A stretch of 64,000 nucleotides of DNA from Bacteroidota bacterium. GTDB taxonomy: Bacteria > Bacteroidota > Bacteroidia > Bacteroidales > F082. The stretch spans positions 1 to 64,000 of the forward strand of contig JAERTD010000024.1 of assembly GCA_016845175.1 (NCBI GenBank). The letters are read 5' to 3'. This document shows, one piece after another, positions 1 to 64,000 of the stretch; positions within the stretch are counted from its first letter, which is position 1, and each line of letters opens with the position of its first letter. Below the pieces are notes generated by a model. It was not told the origin of the DNA and searched no databases. It saw only the letters and a list, made by a program, of their open reading frames with translations. The position numbers and the translations under genes were made by a program.

Positions 1-3000
1 ACCATCAGGAGGAGTGGACAGATCAGTAAAGGTTACGGTATCACAGGCCATGGCATAGGTAAAGTCCATGGTAGGAGGTTCCACCACAAAGATGGTGTCT
101 TCGGCAAAGTTGGTACAGTTGTTTTCATCCAGAACGGTTAAACGAACCGGATAATCTCCAAAGACAGGGTAGGAGTGAGAGGTGTTTTGGGTGGTAGCTC
201 CATTGCCATCGGCAAAGTCCCAGGTCCAGGTGATGATATTGGAGGTGGAAGATCCAAAGAAATCAATGTTTGAATTGATACAGGAGGTATAGGTGGAAGC
301 ATTATAGCGTACATTGGGCAGTTCAAATACAGATACCTGTTGAACAACAGAATCAAAACAGCCATTGTCGTCGGTATAGGAAAAGACCACATCAAAGATG
401 CCTGCTCCCGGATAGGTGTAAGAAGGATTCGCATCAACAGAAGTATTTCCGTCTCCAAAGTCCCACAGCCACGAATTAAGTGTGGCTGATCCTGTTTGAG
501 TAAACAGGGCGGTTTCTCCCAGGCAGATGGAATCGCCAAGGGAGATGGTAAAGTTCTTATCGATTTTGGGTCGAACCGTCAGGTTGGTAATAATGACCGA
601 GTCACAACCGTATTGTGACAACAAGGTGTCGTAGTAAGCACCTGAAGTATACTGCCAGGCACCCTGAGCAAATACCGAGTCATAGAAACAAACGGTGGTA
701 TCAAAGGGCATGGCAAATTCAGGGCGGATGGTCAGCACCATCTGGTCGATGGAGTCACAGTTGACCACATTGGAAGCTGCTACCAGGGTTAATACCACAG
801 GACCCAGTTCTCCTGGTCCGGGCACATAAATGGGTTGTTCCACATTGGGATCCACAAAATGACCGCTGCCGCCACTCCAGTAAAGGGTGTCGTAGTTAAA
901 GCCAGCTGGAACAATGCTGGAAGTTGAAAAATCGTAAGGGGTGTTGAAACAGGTGTTTTCATCGCTACCTGCTACGGCAGCCGCTCCGGGTACAATTACC
1001 AGCTGCATAAAGGAAGTGTCATTGGGACAGGGAGCAATCCCATAACCCACCATATACAGATACACCGTGTCTTTCTGAACAGAACCAGCATTTACATCAG
1101 GATAATAGATAGGAGCAATGGCTGTGGGATCATCGAAAAATCCCTGGCCATTGTGTGGATACCAGAAAGCTGAAGACACACCAACAGCCGTGACCGGATC
1201 CGCTGAAGTCGACAGGTCATAGTACACATCCTCACAGGTAGCTGTATCATTACCTGCATATACACTACATGTGGTATTGACCGTTAATGCATGAGTGGAT
1301 TGTTGGGAGCATACATTAAGACTCACAGAATATGAGCCTGCTGCAGGGTATTGATGCACCTGGTTTTGTCCTGTGGCCGGAGCTGATAAATCCCCAAAAT
1401 CCCATGTCCAATCAGTGAATGTAGCGTTGTTGTTTAAGTCTTCTCCAAATAAGCTTACCCAATCATTCTCACAGCTGGCAGCCTGGGCTGTGATATCAAT
1501 GGCCACGTTCTCCACTCGCCTTTGATGAATTGTTGTGTCCACACATCCCTGAGTATTGGTATAAATAGACAGGATATTATAGGTGCTCTGCATGGTATAA
1601 GTGTGGGAAACCTGCTGACCCGTGCCGTTGAACCCGTCTCCGAATTCCCAGTTCCAGTTGGTAATATCTCCACTGGTATTCAAGGCGTCCAAAGTGATTT
1701 CTTCACCTACACAAGTGGTGTCGTTGGGTGCTATGGTAAAATCTGATTGGGGTAAAGGATCTACGGTTATTTGTGACCAGGTCGTATCATTACAAACAAT
1801 CAGACGAACATTATAGTTACCTGCTGCAGTATATGCATGTGTGGCATTTCTTCCCACAGCGGATTGCCCATCTCCAAATTCCCAATTCCAGTCAGTGTAA
1901 GTCACATCATCTCCAGTACCATGAAATTGCGCCATTTCACCCTGACAAACCGGGTTTTTCTGAAATCCAATACCCACATCGATGGAGTCCACATAAATGG
2001 AATCGGGTATACTTAAGGTACATCCATAGTTGTTGGTGATATTCAGGGTGATATTGTAGGTTGAATCACCTTCTGCATAAACATGAGTAGTGCTCTGCCC
2101 GGAGCCCATATTCCCATCACCAAAATCCCAGTCCCAGTCTGTGATAATGCAGGTGCTTGCGGCAGTAAAGGCCACCAATTCAGTTACACAGCAGGTGTCG
2201 ATGGGAGCATAGCTAAAGCTTCCTGTAGGTACAGAATCTACCGTTAGGATCATAAAAGAGGTGTCGTTGCCGCATGGAGGACTACCGTAGGCAATTAGGG
2301 ATAGTTTTGTGTCGCCTATTTCAGTGGGATCAGTTAAATAAACGGGATGAAGCAGTTTTGGGTCATTAAAATTGCCTATGCCATCACTTATCCATAATAT
2401 GGAATCACAATAGCTGGTGTCGGCAAGCACAAGGGCCGTAGAAAAATCATAAGGATCGCCCTGACACATAGTGTCTGAGGAGCCCGCATCTGCAGTTGCT
2501 GCATAAGAGACTGTCGTTTCCAGCATCAGTTCGTTGGTGCAAACCGTATCCCATTCGGCACCGGTAGAATCTATGAAATAATTTGTGAAAAATATCTGGT
2601 TAATTCCCTGGTCGGCGAGATTTGGGTGAAACAAACTGTCAATAACACCAGGCCCTGAAAATACCCCTTCAGGTGGATAACCATTAAGGGTGTCTGGAGG
2701 TAAGTCTCCACAGTAGAGAGGGTCGAGTCCGCTAAAGGCAATGCTGTTATCCAGAATCTGGAAGGTCATGGTATCCAGTTCTGTATTACAGGCCGATTCA
2801 TAATCCATCGCGATGATTAGGGTTTCGGTTGGTTCTATAATATTATCCTGGAAGGCGGTGATTACTATGGAGTCCAATACATTTCCGGAGGTGATTACCA
2901 AAGAATCGGGAATTGTAGAATAGTCTACCCCATTTGTGGCTGTTCCTGTAATGCTGAAATCAATCACATAGTCGTCTACCTGAGCTTCATATAATTCAAA

Positions 3001-3897
3001 ATATATGGTGGCGTCATTACAACCCTCAATAAAGGACATATATGATGAGGCAGAAGCTGTAAACTCAGTGTTTATTGATAAACCTGTAGATGAAAGACTA
3101 TTGGCCTTCAAAAAAACACCAGAGTCAAGAATATGATCAGAATCATCTGCGATAGTAAGTTTCAGATGATAGGTGGCACAAGGAACAGCGATTAACTCAG
3201 CTACGAGTACAGTGGTGAAACCATCGTAAACGAATGATAAACCTGCTGAATTATCAATATAGTATTCACAGTTCACACAAGGTCCGGTATTGGTATTTCC
3301 ATTGTTAATATTGTTAATGGAAACAGGCAGAGATGTGCCGGGCACCAGGGCAATATTATAATTATTATAAGCAGGTCCGCTTGGGTTAGGTCCGGTGATA
3401 AAAAATGCAAAAATGTCGTTTATCTGGTTGACATATTCTGGGTATTCTTCAGATGCAAAAACATATTCGAAGCGTATGGTGTCACTTTGTGGGACAAAAT
3501 CAAATTCCAGTATGGAGGCATCATTGGTACCCACAACGCCTGGTAAATTGTCCAGGTCGGGATCGCCGGGTAGGTTATGACCTACACTGGCATTCGTGCT
3601 TGCAATATTGGGCATCAGGTCTACATCACCGGTACACAAAGCCACTCCTTCATCAATCCCAAGGTTAGTAGTAGCTCCATTTAAGAAATGACAAAGCATA
3701 CTATTCGTATCACCAGTATATGTTATATTCGATACAGTTATGCCTGAACCAATAAGTATATCCTCCACTAATTCTTGTGGAGTCATCGATTTGTCTATAA
3801 CAATCTGAGCAATCCCAAATTGTGTAATACTCATCAATAGGAGGGTGCAAAATGCCCTTAAGCTTGCTTTTCTTTTTTTGTGAGATGTTATCACCAT
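1..3897 (-). CDS. Large choice-of-anchor-L / PKD-repeat surface protein, partial (C-terminus beyond left edge)
   Basis: The frame is open from an ATG at 3897 to base 1 (1299 residues, no stop), so the C-terminus, where a T9SS sorting domain would be expected, is outside the window. Residues 1-30 form a signal peptide. Residues about 35-265 match the choice-of-anchor L domain (segment with VFASEEYPEYV and IFAFFITGP). A Calx-beta-like part follows at about 275-380. Six PKD domains carry the W-x-W-x-F-G/A-D signature near residues 589, 671, 749, 832, 1144 and 1224. Three copies of another 80-90 residue module (AG-x-D-x-x-C start) begin near residues 466, 880 and 975. Known members of this architecture in Bacteroidota are secreted adhesin-like or gliding-associated proteins. 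Role here is inferred as cell-surface adhesion; ligand unknown. Start is supported by a TATCTTTG box 58 bases upstream. Confidence 0.85.
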   Translation of the reverse strand, partial: MVITSHKKRKASLRAFCTLLLMSITQFGIAQIVIDKSMTPQELVEDILIGSGITVSNITYTGDTNSMLCHFLNGATTNLGIDEGVALCTGDVDLMPNIASTNASVGHNLPGDPDLDNLPGVVGTNDASILEFDFVPQSDTIRFEYVFASEEYPEYVNQINDIFAFFITGPNPSGPAYNNYNIALVPGTSLPVSINNINNGNTNTGPCVNCEYYIDNSAGLSFVYDGFTTVLVAELIAVPCATYHLKLTIADDSDHILDSGVFLKANSLSSTGLSINTEFTASASSYMSFIEGCNDATIYFELYEAQVDDYVIDFSITGTATNGVDYSTIPDSLVITSGNVLDSIVITAFQDNIIEPTETLIIAMDYESACNTELDTMTFQILDNSIAFSGLDPLYCGDLPPDTLNGYPPEGVFSGPGVIDSLFHPNLADQGINQIFFTNYFIDSTGAEWDTVCTNELMLETTVSYAATADAGSSDTMCQGDPYDFSTALVLADTSYCDSILWISDGIGNFNDPKLLHPVYLTDPTEIGDTKLSLIAYGSPPCGNDTSFMILTVDSVPTGSFSYAPIDTCCVTELVAFTAASTCIITDWDWDFGDGNMGSGQSTTHVYAEGDSTYNITLNITNNYGCTLSIPDSIYVDSIDVGIGFQKNPVCQGEMAQFHGTGDDVTYTDWNWEFGDGQSAVGRNATHAYTAAGNYNVRLIVCNDTTWSQITVDPLPQSDFTIAPNDTTCVGEEITLDALNTSGDITNWNWEFGDGFNGTGQQVSHTYTMQSTYNILSIYTNTQGCVDTTIHQRRVENVAIDITAQAASCENDWVSLFGEDLNNNATFTDWTWDFGDLSAPATGQNQVHQYPAAGSYSVSLNVCSQQSTHALTVNTTCSVYAGNDTATCEDVYYDLSTSADPVTAVGVSSAFWYPHNGQGFFDDPTAIAPIYYPDVNAGSVQKDTVYLYMVGYGIAPCPNDTSFMQLVIVPGAAAVAGSDENTCFNTPYDFSTSSIVPAGFNYDTLYWSGGSGHFVDPNVEQPIYVPGPGELGPVVLTLVAASNVVNCDSIDQMVLTIRPEFAMPFDTTVCFYDSVFAQGAWQYTSGAYYDTLLSQYGCDSVIITNLTVRPKIDKNFTISLGDSICLGETALFTQTGSATLNSWLWDFGDGNTSVDANPSYTYPGAGIFDVVFSYTDDNGCFDSVVQQVSVFELPNVRYNASTYTSCINSNIDFFGSSTSNIITWTWDFADGNGATTQNTSHSYPVFGDYPVRLTVLDENNCTNFAEDTIFVVEPPTMDFTYAMACDTVTFTDLSTPPDG

Positions 3898-3954
3898 GCC
3901 CTGTTTATTTTGAAGCTGATTCAAAACCAATTTTATGATGCTGTAGTGGAGTTT

Positions 3955-3962
3955 CAAAGATA
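3955..3962 (-). promoter_or_regulatory. Putative -7 box TATCTTTG for the PKD surface protein
   Basis: Perfect match to the Bacteroidota sigma-A -7 consensus TAnnTTTG, reading on the minus strand 58 bases before the ATG at 3897. No clear TTG -33 element at 17-20 bases upstream. Confidence 0.45.
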
Positions 3963-4164
3963 CATTGCTTTTTAATCCCGCACATTATTAATATGACAGC
4001 GGCTACTGTTATTGGTTGCCTGACGCGAATTGAGAAAGTAATTTAGAGCGGGTCTAAATATTCTGATGCCTGCTGAGTTAAATCTGCCAGGTAAAAGTCC
4101 AGAATAAATAAATCTGATGCAACTGGATTACATTCCAGCCTGATCGGTTTTGCGAGGAATTGGA

Positions 4165-5550
4165 TTATTTTTTGTTTTCTAGAAATGGGATGATCTGATC
4201 GGCCCCGATTCTTTTAGCAACAATCTTTCTTTCTTTGTCCAACAGATAAATTACTGGTGTGCCGTAAATATCATATAAATCATGGAAATCAGCGGTAACA
4301 CTGCGGGTCCCGTTGACATTTATCCAGGAAAGTTTTTTCTCATGTATACTCTCCTTCCATTTCTCAATATCGCCATTGACATTTATGGCATATACGCCAA
4401 TGTCATATTTAGGGTGCACCACCACTTTTTTGAGTTCATCAATTTCCTGCTTGCAAATTCCACATTCAAAATCCCAGAAGAACAAGACTATATAGTCATC
4501 TTTAACCGCAGTAAATGATGTAAAACCTCCTGTAGTATCTATCAGGATAAGATTTGGTGCCGGTTCACCTAATAAAATAGGCCTTATTTTATTGGCTCTG
4601 TCCTGAATGCTTTTCAGTATGGAAGGGGTAGTGTTGTCAATGGGTTCCTTCGAAAAATAGGTGTCCGACAAATGGACAAATACTTTATCAAACCCCATAT
4701 ATTTCGGATTCTGATATTTGGCTACATAATGCCATACCAGAAAACTAACCACCTCCTTTGAGGGTCTTGCTTGTGCAATGGTTAGGTCGATTGCTGCAAT
4801 CACAGAGTCGGGATGAAAAACAACAGTCTGATCAAAATACTGTGTGACTTTGTTTGTTAAAATGGGAGTTCTGAGTAGACGGGAATCGCTTAAATCGAAA
4901 TAATCCCAATAATGCGTCTTGTAATATTTAAAAGCAAGTGTGCTGTCGTTCGACTGGCTGATGCTGTCAGGTATCTCTAGCTCCCGCATAGCATTAAAGA
5001 CTCTGGAAACCAACATGTCCGGGTGATGTTCAATTATTTCCAGTTTGTAATTAATAGCTGACTGATTAATGGAATCAATTTGTTTTTTCAGTCTGTCTGC
5101 CTGCTCACTTTCAGCATCTACAGCTTTTAGTTGGTCGCCAAGTCTTTCATTGGCCTTGTACTGACCTTCATTATATTTTAAATATTCGAAAAATATTTCA
5201 TTTTCTTTCGAACCTTTTACTTGCATTTCTTGTACAAAGCCAATAGTATCTGTACTTAAACTAAAAACCTGATCTTGATTAACAAGAAACTCAAACAATT
5301 TCTTTTTCCCAGGACTGATAACCATATAAATTCCCCCTGGCAGGCTAGGCTCGCCCTCAAAGATAAAATGCTCCTCTTCATTTATGTAGGCAGTATCGAT
5401 GAGTTTTATTTTGTCACCAAAGTAGGAAGTTAGTAATAAGGTAGAATCGGTATATGATTGAACATGAATGTCAATTTGATATTTCTCGTTGGCAAATGAG
5501 ATTTTTAAAAACACCAGGCATAGGGTCAAAACCCAAATAAACTTTGTCAT
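4165..5550 (-). CDS. TlpA-like thioredoxin-fold protein with N-terminal DUF4369-type region
   Basis: 461 residues from ATG 5550 (MTKFIWVLTLC). An upstream in-frame start at 5697 was rejected because it adds an unlikely 49-residue leader and a TAGATTTG promoter box at 5579-5572 lies between the two. Residues 1-20 are a signal peptide. The N-terminal half resembles the beta-rich DUF4369-type region common in Bacteroidota redoxins; the middle is helical. The C-terminal 140 residues form a thioredoxin fold with the CxxC motif FECGICKQE and the cis-proline loop YGTPVIYLL. Such proteins act in the periplasm as thiol-disulfide oxidoreductases for cytochrome maturation or protein repair; the substrate cannot be told from sequence. 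It stands alone, divergent from the T9SS cargo gene at 5738. Confidence 0.85.
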   Translation of the reverse strand: MTKFIWVLTLCLVFLKISFANEKYQIDIHVQSYTDSTLLLTSYFGDKIKLIDTAYINEEEHFIFEGEPSLPGGIYMVISPGKKKLFEFLVNQDQVFSLSTDTIGFVQEMQVKGSKENEIFFEYLKYNEGQYKANERLGDQLKAVDAESEQADRLKKQIDSINQSAINYKLEIIEHHPDMLVSRVFNAMRELEIPDSISQSNDSTLAFKYYKTHYWDYFDLSDSRLLRTPILTNKVTQYFDQTVVFHPDSVIAAIDLTIAQARPSKEVVSFLVWHYVAKYQNPKYMGFDKVFVHLSDTYFSKEPIDNTTPSILKSIQDRANKIRPILLGEPAPNLILIDTTGGFTSFTAVKDDYIVLFFWDFECGICKQEIDELKKVVVHPKYDIGVYAINVNGDIEKWKESIHEKKLSWINVNGTRSVTADFHDLYDIYGTPVIYLLDKERKIVAKRIGADQIIPFLENKK

Positions 5551-5571
5551 AATTGTAGTTCTCTTGGACGG

Positions 5572-5579
5572 CAAATCTA
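5572..5579 (-). promoter_or_regulatory. Putative -7 box TAGATTTG for the TlpA-like gene
   Basis: TAnnTTTG match on the minus strand, 22 bases before ATG 5550, giving a predicted leader of about 15 bases. It supports the internal start choice. Confidence 0.45.
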
Positions 5580-5737
5580 TTAAAGAAATAAGAAAGCAGT
5601 TAATGTATGAGACGAAAAACAAAGAAAATATGCTTAATACTGACTTTTTTATTTGCCTAGGGGTACAAAAAAAGAAAACAGTGGTACTAATAGCCAAGGG
5701 GTATTGTCAAGATAGTTTAAACGAATAAAATTATCAA

Positions 5738-6997
5738 ATGAAAAAGTTAGGAATTATTATAGGCTTATTTTTGATCACCAACTTTTTGGGATCATCCGTA
5801 TTTGCACAATACCAGATAGATGGAACTGTATTTTATGATGGTAATCCCAATATGCCCATGCAATACGTTACTGTTGGTCTTTACGATCTAAATGATAACC
5901 TGGTAGCTGAAACACAAACAGATTACAACGGTAATTTCATTTTCACCGGTGTGGTTCAAGGACAGTATAATCTTCATTCCACTACCACAATGTCGGCCGG
6001 TGGTATTGATTTGTATGATGCCTCACTCATTCTTATGTCATTATTAAATATGTATACACTGGATGCTATCCAATTTGAAGCGGCAGATGTGAACAACGAT
6101 GATACGGTCAATTTCACCGATTATTTTCTTGTGGTAATCTATTATCTCATAAACGGTCAGCCATTTCCAGCAGGAGATTGGCAATTTGAAAATGTTTTTG
6201 TGGATTTGACATCGAGAGATCCAGGACAAACAGTAAATACCTGGGGAGTTAGTGAAGGTGATGTTGATGGTGGCTTTGATCCCACTGGAAGAGAACTTGC
6301 CATGTACAGCACTCCTGAACAGCTAGCTCTACCATCACAAAACGATGGTATAACTGAAGTTTTTATTGGTTCTGACTATTTGAATACTATTTCTGGATGT
6401 AACCTTAATCTGAGCTTCCCTTCGGAGCTAATTGAAGTTGTTGGTGTGAGCGGGCCATCAGATACTGAAGTTTATCAAGTGATCGATAACGAAAACGGTT
6501 TGTTGAAGTTGGTATGGATGGATGAAGACAGAACTGACAGGCTAAGTATAAATGGAGAGCATTTATTTACCCTGCAGATTAGGACAAAAGCAACGCTATA
6601 CACAGGTCAGAAACTGAGTTTTGAGTTACTCCCTGAAGGTGGTTTGATCAATGATAATGGTATTATTGAAGATGTAACTATCCATTTACCAGTATTGTTG
6701 GCAACCGAGATTACACCCGAACACGAGATGAACGACGACCTAAGTTGTTATCCTAATCCTGTAAGCCATCAAATTAATTTTGATCTTAAGAGTACAATTG
6801 ACAATTATGCAACTATATCAATATATGATCTGCAAGGACGTTTGGTCGCTCAAAATGAGCAAGTAAACGTGTATAGCGGTAATCATACCATTTCAATGGA
6901 TGCCAGTGCTTTACAGTCCGGGCATTATTTTTACTTAATTGAATTTGAAGGAGTTAAGCACCAGAAGATTCATGGAAATTTTATTAAAGTGAATTAA
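5738..6997 (+). CDS. Secreted T9SS cargo with carboxypeptidase-like, dockerin-like and cohesin-like regions
   Basis: 419 residues. Residues 1-23 are a signal peptide ending in VFAQ. Residues 25-85 are a beta-sandwich of the SdrD-B/carboxypeptidase-regulatory type (DGTVFYDGN, TDYNGNFIFTGV). Residues about 88-138 look like a dockerin type I pair of helices; the second calcium loop DVNNDDTVNFTDY is intact while the first (DLYDASLIL) is degenerate. Residues about 190-325 resemble a cohesin-like beta-sandwich. Residues 340-419 are a type A T9SS sorting domain (CYPNPVSHQINFDL ... GHYFYLIEFEG). It should be exported by Sec, then carried across the outer membrane by T9SS. Partner and substrate are unknown; no glycosidase genes are nearby. 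A strong terminator follows. Confidence 0.85.
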   Translation: MKKLGIIIGLFLITNFLGSSVFAQYQIDGTVFYDGNPNMPMQYVTVGLYDLNDNLVAETQTDYNGNFIFTGVVQGQYNLHSTTTMSAGGIDLYDASLILMSLLNMYTLDAIQFEAADVNNDDTVNFTDYFLVVIYYLINGQPFPAGDWQFENVFVDLTSRDPGQTVNTWGVSEGDVDGGFDPTGRELAMYSTPEQLALPSQNDGITEVFIGSDYLNTISGCNLNLSFPSELIEVVGVSGPSDTEVYQVIDNENGLLKLVWMDEDRTDRLSINGEHLFTLQIRTKATLYTGQKLSFELLPEGGLINDNGIIEDVTIHLPVLLATEITPEHEMNDDLSCYPNPVSHQINFDLKSTIDNYATISIYDLQGRLVAQNEQVNVYSGNHTISMDASALQSGHYFYLIEFEGVKHQKIHGNFIKVN

Positions 6998-7022
6998 CCC
7001 TTGGTTAATTAGTTGGTTGAGT

Positions 7023-7050
7023 AAAGGAGGCTTTAAAGCCTCCTTTTTTT
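7023..7050 (+). terminator. Intrinsic terminator after the T9SS cargo gene
   Basis: AAAGGAGGC and GCCTCCTTT form a perfect hairpin around a TTTAA centre, followed by a run of seven T, 26 bases after the stop codon at 6997. Confidence 0.85.
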
Positions 7051-7070
7051 ATTCCTTAACCAAAGATTCG

Positions 7071-7078
7071 TAGATTTG
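7071..7078 (+). promoter_or_regulatory. Putative -7 box TAGATTTG for the TPR-CHAT gene
   Basis: TAnnTTTG match just after the preceding terminator and 72 bases before ATG 7151. The -33 region falls in the terminator T-run and has no clear TTG. Confidence 0.4.
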
Positions 7079-7150
7079 TGGCAATGGCAAAGACAAGCTT
7101 GATACTGCGGCAACTTGTCTGGGAAAAGGAAATGTGTTTATTTTAATAAA

Positions 7151-10100
7151 ATGGCAGGAAATATAACAGTTTTGTTGGGTCCTAGATTAATGGCAGTATG
7201 TATAGTTATTTGTTGTTTAATTCTAAGGATAACGGCAACTGCTTCAACCATAGGTTCAACAACAGATGATACCCCCTCTGCCATTCCATCAAACCCCGTA
7301 CTGAATAATCCCACTTATGTACTTCAATCTTCTGAAGACAGTTGGAATGAAGATACCCCAATAAACACTGCTAATAAAGCTCTTTCTCTTGCTATCACTG
7401 AAGGTGAAGTGCTCTGGGAGACTGATAAGCGTGCCGCCAAAAACAGAATTCTAAGCGTATTTCCAAGCATCTTCGAATATAAGCTCAACGATACTCTAGT
7501 GATTGATGCCTATCATCTGTTGGGAAAAACGATGATTGATTTAAAGGAGTTGCGGGAAGGAATTGATACACTTAAGCATTGCATCTATCTGAAACAAGCC
7601 TTGTATGGCAGTAATCATTCAAGTTTATACAAGACCTATAACTATATGGGCATAGGCTATTTCTATTTACATGAACACGATGAAGCCATCAACCATTACA
7701 AAAAGGCTGCCTATAGTGCAGGTACTCAAGAGGGAGGAGAAAAAGATTTTTTTCTGGCTATTCAAAATGTGGGCATTGTACATGCCAGGCTTGGGAAGTA
7801 TGACTTGGCCAGAGACTACTTTGATTCGGCAAGCTCTGTAATTAACACCCCTCCTATGCTTGCAGATACACTGATCAGTGCCTCCTTTTATTCTAATTTT
7901 GGTTTGTTATCAACCTTGATGGGAAGGATTGATGAAGGAAATGAATATTTTAATATTTCAGAAACACTGTACAGAGCTAAATTCGGACCTGATTATTATA
8001 AGATAGCCTATTTAAACAATAGTAAAGGGGTTAATGCACACTTCAACTACGACTTCTCCAAAGCCAAATTATATTTTAAGACAGCCATTGATGTCCTTGA
8101 AAGGAGCAAGGAAGATACGGTTTATCTCGCCAGGGCGTATAGTAATTTGGGTGCTACTTACATTAAGACGGATCAGTATAGGGAAGCCATAAACATGTGC
8201 AAAAAAGGCTTGGAACTGAAACCTGATTTTGACATGGCCATTTTGCTTAATCAAAATTTGGCTCAGGCATATATGCTATTGAAAGAGTACGATCAAGCCG
8301 ATTATTACTACCAGAAGGCCTTGGATTTGTCCACTCATGATAAAATGAATCCCAGTCGGGTGTTTAAAATCTATATGAGGTATGCAGATTTTCTTTTGGA
8401 AACGCAGGATTATGATAGATCCTTAACCTATTATGTGGATGCGATGGATCTTGCCCGGCAAGTTTATGGTGATCATTCTCCTGAACTGGCTACCATTTAT
8501 GGTAAACTTGGTGATTTTTATCAAAGAAACAGCTTTCAAGAAGCATTGACCTATTACGATAAATCAATCGATGTCTGGACCAGAATATTACATCTGGATA
8601 ATGATGATATTACACCAGAGAACCATAATGAGATCCGATTTATCAATGCCTTTTATGGAAAGTCAAAAACATTGCTTTCCATGTTTTACGCTAACAAGGA
8701 TGCAGACTTGTTAATGCAAGCTGATAAGTTGTGTGCAGGACTGTTGGACAGGATAGAGAGTATCAGTCATAACCTGGATATGGAAAACCGCCTTATATTG
8801 AATAAAATGGTGATGCCCATATACGGGCTGGCCATTGATGCATCATTCCAGACCATGCAAACTAAGGAAGATGCTTTTGGATTGGAAAAGGCCTTTAATT
8901 ATGCAGAGCGCAGCAAGTCTTCTGTGCTCCTATCATCAGTCAAGAATAACAATGCTTTGCGAACTTCTGATATTCCTACAGAAGTCATCGAATTGGAGCA
9001 TGACCTGCAACAAGAAATTAATGCGATTCAACAATCACTTGTTGACGAAAAAGCCAAACCAAAACCATCCTCACAGCGTCTTACATTTTATGAAAACCAT
9101 ATGTTGAAATTGATGCTTGAGCATGACAGTCTCATCCGGCAAATGGAGACAAGTTTTCCAAAGTATTACTCAATGAAATACGACCGGAATGTGGTTACAC
9201 CTGCGGAACTGATATCCCAATTAGGAAGTGAAGAACTGATGCTTGAATACACCTTAACCGATTCACTGTTATTCATCATTAGTGTGGATCATCAAGCATT
9301 GGATATCCATAGGATAAAGATTGATTCCGGATTTTTCGAATCATTGAATCATCTTGTCCGCATAAAGGATTTTAAACTTGCATCCCAAACCAGGGAAGAT
9401 TATGATCAGTTTATCGCCCATGCCCTGAATCTGGGCGAATACCTCATTCAGCCTGTGGCAAATCGAATGGTAAACAAGCGACTCGTGATTATTCCGGATG
9501 GCTTGCTCGGTTATCTTCCATTTGAAATCCTTTTAACCGCAGCACCGGATTATCAGGATATAGACTATGCCAATTTGCCTTATCTGTTTCAAAAGGTTCC
9601 CATTTCCTATTCCTATTCCGCAACTTTGCGCTACTACAATGAAAACTTAAATCAAGACAAAAAGGGAGCTGAATCTGAAGGATTGCTGGCCTTTGCGCCC
9701 AAGTATGATCTAAAAGGTAATCATATTCAAACACGTGCAAAGAAACTAAAGAACTTACCCTATGCAGAAGAAGAAGTGCTGGGGATTAAAGAAATCATGG
9801 GTGGAGAGGCTATTATCAATGAAGAAGCCACTAAACACAAATTTTTGCAGGAGGCCCAATCAGGGGATTTTCTTCATTTGGCTATGCATGCGCAGATAAA
9901 TGATACACTGCCGATGTTTTCCAACCTGGTTTTTTATCAGGAAGATGCTGATAGTTTGGATTATCATTTGAATACCTATGAAATCTTCGGTCTGGATCTC
10001 AAGGCCTCAATGGTTACCTTAAGTGCTTGTAACACAGGTTCTGGAAAGTTTCAAAAAGGAGAGGGTATCATGAGTTTTGCCAGAGGGTTTATTTATGCCG

Positions 10101-10480
10101 GAGTTCCTTCTATCATAATGACTCTTTGGGAGATTCAGGATAAAAGTGGATCAGATATCATGAAAGCCTATTACACCTTTTTAAAGAATGGATTACCAAA
10201 AGATGTTGCCTTGCAGCAAGCCAAAAATAAGGTGTTACAACAAGCGAATATGTCAAAATCTCATCCTTATTATTGGTCTGCCTATATTGTGAGTGGGGAA
10301 ACTGATCCTATTCCGGCTGATAACAAACTGTATTATGTATTGCTCATTGCCAGCTTTCTTTTGGTAATTATCCTGCTGCCATTTTCTGAGCTACAAAAAG
10401 AAAAGCGCAAATACATAAATGTATCTGCGCCTGGCTTGCTTTCTATGTTATGTTGTTTGTCTCTTTTATCTAATCTCTAA
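7151..10480 (+). CDS. TPR-CHAT protein (caspase-like protease domain), membrane anchored
   Basis: 1109 residues from ATG 7151; a TTG 36 bases upstream (7115) is in frame but less likely. The N-terminus has a hydrophobic segment (about residues 14-30) that can serve as signal peptide or anchor. Residues about 60-480 are tandem TPR units (for example YNYMGIGYFYLHEHDEAINH and YSNLGATYIKTDQYREAI). A helical linker leads to a C-terminal CHAT domain, about residues 770-1050, with the expected catalytic pair His913 (LAMHAQ) and Cys960 (LSACNTG). A transmembrane segment (YYVLLIASFLLVIILLPF) follows near residue 1060. Its last 15 bases overlap tail to tail with the anti-sigma-like gene. CHAT proteins are caspase-superfamily peptidases; this one likely works at the periplasmic side of the membrane (inference). 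Substrate unknown; the neighbouring membrane TPR protein is the obvious candidate. Confidence 0.88.
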   Translation: MAGNITVLLGPRLMAVCIVICCLILRITATASTIGSTTDDTPSAIPSNPVLNNPTYVLQSSEDSWNEDTPINTANKALSLAITEGEVLWETDKRAAKNRILSVFPSIFEYKLNDTLVIDAYHLLGKTMIDLKELREGIDTLKHCIYLKQALYGSNHSSLYKTYNYMGIGYFYLHEHDEAINHYKKAAYSAGTQEGGEKDFFLAIQNVGIVHARLGKYDLARDYFDSASSVINTPPMLADTLISASFYSNFGLLSTLMGRIDEGNEYFNISETLYRAKFGPDYYKIAYLNNSKGVNAHFNYDFSKAKLYFKTAIDVLERSKEDTVYLARAYSNLGATYIKTDQYREAINMCKKGLELKPDFDMAILLNQNLAQAYMLLKEYDQADYYYQKALDLSTHDKMNPSRVFKIYMRYADFLLETQDYDRSLTYYVDAMDLARQVYGDHSPELATIYGKLGDFYQRNSFQEALTYYDKSIDVWTRILHLDNDDITPENHNEIRFINAFYGKSKTLLSMFYANKDADLLMQADKLCAGLLDRIESISHNLDMENRLILNKMVMPIYGLAIDASFQTMQTKEDAFGLEKAFNYAERSKSSVLLSSVKNNNALRTSDIPTEVIELEHDLQQEINAIQQSLVDEKAKPKPSSQRLTFYENHMLKLMLEHDSLIRQMETSFPKYYSMKYDRNVVTPAELISQLGSEELMLEYTLTDSLLFIISVDHQALDIHRIKIDSGFFESLNHLVRIKDFKLASQTREDYDQFIAHALNLGEYLIQPVANRMVNKRLVIIPDGLLGYLPFEILLTAAPDYQDIDYANLPYLFQKVPISYSYSATLRYYNENLNQDKKGAESEGLLAFAPKYDLKGNHIQTRAKKLKNLPYAEEEVLGIKEIMGGEAIINEEATKHKFLQEAQSGDFLHLAMHAQINDTLPMFSNLVFYQEDADSLDYHLNTYEIFGLDLKASMVTLSACNTGSGKFQKGEGIMSFARGFIYAGVPSIIMTLWEIQDKSGSDIMKAYYTFLKNGLPKDVALQQAKNKVLQQANMSKSHPYYWSAYIVSGETDPIPADNKLYYVLLIASFLLVIILLPFSELQKEKRKYINVSAPGLLSMLCCLSLLSNL

Positions 10481-11203
10481 AAGAATTTCTTGGGCCCTTT
10501 TCTTATAAGTTGTTTTGCCTTTAGCTATGCTGGTGAATACTTCTTTTGCTTGCTTGGTATCATCTATCACCAGGTAACACAATCCGAGGTTCCATTCGGC
10601 TTGATCCGTGAATAGGTTGTTGTTATCTTCAATGATCTCCTTAAACGACACAATGGCTTTATCATAATCCTCCAATTTCATGTGTGAGAAACCGATGTAT
10701 AGCTTACTCATCATATTGGATTCCTTTTGTTCAAGCACTTGTATGGCCAATTCATAGTTTCCATCGGCGAAATTATCCAAACCTTCCTGAATAATATCTG
10801 GCTCTTCTGAATGCTCAGAACGAGTAGTGAGCAAGGTGTTCTCAACATCAAAGTAATTGTTGTAGAGTGCCTCATTACTCATCCCAGTATTAAAATAATT
10901 GGAGGTGAGCAAACTGCCAACCATAATAAAGAACACAATTGAAGCTGCGACAGCTTGGGTTTTCCATGAATATAAAGTGATACGTTTACTCTTCTTATTG
11001 TGGCGGTGTAGTTTTTCTAAGGTGTTGACCAAGGCCCATTTGCCTTCGTCAGAAATGGCTTGGTTGATTTCCCTGTGTAGCTGGACTTCTTTTTGTAGTT
11101 GAAGATCTGCTTCAAGACGCTTGTTAAATTCCCAAAGCTCACCTTCCTTAAGTTCACCAGCCAAGAATGCTTCCAAATCACCTGTGTTTTTATTCGTTTT
11201 CAT
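10466..11203 (-). CDS. Single-pass membrane TPR protein, anti-sigma-like
   Basis: 245 residues. The first 80 residues are soluble and charged (LEAFLAGELKEGELWEFNKR resembles the helical N-terminus of membrane anti-sigma factors). A single membrane segment spans about residues 83-102 (AVAASIVFFIMVGSLL). The rest holds TPR-like helical pairs (DNFADGNYELAIQVLEQ, GFSHMKLEDYDKAIVSFKEI, WNLGLCYLVIDDTKQAKEVF). It starts two bases after the stop of the sigma factor gene, so the two are surely co-transcribed. The topology (cytoplasmic N-terminus, periplasmic TPR) is that of an anti-sigma sensor, but no zinc-binding ZAS motif is present, so anti-sigma activity is inference. Its 3' end overlaps the convergent CHAT gene by 15 bases. 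Confidence 0.75.
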   Translation of the reverse strand: MKTNKNTGDLEAFLAGELKEGELWEFNKRLEADLQLQKEVQLHREINQAISDEGKWALVNTLEKLHRHNKKSKRITLYSWKTQAVAASIVFFIMVGSLLTSNYFNTGMSNEALYNNYFDVENTLLTTRSEHSEEPDIIQEGLDNFADGNYELAIQVLEQKESNMMSKLYIGFSHMKLEDYDKAIVSFKEIIEDNNNLFTDQAEWNLGLCYLVIDDTKQAKEVFTSIAKGKTTYKKRAQEILLEIR

Positions 11204-11204
11204 T

Positions 11205-11792
11205 CTATAAATTGATTTGGTTATTGTTCAAATCTTGTTTTATTTTCTTGATCAACATATGTTTACAAATCCGCCTTTTCTTATATGTAAACCCACTCGA
11301 TTTATAGTTTAGTTGCAAGGTGATCTCATTAACATTGAGACCTTTTGCCATGAGTTTTAATAATTTCTGGCATTCCTTGCTGATTTTATCCAAATTCCTT
11401 TTGTACAACAACATCCTTCTCTCTTTCTCTGCTACTTCGTCGAACTGGTTATTCTGAGAATTGAATCCTATGTTTTCCAGCTCTTTGTTGTCGTCGTAAA
11501 ATTCGTACTTCCGTATTCCTCTGTCTCTCAAAGTTTTTAACCAGCGGTATTTACAAACGGTATAAAAATATGTTATGAACGTGTTATTGATCTTAAAATC
11601 AGGAGTTTTGGATTGCTCATAGACAATTACAATGCCTTCCTGAAAAACATCCCAGGCATCTGATTCACTCCCAGTATTGTTTTGGACAAATTTGCTTATT
11701 GTCGAGAAATATTTGTTGTATATAAGTTCAATAATACTCCGATCATTGTTCTTAATTCCTTCAAGAATTTCTGCAGACGAGATGTTTTTCAC
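11205..11792 (-). CDS. ECF-type RNA polymerase sigma-70 family factor
   Basis: 195 residues. Region 2 is visible as AWDVFQEGIVIVYEQ followed by the aromatic-rich TYFYTVCKYRWLKTLRDR, which is the promoter -10 recognition and melting helix. Region 4 is ECQKLLKLMAKGLNVNEI with the helix-turn-helix running to KKRRICKHMLIKKI. Length is usual for Bacteroidota ECF-like factors. It is the first gene of a two-gene operon with the anti-sigma-like TPR protein and lies opposite the TPR-CHAT gene. Target promoters cannot be told from this window; a possible vegetative box TATGTTTG (11916-11909) lies about 117 bases upstream. Confidence 0.88.
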   Translation of the reverse strand: MKNISSAEILEGIKNNDRSIIELIYNKYFSTISKFVQNNTGSESDAWDVFQEGIVIVYEQSKTPDFKINNTFITYFYTVCKYRWLKTLRDRGIRKYEFYDDNKELENIGFNSQNNQFDEVAEKERRMLLYKRNLDKISKECQKLLKLMAKGLNVNEITLQLNYKSSGFTYKKRRICKHMLIKKIKQDLNNNQINL

Positions 11793-12093
11793 TGTCCTGT
11801 TTATTAGTACCCTCTGTTTGTAAAATTATACCCCCTTACCAAGTTTTTTTCATAAGCCTTGTTGAAGCAGTTTATTTTGGATAGGGTTTGATCGCTAATC
11901 TTGTGTAGCAAACATAAGCATAATATTTGTTGTGCCACGGCCTCAGAAAATATTCATATTGAATATTGATAGATGTTTGTGAAGCTATATGTTTGCTCGT
12001 TATTGATCAGATAATAAGATATATACGCTTGAACCTTTTGTATCTATTTACTGCCTGCCTCGTAAATGTGTACCTTTACCCTAACAAATCAAA
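11793..12093. other. Intergenic region between divergent sigma factor and nuclease-fold genes
   Basis: No coding frame of note. It holds a TATGTTTG box on the minus strand (11916-11909) that could serve the sigma factor, and a weaker TACCTTTA at 12071-12078 before the plus-strand gene at 12094. No repeats or RNA structure recognised. Confidence 0.4.
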
Positions 12094-13101
12094 ATGAGCC
12101 GCTTACTACTTATTCTTTGCACACTATGCGCTGTGTCAATTCTACTAAGGGCACAAGTCATAGATGATAGAAGGTTCAGGGTAGGATTCTATAATATGGA
12201 AAACTACTTTGATCCCTTTAGCGATAGCCTGCATCCCCATGTGACCTATGTGCCCAAAGGTGAAAGGTACTGGTCATGGGATAAAGTGAAAAGAAAAAGG
12301 AACAACATTTATAAAACCATTGTGTCCATGGGTGGCTGGCAGGATATTAGTTTGTTGGGACTGGCTGAAGTTGAAAATGCATGGGTACTGGAAGATTTGA
12401 TTCAAAACAGTCCTTTAAAGCAGTCCAATTACGATTATATTCACGTCAATTCATATGATCATAGAGGTTTGGATGTGGCCCTTCTGTATCAGGTTGATCA
12501 TTTTCAAGTCTTCCGTTCTAAAGCCATCCCCATATTGGATTCTTTGAATATGCCTCTACCCACTAGGAGTATCTTATATGTGGGTGGAATACTAGCTGGA
12601 GACACACTTCACATTTATATTAATCACTGGACTTCCAGATACAGAGGAATCCTGCAGTCTCAGCCATTACGTATGGCTCAGTCGCAATTACTAATCCAAT
12701 GCCTCGATACCATAATACAATCAGATCCTGAGGCATCCATACTGCTGATGGGTGACTTTAATGATCAAATTACTGATAAAAGCATGAAACAATTATTGGA
12801 TGCCAATAATTTGACAGAATTAATTCCCATACCATTGGTATCAGGTAACAAAATGGTGAAAGGTAGTTTGAAATACAGAGGGGATTGGGTGGTTTTTGAT
12901 CATCTGTTGATGAACCAAAACCTGAAGAATCATCAAAGGCTAAAAGTGGATAGTTTAGGTCATATTTACTCTGCTCCATTCTTACTACAAAAGGATGAAA
13001 AGTATTTGGGTATAGAACCATTGAGAAATTATAAAGGCTTTAAGTACCAGAATGGTTTCAGTGATCATTTGCCAATATTTGTCGATATTTACACACAGTA
13101 A
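12094..13101 (+). CDS. Secreted endonuclease/exonuclease/phosphatase family protein
   Basis: 335 residues with a signal peptide (residues 1-20, ending LLRAQ). The EEP fold is shown by the ordered motifs: GFYNMENYFD (metal-site Asn), LGLAEVEN (catalytic Glu), DHRGLDVALLY, the metal-binding MGDFNDQITD, and the C-terminal SDHLPIFVDI with the catalytic Asp-His. All key residues of the family are present. Members cleave phosphodiester bonds in nucleic acids or phospholipids; the Bacteroidota secreted group is uncharacterised and could be a periplasmic nuclease. The next gene begins 17 bases downstream on the same strand, so they may be co-transcribed. Confidence 0.85.
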   Translation: MSRLLLILCTLCAVSILLRAQVIDDRRFRVGFYNMENYFDPFSDSLHPHVTYVPKGERYWSWDKVKRKRNNIYKTIVSMGGWQDISLLGLAEVENAWVLEDLIQNSPLKQSNYDYIHVNSYDHRGLDVALLYQVDHFQVFRSKAIPILDSLNMPLPTRSILYVGGILAGDTLHIYINHWTSRYRGILQSQPLRMAQSQLLIQCLDTIIQSDPEASILLMGDFNDQITDKSMKQLLDANNLTELIPIPLVSGNKMVKGSLKYRGDWVVFDHLLMNQNLKNHQRLKVDSLGHIYSAPFLLQKDEKYLGIEPLRNYKGFKYQNGFSDHLPIFVDIYTQ

Positions 13102-13118
13102 GAAAATAGACTTAATGT

Positions 13119-14366
13119 ATGCTTAAGAAGTTATTTCGTGTCATGGGGCCTGGATTGTTATATGCCGGAGCTGCTGTTGGTGTCTCACATCTGGTGCAAT
13201 CCACCCGTGCCGGAGCCATGTTCAATTTCGATCTGGTTTGGGTATTGCTTCTTACCAACTTTATAAAATATCCGTTTTTTGAATATGGAGCCCGTTATGC
13301 GGCAGCCAGTGAGACCAATCTTGTTGATGGCTACAGAAGAGTCGGAAAGTGGGCGGTGATGCTTTTCAGTGTACTCACGGTGGGTTCTATGTTTATTCTT
13401 CAAGCAGCAGTGACGGTGGTAACAGTCAGTCTGTTGGCACATATTTTTGACCTTGAGATCAGTATGCTGGCTTTGAGCTTTATCGTATTATCGGTGTCGG
13501 TAGTTATACTAATCATTGGAAAATACAGCCTTCTCGATAAACTGATTAAATTCATCATCCTCATTCTTACCTTTTCCACCATAGTAGCTGTTGTGGCTGC
13601 TTTAGACATTCCTAAAACCATTGATCCCGAAGCCATCAGGCATTTCGACTGGATGAAAGGGGCCGATATCTTTTTCCTTATTGCTTTTGTGGGATGGATG
13701 CCCGCTCCCATTGATATTTCGGTTTGGTCTTCCTTATGGTCACTGGAGAAAGCCAAATCACTTGATTATAAGCCTAAATTAAAAGAGGTCTTGCTGGAAT
13801 TTAGGGTGGGCTATATTGGGACTACCTTATTGGCCACCGCTTTTGTGGCTTTGGGTGCTCTTATCATGTGGGGAACAGGGGAGGAGTTGTCGAGCAATGG
13901 AACCACTTTCTCAGGACAATTGATTCATATGTATACCTCGAGCATAGGAAGTTGGTCTTATTGGGTCATATCTATTGCCGCCCTTACCACTATGTTCAGC
14001 ACCACATTAACAGTGCTCGATGCTTATCCCAGAGTTTTAAATCCCATTTTTCAAAACCTGTTCCCTCATCAATGGAATAGTATAGAAAACAAAAGTCTAC
14101 TCACTAAGTTCTGGTTGGTTCTGATGGTAATAGGAACCACATTCATTATTGCCTTTGCGGCTTCTTCCATGGGTTTTATGGTAACCATAGCGACCACCCT
14201 TTCATTTGTCACAGCACCCATCCTGGCCTGGCTGAATTATAAGGTAGTTACCGACGATCATATGCCGGATTATGCAAAACCCAATTTGTTTTTGAAAATT
14301 CTATCCTGGTTGGGAATCGCTTTTTTCGTTGTCTTTACGGCTATTTATACCTATTGGCAATTCTGA
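13119..14366 (+). CDS. Nramp-superfamily transporter lacking canonical metal ligands
   Basis: 415 residues with about eleven hydrophobic membrane segments. The opening GPGLLYAGAAVGVSHLVQST has the shape of Nramp TM1, but the metal-binding DPGN motif is replaced by GVSH. In the TM6 position the usual MPH motif reads WMPAPIDIS. Known Nramps use the TM1 Asp and Asn and the TM6 Met to hold Mn2+ or Fe2+; without them, divalent transition-metal transport is doubtful and the substrate may be Mg2+ (as in NRMT proteins), another ion or an organic solute. Assignment to the superfamily rests on overall pattern; substrate is open. It follows the EEP gene by 17 bases. Confidence 0.75.
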   Translation: MLKKLFRVMGPGLLYAGAAVGVSHLVQSTRAGAMFNFDLVWVLLLTNFIKYPFFEYGARYAAASETNLVDGYRRVGKWAVMLFSVLTVGSMFILQAAVTVVTVSLLAHIFDLEISMLALSFIVLSVSVVILIIGKYSLLDKLIKFIILILTFSTIVAVVAALDIPKTIDPEAIRHFDWMKGADIFFLIAFVGWMPAPIDISVWSSLWSLEKAKSLDYKPKLKEVLLEFRVGYIGTTLLATAFVALGALIMWGTGEELSSNGTTFSGQLIHMYTSSIGSWSYWVISIAALTTMFSTTLTVLDAYPRVLNPIFQNLFPHQWNSIENKSLLTKFWLVLMVIGTTFIIAFAASSMGFMVTIATTLSFVTAPILAWLNYKVVTDDHMPDYAKPNLFLKILSWLGIAFFVVFTAIYTYWQF

Positions 14367-14374
14367 TACCGGGA

Positions 14375-14959
14375 TCAGCCTTTGTTGTGGGCCTGGTGTA
14401 GGTTTAGCAGGAAGTCAGCAATCCCATCCAGACTAAATATATGGTCGGGAGCTGAGGCTTCTATGGCCGACTTAGGCATGGCAGGTGTCTCAGCCTCGGT
14501 GGGATCCTGAACAATGGTAAGGCCTCCTGCTTCTTTGACAGCTCTGATTCCAGCCGTACCATCCTGATTGGCTCCTGTTAATATTATTCCAATGACTCCC
14601 TTGCCGAATGTGTCAGCTGCAGTTTCAAACATGACATCGATGGACGGTCGTGAATAGTTGACTTTCTGCTCAGTACTCAGACTAAGCGTTGCATCCTTTT
14701 CGATGAGTAAATGGTAATTGGGTGCTGAAAAATACACACATCCGGGCTTGAGCTTTTCCTTCTCATCAGCCTCTTTTATGGTAATGGCTGAGTGATTGTT
14801 AAGGAAGGTAATGATATAGTTTTCAGAATCCGGACTGATATGTTGGACGGCAATAATTGGGATAAAAAAATCTACCGGCAAGACAGAAATGATCTGTTTA
14901 AAGGCATAGAGACCACCTGCTGAAGCTCCTATTACTACGGCTTTGTATTGCGGTTTCAT
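14375..14959 (-). CDS. cheB: CheB-type protein-glutamate methylesterase, catalytic domain only
   Basis: 194 residues, equal to the catalytic domain of CheB with no receiver domain. The catalytic triad is visible: Ser13 in GASAGG, His40 in VQHIS and Asp133 in GANQDGT. It would remove methyl groups from glutamate side chains of a sensor protein, or deamidate glutamines. It ends the four-gene minus-strand operon of two hybrid kinases, CheR and CheB, ten bases after cheR. No chemoreceptor or CheA/CheW gene is in the window, so it probably acts on a non-flagellar sensor kinase pathway (inference). Confidence 0.9.
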   Translation of the reverse strand: MKPQYKAVVIGASAGGLYAFKQIISVLPVDFFIPIIAVQHISPDSENYIITFLNNHSAITIKEADEKEKLKPGCVYFSAPNYHLLIEKDATLSLSTEQKVNYSRPSIDVMFETAADTFGKGVIGIILTGANQDGTAGIRAVKEAGGLTIVQDPTEAETPAMPKSAIEASAPDHIFSLDGIADFLLNLHQAHNKG

Positions 14960-14969
14960 TATGGTTTCT

Positions 14970-15815
14970 TTATTCGTTTACCTTCTTTTTGTAGATTTTA
15001 AGTTCCTTGTTTACATCGGTATACTGAGCGTTGTAGTTGGAAAACTGTATGGTTTCCTTGGTGCCAAGACCAAGAAAACCACCATGGACCAAACTCTCAT
15101 TAAAAAGCCGAATCACCTTGTTTTGAAGATCCCTGTTGAAGTAAATCAAAACATTTCTGCAAATGATCACATGCATTTCAGCAAAAACAGTATCGGTGAC
15201 CAAATTATGTTCAGCAAATACAATATTTTTTTTCAGTGCCTGATCGATTATTGCAGAGTTGTATTTAGCAAGATAATAGTCGGTAAATGAGTATTTTCCG
15301 CCTGCCTTTTGATAGTTCACGGTGTATTCTTTAATCCTGTCTACCGGGTAAATTCCCTTCCTTGCCACTTCAAGAATGTTGTTATTAAAATCGGTAGCAT
15401 AGATCTGAGTACGATCATAAATGCCCTCTTCCTTCAATAAAATAGCAAATGAATATACCTCCTCACCACTGGCACAGCCTGCATGCCACACTTTGATAAA
15501 AGGATAGGTTTTCAGTATGGGGATTACCTCTTTCCTTAAGGCCACATAAAAGGCAGGATCTCTGAACATTTCAGTGACATTGATCGATAAATCCTTTAGT
15601 AATGAATTGAAAAAGTTTTTGTCGTGAAGCACATGGTGTTGCATCTCCGACAAGCTCCTAAACTTGTTTTGCTTCATTTTGTTGATCAGGCGACGCTTGA
15701 TATGAGCAGGGCTATAGGATCTGAAATCATAGCCATAACGCCTGAAAATACCCTCCAGAAGAAATTCTATTTCAATACTTGTGGTGAGATCGTTATGTGA
15801 TGTATTTTCGGGCAT
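14970..15815 (-). CDS. cheR: CheR-type protein-glutamate O-methyltransferase
   Basis: 281 residues, usual length. The N-terminal helical CheR domain (FRRYGYDFRSYSPAHIKRR) is followed by the SAM-binding domain with KVWHAGCASGEEVYS, IYATDFNNNILEVARKGIY and IICRNVLIYF, all classic for the family. It methylates glutamates on a receptor or sensor using S-adenosylmethionine. It sits between the 1462-residue hybrid kinase and cheB in the same operon. In Bacteroidota such CheR/CheB pairs commonly accompany large hybrid kinases rather than flagellar genes, in keeping with this context. Confidence 0.92.
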   Translation of the reverse strand: MPENTSHNDLTTSIEIEFLLEGIFRRYGYDFRSYSPAHIKRRLINKMKQNKFRSLSEMQHHVLHDKNFFNSLLKDLSINVTEMFRDPAFYVALRKEVIPILKTYPFIKVWHAGCASGEEVYSFAILLKEEGIYDRTQIYATDFNNNILEVARKGIYPVDRIKEYTVNYQKAGGKYSFTDYYLAKYNSAIIDQALKKNIVFAEHNLVTDTVFAEMHVIICRNVLIYFNRDLQNKVIRLFNESLVHGGFLGLGTKETIQFSNYNAQYTDVNKELKIYKKKVNE

Positions 15816-15869
15816 TTACCTGATTATAAAACAATTAGAATGATAAGACCTGAATATGAAAATGGAATC

Positions 15870-18800
15870 CTATTGGTATAACCAAACGCGCAGCAAGGAA
15901 ATTAATTTGTCTTTATCAACGGGCTTGGATAGGTATTCAGATGCTCCGGCAGCCAGACATTTTTCCCTGTCTTCTTTCATGGCTTTGGCAGTAAGAGCTA
16001 TAATGGGCAGGTCTTTATAAGCTTTGTCTTTTCTGATGAGTTTCATAGCTTCATAACCATCCATTTCCGGCATCATGATATCCATCAGAACCAAATCAAT
16101 TTCAGGAGTTTCTTTCAATTTGTCAACGCCTTCCCTGCCATTCTTGCCAACCACGACGTTGGCATCCATACTTTCCAACAGGCTGGAGAGGGCAAACACA
16201 TTTCTCATATCATCATCTACGACAAGGATGGTTTTTCCGGCGATAATATTGTCGTCTCCATGTATGGTTTCAAGCATTTTTTTCTTCTCCTCAGGTAGTT
16301 TGGATTCTACCTGATGCAGGAATAACGTAGTCTCAGCCAGTAATCGTTCAAAGGAGCGAGCACCTTTTAGAATAATACTCTGTGAGTACTTTCTCAATTT
16401 ATCATTTTCTTCTTTGGTAAGTTCTTTACCGGTGTAAATGATCACAGGAAGTTCTTCGGCTAGCTGCTTTTCTTCCATGATATCAAGCACTTGGAAGCCC
16501 GTCATATCATCCAGACCAAGATCCAGTATCATGCAATCAAAGTTGTTATTAGTGATGGCTTCGATGGCCTGAGCGCCTGTTTCAATGGCAGTTATTTCAA
16601 TGTTTTCTGCTTGCATGAGGTTTACAATGCTTTTCCTCATAATAGCCTCATCTTCAACTATAAGTAATTTTTTGACAGGCTTGGAAATTATATTCTCAAT
16701 TTTCGAAAAGACTTCACTTAATTGGTCAGCATCAACAGGTTTTGTTATATAGCCTATGGCTCCCATTTTGAGAGCATCCATGCTTCTGTCAGAGGCAGAA
16801 ATGAAGTGTACAGGTATGTGACGGGTTTTCTGGTTTAGCTTCAATTTGTCCATCACCTGATAACCATCTATGCCAGGCAATCCAATATCAAGAATGATGG
16901 CAGCAGGTTCATAATAGTCTGCCATATACAAGCCACTTTCTCCTGTTAGGGCTATAATAGCCTTAAAATCATGCTCATGGGCGAGGTTCAATATCACGCT
17001 GGCGAAGTTGTAGTCATCTTCAATAATTAACAGGATATTATCCTTACTGGTGATGGTATTTCTGTCATCCTGAATTTTGGTGTCGCTTAAATCAATTTCG
17101 TATTCCGGATCTTGTGATTCTTCCTGGATGCCATCTGTATCATCCTCTTCCACACGTTCAGAAACAAACTCTGTTCTATGTGTTTCAAATTCTTTGGATT
17201 GGATCTCTGCCTTTTCAAATCCTGTGGGTAGGAAGAGCGTAAAGGTTGAACCCTTACCATCGCTACTTTCCAGCTGCATTTCACCACCAAGTGCTTCAGA
17301 GAAATTTCGTGAAATACTTAAGCCCAATCCTGTGCCTCCATATTTTCTGCTGGTGGTGCCGTCGGCTTGTTTGAAAGCCTCAAAGATGAGTTTTTGCTTT
17401 TCTTTGGGTATTCCGATACCGGTATCAATAATGGAGAAAGCGATGGTGGTTTCGAGTTTTAGCTTTGGATTGCCAAATTTGGTTGCTGGATCCGGTGCAT
17501 GAATATTCAAACTGATTCCACCAGTTTCCGTAAATTTTATGGCATTGGAGATCAGGTTTTTAATGATCTGCTGCACACGTTGTACATCGGTGGTAATATA
17601 TTCAGGCAATCCATCTGCGATGGAGATGTCCAAAGATAAACCTTTGTTTTCCAATACCACTTCGAAACTATCCTGTACAAATAAACTCAAATCGTCGAAA
17701 AACAATTGTTCGATGGACAATTCCATTTGACCTGATTCTACCTTTGAAAGGTCGAGTATATCATTGATCAGATCAAGTAAGTCATTTCCGGAGGAATTGA
17801 TGGTTGAGGCATATTGGATTTCTTTCTCGTCAAGATGTTCCTTTTTATTCTCAGAGAGCAGCTGAGAAAGCACATTGATAGAGTTTAAGGGGGTCCTTAG
17901 CTCATGGCTCATATTGGCCAGAAATTCAGATTTATACTGACTGGCTAGTTCAAGGTCCTTTGCTTTTTCTTCTATTTCTTTTCTGGCAGCTTCCAGCTCC
18001 TTATTCTGCTTCTCAATGGCATTTTTCTGTTCTTCAAGCATTTGTGAACGCTCGGCCAGTTCCTCATTGGTTACTTTAAGCTCTTCTTGTTGGGTTTGCA
18101 GGTTTAACTCGGATACTTTCAGGGCTTTGGTTTGTTCTTGTAGTTCCTCGTTGGTTTGTCGTAATTCTTCCTGCTGAACCTCCAGTTCATTGGCCTGCTC
18201 CTGAGTTCGTTCCAACAATTCTCTAACGCGAATATGAGATTTCAATGTTACAATGGCAAGGGCGACATCATGAGCTGTGGTTTCAATGAACCTCATTTGT
18301 AGGTCACTGGGCTCACCAAGCAGACCCAATTCAAGAACACCCACGGTCTCCTCCTCATGAGAAAGTGGCATGATGATAAAATGGGTAGCCGTTGTTTCAC
18401 CAGCTCCAAAATTCAATATGGGTAAATCGTGTTCATCCGGTTTGTTGATGATGAGACTCTTATTATCCTTGTAAACCTGGCCTACTAAGCCTTCACCTTC
18501 CTTAAATTTCAGAGATTTTTTTAGATCCTTCTTCTTAATGGCATAGGTGGCCCTTAGCTCCAATTGCTCTTCAGTATGTAGATAAAACAATCCCAATTGG
18601 GCATTCAGGTAGGTCACGAAGAAAGATAAGATGTTATCGCATAATTTATTGAGTTCGGAATGCCCCCTCATCGTACTGTCCAACTGATTGAAACCGGTTT
18701 TCATCCAGTCTTGTTCTGTGGTTTCCATGGCATTCAGCCTTAGCTTTTCAGTCATACTGTATAAGGCTTTCCCGAGAGAGTCATTGTCGCTCCGGGGTTG

Positions 18801-20258
18801 AATGAGGGTAGTATAATCACCATCCGCGATTTTATTGGCCTGCTCCACAACCGATTTGAAACTTTCAACCATTTGGTTGATGGACTTACCCAGGATATCC
18901 TGGTCACTTCTAATGGTAATAGTTTCACTATAATCCCCCTTAGCCATGGTTTTAGCTACTGAGGCATAGTATTGAAGAGAATCCACCAGGGAGTTGAAAG
19001 TATCACGCATTACTCCTATTTCGTTGGAAGGTGCTTTGATACTTTTTTGCTGTAATTCTCCGATGGCTACCTGTTTTCCCCAGGAAGATAGGTTTTTGAT
19101 GGGGTTGACAAACCATCTGGTCACCAGTATGGCGATCAGCAAAACAACAAGAATGGTGAGTACAAAAGAGATTTTTGCGATATCGGAAAGCCTTCTGGCA
19201 TAGGCAAAGGCTTCTGAATGTTCTATTTCTTCAATGAGAGCCCAATGTACGTTCAGGGGTTCCAATTTGTCAATATGTCGGTAAATGCCATGCACATATT
19301 TACCTTCTCCGTCGGTATCATAATTGGATACAGTTTCCTCGTCCAACTCGTATTTTTTCAGATACTTCAGATCCCCTTTATGATTTAAGTAATCCTTCCA
19401 GGCACGTGATTTCTCGTTATTAACCTTTTTGGTGAGTATGTCAGATTTTTCTCCGAAACGGGTAATGGATCTCAGGTAGAGGTCCTCACCAATCAGGTAG
19501 GCCTGTCCGGTTTCTCCATAACCAGCGTTTTGCTGAATTAATTGGTTGATGCCACTATCAGTTATTTGCAGGGCAACCACCCCAATTTGTTGTCCATCTT
19601 CAGAAACAGGCATGACAAAGAAGCCTGAAATCCGATCGTAACTGGGTCTGAATACTTCAAGATCGGAAAATAGTAGCTTGTCAAGTTCCAGTGATTCGCG
19701 AGAGGTTTTACTGAAGAATGTATTGGTTAACAGGCTATCGTACAGGTTCATGCCCAGTATGTCCTCTTTTTTGGAGGAAAAAAGCACATTGCCTTTGGTA
19801 TCTAAATAGAGAAAATTATAAAAATCTTTTTCCAGCACATATTGCTGTAATTCGGGACGTAGTTTTCCAGCTATGTCTTCCCACTTGCTGCTTTTGGTGA
19901 ACTCAGCTGCGGATTGACCTGATTTTTCATAGCCTTCGCTCAGACTTTTGAATACATTCATTCTGGAAGGTGAGGTGGCAGTGATATTGAGCATGTCGAT
20001 GGCATTCTCAAAATAGGTATTGATAAAGTTGAGTCTAAGTTGAGATGATGAATTAAGCGATTTATCAGCGACTATGGTCAAACCCTGATAGGCTGTCAGG
20101 TAGTTGATGAAGCTAATGGCTGCCAACGGTACAAAAGAAATGGCCAGGAACCATATCAAAAGGGATTTGCCAACGCCAATATACCGCCATGAACGCAAAG
20201 AATGCTTGAATCTTTCCCAGGTTGAGGCCTCTTGGTAGTCAATAAATTTATCATCCAT
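15870..20258 (-). CDS. Large hybrid sensor histidine kinase: Cache, HAMP, GAF, HisKA/HATPase, three receivers
   Basis: 1462 residues. TM1 is near residues 32-51, followed by a periplasmic sensor of about 310 residues (dCache-like) and TM2 near 362-383. One HAMP and two HAMP-like repeats (NQMVESFKSVVEQANKIADG) run to about 510. A GAF domain spans about 535-675, then a long coiled coil rich in Glu/Gln (690-775). HisKA has the phospho-His in MSHELRTPLNS near 784; the ATPase has NLISNAIKF, DTGIGIP and GTGLGLS. Three receivers follow with phospho-Asp in LDIGLPG (about 1122), LDLGLDD (about 1245) and MDIMMPE (about 1392). No HPt domain. Second gene of the operon with the 669-residue kinase upstream and cheR/cheB downstream. 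Confidence 0.92.
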   Translation of the reverse strand: MDDKFIDYQEASTWERFKHSLRSWRYIGVGKSLLIWFLAISFVPLAAISFINYLTAYQGLTIVADKSLNSSSQLRLNFINTYFENAIDMLNITATSPSRMNVFKSLSEGYEKSGQSAAEFTKSSKWEDIAGKLRPELQQYVLEKDFYNFLYLDTKGNVLFSSKKEDILGMNLYDSLLTNTFFSKTSRESLELDKLLFSDLEVFRPSYDRISGFFVMPVSEDGQQIGVVALQITDSGINQLIQQNAGYGETGQAYLIGEDLYLRSITRFGEKSDILTKKVNNEKSRAWKDYLNHKGDLKYLKKYELDEETVSNYDTDGEGKYVHGIYRHIDKLEPLNVHWALIEEIEHSEAFAYARRLSDIAKISFVLTILVVLLIAILVTRWFVNPIKNLSSWGKQVAIGELQQKSIKAPSNEIGVMRDTFNSLVDSLQYYASVAKTMAKGDYSETITIRSDQDILGKSINQMVESFKSVVEQANKIADGDYTTLIQPRSDNDSLGKALYSMTEKLRLNAMETTEQDWMKTGFNQLDSTMRGHSELNKLCDNILSFFVTYLNAQLGLFYLHTEEQLELRATYAIKKKDLKKSLKFKEGEGLVGQVYKDNKSLIINKPDEHDLPILNFGAGETTATHFIIMPLSHEEETVGVLELGLLGEPSDLQMRFIETTAHDVALAIVTLKSHIRVRELLERTQEQANELEVQQEELRQTNEELQEQTKALKVSELNLQTQQEELKVTNEELAERSQMLEEQKNAIEKQNKELEAARKEIEEKAKDLELASQYKSEFLANMSHELRTPLNSINVLSQLLSENKKEHLDEKEIQYASTINSSGNDLLDLINDILDLSKVESGQMELSIEQLFFDDLSLFVQDSFEVVLENKGLSLDISIADGLPEYITTDVQRVQQIIKNLISNAIKFTETGGISLNIHAPDPATKFGNPKLKLETTIAFSIIDTGIGIPKEKQKLIFEAFKQADGTTSRKYGGTGLGLSISRNFSEALGGEMQLESSDGKGSTFTLFLPTGFEKAEIQSKEFETHRTEFVSERVEEDDTDGIQEESQDPEYEIDLSDTKIQDDRNTITSKDNILLIIEDDYNFASVILNLAHEHDFKAIIALTGESGLYMADYYEPAAIILDIGLPGIDGYQVMDKLKLNQKTRHIPVHFISASDRSMDALKMGAIGYITKPVDADQLSEVFSKIENIISKPVKKLLIVEDEAIMRKSIVNLMQAENIEITAIETGAQAIEAITNNNFDCMILDLGLDDMTGFQVLDIMEEKQLAEELPVIIYTGKELTKEENDKLRKYSQSIILKGARSFERLLAETTLFLHQVESKLPEEKKKMLETIHGDDNIIAGKTILVVDDDMRNVFALSSLLESMDANVVVGKNGREGVDKLKETPEIDLVLMDIMMPEMDGYEAMKLIRKDKAYKDLPIIALTAKAMKEDREKCLAAGASEYLSKPVDKDKLISLLRVWLYQ

Positions 20259-20305
20259 GAATTAGTACACAGTTTGGTTAAGAAGGCAGTGATATGAAAT
20301 CAGTT

Positions 20306-22315
20306 TCAGGCATATTTTTCAACCACAGCGTAGAGTTCAGCAGGGTTGACTGGTTTGGAGACATAATGATCCATGCCCACTGCCAGGCATTTCTCTTTAT
20401 CTCCCTTCATAGCAAAGGCCGTCATAGCGACGATGGGGATATGTGTGTTCGTCGACTTTTCCAGGGTTCTGATGCTTGTGGTAGCTTCAAAGCCATCCAT
20501 TTCAGGCATTTGAACATCCATAAGTATGAGATTGAATCTATTGGGTTCTTTTTCAATAGCTTCCAGTGCTTCTTTGCCATTTTCAGCTGCAGTTACCTGC
20601 CAGCCTTTTCGCTCAAGCAATTGGGTTACTATTTTACGGTTAATCACCTGATCCTCGGCTACCAGAATCTCAATTATATCAGATGCTTTCTTGACTTCTT
20701 CCTTTTTAGGTTCTGGTTTACTTTCAGCCTTCTTGGAACCCAATTCAACATCCAATAATTCTTTCAGTTTATTCTGAAGCAATGGTTTTGACAGAAATGG
20801 ATACTGCTGGGTTTTCTTAAGTTGCTTTATATCAATGCTCGACTTAACAGGTGTTATGAAAACCAGCTTGAAAGGTAATTCGGGTATGACTTTCTTAAGT
20901 TCATCAAGAATGATGTCACCGCTGCTGCCACCCATATGAAAATCAGCAAAAACAAGATCAAATTTGTTCTTTGAAAGTGCTGCTATGCCATCTTCGAGAT
21001 TATGGGTGGTGGTATTGTTAATTCCCCAGTAGTTGAGCGTGTCAGCCAATAGTTTACTGGCCTCCACATGCTCGTCCAATATCAGAATATTAAATTCAGA
21101 TGCAGGTTTATTAAGGCTTAACTGACAGGCTTCCTGACTGGTTTCCCCGGTTATTAAGTTCAGGTTGAAATAGAATTTACTTCCCTCATTCACCACACTT
21201 TCAGCTTTGATGGTTCCACCCATCATGCCTACTAGTTTCTGAGAGATATTTAATCCTAAGCCGGTACCCCCATGGGTCCTTGAAGTTGATGTGTCCGCCT
21301 GGGTGTAACTTTCAAACAGATTTTCAATTTTTTCAGCTTCAATTCCAATGCCGTTATCCTCCACACAAAACTCAATCCTTATTTGTTCTTCGATGAGGTC
21401 AAGCATTTTAATGGATAGCTTTACAAAGCCCTTGTCGGTGAATTTTACTGCGTTATTGAGCAGATTTGTAAGTATTTGTTTTATCCGTAAGGGATCTCCG
21501 ATCAATATGTCGGGTAGGTTGGGATCAATTTCTGATAGCAGTTCATTGCCTTCCTGATTGGCCCTGATGCTAATGATATTGAATAGTTTTTCAGCCAAAT
21601 CTCTGATGCTGAACTCGATTTCTTCCAGTTCAAATTTATCGGCTTCAATCTTAGAAATGTCCAGAATGTCATTGATTATATCCAATAAGGTTTCTCCGGA
21701 ATGCTTAATGTCAGACAAGCGCTCCTTTTGTAAATTGGTCAGATCGGTGTCCATCAAGCCCAATTCTGCCATCCCGATGATACCATTCAGAGGTGTTCTG
21801 ATTTCATGGCTCATAGAGGCAAGAAAGATACTCTTGGTATTGGTGGCATGTTCAGCTTCCTGTTTAGCCCCGTTTAGTTGTTTTACCGTTTCTTTTAGCT
21901 GCTCAGTAGTTCTCATCAAAGCAGTTCTATGCTTGAAGAACTCAATGAAAGCCTTAATCTTACTTTTTAGAATTTCCAGATCAAGGGGTTTGTACAGGTA
22001 GTCCACTGCACCCGTTTCATAACCTTTGAAAATATGCTTGCGCTGTTTGCTGATTGCTGTTACGAAAATGATGGGTATGTGGGCTGTTCGCTCATTACTT
22101 CGCATGATTTCGGCAGTTTCGAAACCATCCATGCCAGGCATTTGAACATCCATAAGGACAATGGCAAATTCGTTTTCCAGTAACATGCCAAGGGCTTCGT
22201 TTCCGGAATTTGCTTTGTAAATATCCAATTCAGGACTCTCCAATATTCCTTCGAGTGTCAGGAGGTTTTCCGGACGGTCATCAACCAAAAGAATCTTGTA
22301 TTTTTCTTCAACCAT
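20306..22315 (-). CDS. Soluble hybrid histidine kinase: receiver, HisKA/HATPase, two receivers
   Basis: 669 residues, no membrane segment. The N-terminal receiver has phospho-Asp56 in [11 protein letters not shown]. The HisKA phospho-His170 lies in [12 protein letters not shown], with ATPase boxes [15 protein letters not shown] and GTGLGLN. A middle receiver (about 405-520) reads [12 protein letters not shown] at the phosphorylation site and has lost the usual Lys context in part, so may be degenerate. A final receiver (about 548-665) has [11 protein letters not shown]. It can take a phosphoryl group from another kinase and pass it on. It is the first gene of the operon, 47 bases ahead of the membrane hybrid kinase. 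Confidence 0.9.
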
Positions 22316-22356
22316 TTTACGTTTTTTGAGTGGCTATTTACCCGATTTGGGTATAG

Positions 22357-22364
22357 CAAATATA
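22357..22364 (-). promoter_or_regulatory. Putative -7 box TATATTTG for the hybrid-kinase/che operon
   Basis: TAnnTTTG match on the minus strand 42 bases before ATG 22315. No clear -33 TTG. Confidence 0.4.
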
Positions 22365-22474
22365 GTGTATTTATTCAGAAACTCTAAATTTAGAATGGGT
22401 AGTAAACAATACTAAAAACTGCAGCAAATAGTGGTCATTTGATGTACAAGCAATTCTTGATGAAATCATCAGCT

Positions 22475-25312
22475 TTAACGGTTGCAGATGTCTTTGTAAT
22501 CACAAAAAGTACAAATACGGTCATCCTCTGTTTTGGTGAAGGGTTCAGAGGGATCAAAAATCTCTTGTAGAAGGCCTGTCAGCAGTTTTTCGAAAGCATC
22601 AAGACCTTCTGTTAGCGTTGCTTCATCAGGAAGCTTTGGCTGCAGAAATCCACTTCGGTAGTTGCGTAAGCTATAGATACCTGTGTCCGGTGCTTCGCTG
22701 GTCTTTTCAGACTGGGTATATAAATAAGCATACATGAGCAATTGAAAAGTCTTGTTTTGTTTACTGGGAGCCAATAAATCAGTCCACTCCTTTAGTTTGA
22801 TGTGGGATGATTCAACCCTACCTGTTTTATAATCAATGATTCGGATGTTGTCATCCTTTTGGGAGGCGTCAATACGATCAAAATTCCCAGTTAGCCGAAT
22901 TTCCTGACTGCCCACGGTAAGCTTTGAATCGCAGCTGAGTTCCAGCCCCAATAATTTTCTAGGAGTCTTTTTCAATTGCTTTAGATCAGCCTCTACAAAT
23001 TGCTTGACATATTGTTTAGCCACATTGTAAATCAGATAATTCTTCCCTTCTTTCAATTCATGAGGCGGAATGTATCTAGAAAAGTTAAGTGAGAGCAGGC
23101 TGTCAATATCATCCAGCCCTTCCTTAAGTTCGTCATTGCTGATGGTGTTTCCTATAAAAGGTTTGTAGAGATCTTCCAGAGTGGCATGGACAATGGTGCC
23201 AAACGTATCAGATTCTATGGAATTGTTTAAAGTATCAGTAGGTCTGAGTTTTAGCAGGCGTAAATAGTAGAATTTAAGTTTGCAATTGATATAATCATTC
23301 AATGAAGAAGCGCTGAAGCCCTTTTTAGCCAGTTTCTTAAGGCCAGCCATGATATCAGTGTTTTTACCTATGGTGATTTCCTGATCTAATTCAGTAATGC
23401 TCAAAGGGATTTGGGCCACCCGTTCCTTAAAATCAATTTTCTTGTTGATGTCCAGAAGTTCATTTTTCAGTTGAAGAAGGTACCTGCTCTTTTCACCACC
23501 TCCCAATGCATCAGATTCTGTATTGAAAAGAATGGTGATTTTTTCTGCACGCTGAATCAGGCGGTAGAAATAATAAGAATAGACATCAGCATGGTCATGG
23601 GGAAGTGCCAGTTTGTAATGGCTTCTGATATCATAGGGTATGAAGGAATCAATGCTTTCAGATTTTGGCAGAATTCCTTCATTGGCCGACAACAAGATAA
23701 TATTTTTAAAGTCTAGGTTTCTGGTTTCCAGCATACCCATAATTTGGATACCCTGCAATGGCTCTCCTTTCAGGTTTACCTGACTAGCTCTAAACAACTG
23801 GCTAAGAATCTTCTGAAAAGCACCTAAATTGAAACCTTCACGGCTATGAACAAAATAATGATCCATTTTTTTCATAAGATGCATCACCTCAATCATTTGT
23901 TCCTTCAGTAAAAGATATTTGTTATCGGAACCAATGGCCTTTTTAAAGTAAGGGCTAAGGCGGATATAGTTGGACAGGAAGGTTTTAACCTCGTTATTAT
24001 CGATGAGCAATAAATCGATAAAGCCAAATACCTCACCATCACAGCAGCCTCTGATGATTTTTTCAATTTCTTGCTTACTCAAATGACTTGTGTTGGCATC
24101 CTGTAGGGTTTTCAACACCAGGTTTGAAGCATTGGAATCAATTTGGTTTAGGCAAAGACGGATGAGGGTATTGTTTAAGAGACTTTGAAGGAGCGCAACA
24201 GGGAATTTTCGTGAACCGCCCTCTGCAACCCGCTTACACAATTCCACCCACTGCAAGCTTAACTGTGCCAGCGGTCCTGCTGACAGAGAAAGGCCCATGG
24301 AAATATTGTAACGCAATTTCTTGTCGTTATCTCCAGTTTCTTCAAGAGCATTTAATAAAGGAAGCAGTAAATCTTCATCTGCTAGAACGATGGCTGTGTC
24401 TTCTTCGGTATCAATACCTTCAGCCTGCCATTTTATAATTTGCTGACCCACATATTTGGCTTGACCGATGCGCCTTGAAATACCCACAAACCGAAGTTTT
24501 TTCTCCTGGGTAAGCAGTAAACTTTCCGGCCATTCAATGGGGTCAAGTTTCCATTCACTGACCAATGAATTAATAAAACGCCCTGCCTCCGCTTGTTCCA
24601 GTCCATGGGATTTAGGGTTCATATACCAATCATCCACATCCCAGAAAAAACGGGTCTTGTAGTGTTTTTGAAGATGTGAAAAAATCGCCCTTTCCGATCT
24701 GCTTAAGGCGTTAAATCCCACACAATAGTATAGATCCCAATTCCATTTCGGAGGTGCATTTTCAAGGGATTCAAAGAGGCTTCTGTATAGCATGCCCTTA
24801 TAGCCAACCCCTTGTTTTTTAAGTCGGATGTTGAGCAAGGAATAGTAATCGAACAGGGAATTATAAAAGGCCAGATAATTCCTTTGCATGTCAGTTAGTG
24901 GCTTTCTGTCCAGATTCCACTCTTGTATAGCTTTGGCTTCTGAAGTGTGCAGGAAAACCTCTTTTGCATCGGATAGATTAAGGTCGATATCATTAAAATC
25001 CCCAAGCATCATTGGTGTCCAGGCCAAAAAGTCTTCCAGACTCCTGGCATCTGAAGCATTCAATTCCTTGTGAATTTCATACAACTCAAAATACAGCATG
25101 ACCGGATCCATAACACCAAGGTCGGAAAGGCTGGTAATGAACTCATCAATGGTGAAAAAGTCGGGTAACCAGAATGTTTCGTTAATCTTGCTTTTGAGAA
25201 TATTTTTAAGAAAAATCTCAGATCGTTTGTTTGGGAAAATCACAGCCGTTTTAAGGTTGTTTTCTGAATTTTCCACTATGGCTGAAGCCACTTGATCGAG
25301 AAACTTTTCCAT
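22475..25312 (-). CDS. AddB-like PD-(D/E)XK nuclease/inactivated helicase
   Basis: 945 residues. The N-terminal region resembles an UvrD-type helicase fold but the Walker A site is absent (VIFPNKRSEIFLKN replaces GxxGxGKT), as in AddB-type subunits. The C-terminal nuclease shows FGTIVHATLEDLY, IRIIDYKTGRV (catalytic Asp and Lys) and FQLLMYAYLY. A 4Fe-4S site is likely from the early Cys in YINCKLKFYY and the terminal CTFCDYKDIC, as in AddB and Cas4. The family processes double-strand DNA ends for recombination with an AddA-like helicase-nuclease; that partner is not in this window. It lies downstream of the MurU-like gene with a 5-base gap and may be co-transcribed. Confidence 0.82.
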   Translation of the reverse strand: MEKFLDQVASAIVENSENNLKTAVIFPNKRSEIFLKNILKSKINETFWLPDFFTIDEFITSLSDLGVMDPVMLYFELYEIHKELNASDARSLEDFLAWTPMMLGDFNDIDLNLSDAKEVFLHTSEAKAIQEWNLDRKPLTDMQRNYLAFYNSLFDYYSLLNIRLKKQGVGYKGMLYRSLFESLENAPPKWNWDLYYCVGFNALSRSERAIFSHLQKHYKTRFFWDVDDWYMNPKSHGLEQAEAGRFINSLVSEWKLDPIEWPESLLLTQEKKLRFVGISRRIGQAKYVGQQIIKWQAEGIDTEEDTAIVLADEDLLLPLLNALEETGDNDKKLRYNISMGLSLSAGPLAQLSLQWVELCKRVAEGGSRKFPVALLQSLLNNTLIRLCLNQIDSNASNLVLKTLQDANTSHLSKQEIEKIIRGCCDGEVFGFIDLLLIDNNEVKTFLSNYIRLSPYFKKAIGSDNKYLLLKEQMIEVMHLMKKMDHYFVHSREGFNLGAFQKILSQLFRASQVNLKGEPLQGIQIMGMLETRNLDFKNIILLSANEGILPKSESIDSFIPYDIRSHYKLALPHDHADVYSYYFYRLIQRAEKITILFNTESDALGGGEKSRYLLQLKNELLDINKKIDFKERVAQIPLSITELDQEITIGKNTDIMAGLKKLAKKGFSASSLNDYINCKLKFYYLRLLKLRPTDTLNNSIESDTFGTIVHATLEDLYKPFIGNTISNDELKEGLDDIDSLLSLNFSRYIPPHELKEGKNYLIYNVAKQYVKQFVEADLKQLKKTPRKLLGLELSCDSKLTVGSQEIRLTGNFDRIDASQKDDNIRIIDYKTGRVESSHIKLKEWTDLLAPSKQNKTFQLLMYAYLYTQSEKTSEAPDTGIYSLRNYRSGFLQPKLPDEATLTEGLDAFEKLLTGLLQEIFDPSEPFTKTEDDRICTFCDYKDICNR

Positions 25313-25317
25313 GGCAA

Positions 25318-26046
25318 TTATTTAATGGTTTCCAGATATTTTTCTGCCTGGGCAATTCTTTCAGGAGTTCCCAGGTCATACCAGTGGTCACTTGGGTCAA
25401 GTATGCCTCTCAACTTGTAAGTGGCAGCCATATCCAACCAGGCATCAATAATGGAAAAGCTTCCGCGTAGTTTTATTTGTTTGGCAAAGGCCGGATCAGC
25501 ATAATAGATCCCACTGTAGGCATAACTATTATGGTCTATAGTCTCCTCATGCACCCATTTGTACTGACCACTGCTGATATTCTGCCAGCCTGTAAGCCTC
25601 ATCTCTTCATCAAACAATAACTTTCGGTTGGTTTTTCTATCTCTTATACAGAGGCTTACCAGGGCTTGGGTTTCTATATGCTCCTCTCTGAATTGCCTGA
25701 GATCAATGGCTGATACAACATCCACATTATGGACCAATATGGGTTCTTTGCCACTGAAAAATGAACGGGCATTCCATATGGCACCTCCCGTATCCAGAAG
25801 TGTGGGTCTCTCATCAGAAATGAGAATCTTTAGTCCAAAATCCGAATGTTCTTTTAGAAAATGAATCACTTGATCTGCAAAGTGGTAGGTGTTGATCAGG
25901 AATTCATCGTACCCTGTTTCCTTTAATGAAAGGATAAGTCTTTCAAGAAGGGTTTGACCACCCACTTCAACCAGTGCCTTTGGTTTGTCACGGGTTAATT
26001 GTCCCAATCTGCTACCCAATCCTGCAGCCAAAATCATAGCTTTCAT
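25318..26046 (-). CDS. Sugar-1-phosphate nucleotidyltransferase, MurU-like
   Basis: 242 residues. The N-terminus MILAAGLGSRLGQLT with KPKALVEVGG is the nucleotide-binding signature of sugar nucleotidyltransferases, and LDTGGAIWNA plus VHNVDVVSAID give the metal-binding Asp. Length matches MurU, which makes UDP-MurNAc from MurNAc-1-phosphate in peptidoglycan recycling. Its ATG overlaps the stop of the upstream kinase gene by four bases (ATGA), so translation is coupled. The kinase would supply the sugar-1-phosphate. The exact sugar (MurNAc, GlcNAc or other) is inferred from the pairing known in Pseudomonas (AmgK-MurU). Confidence 0.82.
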   Translation of the reverse strand: MKAMILAAGLGSRLGQLTRDKPKALVEVGGQTLLERLILSLKETGYDEFLINTYHFADQVIHFLKEHSDFGLKILISDERPTLLDTGGAIWNARSFFSGKEPILVHNVDVVSAIDLRQFREEHIETQALVSLCIRDRKTNRKLLFDEEMRLTGWQNISSGQYKWVHEETIDHNSYAYSGIYYADPAFAKQIKLRGSFSIIDAWLDMAATYKLRGILDPSDHWYDLGTPERIAQAEKYLETIK

Positions 26047-27473
26047 ACGGGCCAGGTTTTTGATTCAAGATGCACCAGTTTCACATTCACTTCAGGGTAT
26101 TTTTCAATAATATATTCGCTTAGTTTAGTGGCACAATATACCGAGCGGTGTTGACCACCGGTACAGCCATAACCTATCTGTAAATTGGTGAATTGCCTTT
26201 CCAGGTAATTTGAGACACTTTGATCAATTATTCGAAAGCTGTTGTCCAGAAATTCCTTTACCTCTGTTTTACTTTCCAGGAATTCTATAACAGGAGCTTG
26301 CAGCCCTGTCTGCTTTTTGTAAGCATCAATGCGGCCCGGATTGGGTAATGCCCGGCAATCGAAGGCAAATCCTCCTCCATTGGAAGTGTTGTCTTTTGGA
26401 ACACCGGTCTTTTTATAGGAGAAGCTGTGGATCAGTACTTTTAATTTCCCGGAAGTCTGCTGATTTTCATATTGAGTCAAGTTCGCAATCCCATTGAGCA
26501 ATTGGCTGATTTGTGGCAATTCAATGGGAAGGGGAGTGGTTTCCAAAAGATACTGTAAGCTGGCAATGGCGAAGGGAATGCTTTGGATAAAATGTGATTT
26601 TCTTTGAATCAGTCCACGAAAACCATAGGCCCCCAATACTTGCATCAGTCGAAAGTAAATAAAGGCAGGATATGTTTTCATGAAGTTCTTAGCCATATCT
26701 GCCTGAATGGCATCCAGTCCTTTAAGGTAATGTTGAAGGATGTTGTTTCTGAAGTCTTCCGACAGATTGGCTTTGGCTTGATACAATAGAGAAACCACAT
26801 CATAGGCCAGTGGCCCCTGTCGTCCACCCTGAAAATCTATAAACCAGGGAGAATCCTGATGTAACATGATGTTTCTTGACTGGAAATCTCGATAAATGAA
26901 ATAGCTAGCATCGGCTGTTAGCATGAAATCAGCAAAAGCGTTAAAATCGTTTTCCAGTTTGTCTTCGTCGAAGTCGAGCTCGTGGGTCTTAAGGAAATAG
27001 TATTTGAAATAATTGAGGTCCCACATCACCGATCGCTTGTCAAATTTTTTGGTGGGATAGGCTACTTCGAGATCCAGGCCTACGATGCCTTTGTGCTGAA
27101 ACTTTAACAATTCTTCCATCACACTTTTGTAATAGTCAAGCAGCTGTTCATTTTCTCCTTTTAAAACTTCGTCAAACAATGTGTAATCACCAAGATCCTG
27201 CAAAATGAAATAGGTGTAAGTGTCATCTTTCAAATAGATTTCAGGAACTTTAAGTCCTTTGTTCATAAAGTGATGGGTGAAGCTGTATTGGGCGATATTT
27301 TCAGCTAACACCGGATTGTGAGAAGCTATGAGGCTTTTTTGTCCTGTTTCTGAAAAACTAATCCTGAAGTATGTTCTGGCAGACCCGGATGGAGGCAGTT
27401 CCTGGATACTGTCAGGGCATGGAAACCCATGAGCTGTGAGCAGTGATTTGAGCTTCTCGGAATGTGTTTTCAA
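26043..27473 (-). CDS. AmgK-like amino-sugar kinase fused to a RapZ C-terminal domain
   Basis: 476 residues. Residues 1-335 are an aminoglycoside-phosphotransferase-fold kinase: catalytic Asp196 in YRDFQSRNIML and metal-binding Asp213 in FIDFQGG. Residues 344-476 match the RapZ C-terminal domain: HSFSYKKTGVP, FDCRALPNPG and GYGCTGGQHRSV; the RapZ N-terminal P-loop ATPase is missing. AmgK kinases phosphorylate MurNAc/GlcNAc at the anomeric position; the RapZ C-domain in E. coli binds glucosamine-6-phosphate and the adaptor guides RNase E to a small RNA. The fusion therefore links sugar salvage with a likely amino-sugar sensor (inference). Coupled by ATGA overlap to the MurU-like gene. Confidence 0.85.
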   Translation of the reverse strand: MKTHSEKLKSLLTAHGFPCPDSIQELPPSGSARTYFRISFSETGQKSLIASHNPVLAENIAQYSFTHHFMNKGLKVPEIYLKDDTYTYFILQDLGDYTLFDEVLKGENEQLLDYYKSVMEELLKFQHKGIVGLDLEVAYPTKKFDKRSVMWDLNYFKYYFLKTHELDFDEDKLENDFNAFADFMLTADASYFIYRDFQSRNIMLHQDSPWFIDFQGGRQGPLAYDVVSLLYQAKANLSEDFRNNILQHYLKGLDAIQADMAKNFMKTYPAFIYFRLMQVLGAYGFRGLIQRKSHFIQSIPFAIASLQYLLETTPLPIELPQISQLLNGIANLTQYENQQTSGKLKVLIHSFSYKKTGVPKDNTSNGGGFAFDCRALPNPGRIDAYKKQTGLQAPVIEFLESKTEVKEFLDNSFRIIDQSVSNYLERQFTNLQIGYGCTGGQHRSVYCATKLSEYIIEKYPEVNVKLVHLESKTWPV

Positions 27474-27495
27474 TGGATTTTATTTTGAACGGATA

Positions 27496-27503
27496 CAAAT
27501 TTA
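27496..27503 (-). promoter_or_regulatory. Putative -7 box TAAATTTG for the kinase-RapZ/MurU operon
   Basis: TAnnTTTG match on the minus strand 23 bases before ATG 27473, in the divergent region shared with the ferritin-like gene. Confidence 0.45.
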
Positions 27504-27517
27504 GCCCATTTTTTTTG

Positions 27518-27552
27518 TTTGCTTCTGCATTGGCTAATTTTGGGTAACTTTG
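27518..27552 (+). promoter_or_regulatory. Putative promoter of the ferritin-like gene
   Basis: TTTG at 27518-27521 and TAACTTTG at 27545-27552, spaced by 23 bases, fit the Bacteroidota sigma-A pattern. The ATG follows 30 bases after the -7 box. Confidence 0.5.
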
Positions 27553-27581
27553 TGCCAGTCAATTTCAAATAATGATTCCCT

Positions 27582-28085
27582 ATGACACAAAATGATAAAG
27601 CAGTTGAGGTTCTGAAAACTGCCATATTACTGGAGCGCCGTGGAAAAGCTTTTTATACACAGGCTGCCCGTCAGACCGAGAGTAAATCTGCCAGACAAAT
27701 TTTCGAAATGATGGCTGAAGAGGAAGATGAACATATCAACTTCTTAGTCAAGCAATTTAAAAATTATCAGGAGCATCATGAGTTTCTTAAAAATGAAGCC
27801 ATGCCTGAAGAGGATGATACAGTGGTAGAAATTCTTACCGAAAAAATCAAAACAGAAATATCTGCTGCTGGGTTTGAAGCTGCCGCCATTTCTGCTGCCA
27901 TTGATTTTGAGAACCGTGCCATCGAGGTTTATGCCAATCGTGCTGAAGAGGCCGAAGATGTCAATGAAAAGGAAATGTACCAAATGCTAGCTGACTGGGA
28001 AAAAACACACCACCACTTGCTTTACAAGCTCAATGAAGATTTGAAAGAACAGGTGTGGAATGACAATAATTTCTGGCCTTTCTAG
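27582..28085 (+). CDS. Ferritin-like / rubrerythrin-type diiron protein
   Basis: 167 residues, a four-helix bundle. Iron-ligand motifs are seen in paired helices: LLERRGKAFYTQA, MAEEEDEHINFL, AIDFENRAIEVY and LADWEKTHHHLL, giving the Glu and ExxH residues of a diiron site. There is no C-terminal rubredoxin domain (no CxxC pairs), so it is of the short rubrerythrin/ferritin-like family (YciE/COG1633 group). Likely peroxide reduction or iron handling in the cytoplasm; the electron donor is not evident. Single gene divergent from the MurU/kinase operon. Confidence 0.85.
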   Translation: MTQNDKAVEVLKTAILLERRGKAFYTQAARQTESKSARQIFEMMAEEEDEHINFLVKQFKNYQEHHEFLKNEAMPEEDDTVVEILTEKIKTEISAAGFEAAAISAAIDFENRAIEVYANRAEEAEDVNEKEMYQMLADWEKTHHHLLYKLNEDLKEQVWNDNNFWPF

Positions 28086-28198
28086 TTAGTCATTCAGAAA
28101 TTGTTTGCTGCCACAGGTAGTAAACCAAAACAGATGAAAAAACCATATGAACTCCACTTTGGAGATCGTTTCATTCTACATTTAAATTTATTTATTCA

Positions 28199-29380
28199 AT
28201 GAATACAAAAGATAGCGGATTTAGTTCAAAACTAATCCATTCAGGAGGTATTGATGATGCCTTGGGTAGTGTTACCACACCCATTTATCAAACATCAACA
28301 TTTAAATTCCAGAATGCGGACCATGGTGCCCGTTGTTTTTCAGGAGAAGAAAAAGGGTATATCTATACAAGATTAGGGAACCCGACCATAGAGGACCTTG
28401 AAGTAACCATGACAGAGCTTGAGAATGGTTATGGTGGACTGGCTGTGGCCTCCGGTATGGCAGCAGTAAATACGGTATATCTGTCAATATTGGAAGCCGG
28501 TGACCATATGATTGGTCACTTTGCAGTGTATGGTCCCTCACGTGGAATCATGGAAAAATTCTATCCTCAATACAATATTGAGGCTGATTTTTTGGATACC
28601 ACTAATATTGAAAATATAGAGAAAACCATTAAACCCAATACCAAGCTTATCTATCTGGAAACACCAGCCAATCCCACTATGGATATAGCTGATATTTCAG
28701 CCATATCGGCTCTGGCTAAAAAGCACGGTATTTTGCTTTGTGTTGACAATACATTTTGCAGCCCTTATCTTCAAAAACCACTGGACCTAGGAGCCGATAT
28801 CGTATTGCACTCCATGACCAAATTTATCAATGGCCACGCTGATATCGTAGGTGGTGTGGTAGTTGCCAAAGAGAAAGATATCTACGAAAAGCTCAAATTT
28901 GTCATGATGAACATGGGATTTAATATTGATCCTAATCAGGCATGGTTGGCTCGTCGTGGTCTTAAAACTTTAGCAGTAAGAATGGAAAAGGCACAGGCTA
29001 ACGCCATGGAGGTAGCTGAGTTCCTTGAAAACCACCCCAAAGTTGAATGGGTGTTGTTCCCTGGACTAAAATCTCATCCACAATATGAACTGGGCTTAAA
29101 ACAAATGAGCGGCCCTGGTGCCGTGATCTCCTTTGGAGTTAAAGGTGGCCTGGAAGCAGGGAAAACGGTTATGAATAGTGTCAAATTATCCATACTGGCA
29201 GTTTCACTGGGTGGTATAGAAACCTTAATACAACATCCCGCATCCATGACCCACTCCAAACTTTCCAAAGAAGCCAGGGCAGGAGCAGGAATTACTGATG
29301 AACTTGTCCGTATCTCCATAGGTATTGAAGACGCCAAGGACATTATGGATGATCTGGATCAGGCACTTGGACAAGTATAA
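28199..29380 (+). CDS. PLP-dependent trans-sulfuration-family enzyme (methionine gamma-lyase-like)
   Basis: 393 residues. The fold-type I Cys/Met metabolism family is shown by YTRLGNPT, ASGMAAVNTV, LETPANPTMDI, the cofactor loop VDNTFCSP and the Schiff-base Lys in HSMTKFINGH. Best general match is methionine gamma-lyase, which splits methionine to methanethiol, 2-oxobutyrate and ammonia. However, the Cys that marks well-studied lyases (Cys116 of the Pseudomonas enzyme) is Pro here (VYGPSRG), and the Lys-Asp pair at 240-241 appears as MMNMG. The true substrate could be methionine, cystathionine, homocysteine or O-acetylhomoserine. A terminator follows directly. Confidence 0.8.
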   Translation: MNTKDSGFSSKLIHSGGIDDALGSVTTPIYQTSTFKFQNADHGARCFSGEEKGYIYTRLGNPTIEDLEVTMTELENGYGGLAVASGMAAVNTVYLSILEAGDHMIGHFAVYGPSRGIMEKFYPQYNIEADFLDTTNIENIEKTIKPNTKLIYLETPANPTMDIADISAISALAKKHGILLCVDNTFCSPYLQKPLDLGADIVLHSMTKFINGHADIVGGVVVAKEKDIYEKLKFVMMNMGFNIDPNQAWLARRGLKTLAVRMEKAQANAMEVAEFLENHPKVEWVLFPGLKSHPQYELGLKQMSGPGAVISFGVKGGLEAGKTVMNSVKLSILAVSLGGIETLIQHPASMTHSKLSKEARAGAGITDELVRISIGIEDAKDIMDDLDQALGQV

Positions 29381-29397
29381 ATTAAAATGAATCTGAT

Positions 29398-29433
29398 AAA
29401 AGGCTGTTGGTTGATTCCAGCGGCCTTTTTTTT
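29398..29433 (+). terminator. Intrinsic terminator after the PLP enzyme gene
   Basis: AAAAGGCTGTTGG pairs with CCAGCGGCCTTTT (two G-U pairs in RNA) around a TTGATT loop, followed by a T-run. Confidence 0.8.
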
Positions 29434-29445
29434 GGCAGTAAGTAA

Positions 29446-30024
29446 TCAGCTTACTCTTTTGGCTTCAGCTGTTTTTGGAGAAGTAATAGCTGAAACTCCC
29501 TGAGAAATGTAGTATAGTGATAGGATGGTGATGTAATGACCAATGTCGTTATAGGTCATATAAAGTTGGTGAAAGCTAATTTTTAAAGCGACAAACAGAG
29601 TAGAAGCTATGGATATTAATATACCATAGGAGATTTTGGTGGGCAAGGTTTTAAAATACAATGCATTTCCAATGACGATATATCCAAGCATACTGATCGC
29701 TGTATCAACCACCATATAACTAAAGTTGCTCGATTGCACAGATAGATAGAGAAATATCATGGATTTAAGAAAAATAATGGCCTTTATGACAGGATGCTTC
29801 ATTGTTGGAAAGGCAGCCAGGGGTCCTGCCACCATGGCAGCCGAAAGTAAACTCCATGAAAAGAACCTGAGATTTTCACCCAGGCTGGGGTAACCATGAT
29901 AGATTCCACCAAACAAAGCAGAGCTTCCCATGAACAGGAAAAACAGGCTCCAGGCTCTACTGGAACGATGATGTTTAAAAAAGAAGGTAAATGCAAATGC
30001 TCCTAAAAAGAGATCACTTAGCAT
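29446..30024 (-). CDS. Multi-pass membrane protein of unknown function
   Basis: 192 residues with about six hydrophobic segments (for example AWSLFFLFMGSSALFGGIYH, ISYGILISIASTLFVALKI). The family is not recognised. Two conserved-looking His near the second segment (GIYHGYP) and KISFHQLY could matter but no function is assigned. The ATG at 30024 (MLSDLFLGAFAF) was preferred to an in-frame TTG at 30078 because a TATCTTTG box lies between them. It lies downstream of the metal-efflux operon but has its own promoter box. Confidence 0.65.
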   Translation of the reverse strand: MLSDLFLGAFAFTFFFKHHRSSRAWSLFFLFMGSSALFGGIYHGYPSLGENLRFFSWSLLSAAMVAGPLAAFPTMKHPVIKAIIFLKSMIFLYLSVQSSNFSYMVVDTAISMLGYIVIGNALYFKTLPTKISYGILISIASTLFVALKISFHQLYMTYNDIGHYITILSLYYISQGVSAITSPKTAEAKRVS

Positions 30025-30052
30025 AAGGTCTGTTGTTGGTTTTTGGTTGGGG

Positions 30053-30060
30053 CAAAGATA
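30053..30060 (-). promoter_or_regulatory. Putative -7 box TATCTTTG for the membrane protein gene
   Basis: TAnnTTTG match 29 bases before ATG 30024; TTG at 30078-30076 sits 15 bases upstream and could be a close -33 element. Confidence 0.45.
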
Positions 30061-30095
30061 AAATTTTATATACCACAACTAATCATTTTATATGT

Positions 30096-31277
30096 CTAGT
30101 AGGCATATTGATTTAACTCTACGAGGGTGATATGTAATTCCCTCTCCATATCCAGTAAACTTATGAAACCCTCATAATAGATTGCAAATTCAAGCATAAA
30201 CTCAATTAAACTTATTTCTCCCTGATCCAAAGCTTTTACCAGATAATCAGCATTGTTGTACAAGGCCAGCTGTTTTCGGTATTCATCTGTATTCTGGCTT
30301 AGTTCAAATGCCTTGTGATACAGGATTTCCAACTGTTTGTAGAACTGTAGTTTTTTATCCGCTGCCATTTGATGCATGGCATCTACCTGAGCCTCTGCAA
30401 ATTTTACTGTATTTTTATTCTCCCATAAAGGGATACTCAAACCTACTGTGAGTCCCTGGTACTTTTCACCAACTACGTTTTCACTCATATAGCCGGCCTG
30501 GAGTTTTGGTAAACTCATGGCTGTATTGAGTTTTTTTGTTTGTTCTTGAATTCGTATTTCCTCCATTAGCCAAATCAAGATTGGGTTTTTATTTTCAGCC
30601 AATTGGTACCAGCTTTGAAAATCAGCTGGTAACTGGCTAATACTAAAAATGCTATCGCTAATAGTCACCTCTTGTCCTCCATTGAGACGACTCAGGTTTG
30701 ACAACAATACTTTTTGCTCTATAGTGTTGGAATTTAGTTTGTTACTTAAGTTTAACAGGTTTAGCTGAGCCTTGTTGAATTCTAGGATATTGGTCTCGCC
30801 TTGCTCGAACTGGCTTTGAAAAGCTTCGGCAATGGTATGGGCATGGACAAGCCTCTTTCTAAGTTCTGAACCTAAGGCATTGGCATAAATTACATCCAGG
30901 CAGATCAATTGAACTTCCATTCGTAAATCACGTAATTGCCTTTGATATTCTAATTCGAGCTGGTTGTTTTTGAGTCTGGAAATTTTATTTTTAAGGGTAT
31001 AGGTTGAAGGAAAATCCATGGACTGGCTGACAGAGAAATCAGTTCGGTTGCCAATAGTTGACGGACTTCCCCACAAATAATTAAACCCCACCTCAGGGTT
31101 TGGAATGAATATTCCTGTCCGGTTTCCTAATTTTTCTGCCTCAATTTGTTTTCTTAAGGCCTTCAGTTGGGTATTGTTGGTCTCAATATCTAGAAGCAGT
31201 TCTTCAACGCTGGCCTGCGGATATACCAATATATGCAGGCAAAAAAGACTTAGGTAAAGTGTGAATATCTTTTTCAT
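30096..31277 (-). CDS. TolC-family outer-membrane efflux channel
   Basis: 393 residues with signal peptide (residues 1-20). Long alpha-helical repeats typical of TolC/OEP proteins are present, e.g. FDFPSTYTL-like segment SMDFPSTYTLKNKISRLKN, FEQGETNILEFNKAQLNLLN and its second-half counterpart LDQGEISLIEFMLEFAIYYE. It forms the outer-membrane exit duct of a tripartite efflux pump. The gene overlaps the RND permease gene by four bases and is the last of the metal-efflux operon (His-rich protein, adaptor, permease, channel). At 393 residues it is a little short, as usual for CzcC/CusC-type partners in Bacteroidota. Confidence 0.88.
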   Translation of the reverse strand: MKKIFTLYLSLFCLHILVYPQASVEELLLDIETNNTQLKALRKQIEAEKLGNRTGIFIPNPEVGFNYLWGSPSTIGNRTDFSVSQSMDFPSTYTLKNKISRLKNNQLELEYQRQLRDLRMEVQLICLDVIYANALGSELRKRLVHAHTIAEAFQSQFEQGETNILEFNKAQLNLLNLSNKLNSNTIEQKVLLSNLSRLNGGQEVTISDSIFSISQLPADFQSWYQLAENKNPILIWLMEEIRIQEQTKKLNTAMSLPKLQAGYMSENVVGEKYQGLTVGLSIPLWENKNTVKFAEAQVDAMHQMAADKKLQFYKQLEILYHKAFELSQNTDEYRKQLALYNNADYLVKALDQGEISLIEFMLEFAIYYEGFISLLDMERELHITLVELNQYAY

Positions 31278-34200
31278 TTTGATAGAGATTTAATGATTCC
31301 ATGTTTGCTTAATAGATTGAAAATGATCGGTACAATAAAGATGTTCAACAAAGTGGAGGTCAAGAGTCCTCCTAAAATAACTTTTGCCATAGGACTTTGG
31401 ATTTCATTACCTGATAGGTTTCCTTTGAGTGCCAAAGGAATAAGCGCTAAAGCTGCAGTCAGTGCTGTCATCAGGATGGCATTCAGGCGATCAGTTGATC
31501 CTTTTACAATGGTTTGCTGAAGATCATAACCCAGTTGCTGGTGTTTTTGATAGTTGGAAATAAGCAGGATGCCATTACGTGTGGCGATTCCGAACAATGT
31601 TATGAACCCGATGATGGCCGGGATGCTAAGGATACCTGAGGTAAAGTAGACGGAAAAAACACCACCAATCAATGCCAGTGGGAGGTTGAGCAATATTATC
31701 CCTGCTAATTTTACATCCCTGAATTCCTGAAAGAGCAAAAGGAAAATTATCAGAACTGCGAAGATTGATGTAATAAGGAGTGTTCTGGAAGCTTTGGCTT
31801 CACTTTCAAACTGACCTCCGTATTCAATTCTGTATCCCTCGGGCAGACTCAGAGACTGGCTTACCTGATGTTTAATATCCTCAACTACTGATCTCAGGTC
31901 ACGGCCAGCAACATTTGCAGAGATAACAATTTTTCGTTGCACATTTTCACGACTAATGGAAGATGGCCCTGACACGGAGACCACATCAGCTAATTGTTCC
32001 AGAGGCACTTTCTTTCCGTCGTAGGTGTCGATGAGTGCAGATCGAATACCTTCAATGCTTTCGGTATAATCTTTATTCAAACGCAACACAAGATCAAAAC
32101 TTCGTTGTCCTTCATAGATGTCTGCCAGTTTTTCTCCTCCAAAGGCAATATCAATGAAATTGTTGAAGGCTTCCAGACTAACACCATAATAGGCTAGCAT
32201 TTCTCGGTTGGCTCTGATTTGTATCTGGGGTATTTCAATCTGTTGGTCCACATTCACATCAACCAATCCTTCAATATCTATAATGGCTCTTTTGACAGTA
32301 TTTCCCAGTATGAACATTTTGTTCAAATCGTTACCGAATAGTTTAATGGCAATGTTGGCACGGGTTCCTGAAAGCATATGATCGATACGGTGACCCAGAG
32401 GTTGCCCAACTGTATATGCAATCCCGGGAATCTGTGTTAGTGTTTGTCTGACTTCAGCAAGGAATTCCTCCTGACTGCGATCTTGCAGGGTGAAATTGAC
32501 ATCAATTTCCGCACTGTTGGTGGTTTGTGAGTGTTCATCCAGTTCACCCCTCCCAGTTCTTCTGGCGGTACTTTCGATTTCATCGATGGCCAACAATTCG
32601 GTTTCCACCACCTGACCGAGATAATTGCTTTGATCAAGCGAGGTGCCAGGCTGAGTAACTACTGATAAAGTTAATGATCCTTCATTAAACTCTGGAAGGA
32701 AACTTCTCCCTAACCCTGAGAGGGCATAAATGGAGAGCAAAAAGAGCATGAGAGTGAGACTGAGTACCCATTTCTTATGCCTCAACGAAAACAATAGTAA
32801 AATTTCATAGTAATGCTGTAGCTGCCTTACCAGCCATTTTTCTTTTTTGTTCTTTGATAAAAACTTTGAGTTTGAAAGCAGAATTTTTGAAAGTAAAGGT
32901 GTGAGGGTCATGGCTACTATCAGAGAAACGAAAAGGGAAACGATGAAGGAAATACCCAAAGGTTGCAGCATGCGTCCCTCCATACCTGATAAGAAAAACA
33001 GGGGTAGAAAAGCCACCATAATGATAAGGGTAGCATTTAGGATTGAGGAGCGAATTTCTTTGGAAGCCTCAAATACAACCGTGAAGGAGGATTTACGGTC
33101 GGTTTTTGAAAGCAAGTGGTTCTGCCGGAGTCTTTTGTATACATTTTCCACATCTATGATGGCATCATCTACCAGTGATCCTATGGCAATGGCCATGCCA
33201 CCCAAACTCATAGTGTTGATATTCAAATCCATAAGCTTCATTACCATGATAGCACCCAATAATGACAAGGGTATGGCCAATAAGGAAATCATGGTAGTTC
33301 TGAAGCTACCCAGAAAAACAAACAAAATAATAATGACGAAGAGTCCGCCTTCAATGAGTGCCCGCAGGACATTATAAACAGAAGTTTCAATGAAATCAGC
33401 TTGTCGAAATATTTGGGTGTCTATGATTACATCAGGAGGCAGGCTGTTCTTAAGAATTTTCAAATTGTTTTCAATGCGCTCCGTCACATTGAGGGTGTTG
33501 GTGTTAGGTTGTTTGGACACTGATAAAATTATCGCTGGACTTGCATTTTCGGAGGCATGCCCCATTTTTACTGCACTTCCAATTACTACTTCAGCGACAT
33601 CACGGATGCGAATCGGTTCTCCATTTACCGTTTTAATATAGGTGCTGCCCAGTGTTTCGAGTTCTGAAGTCCTGCCAATGCCTCTGACCACATATTCGTT
33701 ACTGTGTTGCCTGACCACACCGCCGGTAGAATTCTGACTGATCTTGCTGCAAATAGCTGCTAATTCTGTCATGCTGACTTTGAAATACATCATCCGTTGG
33801 GGATTGGCAAGTATCTGGTATTGTTTGTAATCCCCTCCAATGATGGTCACCTGTGAAACGCCACCAGTGGCCAGGATTAATGGTTTGACATTCCATTCGG
33901 CTATGGTACGCAATTCCATCATACTGGTACTATCTGCCTGCATACCAATGAAGAAGATTTCACCCATAACACTCGATTGTGGTGCCAGTGCCGGTTGTCC
34001 CACTCCCAATGGCATTTCTGCTGAAACACTAATCAGTTTCTCTGATACGATTTGCCTAGCTTTAAAAATGTCTGTTCCCCAGTCAAATTCTACCCAAACA
34101 AAGGAGTAGCCTTGTGAAGAGTTGGAGCGAACACGCCTGACATCAGTGGCTCCGTTTACAGCTGTCTCTATGGGGAAGGTTACCAGTCGCTCCACTTCTT

Positions 34201-34375
34201 CTGATGCCATACCATGAGCATCTGTCATTACTACCACGGTTGGAGCGGTAAGGTCGGGAAATACATCAACATCCATATTAATAGCAGTTCTGCTACCCAC
34301 GATCACCAGAGCAACCGATAAAAACAGGATGAGGTATTTATTCTTGAGCGAAAATTTTATAATGTTGTTTAGCAC
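31274..34375 (-). CDS. Heavy-metal efflux RND permease (CusA/CzcA family)
   Basis: 1033 residues with the twelve-TM, two-large-loop RND pattern. The N-terminus FPDLTAPTVVVMTDAHGMAS and the TM4 motif GGMAIAIGSLVDDAIIDVEN place it in the heavy-metal (HME) class. That TM4 motif is neither the CusA form (VDAAIVMxEN) nor the CzcA form (DFGxIVDGAV), so the metal is not settled. It pumps cations from the periplasm or cytoplasm through the TolC-type channel using proton flow. The start is GTG at 34375 (VLNNIIKFSLKNKYL); no ATG lies nearby. Co-transcribed with the adaptor upstream (99 bases) and the channel downstream (4-base overlap). Confidence 0.92.
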   Translation of the reverse strand: MLNNIIKFSLKNKYLILFLSVALVIVGSRTAINMDVDVFPDLTAPTVVVMTDAHGMASEEVERLVTFPIETAVNGATDVRRVRSNSSQGYSFVWVEFDWGTDIFKARQIVSEKLISVSAEMPLGVGQPALAPQSSVMGEIFFIGMQADSTSMMELRTIAEWNVKPLILATGGVSQVTIIGGDYKQYQILANPQRMMYFKVSMTELAAICSKISQNSTGGVVRQHSNEYVVRGIGRTSELETLGSTYIKTVNGEPIRIRDVAEVVIGSAVKMGHASENASPAIILSVSKQPNTNTLNVTERIENNLKILKNSLPPDVIIDTQIFRQADFIETSVYNVLRALIEGGLFVIIILFVFLGSFRTTMISLLAIPLSLLGAIMVMKLMDLNINTMSLGGMAIAIGSLVDDAIIDVENVYKRLRQNHLLSKTDRKSSFTVVFEASKEIRSSILNATLIIMVAFLPLFFLSGMEGRMLQPLGISFIVSLFVSLIVAMTLTPLLSKILLSNSKFLSKNKKEKWLVRQLQHYYEILLLFSLRHKKWVLSLTLMLFLLSIYALSGLGRSFLPEFNEGSLTLSVVTQPGTSLDQSNYLGQVVETELLAIDEIESTARRTGRGELDEHSQTTNSAEIDVNFTLQDRSQEEFLAEVRQTLTQIPGIAYTVGQPLGHRIDHMLSGTRANIAIKLFGNDLNKMFILGNTVKRAIIDIEGLVDVNVDQQIEIPQIQIRANREMLAYYGVSLEAFNNFIDIAFGGEKLADIYEGQRSFDLVLRLNKDYTESIEGIRSALIDTYDGKKVPLEQLADVVSVSGPSSISRENVQRKIVISANVAGRDLRSVVEDIKHQVSQSLSLPEGYRIEYGGQFESEAKASRTLLITSIFAVLIIFLLLFQEFRDVKLAGIILLNLPLALIGGVFSVYFTSGILSIPAIIGFITLFGIATRNGILLISNYQKHQQLGYDLQQTIVKGSTDRLNAILMTALTAALALIPLALKGNLSGNEIQSPMAKVILGGLLTSTLLNIFIVPIIFNLLSKHGIIKSLSK

Positions 34376-34474
34376 GATACAAGATTTTGATTGTGAATAT
34401 GGCTATCGGGTTTTTCTTAATTGGATGGATTAACCTTGGGATTAATCATGACCAATTGTATATAGCATTTGATA

Positions 34475-36013
34475 TTAATGAACATGACCGGAGTGTGCAT
34501 CCAGTGTGCCTGTGGCCTGTGCAAGACTAACGAGAATGGCACCTTTGCTCACAATACGTTCTGATGCCCGTATTCCACTGATTATTTCTGTTCGTAAACC
34601 ATCGGTCGCACCGATTTTTATTTCTCTTTTTTCAAAGAGCTCTGGATGAACCTGAACAAAAACAAAATAGTTGCCTTGTTCCTCAAGAACAGCTTCGTTG
34701 GGAACACTTATGGCAGTGGGATTGGTTGTTGTTTTTAGAAATAACTCAACAAATCCACCTGACACGAAATGTCCGGGATTGTCAATCTGAAAGTGAATGG
34801 GAATTTGATAATTATGCTGGCTGGTGCTCTTTCCATAGGACAGCAAACTTCCGTTGAGTTCTTCAAGGGTGAAGGTCTGGTTGTCATGAACCGTTCGAAT
34901 GTTGGCCGTTTGAATGCTACTTAATATGCTGGCATATTTCTGTTGAATATCAGCATGTAGCAAAAGTTTTTTATTTTGAGAAATGCTGACAATCGCCTGT
35001 CCTGGTTCAACATACTGTCCTTCTTCTACATAAATGTGTTTGACATAACCTTCAAATGGACTGGCCACAATTTGTCCTTTTTCATCGAAATTACGATTGA
35101 GATTATCGTAAATTATTCTAGTGTTCTGGTAGTGATTCTTTGCTTGCAGCAGGTCTTTTCTTGACACAATTTGATCCTCTGCAAGCTTTTTCAATCGTTG
35201 GTAATCAGAGCTTGCTTTCTCATAGTTGTTTCTGGCTTCTGAAAAGCGAACCGCTGAATTATTATCTGCAAGACCTATACCTGAGATATTAAAAAGTACC
35301 TCTCCCTTATTTACAGACTTTCCTTCAAGTACATCTTTAACGGCCAATAAAACAATCCCATTGGTTTTTGCTGATATAAGTATAACATCTTCAGGTGCAG
35401 ATTGTATCTGTGCTGTAGTTTTAATAATTTGACCGAAGGCTCCTGCTTCAGGCATTTCTGTAGCAAAATCAACCTTCCAGGATTGCTCCTTGCTGAATAC
35501 AGTTGTATTGATCAGGGATGGTTTGCTGGAACCCACTTCATGGCTGGCTTGATGCTCAGATTTGTAAATCCTGAAGCGGTCAATGATTATCTGCTCGGAA
35601 ATGCTTTCTGAAGTCACCTCAAAAATAAGTTGCCCTATGCCGCCTTTTTCCGGATCAATTCTAAAACTATAGATTCCTTCGGTGTCAGACTTGAGCTGTT
35701 TAAGTCTCTGTTTTTCACCGTTTATTTCAACTGTTGCCTCTACAGAAGCTCCGTCCAGAGCTGAGAAATCACTCAATTGGGTGATGTGAACTTGTAATAC
35801 GGACTTATTTCCTGCAACCAGAGGATGGCTGTTAATAAAGACTTCAAAAGACTTTCCATAAGCTGTCAATTGAAGCTCGTCTAAGTCATCTGCTGGTCCG
35901 TGGCTATGGCCATGGGCATCATCTGCTGTGGTTATGTTTTCGTTTTTGTGGGTATACCCGCATGCATGCCATGCAAATGCAAGTATAAGGATACTTAATA
36001 ATCTGTAAATCAT
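34475..36013 (-). CDS. RND efflux periplasmic adaptor (membrane fusion protein), His-rich ends
   Basis: 512 residues. The N-terminus has a lipoprotein-type signal (LAFAWHAC, Cys about 18), so it is likely anchored in the inner membrane. A His-rich stretch (AHGHSHGP) follows and another closes the protein (HSGHVH). The barrel-sandwich region shows GIVLLAVKDVLEGKSVNKGEV and GYVKHIYVEEGQYVEPGQ, with a coiled-coil hairpin between them, as in CusB/CzcB. It links the permease to the outer-membrane channel and may hand metal to the pump through His residues (inference). Confidence 0.88.
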   Translation of the reverse strand: MIYRLLSILILAFAWHACGYTHKNENITTADDAHGHSHGPADDLDELQLTAYGKSFEVFINSHPLVAGNKSVLQVHITQLSDFSALDGASVEATVEINGEKQRLKQLKSDTEGIYSFRIDPEKGGIGQLIFEVTSESISEQIIIDRFRIYKSEHQASHEVGSSKPSLINTTVFSKEQSWKVDFATEMPEAGAFGQIIKTTAQIQSAPEDVILISAKTNGIVLLAVKDVLEGKSVNKGEVLFNISGIGLADNNSAVRFSEARNNYEKASSDYQRLKKLAEDQIVSRKDLLQAKNHYQNTRIIYDNLNRNFDEKGQIVASPFEGYVKHIYVEEGQYVEPGQAIVSISQNKKLLLHADIQQKYASILSSIQTANIRTVHDNQTFTLEELNGSLLSYGKSTSQHNYQIPIHFQIDNPGHFVSGGFVELFLKTTTNPTAISVPNEAVLEEQGNYFVFVQVHPELFEKREIKIGATDGLRTEIISGIRASERIVSKGAILVSLAQATGTLDAHSGHVH

Positions 36014-36084
36014 GATTGTAAGAATTTAATAATTCGAATGGGTATTTGGATAATAGTCATGCCGACTCTAATCCTTCAGAATTA

Positions 36085-36513
36085 TTAAACGTTTGGGGGA
36101 GCCCTTAGGCCATTGACTTTGGTGATATAGTCAGGATAATTAAAAAGAGATTTTGCAGGATGAAAATGACTATTCAACTGCAGTTCATCTAAATTCTCAG
36201 AAACATCCAGATTGAGGTCAAGATGGTTTAACATGCAGGTTTGCAGATGATCTGAAATAATGTCCTCATATTGAACACTATTCAAGGTGACCACTTGCAA
36301 TGATTCCAATACACATGGAGATTCGTTCGGATTTGTTTGGTGATCATGTTTGTGCTCCTCTCCGCAATGATCTGGTTCTTCCTGGTCGTCTTCACAATGT
36401 GAGGTTTCCAGACATGCGACAGCATTGTGGTGGTGGTGGGGAACAATTACAAAGGCTATTATAAGGGTATTGGCGAGCAATACAAAAGCAAATGCAATTA
36501 ATTGTCTGATCAT
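36085..36513 (-). CDS. Small His/Cys-rich membrane-anchored protein heading the metal-efflux operon
   Basis: 142 residues from ATG 36513 (MIRQLIAFAFVL). An in-frame TTG at 36534 lies inside the -7 box and is rejected. After one N-terminal membrane segment comes HHHH, then an acidic, His- and Cys-rich region (ETSHCEDDQ, HCGEEHKHDH). The C-terminus has the NGLRAPP signature often seen in small proteins next to metal pumps in this phylum. Likely a periplasmic metal-binding protein or sensor (inference). It is the first gene of the operon with adaptor, permease and channel. Confidence 0.7.
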   Translation of the reverse strand: MIRQLIAFAFVLLANTLIIAFVIVPHHHHNAVACLETSHCEDDQEEPDHCGEEHKHDHQTNPNESPCVLESLQVVTLNSVQYEDIISDHLQTCMLNHLDLNLDVSENLDELQLNSHFHPAKSLFNYPDYITKVNGLRAPPNV

Positions 36514-36531
36514 CTTCTTAAGAATAGGCCG

Positions 36532-36564
36532 CAAAGATATGCCATATTTCGGGAGACTACAACA
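36532..36564 (-). promoter_or_regulatory. Promoter of the metal-efflux operon
   Basis: On the minus strand, TGTTG (36564-36560), a 20-base spacer and TATCTTTG (36539-36532) fit the Bacteroidota sigma-A promoter well. The ATG at 36513 follows with a leader of about 12 bases. Confidence 0.65.
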
Positions 36565-36619
36565 CAGGTCTCCTTATTTAGAATACAGGAAAAAAAAGGA
36601 ATTGTTATTGGACTTCCTC

Positions 36620-37684
36620 TTAAGCCTTAAATAATGCAAGGAAAATCTTGTAGGTAAAGGCTAACATAACTGCTCCGATAAACAGCCCAATGATGCCTCC
36701 TGCCATCATACCACCGATGGCTCCCAGGAGAATGACCAGCATGGGGATATCCATTCCCCTTCCCATGATTAAAGGTTTAATAAACGAATCCGCTGCACTC
36801 CATATTAAACTCCACACCATGAATATGCTGGCTGCCGTTGGACTTGCAAAGGTGTAGGCATAAATGATAACCGGAATCATTATTAGTGCAGGAGGTAATT
36901 GGATTATGGCCACAAACAAAACAATTAATGTAAGCACCCCTGCTGCCGGGAATCCCACAGCATACAATCCTATACTCAGAAATACCGTTTGTATGATAGC
37001 GGTGCCCAATACTCCCGTGACCACACTCCTGATAGTAGCTCCGCTAAGGGAGGTGAACTCTTCCCCATCAGGCCCAGCCAGCGTTTTGAAGATGCCTCTG
37101 GTGGTTTTCTCTGCCGCTTTAGTATTCATGATCAAAACACCCGCAATTATTATTGATACGATAAACATGAGGATGCTACCTGCCAATCCTGAGGCAAATG
37201 ATAAAACAGCTGGTGCAAACTCTTTGATTTGTGGCTCGAATTGCATCACGGCTGCCGTTAGATTTGTTGAGGCCATTTCCCAGGTTTTATGAATGGATGT
37301 GCCAACAATTGGCCAATCAGCTACAGAAGCATCAGGTGGCGGTACTTTAAATGAGCCTTCACTCATAATATCTGCCATTTCTATAAGACTATCTACAGTA
37401 GAACTTGTAATCAGAACAGATGGAACCACAATTATTGAAATACCGGCCAGCACAAGGATTATTACAGATAGTTTTTCCTTGTTTCCCAAAAGTTTTGATA
37501 GTTTTTTATGCAGTGGATAAATGGCTACAGCAAGAATAATTCCCCAGATTACAGGCCCCAGGAAGGGCTTGAGAATCACATAACTTACTACAAATAGTAA
37601 GGCAATAAAACCTATTCTTAAGACCGTGTTGATGTTTCTGTGAAAATGTGCCTCTAAATTTGGATCTTTTAGTTTATCACTCAT
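36620..37684 (-). CDS. AI-2E family (PerM-type) membrane transporter
   Basis: 354 residues with about eight membrane segments. The pattern FLGPVIWGIILAVAIYPLHKKL at the start, a soluble middle part, and the C-terminal GLYAVGFPAAGVLTLIVLFVAIIQ with FIKPLIMGRGMDIPMLVILL are characteristic of the family. Members have been proposed to export autoinducer-2 or to act as sodium/proton antiporters; the substrate here is not known. It stands 106 bases upstream of the metal-efflux operon on the same strand, but the operon has its own promoter. Confidence 0.88.
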   Translation of the reverse strand: MSDKLKDPNLEAHFHRNINTVLRIGFIALLFVVSYVILKPFLGPVIWGIILAVAIYPLHKKLSKLLGNKEKLSVIILVLAGISIIVVPSVLITSSTVDSLIEMADIMSEGSFKVPPPDASVADWPIVGTSIHKTWEMASTNLTAAVMQFEPQIKEFAPAVLSFASGLAGSILMFIVSIIIAGVLIMNTKAAEKTTRGIFKTLAGPDGEEFTSLSGATIRSVVTGVLGTAIIQTVFLSIGLYAVGFPAAGVLTLIVLFVAIIQLPPALIMIPVIIYAYTFASPTAASIFMVWSLIWSAADSFIKPLIMGRGMDIPMLVILLGAIGGMMAGGIIGLFIGAVMLAFTYKIFLALFKA

Positions 37685-37726
37685 GACAAGAAATTTACAA
37701 ATGCTTGGTGTTAAATAGAGACAATA

Positions 37727-38479
37727 TTAGCTTTTTATCCTCACATAGATGTGTTTGATGCGCGTTTTCTCCACCTCTCTTTCATCTACTTCAATATCCT
37801 TATGTAACGATTTGATCAGAGGGGTGAGTTTTGAGAACCCATAGTTTCGGGGATCAAAATCTGGCCTTTTCTTAATTATTAAGGCGCCAACTTCAGCTAA
37901 GAATGCCCAGCCCTGGTCATCTGCAATATCTTCAATTGATGCTTTAATCAGGTTGATAAACTTCTGATTTATGGGTTCAATGTCACCTTTGGGTTCATCA
38001 GGTTTATTGGTACCGGTTTTTGATTTAACCGGTGTTGGAATTCCTAATATTTCTATATAGATGAATTTGTCGCAGGCTACTATAAATGGTTTGGGGGTTT
38101 TCTTTTCACCCAGACCGATAACTACCTTACCTGATTCACGAAGTCGGGTGGCAAGTCTGGTAAAATCACTATCGCTTGATACCAGACAAAATCCATCAAC
38201 CTTATTATCATGAAGTATGTCCATGGCATCAATAATCATGGCCGAATCTGTTGCGTTTTTGCCCGTAGTATAGCTGTATTGTTGTATGGGTGTGATGGCA
38301 TGCTCCAGAAGCGCAGGTTTCCAACCCGCAACTGTTGGTTTCGTCCAGTCTCCATATATTCTTTTGATGGTAGGAATCCCCATCTTACTTATTTCATCGA
38401 GCATCCCTTTAATGTTAGCATAAGGAATGTTATCTGCGTCGATGAGCACGGCTAATTGTAAATCGTTTGGAAGTCTCAT
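37727..38479 (-). CDS. NYN-domain ribonuclease-like protein with C-terminal OST-HTH/LOTUS domain
   Basis: 250 residues. Residues 8-150 form a NYN (LabA/PIN-like) domain with the acidic residues of the metal site in VLIDADNIPY, NATDSAMIIDAMD and LVSSDSDFTRLATRL. Residues about 165-250 resemble the OST-HTH/LOTUS RNA-binding domain (WAFLAEVGALIIKKRPDFDP, NYGFSKLTPLI). The family is thought to cut or bind RNA; bacterial targets are unknown. It stands alone with no operon partner closer than the AI-2E gene 43 bases downstream. Confidence 0.87.
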   Translation of the reverse strand: MRLPNDLQLAVLIDADNIPYANIKGMLDEISKMGIPTIKRIYGDWTKPTVAGWKPALLEHAITPIQQYSYTTGKNATDSAMIIDAMDILHDNKVDGFCLVSSDSDFTRLATRLRESGKVVIGLGEKKTPKPFIVACDKFIYIEILGIPTPVKSKTGTNKPDEPKGDIEPINQKFINLIKASIEDIADDQGWAFLAEVGALIIKKRPDFDPRNYGFSKLTPLIKSLHKDIEVDEREVEKTRIKHIYVRIKS

Positions 38480-38681
38480 GATGGCTGGTGATTTTGTGTT
38501 TTAATGAGCTGATGGGAACAATGGTAAACCATCATTAAAGATACAGCAATTATTGATAAATTGTTATATGGAAAGCAGTAATCTATTATAACAAATTCAT
38601 TAGGTAAGCATGCTGGCTCACCTCGAAAAAAGTAGCAAATTATAGGTAAATGGTATTCTAATGTGAGAAGTATTTATGGTG

Positions 38682-39128
38682 TTATTTTTCAAGCTTTACC
38701 CTCACAGCGGTGGGACCCTTATGGCCCATTTCAACCTCAAAACTCACGAGGTTTCCTTCTTTGATTTCGTCGATAACATTATTGATATGGACGAATACGC
38801 TTTCTTTGGTTTCCAGATCTTTTATAAAGCCGAAACCTTTTGATTCATTAAAGAAACTCACGGTGCCTTTTCTGATGGGATCCATTTCCACCGATTCTCT
38901 AGTGGGAACACCGAGTTCAATATCTTCTGATTTAATCTTTGATTTTTTTGTGGGGTCTGGTGGTGTATCGGTAATCATACCATTCTCATCAACATAGGCG
39001 ATCATATCATCCATGCTGCTTTTTTCACCTTCTTTTCTTGCCAACTTCTTCTTTTCCTTCTCTTTGCGCTTCTTCTCTTTCTTGTTTCTTACTTCTTTTT
39101 TGTTAAATGTTTCCTGCGAACGACCCAT
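38682..39128 (-). CDS. Cold-shock-domain protein with Lys-rich N-terminal extension
   Basis: 148 residues. The C-terminal 68 residues are a cold-shock domain with both RNA-binding motifs (KGFGFI and VFVHI). The first 35 residues are almost all Lys, Arg and Glu, a basic tail that should also bind nucleic acid, and a linker of about 45 residues joins the two. CspA-family proteins melt RNA structure and regulate translation. The leader upstream carries a terminator-like hairpin (39223-39201), described separately. Confidence 0.92.
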   Translation of the reverse strand: MGRSQETFNKKEVRNKKEKKRKEKEKKKLARKEGEKSSMDDMIAYVDENGMITDTPPDPTKKSKIKSEDIELGVPTRESVEMDPIRKGTVSFFNESKGFGFIKDLETKESVFVHINNVIDEIKEGNLVSFEVEMGHKGPTAVRVKLEK

Positions 39129-39200
39129 GTATTGTACTGGTTTTTGTGTTTGGTGATGATTTAGTAGGCCAGATCTTAATAATTCAATATGATTGAACAG

Positions 39201-39223
39201 AAAAAAGCTTCAAAAGAAGCTTT
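39201..39223 (-). terminator. Terminator-like hairpin upstream of the cold-shock gene
   Basis: On the minus strand AAAGCTTC-TTTT-GAAGCTTT followed by more T. It can terminate the DJ-1/PfpI transcript, which ends 98 bases upstream, or act in the leader of the cold-shock gene if transcription begins at the box at 39246. Confidence 0.7.
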
Positions 39224-39238
39224 GATTGGCTTAAGCGA

Positions 39239-39246
39239 CAAAGATA
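39239..39246 (-). promoter_or_regulatory. Putative -7 box TATCTTTG upstream of the cold-shock gene
   Basis: TAnnTTTG match on the minus strand, 111 bases before ATG 39128 and just ahead of the hairpin. No clear -33 TTG, so it may be fortuitous. Confidence 0.35.
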
Positions 39247-39320
39247 GTGTATTTTCAGGGATTTGCTGAAGGACCGTGTTTGATATATATGAGGATAAGT
39301 AGTAATCCACAAGCCAATAA

Positions 39321-39902
39321 TCAAAAACCCATGATGCTCCTGATGTGCCCTGCATTATTTGCATCTGTTAATTTCTCAAGAAGTAGCAGAGCCACATCTA
39401 TGGCAGTAAAGGGTCCACAGGAAGTAATTATATCATCAGTATCCACTATAAAATCTGTACTGAAATTGACACCAAATCCACTTAGCTGGGAACTGCGATG
39501 ATCGTCAACTAAATTATAGGTGGTTGCTTTTTTTCCCTTCAACACACCACTTTTTCCCAAGGGTAAAGCTCCAACACAGATAGAGGCTATGGGTTTATTC
39601 GATTTGCTAAAGGCTTGAATAAGTGAAGTGAAGGCCACGTTGTATGCATCATCATAAAACCCATAAGTCTCAAAACCTCCTGGAACTGCCAGGGCATCAA
39701 AATCTTTAGCTTTTATATCTTCCAACAAATAATCGACCTCCATACCCACATCAAAGGCTGTACGGATAAGTTTTGTTCGACCACAGCTGAATAACTCAAC
39801 ATCTTTTCTTCCATAGGATTTATTCCAGCCAAATACATCAATAAAAGCACTGGCTTCGTATATTTCAACACCATTGGCAAGGAATAGTAAGACTCTTTTC
39901 AT
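39321..39902 (-). CDS. DJ-1/PfpI family protein
   Basis: 193 residues, usual size for the DJ-1 group. The fold is shown by VLLFLANGVEIYEASAFIDV (conserved Glu near residue 16), DALAVPGGFE and the nucleophile elbow ASICVGALPLGKSGVLKGKK with the reactive Cys, followed by ATTYN. DJ-1 relatives include glyoxalase III, proposed deglycases and chaperones; which applies is not clear. It begins 18 bases after the GNAT gene stop, so the two form an operon. Confidence 0.87.
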   Translation of the reverse strand: MKRVLLFLANGVEIYEASAFIDVFGWNKSYGRKDVELFSCGRTKLIRTAFDVGMEVDYLLEDIKAKDFDALAVPGGFETYGFYDDAYNVAFTSLIQAFSKSNKPIASICVGALPLGKSGVLKGKKATTYNLVDDHRSSQLSGFGVNFSTDFIVDTDDIITSCGPFTAIDVALLLLEKLTDANNAGHIRSIMGF

Positions 39903-39920
39903 TGGTATATGGATTGTTAG

Positions 39921-40463
39921 TTAGTAATCTCTTGGATCGTCTTCAAGGATGGCATAATGATAATTATCGTACCAGGATCCCCTGATGGGTAGGATTTTCC
40001 TTCTCAAACCTTCTCTGGTCATGGCTGTTTTCTCGAGAACTGCAATCGATTTGGTGTTTTGTGTGGCCACTCCGGCTTCAATTCTGTGTAGTCTAAAGTG
40101 CTCAAAACCAGTTTTGATGAGTAATTTCGCTACCTCTGTAGCAAAGCCATTTCCCCAATAAGCAGGATCAAGTTTATAATAGATCTCCCCGGAACGGTAT
40201 TTATCACAAGAAAGGAAAAGACCTGCCTCTCCAATAAATTCACCATCACTTTTACGGTTTATGGTCCAGTGGTGGGATTTTTTACTTTCTCCGGCGTTTA
40301 CATCAATTATGGGCCTTAGCATCTCCTTTGTATCCTCAACTGACTCAGGAATACCCATGGTATTGTATTCATCCACCTCAGGAATACGTGACAATTGATA
40401 GATGTTTTCGAGATCACTCCAGCCAATTTCCTTGAGGAGCAATCTGAATGATTGAAGTTCCAT
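39921..40463 (-). CDS. GNAT family N-acetyltransferase (RimJ/RimL-like)
   Basis: 180 residues from ATG 40463 (MELQSFRLLLKEI). A longer frame to ATG 40541 exists, but a TACTTTTG box at 40482-40475 lies within it and family members start near the shorter form. The acetyl-CoA binding core is AYWGNGFATEVAKLLIKTGF (Q/R-x-x-G-x-G/A loop as GNGFAT), preceded by FIGEAGL and followed by IEAGVATQNTKSIAVLEK. RimJ/RimL relatives acetylate ribosomal proteins or small amines; the substrate is unknown. First gene of an operon with the DJ-1/PfpI gene. Confidence 0.82.
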   Translation of the reverse strand: MELQSFRLLLKEIGWSDLENIYQLSRIPEVDEYNTMGIPESVEDTKEMLRPIIDVNAGESKKSHHWTINRKSDGEFIGEAGLFLSCDKYRSGEIYYKLDPAYWGNGFATEVAKLLIKTGFEHFRLHRIEAGVATQNTKSIAVLEKTAMTREGLRRKILPIRGSWYDNYHYAILEDDPRDY

Positions 40464-40474
40464 CTGTTTTCGGC

Positions 40475-40482
40475 CAAAAGTA
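40475..40482 (-). promoter_or_regulatory. Putative -7 box TACTTTTG for the GNAT gene
   Basis: TAnnTTTG match 12 bases before ATG 40463, implying a very short leader. No clear -33 element. Confidence 0.35.
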
Positions 40483-40668
40483 AGAAAAAGGCCATAAAAG
40501 TCTTTTTGGTATTTGAAATATGTTGTACACTTTCTGTCCATTGCATTTCCTGCTCATTTATTCTAAAAAGTCCAAGAAATCAGAATTGAATTATTTGTGC
40601 ACATGACTTTTTTTTATCTTCGTATGACACTATCCGCTTGCAATCGGATGCTTAAATCCACTACTTCA

Positions 40669-42975
40669 ATGAGAAATAAACAGATGTTCCTGGCGCTTGT
40701 GATGGCTATGTTCGCAGTTTTTCATGCTGCAGCACAGGATGTTGCATTGGTGCTCAGTGGAGGTGGAGCTAAGGCCTATGCTCATATAGGTGTGTTAAAA
40801 GCCCTTGAAGAGCATGATATTGCGGTTGATTTTGTGGTTGGAAATTCCATGGGAGCAGTCATTGGAGGCTTTTATGCTGCCGGATACAGCCCTGCAGAAA
40901 TTCAGAAGATTTTTATGAACCCCAGGCTGCTGAATGATGAGCGCGGAACAGAGCAGGTTCAACATTCATACTATCAGCGGATACAGCCGGATGCCTCGTG
41001 GATTACCATACCTTTTGCCATTGATGAGGGTTTAAAACTCAAATTGCCGTTTAAAGTCTATAATACAGAAGACCTGGATTATCTGTTGATGTCCCATCTG
41101 GCTTCAGCTTCAGCGGCCTCAAACTATGATTTTGATAGTCTGATGATACCCTTTCGTTGCGTGGCGACAGATATTGATTCCTCGAAAATTATTGTCATCA
41201 AGAATGGTGACCTTTCAACTTCAGTTCGGGCATCCATGACCTTCCCCTTTTTCATTCGTCCCATAAAAGTTAATGACCGATTGCTATTCGATGGGGGAAT
41301 GTATGATAATTTTCCTGTGGCTACCGCAGAGGAATCCTTTCATCCTGACATTATCCTGGGAAGTAAAGCTGTTAAAAATTACGAATCACCAGACCCCGAT
41401 GATTTAGTTTCTCAGGCGCAAAATATGCTGATGCGAAAAGCAGATTTCCATCTTGATGAAAACAAAGGACTTGTCATCGAGATTGAAAGTGGTAGAGAAA
41501 ATATCTTTCAGTTTCAACGGGCTGCTGAGTATATCGATAGTGGTTATATGGCAACCCAGCGAATGATTCCATTAATAAAAGAAAGAATCAAGTCCAAAGA
41601 GGGTGATGTGAGTATCCATCAAAAACGAGAGGCATTTAGAGAAAAGATCCAATCTGATTTTGACAAGACGGAAATCGGAGATATACATATCGAAGGTGTA
41701 AACTCAAAACAAGCCAGTTACTTCAGAAAGTCATTACGCAATCGCAAAGGCGATAATACCATTGGTGGTTTTGAGAAACAGTACAACCGACTGGTTTCCA
41801 ATGAGAATGTAAGAAATGTGCATCCATCGGTACACTATAATAAACAAACATCCTCATATGATATGAAGCTGTCTATCCGGACCATAGAACAATTTGAGGT
41901 TAAGTTTGGCGGGTATATTTCTTCTCATGGAGTCAACGAAGGCTATTTGGAGTTTTCTTATCATTCAGTGGGAAAGACCAGTAAGCATATTGATGTCAGT
42001 ACCTATTTCGGATCATTGTATTCAAGCATTTATGGTTCCACTAAGATTGAGTTACAGGGCAGGTTACCTTTCTATGCCCAACTGAACGGTCTGGTAAGCA
42101 GTAAAAACTATTTTGCCAGTGCCAAATACTTTTTTGAAGATCAGCTACCCGCCTATGTGATTCAGGATGAAAACTTTATTGACTTTAATATGGGGATCCC
42201 CTTTGGAAAATCTTCCGTGGCAAAAATAGGAATCTCAAGTATGAATCTGAATTATCAGTACTACCACGATAATTATTTCACTCGCACTGATACAGCCGAT
42301 CGTTCTGATTTTTATTTCCTGAACCCCTATATTGAATTTGAGAACAATACCCTGAATAGAAAGCAGTTCCCATCCATGGGCCGACAATTGTTACTGGCTT
42401 TCAATTATTATGTAGGCAATGAAAGTACCACTCCTGGTACTACCTTGAATGGAGGAGCTGACTTTGAGAGGAATCATTACTTTTTCACCACACTGCTCCG
42501 ATTTGAGCAGTATTTGAAAGTGTTCGAAAGCTTATCGATTGGTGGTAGTCTGGAAGCAGTTTATTCCAATAAACCTCTCATGAGTAACTATGTGTCCAGT
42601 TTGCTTATGGCATCCTCATTCGAACCCATCCCCATTATGAAAAGTATGTTTCAGGATAACTACAGGGCATATTCATACGGGAGTTTGGGAGGTAAATTGA
42701 TATGGAACGTATGGAACCGTTTTGATATCCGTCTGGAAGCCTATTATTATGTTCCCTATGAAAAAATTACCCCTAAGGATGTGCCTGTTAACGGTGTTTC
42801 CCTGGGTGCACCCTTCTCCAAACAATATCTACTGGGTTCTTCTCACCTTATTTATAACAGTGTTATCGGGCCCATAGGCTTATCGGCTAATTATATGCAG
42901 ATTCCAGGGACACAATTTTCCTATATGCTGAGTATCGGATACCTGATTTTTGACAGGTCGAGGTTCTACCGGTAA
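40669..42975 (+). CDS. Patatin-like phospholipase with outer-membrane beta-barrel
   Basis: 768 residues from ATG 40669 (MRNKQMFLALVMAMF), which gives a clean signal peptide ending HAAAQD; an in-frame GTG at 40597 would put 24 extra residues before it. The patatin domain (about 25-320) has the oxyanion loop SGGGAKAYAHIGVL, the nucleophile Ser in GNSMGAVIGG and the dyad Asp in FDGGMYDNFP. A short POTRA-like part (IGDIHIEGVNSKQASYF) precedes a C-terminal barrel of alternating strands ending in SRFYR. It is like PlpD/BamA-type (type Vd) proteins: a lipase carried on or across the outer membrane. Catalytic residues are intact. Confidence 0.88.
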   Translation: MRNKQMFLALVMAMFAVFHAAAQDVALVLSGGGAKAYAHIGVLKALEEHDIAVDFVVGNSMGAVIGGFYAAGYSPAEIQKIFMNPRLLNDERGTEQVQHSYYQRIQPDASWITIPFAIDEGLKLKLPFKVYNTEDLDYLLMSHLASASAASNYDFDSLMIPFRCVATDIDSSKIIVIKNGDLSTSVRASMTFPFFIRPIKVNDRLLFDGGMYDNFPVATAEESFHPDIILGSKAVKNYESPDPDDLVSQAQNMLMRKADFHLDENKGLVIEIESGRENIFQFQRAAEYIDSGYMATQRMIPLIKERIKSKEGDVSIHQKREAFREKIQSDFDKTEIGDIHIEGVNSKQASYFRKSLRNRKGDNTIGGFEKQYNRLVSNENVRNVHPSVHYNKQTSSYDMKLSIRTIEQFEVKFGGYISSHGVNEGYLEFSYHSVGKTSKHIDVSTYFGSLYSSIYGSTKIELQGRLPFYAQLNGLVSSKNYFASAKYFFEDQLPAYVIQDENFIDFNMGIPFGKSSVAKIGISSMNLNYQYYHDNYFTRTDTADRSDFYFLNPYIEFENNTLNRKQFPSMGRQLLLAFNYYVGNESTTPGTTLNGGADFERNHYFFTTLLRFEQYLKVFESLSIGGSLEAVYSNKPLMSNYVSSLLMASSFEPIPIMKSMFQDNYRAYSYGSLGGKLIWNVWNRFDIRLEAYYYVPYEKITPKDVPVNGVSLGAPFSKQYLLGSSHLIYNSVIGPIGLSANYMQIPGTQFSYMLSIGYLIFDRSRFYR

Positions 42976-43126
42976 TTTTGAATGCTATTGGTCGAAAGGC
43001 CGTTTTTATTTGTCCATTTCTATATCTAAAATAATTCTAAACTATGCGGCTTGTTAAGTTGCAGAAATACAGTCACATAGAGTAAAGATATTCTTGTCTT
43101 TTTTTAGGAGAGTTCGATAGATTTAT

Positions 43127-43134
43127 TATTTTTG
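43127..43134 (+). promoter_or_regulatory. Putative -7 box TATTTTTG for the DUF349 gene
   Basis: TAnnTTTG match 67 bases before ATG 43201. It overlaps an in-frame TTG at 43132, which argues against that codon as the start. Confidence 0.45.
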
Positions 43135-43200
43135 CAAGCCTCGCCAATTCGAGGAGGAAAGAATGTGCCTGCCACCAACAGGCCTACTAATTATTATAAG

Positions 43201-45303
43201 ATGCAAGAGAACACACAACCCGATCAAAATCCTGAAACTAATCAGAATTCTGGAGTTCAGGAGGAGAAGCCCGAAACTGCTGATGCAGTGGTTAACCATG
43301 AGAAAACAGCTTCCGGACCCACACCTGAAGAAACCAAGCAACAAATCACTGAAAGTGAGGATGTTGAAATCAGGGAACTATTAAATTACAAAGCCAAGGA
43401 AACTACCACAGAACAGCCTTCTGAACCTGGGTCAGAAAAAGTAGAAGAACCTGCTCAAGCTGATACCAAACAAATCAGTGAGGAAGAACGCTCTGAGATT
43501 GCCTCGTTGATAGCTTCATCAAAGGCCGGCGAGAAGACAGTCAGTACAGCTGAAGGTCAAGGGGATCATGATATGGTCACCTTCGATACCATTGATATCG
43601 ACCAACTGAATAAACAGGAACTGGTTGAATTATTGGAAGACGTAGTTGCAGAAAAGGACGTTTCTAAAATCAGAAACCAAATTGCCAAAATAAAAGCGGC
43701 CTACCTTCTTAGAAGAAAAGATGATGTAGATCGTGAACTACAGGAATTTACCCATGGTGGAGGTGAGGAAAAGGACTTTGTATACCATGATGATCCATTG
43801 GATAAGCGGTATAACAGTGCGTTCAGACAGTATAAGGATCATAAAGCAAGGTTTGCTCAGGATCTGGAAAAACAAAAACAAACCAACTTATCCGAGAAAT
43901 TCAGAATCCTTGAAGAATTAAAGGAACTTATTTCCTCAGAAGAAACCCTGAAGAAAACCTATGATGAATTCAAGCGATTGCAGGATGAGTGGAAAGAAAT
44001 AGGAATGGTACCGGCTGCAGAGCTCAGCAACCTCTGGCAGAGCTATCATTTTCTTGTGGAGAAGTTCTTCGACAAGGTGAGGATTAATAAGGAGTTAAGA
44101 GATTTGGATCTGAAGAAAAATTTGGATCTGAAAATGGCTCTGTGTGAAAAGACAGAAGAGCTATTTGTCGAAAAATCAATAATTAAGTCCTTTAAACTTT
44201 TGCAAAAATACCACGACGAATGGCGTGAAATCGGTCCTGTTCCTTCGGAAAAGAAAGAAGAATTATGGAACCGCTTCAAAGCCGCCACTGATACTATTAA
44301 TCAGCGTCGTAAGGAGCATTATAAAGGCTTACAGGAAGAGCAACAGAAAAACTTGGAAGCAAAGAAAGTACTTTGTGAAAAAGCTGAACAACTGATTGCA
44401 GTTGAGGCTGTAAGCTTAAAGGACTGGCAAAAACAAACCAATGAATTAAACGAGATGATCAAGGTTTGGAAAACCATTGGTCGTGCCCCCAAAGCTCATA
44501 ATGATGAAATTTGGGACAGATTTAAAAAATCATTGGATAACTTCTTTGAGCGCAAGCGTAGTTTCTTTGCTGAAGTTAAAGAACAACAGCTTAATAACTA
44601 CAATTTGAAGCTTAATTTATGTGTCGAGGCTGAGGCATTAATGGATAGCACCGATTGGAAAAAAACTACCCAAAATCTGATTAACCTACAGAAGGAATGG
44701 AAGAAAATCGGTCCCGTACCACGCCGTAATTCCGATAAGGTATGGAAGCGTTTCCGATCGGCTTGTGATACTTTCTTCAATAAGAAAAGTGAACATTTCA
44801 AATCTCTTCATGCATCTGAGGCTGAGAATTTAAAGCTGAAAAAGGAAATTATAGCCAGTATTATCGATCTTAAGGTGGGAGAGAAGAAAGCTGAGAATCT
44901 GAAGAAACTTAAAGAGTTTCAGAAGAAATGGATGGATATTGGCTTCGTACCTTTCCAGGAAAAAGACAAACTTCAAAAACAATACCGTGAAGCCATTGAT
45001 CAACTTATTGACAAAATGGAAATCAATAAGCATGAATTAAGTGCTGCCGGTTTTGAAGAAAAGGTCGAAATGCTGAAATCGGCACCTGATGCCGACTGGA
45101 GATTATCCAAAGAACGTCAGCATATACAGCAGAAAATCAACCGCATTCAGGAAGATGTTACGGTTTGGGAAAACAATATTGGCTTTTTCTCAAGTTCACA
45201 AAAATCCAACCAGCTAAAAACTGAATTTGAAAGAAAAATTGAGAAAGCTAAAAGTGAAATTGAAGGTCTGAAAGCAAAATTGAAATTAATCGATAGAGCA
45301 TAA
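43201..45303 (+). CDS. DUF349 repeat protein
   Basis: 700 residues from ATG 43201 (MQENTQPDQNPE). The first 170 residues are acidic, low in complexity and probably disordered. The rest is helical and holds five DUF349 repeats marked by WKEIGMVP, WREIGPVP, WKTIGRAP, WKKIGPVP and WMDIGFVP, spaced 77, 82, 77 and 77 residues apart. A C-terminal coiled coil ends the protein. DUF349 proteins are widespread in Bacteroidota; function unknown. No neighbouring operon partner; convergent with a lipoprotein gene. Confidence 0.88.
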   Translation: MQENTQPDQNPETNQNSGVQEEKPETADAVVNHEKTASGPTPEETKQQITESEDVEIRELLNYKAKETTTEQPSEPGSEKVEEPAQADTKQISEEERSEIASLIASSKAGEKTVSTAEGQGDHDMVTFDTIDIDQLNKQELVELLEDVVAEKDVSKIRNQIAKIKAAYLLRRKDDVDRELQEFTHGGGEEKDFVYHDDPLDKRYNSAFRQYKDHKARFAQDLEKQKQTNLSEKFRILEELKELISSEETLKKTYDEFKRLQDEWKEIGMVPAAELSNLWQSYHFLVEKFFDKVRINKELRDLDLKKNLDLKMALCEKTEELFVEKSIIKSFKLLQKYHDEWREIGPVPSEKKEELWNRFKAATDTINQRRKEHYKGLQEEQQKNLEAKKVLCEKAEQLIAVEAVSLKDWQKQTNELNEMIKVWKTIGRAPKAHNDEIWDRFKKSLDNFFERKRSFFAEVKEQQLNNYNLKLNLCVEAEALMDSTDWKKTTQNLINLQKEWKKIGPVPRRNSDKVWKRFRSACDTFFNKKSEHFKSLHASEAENLKLKKEIIASIIDLKVGEKKAENLKKLKEFQKKWMDIGFVPFQEKDKLQKQYREAIDQLIDKMEINKHELSAAGFEEKVEMLKSAPDADWRLSKERQHIQQKINRIQEDVTVWENNIGFFSSSQKSNQLKTEFERKIEKAKSEIEGLKAKLKLIDRA

Positions 45304-45309
45304 ATCAGA

Positions 45310-45331
45310 AAGGTGGTATAACCACCACCTT
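45310..45331. terminator. Hairpin between convergent DUF349 and lipoprotein genes
   Basis: AAGGTGGT and ACCACCTT pair around a six-base loop seven bases after the DUF349 stop. There is no strong T-run on either side, so terminator function is tentative. Confidence 0.45.
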
Positions 45332-45352
45332 GTATATGAAAACAGATATCTC

Positions 45353-46012
45353 CTAACGGAGCAAAAGTGAAGAAACCAGACTATAACTTTCAGTTGTAGT
45401 CTGTGTTTTTTTAGTCCATTTGATAAGGCCATAGTTTTTGGCCACAAAAAATTCCCATTTGTTGTTATTCTCTTTTAAATCAATCACCTGGGTGTGGTAA
45501 ATATCCTTATATGTTCTCCCATTGAGTTGAAGGTCTGGCAGTAAGTTAAGGTTGGTATATAAACCTTCATTCTCACCATAAATATGTTCGAAGCCGAATG
45601 GGTACCGTGGTGATAGGATGGTAAGATATCTTCCATTCACAAAATATACCCTGTAGGTATCGTTGATTTCATCAACTTTGTTATAGTAATCTCCAGCTGA
45701 TATTTCTCCTTTTTTCAGATGGTCCTGGTCTGTAACAAATGACATCTCCAGCACATCATAGCGATAATCCAACTGGTCAGAATCGAGGCCCGAATAATCA
45801 GCAGTTGCATAAATTTTGATGCTATCAATTTCAAGGGTAGTATCATTTTGATAGGTCCAGAAGCTGCCCTCCTTAAAAAAACAATACTCTTTTATTTCAT
45901 CTGAGATTGTATAATGAGGCAGTTCATGTATGCTGTTTTTTGTACAAGACAATGAAAATGGTAATAAGGCCAACAAAAGAAATACCTTTTTATTTAGGAA
46001 TAGTTGCATCAT
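45353..46012 (-). CDS. Lipoprotein of unknown function
   Basis: 219 residues from ATG 46012 (MMQLFLNKKVF); an in-frame TTG six bases earlier was not chosen. A type II signal peptide ends in the lipobox PFSLSC. The mature part is rich in aromatic residues and beta strands (EGSFWTYQNDT, YRVYFVNGRYLTIL), with NKWEFFVAKNYGLIKW near the end, a pattern found in many Bacteroidota lipoproteins. No family recognised. Divergent from the AsmA-like gene. Confidence 0.75.
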   Translation of the reverse strand: MMQLFLNKKVFLLLALLPFSLSCTKNSIHELPHYTISDEIKEYCFFKEGSFWTYQNDTTLEIDSIKIYATADYSGLDSDQLDYRYDVLEMSFVTDQDHLKKGEISAGDYYNKVDEINDTYRVYFVNGRYLTILSPRYPFGFEHIYGENEGLYTNLNLLPDLQLNGRTYKDIYHTQVIDLKENNNKWEFFVAKNYGLIKWTKKTQTTTESYSLVSSLLLR

Positions 46013-46048
46013 TAACAAATTGAAGCGTTGTAGAATTGATTAATTTTA

Positions 46049-46056
46049 CAAAATTA
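46049..46056 (-). promoter_or_regulatory. Putative -7 box TAATTTTG for the lipoprotein gene
   Basis: TAnnTTTG match on the minus strand 37 bases before ATG 46012. Confidence 0.4.
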
Positions 46057-46087
46057 GTAAATATCGCTTTCTAAGTAAATAGCAGCT

Positions 46088-48979
46088 ATGAAGTTCTTAC
46101 GATGGTCATTGAAAATACTTGGGATTTTTATCCTCCTGATTTTGATTGTATTGTTTGTTACACCTTATTTTTTTAAGACTGAAATCACTGAATTTGTCAA
46201 AATCGAACTCAATAATAATATTGAGGGTCAAGTTGATTTTGAATCAGTGGACATTTCTCTGTTCCGGAACTTTCCTGATTTTAGTATCCGTGTAAATACC
46301 ATCCGGGTGCAAGATATTAAAGGCAAGGAAATACTTAACTGCCAGCAATTAACGGTCGTTGTGGACCTGTTTGCACTGATGGGTGATGATATCTATGAAG
46401 TAAAATCCATCCTTGTGGACCATCCGGTATTAACATTAACTATTGATGAGGCCTTAGTAGCAGAACAGGATGTGGAAATCCACCAATCGAAGGAAATAGG
46501 TAAGCCGGTAAAAACGTCCACCGCAGAGGCGCCCATCACACTGAAGATAAAACGCCTGGCCATTAGAAATGCGGCCATATTTTATGAGGATACACAAGCT
46601 GGAATCCGTACTGAAGTTCATGGACTAAACTTTGCCCTTAGCGGAAACCTTTCGGAATCGCGTACAACACTGTTTGTGGATGTCAGTACGCCGAAACTGG
46701 ATTTCTATAATGATGGCAATAAATTGCTAAATAATCTGGCTGTAACATTTACAGGAAACATAGATGCTGATCTTAAAAATGAAATCTATACTTTCCAAAA
46801 GAATGAGTTATTGTTGAATAGGCTGGCTTTGCAGTTTGAAGGTTCAGTGGCTATGGTAAATGATGACCCTAACCTTATGTTCACCTTCAAAACACCAGAT
46901 AATAATTTCAAACAGCTGCTGTCCTTGGTTCCGGATTTGTATGCAGAGCATTTTTCTACTCTTGAAACAAGTGGAACTTTTACCCTCGATGGCTTTGTAA
47001 AGGGGATGTATACTGAGGAATCTTTGCCTGCCTTCCAACTTAATGTGGGCGCCAGTGATGCCATGCTTTCCTATCCAGAGATGCCAGGGAAATTGAGTGA
47101 TATTCAAATTGATCTTTCCCTGAAAAATACTGGTGGAGAGGTGGATGCCACGGTAATAGATCTAAAATTACTACAGGCCAAGCTGCTGCAAGACCCATTT
47201 TCTTTTAAACTGTATCTTACCCATCCGGTTTCTGATCCTCATATGGATGCCCATGCATCTGGGACTTTGAATTTGTCAAACCTCTCTCAGGTTTTCCCCC
47301 ACGACTTGGGTGATCTGGCAGGTGTATTATTGCTTGATATGCGTTTGAAAGGAAGCTTGTCTGCTGTGGAAGAAAAACGCTATAAGGATTTCCTGGCCAT
47401 GGGGTCCATGGTAGCCAAAGACCTGAAATATCTGGATAAAGGTTTTTCAGAAGCCATTCATATCAGTCATGCACAGCTTAATTTTTCTCCCGAACATCTC
47501 GACCTTAGTAGTTTTGAATTTCGGGTGGGACAGAGTCAGGTGTCCGCAACAGGTCGTGTGCAGAATTATTTGGCTTATTATCTGAAGGATGATGTGCTCA
47601 GTGGAGATCTTAAGATAAACTCTCCCTATATCAAGGTGAATGAACTAATGGAGCCCTGGAAGTCAGAGGAAGCGGATGAATCTTTAGAAGATAAAACTGA
47701 AGAGGAATCAGAAACAGACACTTCAGCTAAGCCAGAAGATTCGCAATCTGAAGTCATAGAGATCCCTGATAATATCAATTTCAAGGTTTCATTACAAACC
47801 GACCATTTGATTTATGATAGCTTAGAAATGAAAGAATTAATGGCGGATCTCCATATCCATGACCAAAGGCTGGAAATCAACAAGCTCAGTGCTGAGATCA
47901 TGGGAGGAAAAACTGAAATAAAGGGATTTTATGCAACACCTGGAAATACAGATCCCCAAATAGATCTTCAGCTGATGCTCAAAAGCGTCGATATAGCTCA
48001 AAGCTATGCATCTCTGGTTCTATTCCGGCAATTTGTGCCCATGGCTGCTGCAGCCTCCGGACAATTGTCCATGTCACTGGGATTGTCCACTGACTTAAAT
48101 CAACATATGAAACCCAAATGGTCCAGTGTGGCAGGTCATGGTCGCATGCGATCAAAAAAACTTTCCATTGAGCAAGCAGAGTTTTTTAAAGCATTTAATC
48201 TGGTCCTGAACAGTGAGATGTTTGAGAACATCCATACTGGGCCTATCGATGTGAATTTTAAACTGGAAGATGGTAAAATCCACCACAAACCATTTAAAGT
48301 GCAATTGAATGGGGTAGAGGCAGAAATAGCCGGATGGACTTCTTTTGATCAGCAGATCGACTACAGTTTCAACACTGAATTACCCATTGAAATGGCAGGG
48401 GATGAGGCGGCCAGTCTGATCAAACACTATATCGATGAAGGGAATAACCTGGGTTTCAATCTTGAATCGGTTAAAACCATAAAACTGGGTTTTGGAGTTA
48501 CCGGTACTGCCAAAAAACCTAAAATAAAACTATTATCGACAGCTAAGGGCAGTGGTACAAGTATTGAAAAGGTATTAAAAGATACCTATGAAGAAAAAAA
48601 GGAAGAGCTGCTGAATACCGGCAAAGAGGAGGCTGCTAAAATAATGGCTGAAGCTAAAGCTGATGCTGATGCTATCATTAAGGAAGCCCAAAAACAAGTG
48701 GATGAACTAAATCGTTTGGCAAAACTATCAGCCGAAGATTTCAAAAAGGAATCACAAAAACAAGCTGATGCATTGATAGCAGAAGCGAAGAAAAATGGTC
48801 CGGTGGCGGCCATGGTGGCTAAGGAAGCGGCTAAAGAGTTGTTAAAGGAAGGTGATAAGCATGCTGCAGAAGCTGTGAAACGTGCCGCTGCTGAAGCTGA
48901 TAAGATTTTAAAAGAAGCCCAAAAACAAGCCGATCAGATCATGAAAGATGCGGAGAAAAAGGCAAAGGAAATCAAATAA
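46088..48979 (+). CDS. AsmA-family protein with Ala/Lys/Glu-rich helical tail
   Basis: 963 residues. An N-terminal membrane segment (ILGIFILLILIVLFVTPYFF) is followed by the AsmA signature (IEGQVDFESVDISLFRNFPDFSIRV-type segment near residues 42-67). A long beta-rich body runs to about 810, with an acidic, Ser/Glu-rich linker near residues 520-560. Residues about 820-963 form a highly charged helical tail of Ala, Lys, Glu and Gln with repeated EAQKQ(V/A)D units. AsmA-like proteins bridge inner and outer membranes and move phospholipid; the tail is unusual. Role here is inferred from the family. Confidence 0.82.
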   Translation: MKFLRWSLKILGIFILLILIVLFVTPYFFKTEITEFVKIELNNNIEGQVDFESVDISLFRNFPDFSIRVNTIRVQDIKGKEILNCQQLTVVVDLFALMGDDIYEVKSILVDHPVLTLTIDEALVAEQDVEIHQSKEIGKPVKTSTAEAPITLKIKRLAIRNAAIFYEDTQAGIRTEVHGLNFALSGNLSESRTTLFVDVSTPKLDFYNDGNKLLNNLAVTFTGNIDADLKNEIYTFQKNELLLNRLALQFEGSVAMVNDDPNLMFTFKTPDNNFKQLLSLVPDLYAEHFSTLETSGTFTLDGFVKGMYTEESLPAFQLNVGASDAMLSYPEMPGKLSDIQIDLSLKNTGGEVDATVIDLKLLQAKLLQDPFSFKLYLTHPVSDPHMDAHASGTLNLSNLSQVFPHDLGDLAGVLLLDMRLKGSLSAVEEKRYKDFLAMGSMVAKDLKYLDKGFSEAIHISHAQLNFSPEHLDLSSFEFRVGQSQVSATGRVQNYLAYYLKDDVLSGDLKINSPYIKVNELMEPWKSEEADESLEDKTEEESETDTSAKPEDSQSEVIEIPDNINFKVSLQTDHLIYDSLEMKELMADLHIHDQRLEINKLSAEIMGGKTEIKGFYATPGNTDPQIDLQLMLKSVDIAQSYASLVLFRQFVPMAAAASGQLSMSLGLSTDLNQHMKPKWSSVAGHGRMRSKKLSIEQAEFFKAFNLVLNSEMFENIHTGPIDVNFKLEDGKIHHKPFKVQLNGVEAEIAGWTSFDQQIDYSFNTELPIEMAGDEAASLIKHYIDEGNNLGFNLESVKTIKLGFGVTGTAKKPKIKLLSTAKGSGTSIEKVLKDTYEEKKEELLNTGKEEAAKIMAEAKADADAIIKEAQKQVDELNRLAKLSAEDFKKESQKQADALIAEAKKNGPVAAMVAKEAAKELLKEGDKHAAEAVKRAAAEADKILKEAQKQADQIMKDAEKKAKEIK

Positions 48980-48999
48980 CAGTAGATTATCCATGAATA

Positions 49000-49015
49000 A
49001 AGTAGCGCGCTACTT
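49000..49015. repeat. 16-base perfect palindrome at convergent gene ends
   Basis: AAGTAGCGCGCTACTT lies 20 bases after the AsmA-like stop and covers the stop codon of the PhoD-type gene. It may form a bidirectional terminator-type stem but lacks a loop and a T-run. Confidence 0.4.
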
Positions 49016-50344
49016 CTTCATTCTGGCCTCAGGCTTTATGGTATGTGTGTAAAGTAGTTCACCATTGGCGTCATAATAATTGACCTGCAATACCCTGTTT
49101 TTCCTTTCACCACTGATGGCTATTTCACAGAAATTTCTTTCCATAATTACCGACTCTTGTATTCTTAAAGTATTGGGTTGGTTGATGGCGTTGTCGTTGG
49201 CACCACTGTTCATGGGAGATGAGGTAATATCCCAGATAATGGGTTTTCCTTTTTTCTCTAAAACAGTGATCTCAGAAAAATGCACATCGCCGGTCAGGAA
49301 CACAACATTTTGTATGCCCTCCTTTTGAATGAAGTCGATGATTCGTTCCCTTTCTTTGTCAAAACCGTAATTGGCATAGGATTCATACATGGCTGAGTTG
49401 GATAATAACTGGCCACCCAACACCACAAATTTAAATTGGGCATAGCTACTGCTCAGGTTGTCGAACAGCCATTGCAATTGATCTTCCCCCAGTATGGTTT
49501 TTTCGCCTGTTTTTCTACGGTTGGGTGTTCTGAAAGAACGGTTGTCCAACAGGAAAAAATCAGCATCAGCCCATTGAAAGGCAGTGATGGCACCATATAT
49601 TTCACCCACCCCATAAGTGGGGTTGGCCCAGAACATTTCAAAGGCCTCCATGGTTTGATCTTTGTTCCAAAAACTTCTGTCAGAATCATTGGGTCCGAAA
49701 TCGTGGTCATCCAATATGGCATAATGATGGGTGGTGGACAGAAAGCGTTGCAATTCGGGAATGGATCGATCGTGGGTATAACGACCCACAATTCCTGTCC
49801 AACTGTTCCAATCAGCTTCCCTGAAATATACATTATCACCCAGCCAAAGCATAAAATCTGCTTGTCTGTCAGCCATATGTTCATAAATCTGGTAATCCCC
49901 TCCATAAGGGTCTCCGGGGCGATCATAGGCAGTTTCATTGATATAGGCACCGCTTCCCATCAAAAAACTGAAGGCAGGAGGATCGGTTCTCCATTTCCAT
50001 AGTTTCTGAGTCTGAAAATAGGTAGGATAATTCAATTCAACCAATTGATTGTTGATGAACACATGATAATCATAAATATTGCCAGGTTCAACCGAATCGG
50101 CTAGGAGCAAGGCAGTAAAAGCCTCATCTTTATGTGTTTTAACCCTGTTCGTTCGGTATTTTTTATCCGGATTGTCTTTGAGCCAATACATGGCAAAAAC
50201 CCTGGCCGGTTCTGTGGTTTGTACCCAAATAGCAACTTCCCGCATTTCGCTATATCCCAACATGGGACCCGATTGCAGCCATTTATTCTGAGAACTCAAT
50301 AGGAGGGGAAGGATCATAACTGATAGCAATACCAACTTTTTCAT
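49010..50344 (-). CDS. PhoD-type alkaline phosphatase D family protein
   Basis: 444 residues with a signal peptide (MKKLVLLSVMILPLLLSSQN). Metallophosphatase motifs are in order: LMGSGAYINET, MLWLGDNVYFREADW, ILDDHDFGPNDSDRSF and FLTGDVHFSEIT. Together these give the Asp, Asn and His ligands of the PhoD/PhoX-like Fe-Ca or dimetal site. It should hydrolyse phosphomono- or diesters in the periplasm or outside. It follows the ENPP-type gene by 76 bases on the same strand, below a TonB-dependent receptor gene. Confidence 0.87.
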   Translation of the reverse strand: MKKLVLLSVMILPLLLSSQNKWLQSGPMLGYSEMREVAIWVQTTEPARVFAMYWLKDNPDKKYRTNRVKTHKDEAFTALLLADSVEPGNIYDYHVFINNQLVELNYPTYFQTQKLWKWRTDPPAFSFLMGSGAYINETAYDRPGDPYGGDYQIYEHMADRQADFMLWLGDNVYFREADWNSWTGIVGRYTHDRSIPELQRFLSTTHHYAILDDHDFGPNDSDRSFWNKDQTMEAFEMFWANPTYGVGEIYGAITAFQWADADFFLLDNRSFRTPNRRKTGEKTILGEDQLQWLFDNLSSSYAQFKFVVLGGQLLSNSAMYESYANYGFDKERERIIDFIQKEGIQNVVFLTGDVHFSEITVLEKKGKPIIWDITSSPMNSGANDNAINQPNTLRIQESVIMERNFCEIAISGERKNRVLQVNYYDANGELLYTHTIKPEARMKK

Positions 50345-50420
50345 GGATTCAATTATTTTTAGATGGTTTAAATCTAAGGGTTATTTTTGAGATGACAGAC
50401 GAAAGCTTAGCGGCTTAAAC

Positions 50421-51644
50421 CTATTTAGCCTTTGGAGTATACTTTAACATGGGAGAAACAGCCTCGAGCTTACCATCAACATCAGCAGGTGTAAGACCCA
50501 GAATTTCTGCCATCAAAGGATACAAATGAATATTTTCAAAGGCTTCTTGTTCATAGCCTTCTTTGAATACCGGTCCGGCAGCATAAAAGATCGTCCTCAT
50601 GGCTGAAAAATGATTGTCATAACCATGGGCTCCCAGGCTCTTCCCTTGCTTCCACGACCAATAAATACTCCAGCCTGAATCTGCAACCACTGTAATATCA
50701 TGGATGCGCTCATGAGTACCATAATGTAGTCTTTCAGGAATTTCATTTCGCTTCCAAACTTGAAGATGTTCCTGTTGTCGAAGTTTTTCATACACCTGCT
50801 GTTCCCGGCCTGGTTTAACCTTGAAATTAAAGATAGGATTCCATCCGTCGTTCCAAACCTCAAGCGCAGCTGTGTCAATCACTTCATCCAAAATAATTTT
50901 TCTGCTTTCATCAATGGCTCCCATACCATGATCAGAGGTAACTATAATATTTAACTCAGGAAAAATATCAAGTTTTCTGATGGCGGTCATGAATTGTCCC
51001 AGATAAGCGTCCAATTGTTCAATTTTAGCAATGAGTTCAGGGCTTTCCGGCCCATAATGATGACCGGTTTCATCGGGTTCCGGATAATACCACATGATGA
51101 GTTGTGGTCGCTGTTGTTCAGGCAATTGTAACCAGTTAACCAGTGAATCGATGCGCGATTCAAATGCCAGTTTGTGTTCATATGTAGACCACCTGTCAGG
51201 ACGGATACCATTGGTCGGTGCTTCTGAGCCTACCCAAAATAAAATGGCATTCTCCATCCCTTGTTTATTGGCAGTGATCCAGATGGGCTCGCCATCATAA
51301 AACACATCTTCACCAACGGTAGCTCTGTCCTTCTTATTATAGCTACGCCCTACATCAGCTGCATAAAAGTTGTTGAGAACAATCCCATGATGGTCTGGAT
51401 ACAAACCTGTGGCCATGGTGTAATGGTTGGGAAAAGTTTTGGTTGGAAAGGCTGGTATCACATACTTGGCTTTGACCCCAGCACTGGCTATGGAATCAAA
51501 AGTGGGTGTATTGGCAAATTGGGTATAATCCCAGCGGAAGCCATCAAGAGACAGCACAATAAGGTAGGGTTTATCTGATGCTGTGTATTGTTGACATGAG
51601 CTAATGATCAGAACAAGCAATAGGATAGAAAGCAATTTCTTCAT
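50421..51644 (-). CDS. Secreted ENPP-type nucleotide pyrophosphatase/phosphodiesterase
   Basis: 407 residues with an N-terminal lipoprotein-type signal (LVLIISSCQQY, Cys about 17). The alkaline-phosphatase superfamily core is visible: VLSLDGFRWDY (metal Asp), the nucleophile Thr in FPTKTFPNHYTMATG, WYYPEPDETGHHYGP (metal Asp and His) and VTSDHGMGAID, plus LGAHGYDNHF. All six zinc ligands appear present. ENPP enzymes cleave nucleotides, dinucleotides or phospholipid headgroups outside the cell. A terminator hairpin separates it from the TonB-dependent receptor gene upstream. Confidence 0.88.
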   Translation of the reverse strand: MKKLLSILLLVLIISSCQQYTASDKPYLIVLSLDGFRWDYTQFANTPTFDSIASAGVKAKYVIPAFPTKTFPNHYTMATGLYPDHHGIVLNNFYAADVGRSYNKKDRATVGEDVFYDGEPIWITANKQGMENAILFWVGSEAPTNGIRPDRWSTYEHKLAFESRIDSLVNWLQLPEQQRPQLIMWYYPEPDETGHHYGPESPELIAKIEQLDAYLGQFMTAIRKLDIFPELNIIVTSDHGMGAIDESRKIILDEVIDTAALEVWNDGWNPIFNFKVKPGREQQVYEKLRQQEHLQVWKRNEIPERLHYGTHERIHDITVVADSGWSIYWSWKQGKSLGAHGYDNHFSAMRTIFYAAGPVFKEGYEQEAFENIHLYPLMAEILGLTPADVDGKLEAVSPMLKYTPKAK

Positions 51645-51705
51645 GGGTGATGTTTTGTGTCAGCTTAAGTATTATTTGTATCCCAATGGCAATAAATATA
51701 TGAAA

Positions 51706-51737
51706 CAGAAAAGGCCGCCCTTAGGCAGCCTTTTCTG
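51706..51737 (-). terminator. Hairpin terminator after the TonB-dependent receptor gene
   Basis: CAGAAAAGGC and GCCTTTTCTG form a perfect ten-base stem, with an inner GCC/GGC stem around CTTA. It lies 19 bases past the receptor stop codon. Confidence 0.75.
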
Positions 51738-51755
51738 TTTAGTAATTATTAGTTT

Positions 51756-54455
51756 CTACCAGAAAGAAACTTTTGCTCCAACATTGAAAGTTCTTGGCAA
51801 TCCAAGGAATACTTCTGCGGAGTTAGCAGTATGTGTAAATCTATCATCATAACCGTAGAATCCATTGTAACGGCTATTGTCAACAGCATCCTGTACATAG
51901 AATGTGTCGAATATGTTAAAGATATGTCCGAACAAGTCTACATGAATACGACCTTTCATAGGAATGCTGTAATTAATATTGGCATCAAATACAGTGTAAG
52001 AAGGTGTTTCCCATACCTGTGCTCTGTCATCAGCATCATCTCTATTGGTAGGATCGAAATCAGCATAATGATTGGCGTTGTAACGATAGATCAGCTGGAT
52101 ACTCAAACCGTTTACAGGATATACACCTACCCATGCAGCAAACTGAGTTTGTGGGGCATCACCTACTTTAAGGTCTTTGGCATATACGTTTACGGTTTCA
52201 GTCACCTGATCGTCATAATCTTTGATATCAGCACTAACATCGTTCAGATATTTCCAGTTGGCGATGGAGGCAATAGCACCTAAACCAACAAGTCTGATAG
52301 GACGATAGGTAGCTTCCAACTCAAAACCAATGTGGCGTTGGTCCATACCCTTAATAAAGGCAATTCCTGTGGAGCCTAAAGTGTCTAACTGAACATTTCT
52401 GGTGAAAGTTCTGTCATTCCAATTGGTGTAATAGAAATTACCCTTAATATTTAATTTGTCGTTCAATGAATTGTATTCAACACCAGCTTCATAGGATAAG
52501 AATACCTCATTCTGTGGATCTTCTGCAACAGTACCATCACCATCATCAATTACTACGTCAAAAATAGGTACTTTAGAAACATAACCTACGTTACCAAAGG
52601 CACTGAAAGTTTCAGTGAAGTTGTAGTTCAAACCACCTTTGATTTGGTATCCACCAATCCAATCAGTTTTTGAATTTAGTTCACTGATACCATCTTCAGC
52701 TTTCTTAAAGTGGTTGATGTAGGAATATTTAATCATAGAGTAACCCACGGTTCCATATACTGAAAGTTTTCCGTTGCTGTACTCACCCTGAGCAAAACCA
52801 CCAAACCAATCAACTGTGTTGGTGTTGAAATAAGCAATTTTATCACCCAATCCTTTGGCATATTGTGCTTCTGTATCAAATTCGTTGCCATCCCAATGGA
52901 ATGAAGTTAGTCCGAGGAGGTCTCTTACTTCACGGTAGTGCTCAATTTCAGCAGTTCTCCAATCCACACCAATCTGACCTTTGAAATTATCGCTAAAGTC
53001 AATTTTCAATTTGGAAATGGCACCGATGGTCCATTGGTTATTTACTGAGTTACGGAGGATACCTTCTCTAGTATATTCTGGATCCAAGTTATGTGCAATG
53101 GTAGCATCCCAGTCTGGAATTCTTGATGGTTCTGAATCATAATCATACTGGATTTTACCATAAGTACCGGTTCCTCCACCTTTACCACCTGAATAATATA
53201 CAGTAGTAAAATGAGTCAGTTTTTTGCTCCATTGTGCGTACCAGTTCAGGTTTACGATGGGTTTGTGGAAGAAGTTTTCTCTCTCGTTGATGAAATCATC
53301 TGAAAACCTATCATGTTCTTTTCCATTCCAGCTCTGCTTACCAGTGTAACTTGAACTAACGGTATTCCAGTTCTCATTGTATAGTCTTCCTGAGCGTGCT
53401 TGTGGATATGCGATTAGTGTACTGTCATCAACACCTATTTCTTTGGCAAAATCATGGTCGTAAGCAGCCACGTTTTGTTTGTAGAGGTTTTGTCCGTGAC
53501 GCTGAGGGGCACCCACAGCATACAATTCCAGGCGGTGGTTTTTGTGCACATTGTAACTCATGCCTAAATAATAAGCCCAGGCATCAGTCCATGTTTTGTC
53601 GATAACACCGGTTCCAATTTTGCGTACAGCACTTACACTGGCGGCAAATTTGTTGTTGATCAGTCCTGTATGTCCTGAAACAGTGGCTTTAAAGAAACTA
53701 CCTGATCCGGCTTCCAGTTTTACAGAGCCACCAGCTTTCATTTCAGCAGGGCTTGTGAGGATGTTCATGGTACCACCCACAGATGGGGTTGCCAGATTAA
53801 CAGCACTCAAACCACGCTGCATTTCAATGGAAGAAGTAGCATCAGCAATACCGTCCCAGTTTGACCAATATACCCAACCGTTTTCCATGTCATTCACAGG
53901 TACACCATTAATCATAATGGCCACGTTTCTTTGGTTAAAACCACGAACGTTGATTCTGGCATCACCAGCACCACCACCCTGAGGGGTAGCGTAGACAGAT
54001 GGTGTATTGTTCATAATCATTGGAAGGTCTCTTGAACCTAACTGCTGCTCAATTTCCGCTTTGGAAACTTTAGATACAGCAACAGGAGTTTCTCTCTCCT
54101 TGGCACGGTCGGCCATAATATTTACCCCTTCAAGGGCAAATGTGGTGGCCGTAAGTCGCGTCCTACCCAAATTGTCGGTTTGACCATCTTTGATAGTGGC
54201 CTCAAATTCTACAGCTTCATAACCTACGTAACTGATAACAATAGTGTATGTGCCAGCTGGCATGCTGAAACTGTATATGCCGTTGATATCGGTTACCGTT
54301 CCTGTGGTGGTTCCTTTAATAAATACAGAAGCTCCGATGAGAGACTCACCATAGCTTGCGTCAGTCACCTTACCGGTAATGGTACCCTGTGCAAATGTTG
54401 CACCAGCGAACAATACAGTTAGCAATAATGTTAAGAGTAAATTTGATTTTTTCAT
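51756..54455 (-). CDS. TonB-dependent outer-membrane receptor
   Basis: 899 residues from ATG 54455 (MKKSNLLLTLLLTVLF); a TTG six bases earlier was not chosen. Signal peptide to TFAQ, then a carboxypeptidase-like domain (GTITGKVTDASYGESLIGAS), a plug domain (PSVYATPQGGGAGDARINVR, with GVPVNDMENGW) and a 22-strand-type barrel ending in the aromatic-terminated VGAKVSFW. It takes up a substrate using TonB energy. No SusD-like lipoprotein is adjacent, so it is not a classical SusCD pair; the neighbouring phosphatases hint at a phosphorus-containing ligand (inference). Confidence 0.9.
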   Translation of the reverse strand: MKKSNLLLTLLLTVLFAGATFAQGTITGKVTDASYGESLIGASVFIKGTTTGTVTDINGIYSFSMPAGTYTIVISYVGYEAVEFEATIKDGQTDNLGRTRLTATTFALEGVNIMADRAKERETPVAVSKVSKAEIEQQLGSRDLPMIMNNTPSVYATPQGGGAGDARINVRGFNQRNVAIMINGVPVNDMENGWVYWSNWDGIADATSSIEMQRGLSAVNLATPSVGGTMNILTSPAEMKAGGSVKLEAGSGSFFKATVSGHTGLINNKFAASVSAVRKIGTGVIDKTWTDAWAYYLGMSYNVHKNHRLELYAVGAPQRHGQNLYKQNVAAYDHDFAKEIGVDDSTLIAYPQARSGRLYNENWNTVSSSYTGKQSWNGKEHDRFSDDFINERENFFHKPIVNLNWYAQWSKKLTHFTTVYYSGGKGGGTGTYGKIQYDYDSEPSRIPDWDATIAHNLDPEYTREGILRNSVNNQWTIGAISKLKIDFSDNFKGQIGVDWRTAEIEHYREVRDLLGLTSFHWDGNEFDTEAQYAKGLGDKIAYFNTNTVDWFGGFAQGEYSNGKLSVYGTVGYSMIKYSYINHFKKAEDGISELNSKTDWIGGYQIKGGLNYNFTETFSAFGNVGYVSKVPIFDVVIDDGDGTVAEDPQNEVFLSYEAGVEYNSLNDKLNIKGNFYYTNWNDRTFTRNVQLDTLGSTGIAFIKGMDQRHIGFELEATYRPIRLVGLGAIASIANWKYLNDVSADIKDYDDQVTETVNVYAKDLKVGDAPQTQFAAWVGVYPVNGLSIQLIYRYNANHYADFDPTNRDDADDRAQVWETPSYTVFDANINYSIPMKGRIHVDLFGHIFNIFDTFYVQDAVDNSRYNGFYGYDDRFTHTANSAEVFLGLPRTFNVGAKVSFW

Positions 54456-54754
54456 AAACAATAGTTTTTGGTTTTCTAAATTTTACATTCGTTTTATTGA
54501 AGCACTAAAATATACAATAAGAGCAGTACACAGATGAATTAATTGTTAACAAATTAGCAGTTATTATTTGGCTGATTTTATAAAATGTAGATAGTCAACA
54601 TTTTAAATGTTAATAACTGTTAATAAGTTACTGATAATGCCTTAAGGATTAAGATATTAGCGGTTTCCCGTTGACGAGAAAACAAGCTGAGTTTCAATAC
54701 ATATTAGGCCTGATAAACCTCAGTTTCGCTTCCTCCTAAAATACAGATAATCAG
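54456..54754. other. Intergenic region between ribH and the TonB-dependent receptor
   Basis: About 300 AT-rich bases with no coding frame. It must hold the receptor promoter, but only a weak TATATTTT sequence is seen and no consensus box. No RNA structure recognised. Confidence 0.3.
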
Positions 54755-55216
54755 TTATAAAACTTTCATCAGATTGGCCATTTCGATGGCTGCCATGGCT
54801 GCATCAAAGCCTTTATTACCTGATTTTGTGCCGGCACGCTCAATGGCCTGTTCAATATTCTCAGTGGTCAGAATGCCATAAATCACCGGAATTCCTGTTT
54901 CCATCATTGCATGTGCGATTCCCTTAGAGGATTCATTGGCTACAAAATCAAAGTGAGGGGTGGCTCCTCTGATGACTGCACCTAAACAAATCACAGCATC
55001 ATATTTTTTCGAAGAAGCCATTTTTTTGGCGATCAGTGGAATCTCGAAGGACCCTGGAGACCAGGCCACATCAATATTCGATTCCGAAGCACCATGACGG
55101 ATCAATGCATCCTTTGCACCACCCAAAAGCTTACTGCCAATAAATTCGTTGAAGCGCCCGACAATAATACCAAAGCGCAAGTTTTCTGCATGTAATTTAC
55201 CTTCTAATGTGTTCAT
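54755..55216 (-). CDS. ribH: 6,7-dimethyl-8-ribityllumazine synthase
   Basis: 153 residues, the usual length. Substrate-binding motifs are seen: [48 protein letters not shown] and [17 protein letters not shown]. It joins 5-amino-6-ribitylamino-uracil with 3,4-dihydroxybutanone phosphate to give lumazine, the last-but-one step of riboflavin synthesis. It is the last gene of the ribD-ribE-ribBA-ribH operon, 80 bases after ribBA. Confidence 0.96.
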
Positions 55217-55296
55217 AATCTATAGTTTTATATTTTATGCTATCAATTATTGTTTTCTTATTTATACGATAGTGTAACAGTTTGATTTTATATACT

Positions 55297-56493
55297 TTAC
55301 TGTAGCATATGACCCAACTTCGATTTCTTGGTTTCCAGGTAAAAATGATTGTTTTCGTTGTGGTTCATTTGAATGGGTATGCGCTCCACCACTTTTAGCC
55401 CGAAGCCAAAAATCCCGGATATTTTTTTTGGATTGTTTGTCATTAATCTTAATTCTTTAGCTCCCAGGTCAGAAATAATCTCCGCACCAATGCCATAATC
55501 TCTCAAATCGGCTTTGAAACCCAGGGCCTCATTGGCCTCCACTGTATCCATCCCCTTATCCTGCAAATGATAGGCTTTCAATTTGTTGAGTAAGCCTATG
55601 CCTCTGCCTTCCTGTCTCATATAAAGTAAAATGCCTCTCCCTTCGGTGGCTATTCTTTGCATCGCATCTTCCAGCTGTTCTCCACAATCACAGCGTTCTG
55701 AGGCAAATACATCGCCAGTTAAACATTCTGAGTGGACCCGGGTAAGCACAGGAGCAGTATCATCTATGCTGCCCATGGTTAGAGCCACATGTTCCTGACC
55801 GGATATTTTCTCTTTATAACCCACTGCCTGAAAGGTTCCAAACTTAGTCGGTAATTTAACCTCTGAAACCCTTTCTACCAATTTCTCATGTCGACGCCTG
55901 TAGTCAATCAAGTCAGCGATGGTAATTAATTTTAAGTTGTGTTTTTTTACATACTCCTTGAGTTCAGGAACCCTGGCCATGCTTCCATCTTCATTCATTA
56001 TCTCACAGATGACACCAGCAGGGTAGAGGCCGGCAAGTCTTGCCAGGTCTACCGCAGCTTCGGTATGTCCTGCACGAACCAGTACCCCTCCTTTTTTAGA
56101 TTCCAGAGGGAAGATATGTCCAGGTTTATTGAAATCAGTTGGTTTAGATTGAGGATCGATGAGTTTTTGAATGGTTAAAGCCCTGTCAGCAGCAGAAATC
56201 CCTGTGGAAGTTTCCGTAGCATCCACTGAAACCGTAAAAGCAGTCTTGTGGGTATCAGTATTCTCCGATACCATCATGCCTATGTTCAGCTCTTTAAGCC
56301 TTTCATGAACCACTGGCATACAAATAAGACCACCTCCATGTTTGGCCATGAAGTTGATGGCCTTGGGTGTTATCTTATCGGCTGCGATGATCAAATCACC
56401 TTCATTTTCTCTTCGTTTGTCATCCACAACCACAAGCATTTTTCCCTGCTTGAAATCTTCGATGGCTTCCTCTATGGTGTTAAAATCTCCCAT
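55297..56493 (-). CDS. ribBA: Bifunctional DHBP synthase / GTP cyclohydrolase II
   Basis: 398 residues. Residues 1-205 are the RibB half ([30 protein letters not shown]) that makes 3,4-dihydroxybutanone phosphate from ribulose 5-phosphate. Residues 206-398 are the RibA half with the zinc Cys set [29 protein letters not shown] and RLMTNNPKK, which opens GTP. Both sets of active-site residues look intact. It supplies both starting materials for riboflavin. Lies 31 bases after ribE in the operon. Confidence 0.96.
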
Positions 56494-56524
56494 TATTATA
56501 TGTTTAATCTGCTATTAGAAATAT

Positions 56525-57175
56525 TTAAATAAAACCGTTGTCGCGCAATAATTTCATGTCAACGCTATCTTTTTTAGTTTCTTCGGATTGAAAGCCCATA
56601 AAGCGTTCAATATATTTTCCAATCATGTCAGTTTCAAGGTTTACCTGATCCCCTAACTGCCGTGATAATAAGTTGGTCTCTTGTGCTGTCTGTGGTATGA
56701 TGGAAACCTTAAATCCAGAAGTACTCACATCGGCAACGGTAAGGCTGATACCATCCAAAGCAATGGAGCCTTTTTTAATGATGTATTTAAGAATGTTCTG
56801 TGGTGCTTCAATACTGAACCAAACTGCATTGTCCTCGCGACTAATACTTTTTATGGTTCCCAGACCATCAATATGCCCGCTGAGGATATGCCCTCCCAAG
56901 CGGTCGGAAAGCTGCAAGGCCCTTTCAAGATTTAAATTGGCTCCTCGTTTAAGCTCTGAAAGTGTGGTGGAACGCATGGTCTCAGCCATGACATCCACGC
57001 TAAAAGAGTGGCTGGTGAAAGCCGTAACTGTCAGGCAGCAACCATTGGTACAGATGCTGTCACCAATGCTAACATTCTCTAAAACTTTCGTAGCCTTAAT
57101 GCTGAGCACCGCTGATTGGCTGCCCCATTGTATGCTCTGTAAGATGCCCTGTTCCTCTATGATACCTGTAAACAT
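56525..57175 (-). CDS. ribE: Riboflavin synthase, alpha subunit
   Basis: 216 residues made of two lumazine-binding repeats, each with a G-G-C-L-T-V or related motif (GDSICTNGCCLTVTAF; GSIALDGISLTVADV), beginning with the classic MFTGIIEEQG. It dismutates two lumazine molecules to riboflavin plus the pyrimidine precursor. Starts two bases after the ribD stop, so the genes are tightly linked in the operon. Confidence 0.95.
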   Translation of the reverse strand: MFTGIIEEQGILQSIQWGSQSAVLSIKATKVLENVSIGDSICTNGCCLTVTAFTSHSFSVDVMAETMRSTTLSELKRGANLNLERALQLSDRLGGHILSGHIDGLGTIKSISREDNAVWFSIEAPQNILKYIIKKGSIALDGISLTVADVSTSGFKVSIIPQTAQETNLLSRQLGDQVNLETDMIGKYIERFMGFQSEETKKDSVDMKLLRDNGFI

Positions 57176-57177
57176 CC

Positions 57178-58284
57178 TTATACTTTTATTAGTAATGCTT
57201 CAATCAATACGTCTTTGTCGATGGTGTTGACACTTTTAATCTCCAATGGGATGGCCTGAACCATATGTGCAATTCCCTCACCGCCCACAGCTGTTTTTGC
57301 CTGGGCACCACCCACAATCTTAGGTGCTATAAAACTGTATACTTTATCCACGATTCCTGCATCAAAGGCAGAAAAGTTCAGCGTGCTACCGCCTTCGATA
57401 AGCAAACTGTCTATGCCTCGTTTTCCCAGCTGCCGCATCAGTTGATTCAAATCAACCCTGCCATCCTTTAGTCCACAGTTCATGATTTCAACACCTTTTT
57501 TATGCATTTCCTCAATTTTCTCATGACTGATCTCTGCTCCACAGGCCAATATGGTTTTAGCTGGAGTTGTGTCCAGAACCTTTGCATTGGTAGGAACCCT
57601 ACCTTTAGTATCTACCACTATTCGTATGGGATGTGAGGGGGCATCAGTATCTGAACGGTCAGTCAACAGTGGATCATCTTGAATGACAGTGTCTACGCCC
57701 ACCATAATGGCTGCGTATTGATGTCTGAGTTGGTGCACCATGGCTCTGGATTCTTCCCCACTGATCCATTTGGAGTGACCTGTGTGTGTCGCAATCTTCC
57801 CATCAAGGGTCATGGCCGTTTTTATGGCCACAAAGGGCAGGCCTTGTTGAATGTATTTTATAAAGCTTTCATTCAATGATTTAGCTTCATCAGCAAGGAT
57901 ATTTGTGTCAACCTTAATTCCGGCATCTTTGAGTTTCTGAATCCCTCTACCCTGAACCAATGGATTTGGGTCTTCCATGGCTACCACTACTCTCGCAAAC
58001 TCTTCTTTAATCAAGCGTTCGGCACAGGAAGGTGTTTTACCCTGATGGGAACATGGTTCCAAACTCACGTAAATGGTGCTATCCTTTACTGATTGACTGG
58101 CTGAATGTATGGCGATTATTTCGGCATGGGCTTGTCCAAAAACTTCATGATAGCCCTGCCCAATAATTTTGTCATCTTTAACAATTATGGCACCTACAAG
58201 GGGATTGGGATTTGTTCTTCCCTTGCCTTTTTTCGCAAGCTCAATGGCCTGCCTCATATATTGGATGTCTTTGTCTTGGTTCAT
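57178..58284 (-). CDS. ribD: Bifunctional deaminase/reductase of riboflavin synthesis
   Basis: 368 residues from ATG 58284 (MNQDKDIQYMRQAIELA). An in-frame TTG at 58305 lies inside the terminator stem and is rejected. The N-terminal deaminase has the zinc motifs GQAHAEIIAI and EPCSHQGKTPSCAERL; the C-terminal reductase begins near residue 150 (FVAIKTAMTLDGKIATHTG) and includes LLIEGGSTLNFSAF. It converts the product of GTP cyclohydrolase II in two steps. First gene of the rib operon, directly below the FMN riboswitch and its terminator. Confidence 0.95.
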   Translation of the reverse strand: MNQDKDIQYMRQAIELAKKGKGRTNPNPLVGAIIVKDDKIIGQGYHEVFGQAHAEIIAIHSASQSVKDSTIYVSLEPCSHQGKTPSCAERLIKEEFARVVVAMEDPNPLVQGRGIQKLKDAGIKVDTNILADEAKSLNESFIKYIQQGLPFVAIKTAMTLDGKIATHTGHSKWISGEESRAMVHQLRHQYAAIMVGVDTVIQDDPLLTDRSDTDAPSHPIRIVVDTKGRVPTNAKVLDTTPAKTILACGAEISHEKIEEMHKKGVEIMNCGLKDGRVDLNQLMRQLGKRGIDSLLIEGGSTLNFSAFDAGIVDKVYSFIAPKIVGGAQAKTAVGGEGIAHMVQAIPLEIKSVNTIDKDVLIEALLIKV

Positions 58285-58287
58285 GCC

Positions 58288-58320
58288 AAAAAAAAATGCC
58301 CTCAATTACATCAGGGCATA
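58288..58320 (-). terminator. Riboswitch expression-platform terminator before ribD
   Basis: On the minus strand TATGCCCT and AGGGCAT flank a ten-base loop and are followed by nine T, ending three bases before the ribD ATG. It is the likely off-switch for the FMN riboswitch. Confidence 0.8.
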
Positions 58321-58351
58321 TAGCAATGGACAAAAACCTATGGTTTCCCAT

Positions 58352-58490
58352 TGTACGATTTCTTCTTCCATCCAGACTTTACTGTCGGTTCCGGAATTTC
58401 ACCAGATCAGTCCCTCATCGATTTGCATCGGTCTCAGGAGTCGCGGACTATTACCGCCGGTCGGGAGTTTCACCCTGCCCTGAAGAAATT
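58352..58490 (-). promoter_or_regulatory. FMN riboswitch (RFN element)
   Basis: Read on the minus strand, the conserved blocks appear in order: CTTCAGGGCAGGGTGAAA, CCCGACCGGCGGTAATAGTC, CGCGA, a variable arm, CTGATCTGGTGAAATTCC, GGAACCGACAGTAAAGTCTG and GATGGAAGAAGAAAT. The 5' AAATTTCTTC pairs with 3' GAAGAAGAAAT to close stem P1. These match the RFN aptamer, which binds FMN and shuts off riboflavin genes. A further CAATGG/CCATTG hairpin lies between aptamer and terminator. It controls ribD-ribE-ribBA-ribH. Confidence 0.96.
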
Positions 58491-58497
58491 TACTCTG

Positions 58498-58526
58498 CAA
58501 AACTAGTGCTTTTAGGCTATTCACAA
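58498..58526 (-). promoter_or_regulatory. Promoter of the riboflavin operon
   Basis: On the minus strand TTG (58526-58524), an 18-base spacer and TAGTTTTG (58505-58498). The predicted transcript start near 58491 falls exactly at the 5' edge of the riboswitch aptamer. Confidence 0.75.
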
Positions 58527-58621
58527 TGCATTTAGGCTAATTTAGAATGGTTCAAATATTGAGCTGCTCAAACATATCCATGAGACTAAAACCAATAATA
58601 GGAATATGGATCCGGAGCCAA

Positions 58622-58668
58622 AAATAAACCCCTGGTTAGCTTATTATTAACTCAGCCAGCCAGGGGTG
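58622..58668 (-). terminator. Terminator of the thioredoxin reductase transcript
   Basis: CCCCTGG and CCAGGGG (58666-58629 on the minus strand) form a stem followed by TTTATTTTT, 68 bases past the trxB-like stop and ahead of the rib promoter. Confidence 0.75.
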
Positions 58669-58733
58669 TAATTGTAAATCTTGTTCCTGTTGTTGCTGAA
58701 CAGCTAAAGTTAATGTTTAGTAATTAGCTTTAA

Positions 58734-59663
58734 TTATCTGTGTATTATTTCCAGAGCTTTCATTCCGGAAATGGTCCCATCAGCAACAGCTGTGGTAATT
58801 TGTCGAACCTTTTTCATTCGGCAATCACCAGCGGCTAATACTCCTGGGATATTGGTCTGTAGGTCTTCATCGGTCATGATTTCATCACGTGAGTTTAGCT
58901 CCACACCAGTACGCTTCAGGAACTCAGTATTGGGCTGATATCCAATAAAAACAAAACAGCCATCCAATGCCATTGACTGGGTTTCGCCAGTTTTAAGGTT
59001 TTTATACTCAATGGATTCGAGACTGTCCTTTCCTTTAAAGGATGTGATGTGAGTGTCCATGATGAAGTTGATCTTATCATTGGCCTTGGCTGCTTCTACC
59101 GCATGATCAAAGGCTTGAAAATGATCAAATTCATGGATGATCGTCACTTTGCAGGCATATCTTGTCAAAGAAACGGCTTCCTCTAAAGCAGAATTACCAC
59201 CGCCCACCACAGCTATTTCTTTGTCCTGAAAAAAGTCACCATCGCAAGTGGCGCAATAGGAAATTCCTCTCCCTTTCAACTCGTTTTCGCCTGCAACTTG
59301 TAACATTCGTGAGCGTCCCCCACTGGCTATGATCACTACTTTTGAAGTGTACACACTGTCATTATTCACCTCAATTTGTTTGTGATCAGCATCCAGTATC
59401 ATATTGGAGATACTCACATTGGATTCCACTTCACAACCAAAGGAAACAGCTTGTTCTTTCATGGTCTGACTCAAGGCATATCCTGAGGTAGAAGGAACTC
59501 CAGGATAATTGGCTACCTGATGGGTTAAGATCATCTGACCTCCCGGGATAGCGGTATCCAGTATCAAAACACTGGCCTTGCCTCTTGACAGATAGATACC
59601 TGCTGTGAGGCCAGCGGCTCCGGCGCCAATGATAATGGCATCATATGTTTTCTTCTTCATCAC
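58734..59663 (-). CDS. trxB: Thioredoxin reductase-like flavoprotein, probably NADH-type
   Basis: 309 residues. FAD-binding GAGAAGLTAGIYLSRG is at the N-terminus, the redox-active pair is in SYCATCDGDFF, and GVLAAGDCRMKKVRQITTA closes the FAD site. The nucleotide-binding loop is GGGNSALEEA, but the NADPH-phosphate motif HRRxxxR is replaced by HEFDHFQ, with a Glu as in NADH-using AhpF. It therefore probably prefers NADH over NADPH (inference). It lies four bases after an atypical thioredoxin gene and both should form one electron-transfer pair. Family assignment is sure; cofactor and partner need testing. Confidence 0.88.
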   Translation of the reverse strand: MMKKKTYDAIIIGAGAAGLTAGIYLSRGKASVLILDTAIPGGQMILTHQVANYPGVPSTSGYALSQTMKEQAVSFGCEVESNVSISNMILDADHKQIEVNNDSVYTSKVVIIASGGRSRMLQVAGENELKGRGISYCATCDGDFFQDKEIAVVGGGNSALEEAVSLTRYACKVTIIHEFDHFQAFDHAVEAAKANDKINFIMDTHITSFKGKDSLESIEYKNLKTGETQSMALDGCFVFIGYQPNTEFLKRTGVELNSRDEIMTDEDLQTNIPGVLAAGDCRMKKVRQITTAVADGTISGMKALEIIHR

Positions 59664-59666
59664 TGT

Positions 59667-60008
59667 CTAGAATACACGGTCAAGTACTTCTATGATCTGT
59701 TCCTTACTTTGGATGCTGCTCTTGGCTTCCACCACTTTTCCATTTTTATAGTAAATCACAAATGGAAGTCCCATAAAGCCACGGGCTTCGGGTAAATTTC
59801 TGATGACATCAGCTTCGGGGTGGTCAAAGGCCATATCCGTAAATGCCACATGGGGATATTGAGATTGCAACTGTTCCATTACTCCGTAAACTGGGATACA
59901 CATGGGGCCCATCCTGCCACAGCATACCATTACATTTTCGTTTTCAGCTAAAGTTTTTGCATGTTCGTCGCGACTTGCAATGTGTTTAAGATTTGTTGAT
60001 AGTATCAT
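59667..60008 (-). CDS. Atypical thioredoxin-like protein paired with the reductase
   Basis: 113 residues with a thioredoxin fold (cis-Pro82 in GLPFVIYYKNGKVVE). The usual WCGPC is replaced by VCCGRMGPMCIPVY, with Cys29, Cys30 and Cys37 but no CxxC motif. The family therefore uses a different cysteine arrangement from standard thioredoxins. Its position four bases upstream of the reductase gene indicates that it is the reductase's partner. Downstream target is unknown; disulfide or peroxide reduction is plausible. Confidence 0.75.
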   Translation of the reverse strand: MILSTNLKHIASRDEHAKTLAENENVMVCCGRMGPMCIPVYGVMEQLQSQYPHVAFTDMAFDHPEADVIRNLPEARGFMGLPFVIYYKNGKVVEAKSSIQSKEQIIEVLDRVF

Positions 60009-60182
60009 TATTATAATTTTTAATTGTATTTGTCTATGACACTATCATAAATGATGCCAAAGGTGATATTAAAGCGATATAGCAATGCTGCTTATTTGTT
60101 CACAGCAAAGTCTTTCACAATGAGGAGGATGGAGATGCTGTACAGGCTGAAAACACTGTCACATCATGTCATTGTTGTCATC

Positions 60183-60962
60183 CTAATGACTTAACAAACG
60201 CTTGATAATTCTTAATTTATGTGAATACTGTTGGGTGTCGACATTAAAAATGCCCTGATGGTCCAGGGTGTCGATTCGGACCTTTCCTGAGGCATGAATG
60301 ATTTTACCACCCTCCAAAATCATTCCCACATGAGTTATATTTCCTTCATCATTATCGAAAAATGCCAGATCGCCGGGCAAGGCTTCATTAACAAAGCTAA
60401 TGGTTTCACCATGATCAACCTGCTGGGATGAATCCCTTGGCAATAAGCATCCGTTAAGCTTAAATACCAGCTGTATAAAACCAGAACAATCTATTCCCAT
60501 AATGGATCTGCCACCCCATAAATACGGAGTGCCCAGCATATGTTTGGCTGTTGCAATCAAATGCTCTGCATTTACTTCCGTTGTTGCCTGTATAACTTCA
60601 GCAGATATTTGGTATTGATCTTTAAGAATTTGAAATTTTTCAGACTGATAGAAGGGCAATAAACTGCCAAAAGACAAGAGCCTCTCAGAGGATTCTGAAA
60701 TTGCTTTTCCAAAAGCCTGCATCAGGTAAAAGCGTGGCATGTATTGCATGCTCGTAAACACATCTTCATCTATTTCTACTATTTGTTTGGCATCCACCCA
60801 TCCTTCATAAGCATCATCTAAGGTTTCGATGAGTAGCCAACCTGCCAGTTGGTCTTTGACCAACAATATATCACCAAACAATAGCTGGTTTACCATTTCA
60901 TGGGTGTCTCCGGCCTGTTTCCTCACAGCAACCATCGATAAATCACAAATGCCGTATGTCAT
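60183..60962 (-). CDS. NlpC/P60 (C40) cell-wall peptidase
   Basis: 259 residues. The N-terminal 75 residues are SH3-like (LFGDILLVKDQLAGWLLIETLD, EGWVDAKQI), and a second SH3-like part precedes the C-terminal NlpC/P60 domain. Catalytic Cys lies in GIDCSGFIQLVF and catalytic His in ITHVGMILEGGKI, with HASGKVRID following. No signal peptide, so it likely works in the cytoplasm on recycled muropeptides, like YkfC-type gamma-D-Glu-diamino acid endopeptidases. Divergent from the PgpH-type gene. Confidence 0.85.
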   Translation of the reverse strand: MTYGICDLSMVAVRKQAGDTHEMVNQLLFGDILLVKDQLAGWLLIETLDDAYEGWVDAKQIVEIDEDVFTSMQYMPRFYLMQAFGKAISESSERLLSFGSLLPFYQSEKFQILKDQYQISAEVIQATTEVNAEHLIATAKHMLGTPYLWGGRSIMGIDCSGFIQLVFKLNGCLLPRDSSQQVDHGETISFVNEALPGDLAFFDNDEGNITHVGMILEGGKIIHASGKVRIDTLDHQGIFNVDTQQYSHKLRIIKRLLSH

Positions 60963-60999
60963 GAATTTACTGTTTATTAGTGGTTTTTGTTGATTTAGC

Positions 61000-61007
61000 T
61001 ACTTTTG
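61000..61007 (+). promoter_or_regulatory. Putative -7 box TACTTTTG for the PgpH-type gene
   Basis: Exact TAnnTTTG match about 100 bases before ATG 61111. No TTG at the usual -33 spacing. Confidence 0.45.
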
Positions 61008-61060
61008 CGCCATAAACATTAAAGGTGAACGCATCAAAACCCATTGACCACATCCGGAAA

Positions 61061-61114
61061 ATGACTATTTTGGTGGCTTCCTTTCTGGCGCTCAAAAAAT
61101 TTCTCTATAGATGA
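61061..61114 (+). CDS. Possible 17-residue leader peptide overlapping the PgpH start
   Basis: ATG 61061 opens MTILVASFLALKKFLYR and stops at the TGA that overlaps the downstream ATG as ATGA. It may be a coincidence or a leader that couples translation to the PgpH-type gene. No homology is claimed. Confidence 0.25.
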   Translation: MTILVASFLALKKFLYR

Positions 61115-63177
61115 AATCCTTTTTATCAAAATTACAACATAATTACTACGAAATTCTGAAAGTATTATTATTTCTTTTGGCTATAGTCATCGTTGTATGG
61201 GTAAGCCCCAAGGATAGTTTTTTCAAATATGAATTTCAGATTAGTAAGCCCTGGAACCATCAGGACCTGATTGCTCCCTTCGATTATGCCGTGTTGAAAA
61301 CTGATGAGCAATTGGCAGAAGAAAGGGCAGAGGTTGAGGAAGATTTTTATCCCTATTTCTATTTTGATGAAGAAATTACCAATGCCGGTATGGAACAACT
61401 CCATGCCGTCTTCGGCTTGGAAGAGTCGGCATTAATCGCTGATGGTCAGTTGCCAGATTCCATGCAACACCTCACATTCCTGAGGGAATTATACCAAAAC
61501 ATACAAAATGTTGGAATTTTAAGATATAATCCTGTGCTGGGAGGCAAAGAAGATGGTTTTATCATCCGACTTATACGAGGCAAAGAAGTTGAGGAAGTAA
61601 GTATTGGTCAGTTGTACGATATCCGTGAAGCCAATGCCATTGCTCAATTGATGATTGGTGAAGCCTATGTCGACGACAGTCTTTTTCTTACCCAATTAAT
61701 TTCCAATACGCTGGTGCAGAATGTATTCTATGATGAAAGCAGGAGTAAGGCAGAACTGGAAACTATCCTGAATGGTATCTCCCCAAGCCAGGGGCTGGTA
61801 CAAAAAGGTGAATTGATTATTTCCACAGGTGAGTTGGTGTCAGCTGAGAAATACCAGGTCTTGTTTTCCCTTAAGTCAGAATATGAAAAGGGACTCTCAT
61901 CCTCCGATGCCTGGCTCTATATTTACATAGGTATTGTCTTGATTATCACACTTCTTATAACCCTTCAGTTTTTATTTTTCAGGCTGTTCAAACACAGTTT
62001 TTACGCTGAGATGAAAAATGTAGTATTGGTGTTAATGAGTCAGGTATTGATGATCATTGTGGCAGATTTTATTTTCTACAATTACCCCGAGTGGACCTAC
62101 ATCATACCTTTCGCCATTTTACCAATTTTAATAGTGGCATTCGTCGACTCTGGAATCGCCATTATTGTCCACTTGGTCACAGTGATGCTCCTGGGATTTT
62201 TTGCGCCCAATAGTTTTGAATTCTTTTATACCCAGTTTGCTGCAGGCTTGATTGCCATTTTTTCCGTGAAGAGCCTTACCAAAAGAGCCGATCTGTTCAG
62301 AACCTCACTCTTTGTGTTTTTAACCTATGGTGTGATCTATGTCAGTATGATGCTGGTTCAGGATGGTTCCCTTGACAATTTCTCGTGGAAGGTGCTTACC
62401 AATTTCTTTGGTAGTGCAGCGCTGATTCTGTTGGCTTTCCCCATTATATTTGTTTACGAGAAACTCTTTGGGGTACTCACCCATTTGTCCTTGCTGGAGT
62501 TGTCCAACACCAACAATCCATTGCTGCGCGAATTGGCCAGCAAAGCCCCCGGAACCTTTCAGCATTCCTTACAGGTGGCCAATCTGGCATCAGAGGCTTT
62601 GTACGAAATCGGAGGTGATTCGTTGTTGGCCAGAACAGGAGCTTTGTATCATGATATTGGTAAAATGAATAACCCAGGATTCTTTGTGGAAAATCAGGTG
62701 CCTGGTCATAACCCTCATGATGAAATATCTTATGAAGAAAGTGCCCGTATCATTATTGATCATGTGTTATCAGGCATCGAGATGGCACGAAAAGCCCGTT
62801 TACCAGAACAAATAATTGACTTCATCAGAACCCATCATGGAACCAGAAGGGTAGAGTACTTTTATCGTCTGGAGCGTAAGCTCAACCCTGGAATGGAGGT
62901 AGATCAGAGTGAATTTACCTACCATGGACCTGTTCCTTTCTCTAAGGAAACGGCTGTGGTTATGATGGCAGATTCCGTTGAGGCAGCCTCCAGAAGTATT
63001 GCGGAGCCTAACGAACAGAAAATAAATGACCTGGTTGATAATATCGTACAGTCATTAATGGATGATGGTCAGTTTATGAATGCCACCATCACTTTGAAGG
63101 AAATTACAACGGTTAAGAAGGTGCTCAAGAAAAAGCTGATGAATATCAATCACATCCGGATAGCCTATCCTGATTAA
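61111..63177 (+). CDS. PgpH-type 7TM-HD phosphodiesterase
   Basis: 688 residues. One N-terminal membrane segment, an extracellular 7TMR-HD domain (about residues 40-270), seven membrane segments (about 270-470) and a cytoplasmic HD domain. The HD motif is LYHDIGKMNNPGFF with PGHNPHDEISYEES, and IDHVLSGIEMARKARLP follows. Homologues such as PgpH hydrolyse cyclic di-AMP to pApA; the same reaction is likely here. The WbqC-type gene is convergent and begins right after its stop. Its start may be coupled to a small upstream reading frame. Confidence 0.88.
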   Translation: MKSFLSKLQHNYYEILKVLLFLLAIVIVVWVSPKDSFFKYEFQISKPWNHQDLIAPFDYAVLKTDEQLAEERAEVEEDFYPYFYFDEEITNAGMEQLHAVFGLEESALIADGQLPDSMQHLTFLRELYQNIQNVGILRYNPVLGGKEDGFIIRLIRGKEVEEVSIGQLYDIREANAIAQLMIGEAYVDDSLFLTQLISNTLVQNVFYDESRSKAELETILNGISPSQGLVQKGELIISTGELVSAEKYQVLFSLKSEYEKGLSSSDAWLYIYIGIVLIITLLITLQFLFFRLFKHSFYAEMKNVVLVLMSQVLMIIVADFIFYNYPEWTYIIPFAILPILIVAFVDSGIAIIVHLVTVMLLGFFAPNSFEFFYTQFAAGLIAIFSVKSLTKRADLFRTSLFVFLTYGVIYVSMMLVQDGSLDNFSWKVLTNFFGSAALILLAFPIIFVYEKLFGVLTHLSLLELSNTNNPLLRELASKAPGTFQHSLQVANLASEALYEIGGDSLLARTGALYHDIGKMNNPGFFVENQVPGHNPHDEISYEESARIIIDHVLSGIEMARKARLPEQIIDFIRTHHGTRRVEYFYRLERKLNPGMEVDQSEFTYHGPVPFSKETAVVMMADSVEAASRSIAEPNEQKINDLVDNIVQSLMDDGQFMNATITLKEITTVKKVLKKKLMNINHIRIAYPD

Positions 63178-63795
63178 CTACATAACTACTTCCTTGATTC
63201 CTCTTAGGTACGTAATGGTTTCCGGTCCCAGATTAAACAAGGCATCTATAATGCTGGCATTGGCAGTAAATCCATGTTTGTCTTCAAATACCTGTGTGTA
63301 GGTTGGAAACTCAAGCCCCTGTTGGATTTCTTTTGGTGAAGCCTGGAAAGTCGTGCCCTGTGGATTGCTCCCAGGCCGAATATAATTTGTGGTAAGATGT
63401 AAGTCTTTTGGTGTGCCCATGCACTCCAATACACACTGGGTAAGTGCCAGATTAAAATCCAGCAATGTTTTAGCTGGAGATAGATAAATAGCTTCCAGTT
63501 CATCCTGATAGTATAAAAAGAAAGGCGCTGCCTGGTAAGCTGTTTGTATGGAACGCCAGTGTCGGATGGGCCAGGGCTCAGCCGTGGATAGCAAAGCTTC
63601 ATTTGTTTTCGTATGGTTACCCTCAGGTTTTTCAATGGGTATACTCAAGGATAGTTTTCCATTGGCTGTAAGTATTTCACATCGGTTTCTATAGGTCTGT
63701 TTGGGATAGGTTTCATATTGCTCTATTAATACTTCCTTCTCCTTGAGCAGGAAGTAAAAATAAGCCACCGGTGGCAGATAGGCTGTGGGTAACAC
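63178..63795 (-). CDS. WbqC-family protein
   Basis: 205 residues from GTG 63795 (VLPTAYLPPVAYF), chosen because family members begin at this point and a TATTTTTG box (63829-63822) lies between it and the ATG at 63867. Family motifs: TAYLPPVAYFYFLLK, EQYETYPKQTYRNRCEI, HWRSIQTAYQAAPFF-type segment and DFNLALTQCVLECMG. WbqC-like proteins are found near surface polysaccharide and signal-peptidase genes; a transferase role has been proposed but not shown. Convergent with the PgpH-type gene, with adjacent stop codons. Confidence 0.8.
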   Translation of the reverse strand: MLPTAYLPPVAYFYFLLKEKEVLIEQYETYPKQTYRNRCEILTANGKLSLSIPIEKPEGNHTKTNEALLSTAEPWPIRHWRSIQTAYQAAPFFLYYQDELEAIYLSPAKTLLDFNLALTQCVLECMGTPKDLHLTTNYIRPGSNPQGTTFQASPKEIQQGLEFPTYTQVFEDKHGFTANASIIDALFNLGPETITYLRGIKEVVM

Positions 63796-63821
63796 CCTGT
63801 GTGATTGTTTATCCAATACAG

Positions 63822-63829
63822 CAAAAATA
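63822..63829 (-). promoter_or_regulatory. Putative -7 box TATTTTTG for the WbqC-family gene
   Basis: TAnnTTTG match on the minus strand 27 bases before GTG 63795. It supports the shorter gene start. Confidence 0.4.
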
Positions 63830-63903
63830 TGGCAAGTTTTTCGAAAGTTTACAAATTTGGTGTTCATCGGCTACATAAATATCCAAATGATTCCTTTCTC
63901 ACG

Positions 63904-63938
63904 AAAAAAAAAGGCCCATCACAATTGTGATAGGCCTC
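63904..63938 (-). terminator. Intrinsic terminator of a gene beyond the right edge
   Basis: On the minus strand AGGCC-T-ATCAC and GTGAT-G-GGCCT form a stem around AATT, followed by nine T. Confidence 0.8.
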
Positions 63939-63981
63939 TTAACAAATTTATAAATCCTCAAGCAAGAGGAAATGTCATTCC

Positions 63982-64000
63982 TTAAACAGCTTCTGCACCT
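63982..64000 (-). other. Probable 3' end of a minus-strand gene cut by the right edge
   Basis: Reading leftward, one frame ends GAEAV-stop at 63982; another ends VQKLFKE-stop slightly later. The terminator that follows suggests a real gene, but frame and product cannot be decided from so few codons. Confidence 0.35.

Follow-up and report, generated by a model that had tools for sequence, protein, structure and literature searches.

In the window, that is, the whole stretch of 64,000 nucleotides that was analysed, a previous sequence-only reading had described a gene for a TPR-CHAT protein facing a two-gene operon for an ECF sigma factor and a single-pass TPR membrane protein. We observed that the three genes are intact, with correct coordinates, and that the CHAT and TPR-protein genes indeed overlap convergently by 15 nt (10466-10480). 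The His913/Cys960 pair is also present and is retained in every homologue with a readable column. Hydropathy recovered the announced C-terminal membrane anchor of the CHAT protein and, in the TPR protein, one transmembrane (TM) segment with about 80 residues N-terminal of it. The genome (3.9 Mb) encodes one CHAT protein, one full homologue of the TPR protein and one such sigma factor, all at this locus. The module reaches left to position 5662 and takes in a secreted-protein gene and its promoter element (Table 1).

Table 1. Genes, residues and predicted elements of the module in the window
Feature	Position	Strand	Remarks
Predicted sigma-dependent promoter element GGTACAA-N14-GGTACTAA	5662..5690	+	47 nt 5' of secreted-protein gene
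Secreted protein gene; type IX sorting tail, prealbumin-like and dockerin/cohesin-like parts	5738..6997	+	Fourth module gene
Terminator-like hairpin between secreted-protein and CHAT genes	7023..7046	+	Consensus scan only
TPR-CHAT protein gene	7151..10480 (ORF start 7115/7151)	+	1109 aa: signal-peptide-like N-terminus, TPR array, CHAT 760-1050, C-terminal TM
His913 codon, catalytic dyad	9887..9889	+	Conserved alignment column
Cys960 codon, catalytic dyad	10028..10030	+	Conserved alignment column
Asp997 codon, presumed P1-binding (S1) residue	10139..10141	+	Assigned by analogy with separase
C-terminal TM segment of TPR-CHAT protein	10328..10384	+	Hydropathy; kept in nearly all full-length module homologues
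Predicted single-pass anti-sigma factor with periplasmic TPR domain, 245 aa	10466..11203	-	
Predicted periplasmic TPR domain, residues 135-245	10469..10801	-	
Arg128 codon, disordered periplasmic linker, candidate CHAT cleavage site (P1)	10820..10822	-	Conservation and low pLDDT
TM helix of TPR membrane protein, residues 82-100	10904..10960	-	
Predicted cytoplasmic anti-sigma domain, residues 1-78	10970..11203	-	PDB profile matches RslA, DdvA, RsrA; zf-HC2 in two module homologues
ECF sigma factor gene, 195 aa, GTG start	11205..11792	-	
Predicted autoregulatory promoter element GGTATAA-N14-GGTACTAA	11804..11832	-	11 nt 5' of sigma start

The CHAT domain was matched by PF12770 with E = 4e-53 (181 bits against a curated cut-off of 24), and several TPR models matched the same protein. 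Its N-terminus is hydrophobic and signal-peptide-like, several homologues carry a lipobox-like Cys, and basic residues follow the C-terminal TM segment in nearly all full-length module homologues. Such a start, together with such an end, points to a periplasmic TPR-CHAT body; the protein is thus probably exported, with its C-terminal tail inside. When the model of the protein was compared by Foldseek, separase, DdvA and the Craspase TPR-CHAT protein ranked at the top. The best fold match was separase (9hn0, E 3.8e-15), an Arg-specific clan CD protease which differs in being eukaryotic, in having no membrane anchors and in giving no sequence match at E<1. Clan CD proteases with Arg at P1, such as separase, use an acidic S1 residue, and by this analogy we take Asp997, nearly invariant in the alignment of CHAT homologues, to be the S1 residue. 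When the full TPR-CHAT profile was searched against PDB sequences, nothing but TPR proteins appeared among the best 60 matches. With a CHAT-only profile the sole match at E<1 was DdvA (8rot, residues 834-977, E = 0.0033), in which the His, the Cys and the Asp all line up.

TPR models also matched the 245-aa membrane protein, whose predicted layout consists of some 80 cytoplasmic residues, one TM helix and, beyond a linker, three TPR-like helix pairs. Its AlphaFold2 model has a mean pLDDT of 83, with a mean of 56 in linker block 121-130. Pfam, NCBIfam and PADLOC named only TPR in this protein and gave no defence-system assignment beyond it, and Foldseek with its model returned TPR matches only. 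In the cytoplasmic part, five homologues carry HxxxCxxC and two module homologues (L179 and L218) passed the zf-HC2 cut-off, while the protein of the window itself is without the zinc motif. A profile of the N-terminal part matched 14 of 177,635 PDB sequences, including RslA, DdvA and RsrA, the anti-sigma matches being singly weak (E 0.016-0.9). An N-terminal anti-sigma domain, as in class I TM anti-sigma factors, was thus found at the level of the family. The zf-HC2 matches of the module homologues and the anti-sigma matches in the PDB bear out the anti-sigma-like identity proposed earlier, and we consider it very probable on sequence grounds that the TPR membrane protein acts as an anti-sigma factor. 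The 195-aa protein was matched by Sigma70_r2 (E = 3.7e-6) and scored 42.8 bits with TIGR02937, against a cut-off of 42.9. Its profile matched SigW, SigH and E. coli sigma-E across both regions (2 and 4), as in ECF sigma factors. The operon order supports inhibitory binding of this sigma factor by the TPR protein, which we infer.

The sequence-only reading had named beforehand a lack of co-conservation of the three genes as grounds for giving up the proposal; co-conservation held in three samples. Among 37 genomes of the same family, the CHAT and anti-sigma genes were concordant in 35 (20 with both, 15 with neither, 2 discordant), CHAT being counted here as a subfamily with thresholds set after the data had been seen; counts with PF12770 were compatible. 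In 61 relatives, searches for the three genes converged largely on the same places. In a separate sample of 197 genomes of the class, CHAT was present in 68, namely in 27 of the 29 with a full-length TPR protein versus 41 of the 168 without (p ~1e-12, phylogeny not being corrected for). In an independent collection of 80 CHAT loci, picked by CHAT similarity alone and many of them on short contigs, the sigma factor and the TPR protein were both found within 8 kb of CHAT in 42, which include Bacteroidales, Cytophagales, Saprospiraceae, Flavobacteriaceae and Chlorobiota. The TPR protein lies at most 1.5 kb from CHAT for 24/44 and 35/82 CHAT genes, mostly convergently, and convergence, with the sigma gene adjoining the TPR gene, is the commonest layout (33 of 59 adjacent pairs). 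The distance matrices of the proteins correlate (Mantel r 0.63-0.71 versus 0.20 at most in permutations). In genome G031, which has two modules, L125 groups with L105 for all three proteins and L108 with another group. By these sequence comparisons the modules are inherited as units. We regard a functional tie between CHAT and the anti-sigma protein as highly likely.

The closest single relative of the locus is DdvA of Myxococcus xanthus (with DdvS; 8rot, 8rw5, 8rlz), a membrane anti-sigma factor that controls an ECF sigma factor, contains a TPR-CHAT part and matches in fold. The anti-sigma domain of the window matches the N-terminus of DdvA (8rlz, E = 0.017; 8rot, residues 7-47) and the CHAT protein matches its C-terminal CHAT domain; the locus is therefore a split DdvA-like system. 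Since the two proteins each match one end of one anti-sigma chain, this is also fusion evidence for a joint function. DdvA is a single chain of 991 residues, whereas here the anti-sigma and TPR-CHAT parts lie on two chains with two membrane anchors, accompanied by a type IX-secreted protein. For DdvS the controlled target is an antiphage island (PMC12288465); none of this kind was seen here.

The sequence-only reading had compared the locus with Craspase (Csx29, Csx30 and CASP-sigma of type III-E CRISPR systems), where Csx30, an inhibitor of the sigma factor, is cleaved by Csx29 (PMC10028731). This comparison stands for fold (Foldseek E 6e-14, target TM at most 0.52) and for logic, a sigma inhibitor being here too a neighbour and presumed substrate. 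It does not stand for descent in sequence: the nearest sequence relative is DdvA, and the CHAT-only profile matched no Csx29 chain among PDB sequences at E<1. Moreover, Craspase is cytoplasmic, whereas the CHAT protein is here probably periplasmic, with predicted export and membrane anchors. The CRISPR-free setting that had been claimed holds for the genome itself as far as type III is concerned, no RAMP effector (Cas7-11; PF03787) being matched at a completeness of 91.7%. ECF sigma factors that have CHAT or caspase genes in their vicinity are also known from the ECF54 group, there with CHAT proteins (PMC8999054), and from EACC2-caspase systems, there with a TPR protein (PMC8195603). However, ECF54 is described as being without an anti-sigma factor and the EACC2 systems have other partners.

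The secreted protein carries a type IX sorting tail (Por_Secre_tail, 9.9e-13). Its homologues (E<1e-70), which carry the same domains, lie directly 5' of the CHAT gene on the same strand in about 20 loci; this type IX-secreted protein is the fourth conserved gene of the module and is new here. A terminator-like hairpin parts its gene from CHAT, which counts against the main model set out below. The element 5' of the secreted-protein gene shows 0 mismatches to GGTAYAA-N14-GGTACTAA and, with its spacing of 14 nt fixed, is found 44-47 nt 5' of this gene in the window, L092, L095 and L145. It also stands 10-11 nt 5' of the sigma gene, exact in all 10 loci of the sigma subfamily, the called sigma start overlapping it in L095 and its duplicate L147. 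In 509 control upstream regions the element was absent, the best region having 3 mismatches. As the element is common to both upstream regions, the sigma factor probably drives both, and its control of its own operon and of the secreted-protein gene is, in our view, highly probable. In other subclades the sigma and secreted-protein genes share an element of their own, different from this one, with scores above the control maxima (L106, 20/20 versus 15; L108, 20/20 versus 18; L104, 19/20 versus 16; L110, 18/20 versus 15; L114, 17/20 versus 14). No convincing shared element was found in L105, L107, L109, L111, L125, L149 and L156. A relaxed regulon search of the genome (3 mismatches) gave no more matches than a reversed control pattern, and we therefore claim only the two sites of the window.

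Within the linker of the TPR protein, column 128 is Arg in 57 of 67 sequences (3.3 bits; 70 non-redundant proteins). The other disordered columns 119-135 reach 0.5 to 1.8 bits, except S129 at 2.4, and nearly all linker columns 105-112 and 119-135 other than 128 stay below 1.8. R128, an isolated Arg in a predicted disordered periplasmic linker, is thus a candidate cleavage site. The residue at this position varies with residue 997 of CHAT: in the combined table, Met-type linkers go with Glu997 in 10/10 and Arg-type linkers with Asp997 in 61/62, and in fresh loci the figures are 8/8 and 10/11. On the CHAT tree residue 997 changes twice, and one of these changes (L360) keeps the linker Arg. The Glu997/Met pairing is confined to one subclade and so represents essentially one evolutionary event; we treated it as such, since the Fisher value, which is not corrected for phylogeny, overstates it. 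L194, scored as Arg by automatic typing, has by alignment an M-G linker with Asp997. In a held-out set of 49, column 128 was Arg in 14 and Met in 9 by alignment, while about 28 Arg and 15 Met before a small residue were read by eye; most other held-out linkers have, as read by eye, Arg or Met a few columns off, but a linker may quite easily contain such a dipeptide by chance. In both CHAT-less genomes of the class sample (G125 and G216; L316, L334) the linker is without Arg or Met before Ser/Gly, which speaks for a CHAT site there; retention of the Arg in one CHAT-less genome of the same family (G026; L126) speaks against it. On the whole the linker data agree with a protease site, without proving one.

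We therefore considered a periplasmic proteolytic switch of the ECF sigma factor. By means of the anti-sigma domain at its cytoplasmic N-terminus, the TPR membrane protein would keep the sigma factor bound to the inner membrane. In the periplasm, its TPR part would be met by the exported TPR-CHAT protein, whose C-terminus ties it to the same membrane. A signal, which may lie in the co-encoded secreted protein or in the state of type IX secretion, would cause CHAT to act as a caspase-like site-1 protease and to cut the disordered linker after Arg128. A site-2 protease and cytoplasmic proteolysis would then free the sigma factor, which would transcribe its own two-gene operon together with the secreted-protein/CHAT unit and a few other targets. 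The logic resembles that of DegS-RseA-RpoE, with its membrane anti-sigma factor and periplasmic site-1 cut (here proposed), and an M50 site-2 protease is likewise encoded in the genome; DegS is an HtrA serine protease, whereas the site-1 protease proposed here is a CHAT protein of the caspase superfamily. The gene association, the relationship of the anti-sigma domain, the fold and the common promoter element support this model in silico, and as a whole explanation it is the one we favour, with some reserve. That CHAT cuts the linker seems moderately probable to us; that it cuts at R128 is more tentative, falling a little short of even confidence; and an origin of the signal in type IX secretion is doubtful. 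The cut had previously been placed in the periplasmic TPR part of the anti-sigma protein; if it occurs, the linker between membrane and TPR domain is the likelier place.

Among other explanations, the TPR-CHAT protein may be a docking sensor that corresponds to one half of a DdvA-like receptor split in two; by binding in a ligand-dependent manner it would alter the anti-sigma protein without any cut. DdvA has the same parts in one chain, its inactivation signal and mode are reported as unknown (PMC4374960), and TPR domains occur alike on the CHAT and anti-sigma proteins. On the other hand, a mere sensor could do without the His/Cys dyad and the presumed S1 Asp, yet these are conserved throughout the family, and an isolated conserved Arg stands in the disordered linker; we judge this explanation unlikely, though it is the most serious of the three discussed here. 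CHAT could also cut another substrate, for instance the co-encoded type IX-secreted protein, and be simply a member of the sigma regulon, as the position of that gene directly 5' of CHAT and its sigma promoter element would allow. However, the tie between CHAT and the anti-sigma protein persists at genome level where the genes lie apart (G013, G015, G020, G028, G033), and the fusion in DdvA links CHAT to anti-sigma function itself, so that we find this improbable. It is finally conceivable that the genes are ordinary neighbours, brought together by chance or by some tendency general to ECF loci, given that CHAT without a nearby sigma pair is common (32 of 80 loci) and that 41 of 68 CHAT genomes are without the full-length TPR protein. 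Against this, the adjacency recurs across several orders, with congruent distances and common promoter elements, and we give it hardly any credence.

In the literature searched, mostly outside subscription journals, we came across no account of the two-chain periplasmic form. DdvA, Craspase and ECF54 are precedents for its parts and logic; new here are the secreted fourth gene, the bipartite element 5' of both genes and linker R128 as candidate cut site. Taken together, a two-chain, CRISPR-free, periplasmic caspase-like switch may be widespread in Bacteroidota, with CHAT as a site-1 protease reading a linker Arg (Met in one lineage) and a type IX-secreted protein in the circuit; our confidence in this full picture is about evenly balanced. 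To our knowledge, almost no CHAT protein of Bacteroidota has a known substrate, and for such proteins the locus supplies a substrate candidate, one residue at which to direct mutagenesis and a promoter suited to a reporter. Should the proposal hold, control of a sigma factor by a TPR-CHAT protein would be a more general arrangement, represented in two forms by Craspase and DdvA, and the site-1 proteases known from envelope signalling would gain a caspase-like member.

The residue in the linker of the predicted anti-sigma TPR protein mostly pairs with residue 997 of the TPR-CHAT protein, Arg with Asp and Met with Glu. One locus, L360 (G135:C13), is a clear exception, as its CHAT protein carries Glu997 while the partner linker retains Arg (NLRDTE).

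In the genome of one relative, G020, we observed that each of three sigma elements is followed, about 200-290 nt downstream, by a small secreted protein and then by a large one; the sigma factor probably also controls these proteins, as paralogous targets. In another genome, G012, tandem HPEGEVEAVWVPSGRLASADY-like units are encoded where the secreted protein usually stands.

At the gathering threshold, Rfam gave no match in the whole window besides the FMN riboswitch. The window also contains a predicted row of CheB-like, CheR-like and hybrid histidine kinase genes; the kinase appears from its translation to have several receiver domains.

Sigma elements, associated genes and other features
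Feature	Position	Strand	Basis
Exact or near-exact sigma element, G020	L281:1295	+	element search
Exact or near-exact sigma element, G020	L282:302	+	element search
Exact or near-exact sigma element, G020	L283:1364	+	element search
Gene behind sigma element, upstream of CHAT, G012	L096:5728-6102	+	tandem HPEGEVEAVWVPSGRLASADY-like units
Sigma element, 1 mismatch, before possible small RNA	L276:4538	-	element search
Sigma element, 1 mismatch, before possible small RNA	L278:815	-	element search
Sigma element, 1 mismatch, before possible small RNA	L284:415	-	element search
Sigma element, 1 mismatch, before possible small RNA	L285:1581	+	element search
Sigma element, 1 mismatch, before possible small RNA	L275:1433	+	element search
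FMN riboswitch	window 58356-58491	-	Rfam RF00050, 119 bits
Predicted CheB-like, CheR-like and 1462-aa hybrid histidine kinase genes in one row	window 14375-20258	-	translations read

At five further sites (L276, L278, L284, L285 and L275), no sizeable ORF was found within about 120 nt behind the sigma element, and this stretch ends in a hairpin, mostly with a T-run. When compared with shuffled sequences, four of the five candidates fold better than all shuffles. The sigma factor may drive putative small RNAs at these sites, in genomes G009, G012 and G022.
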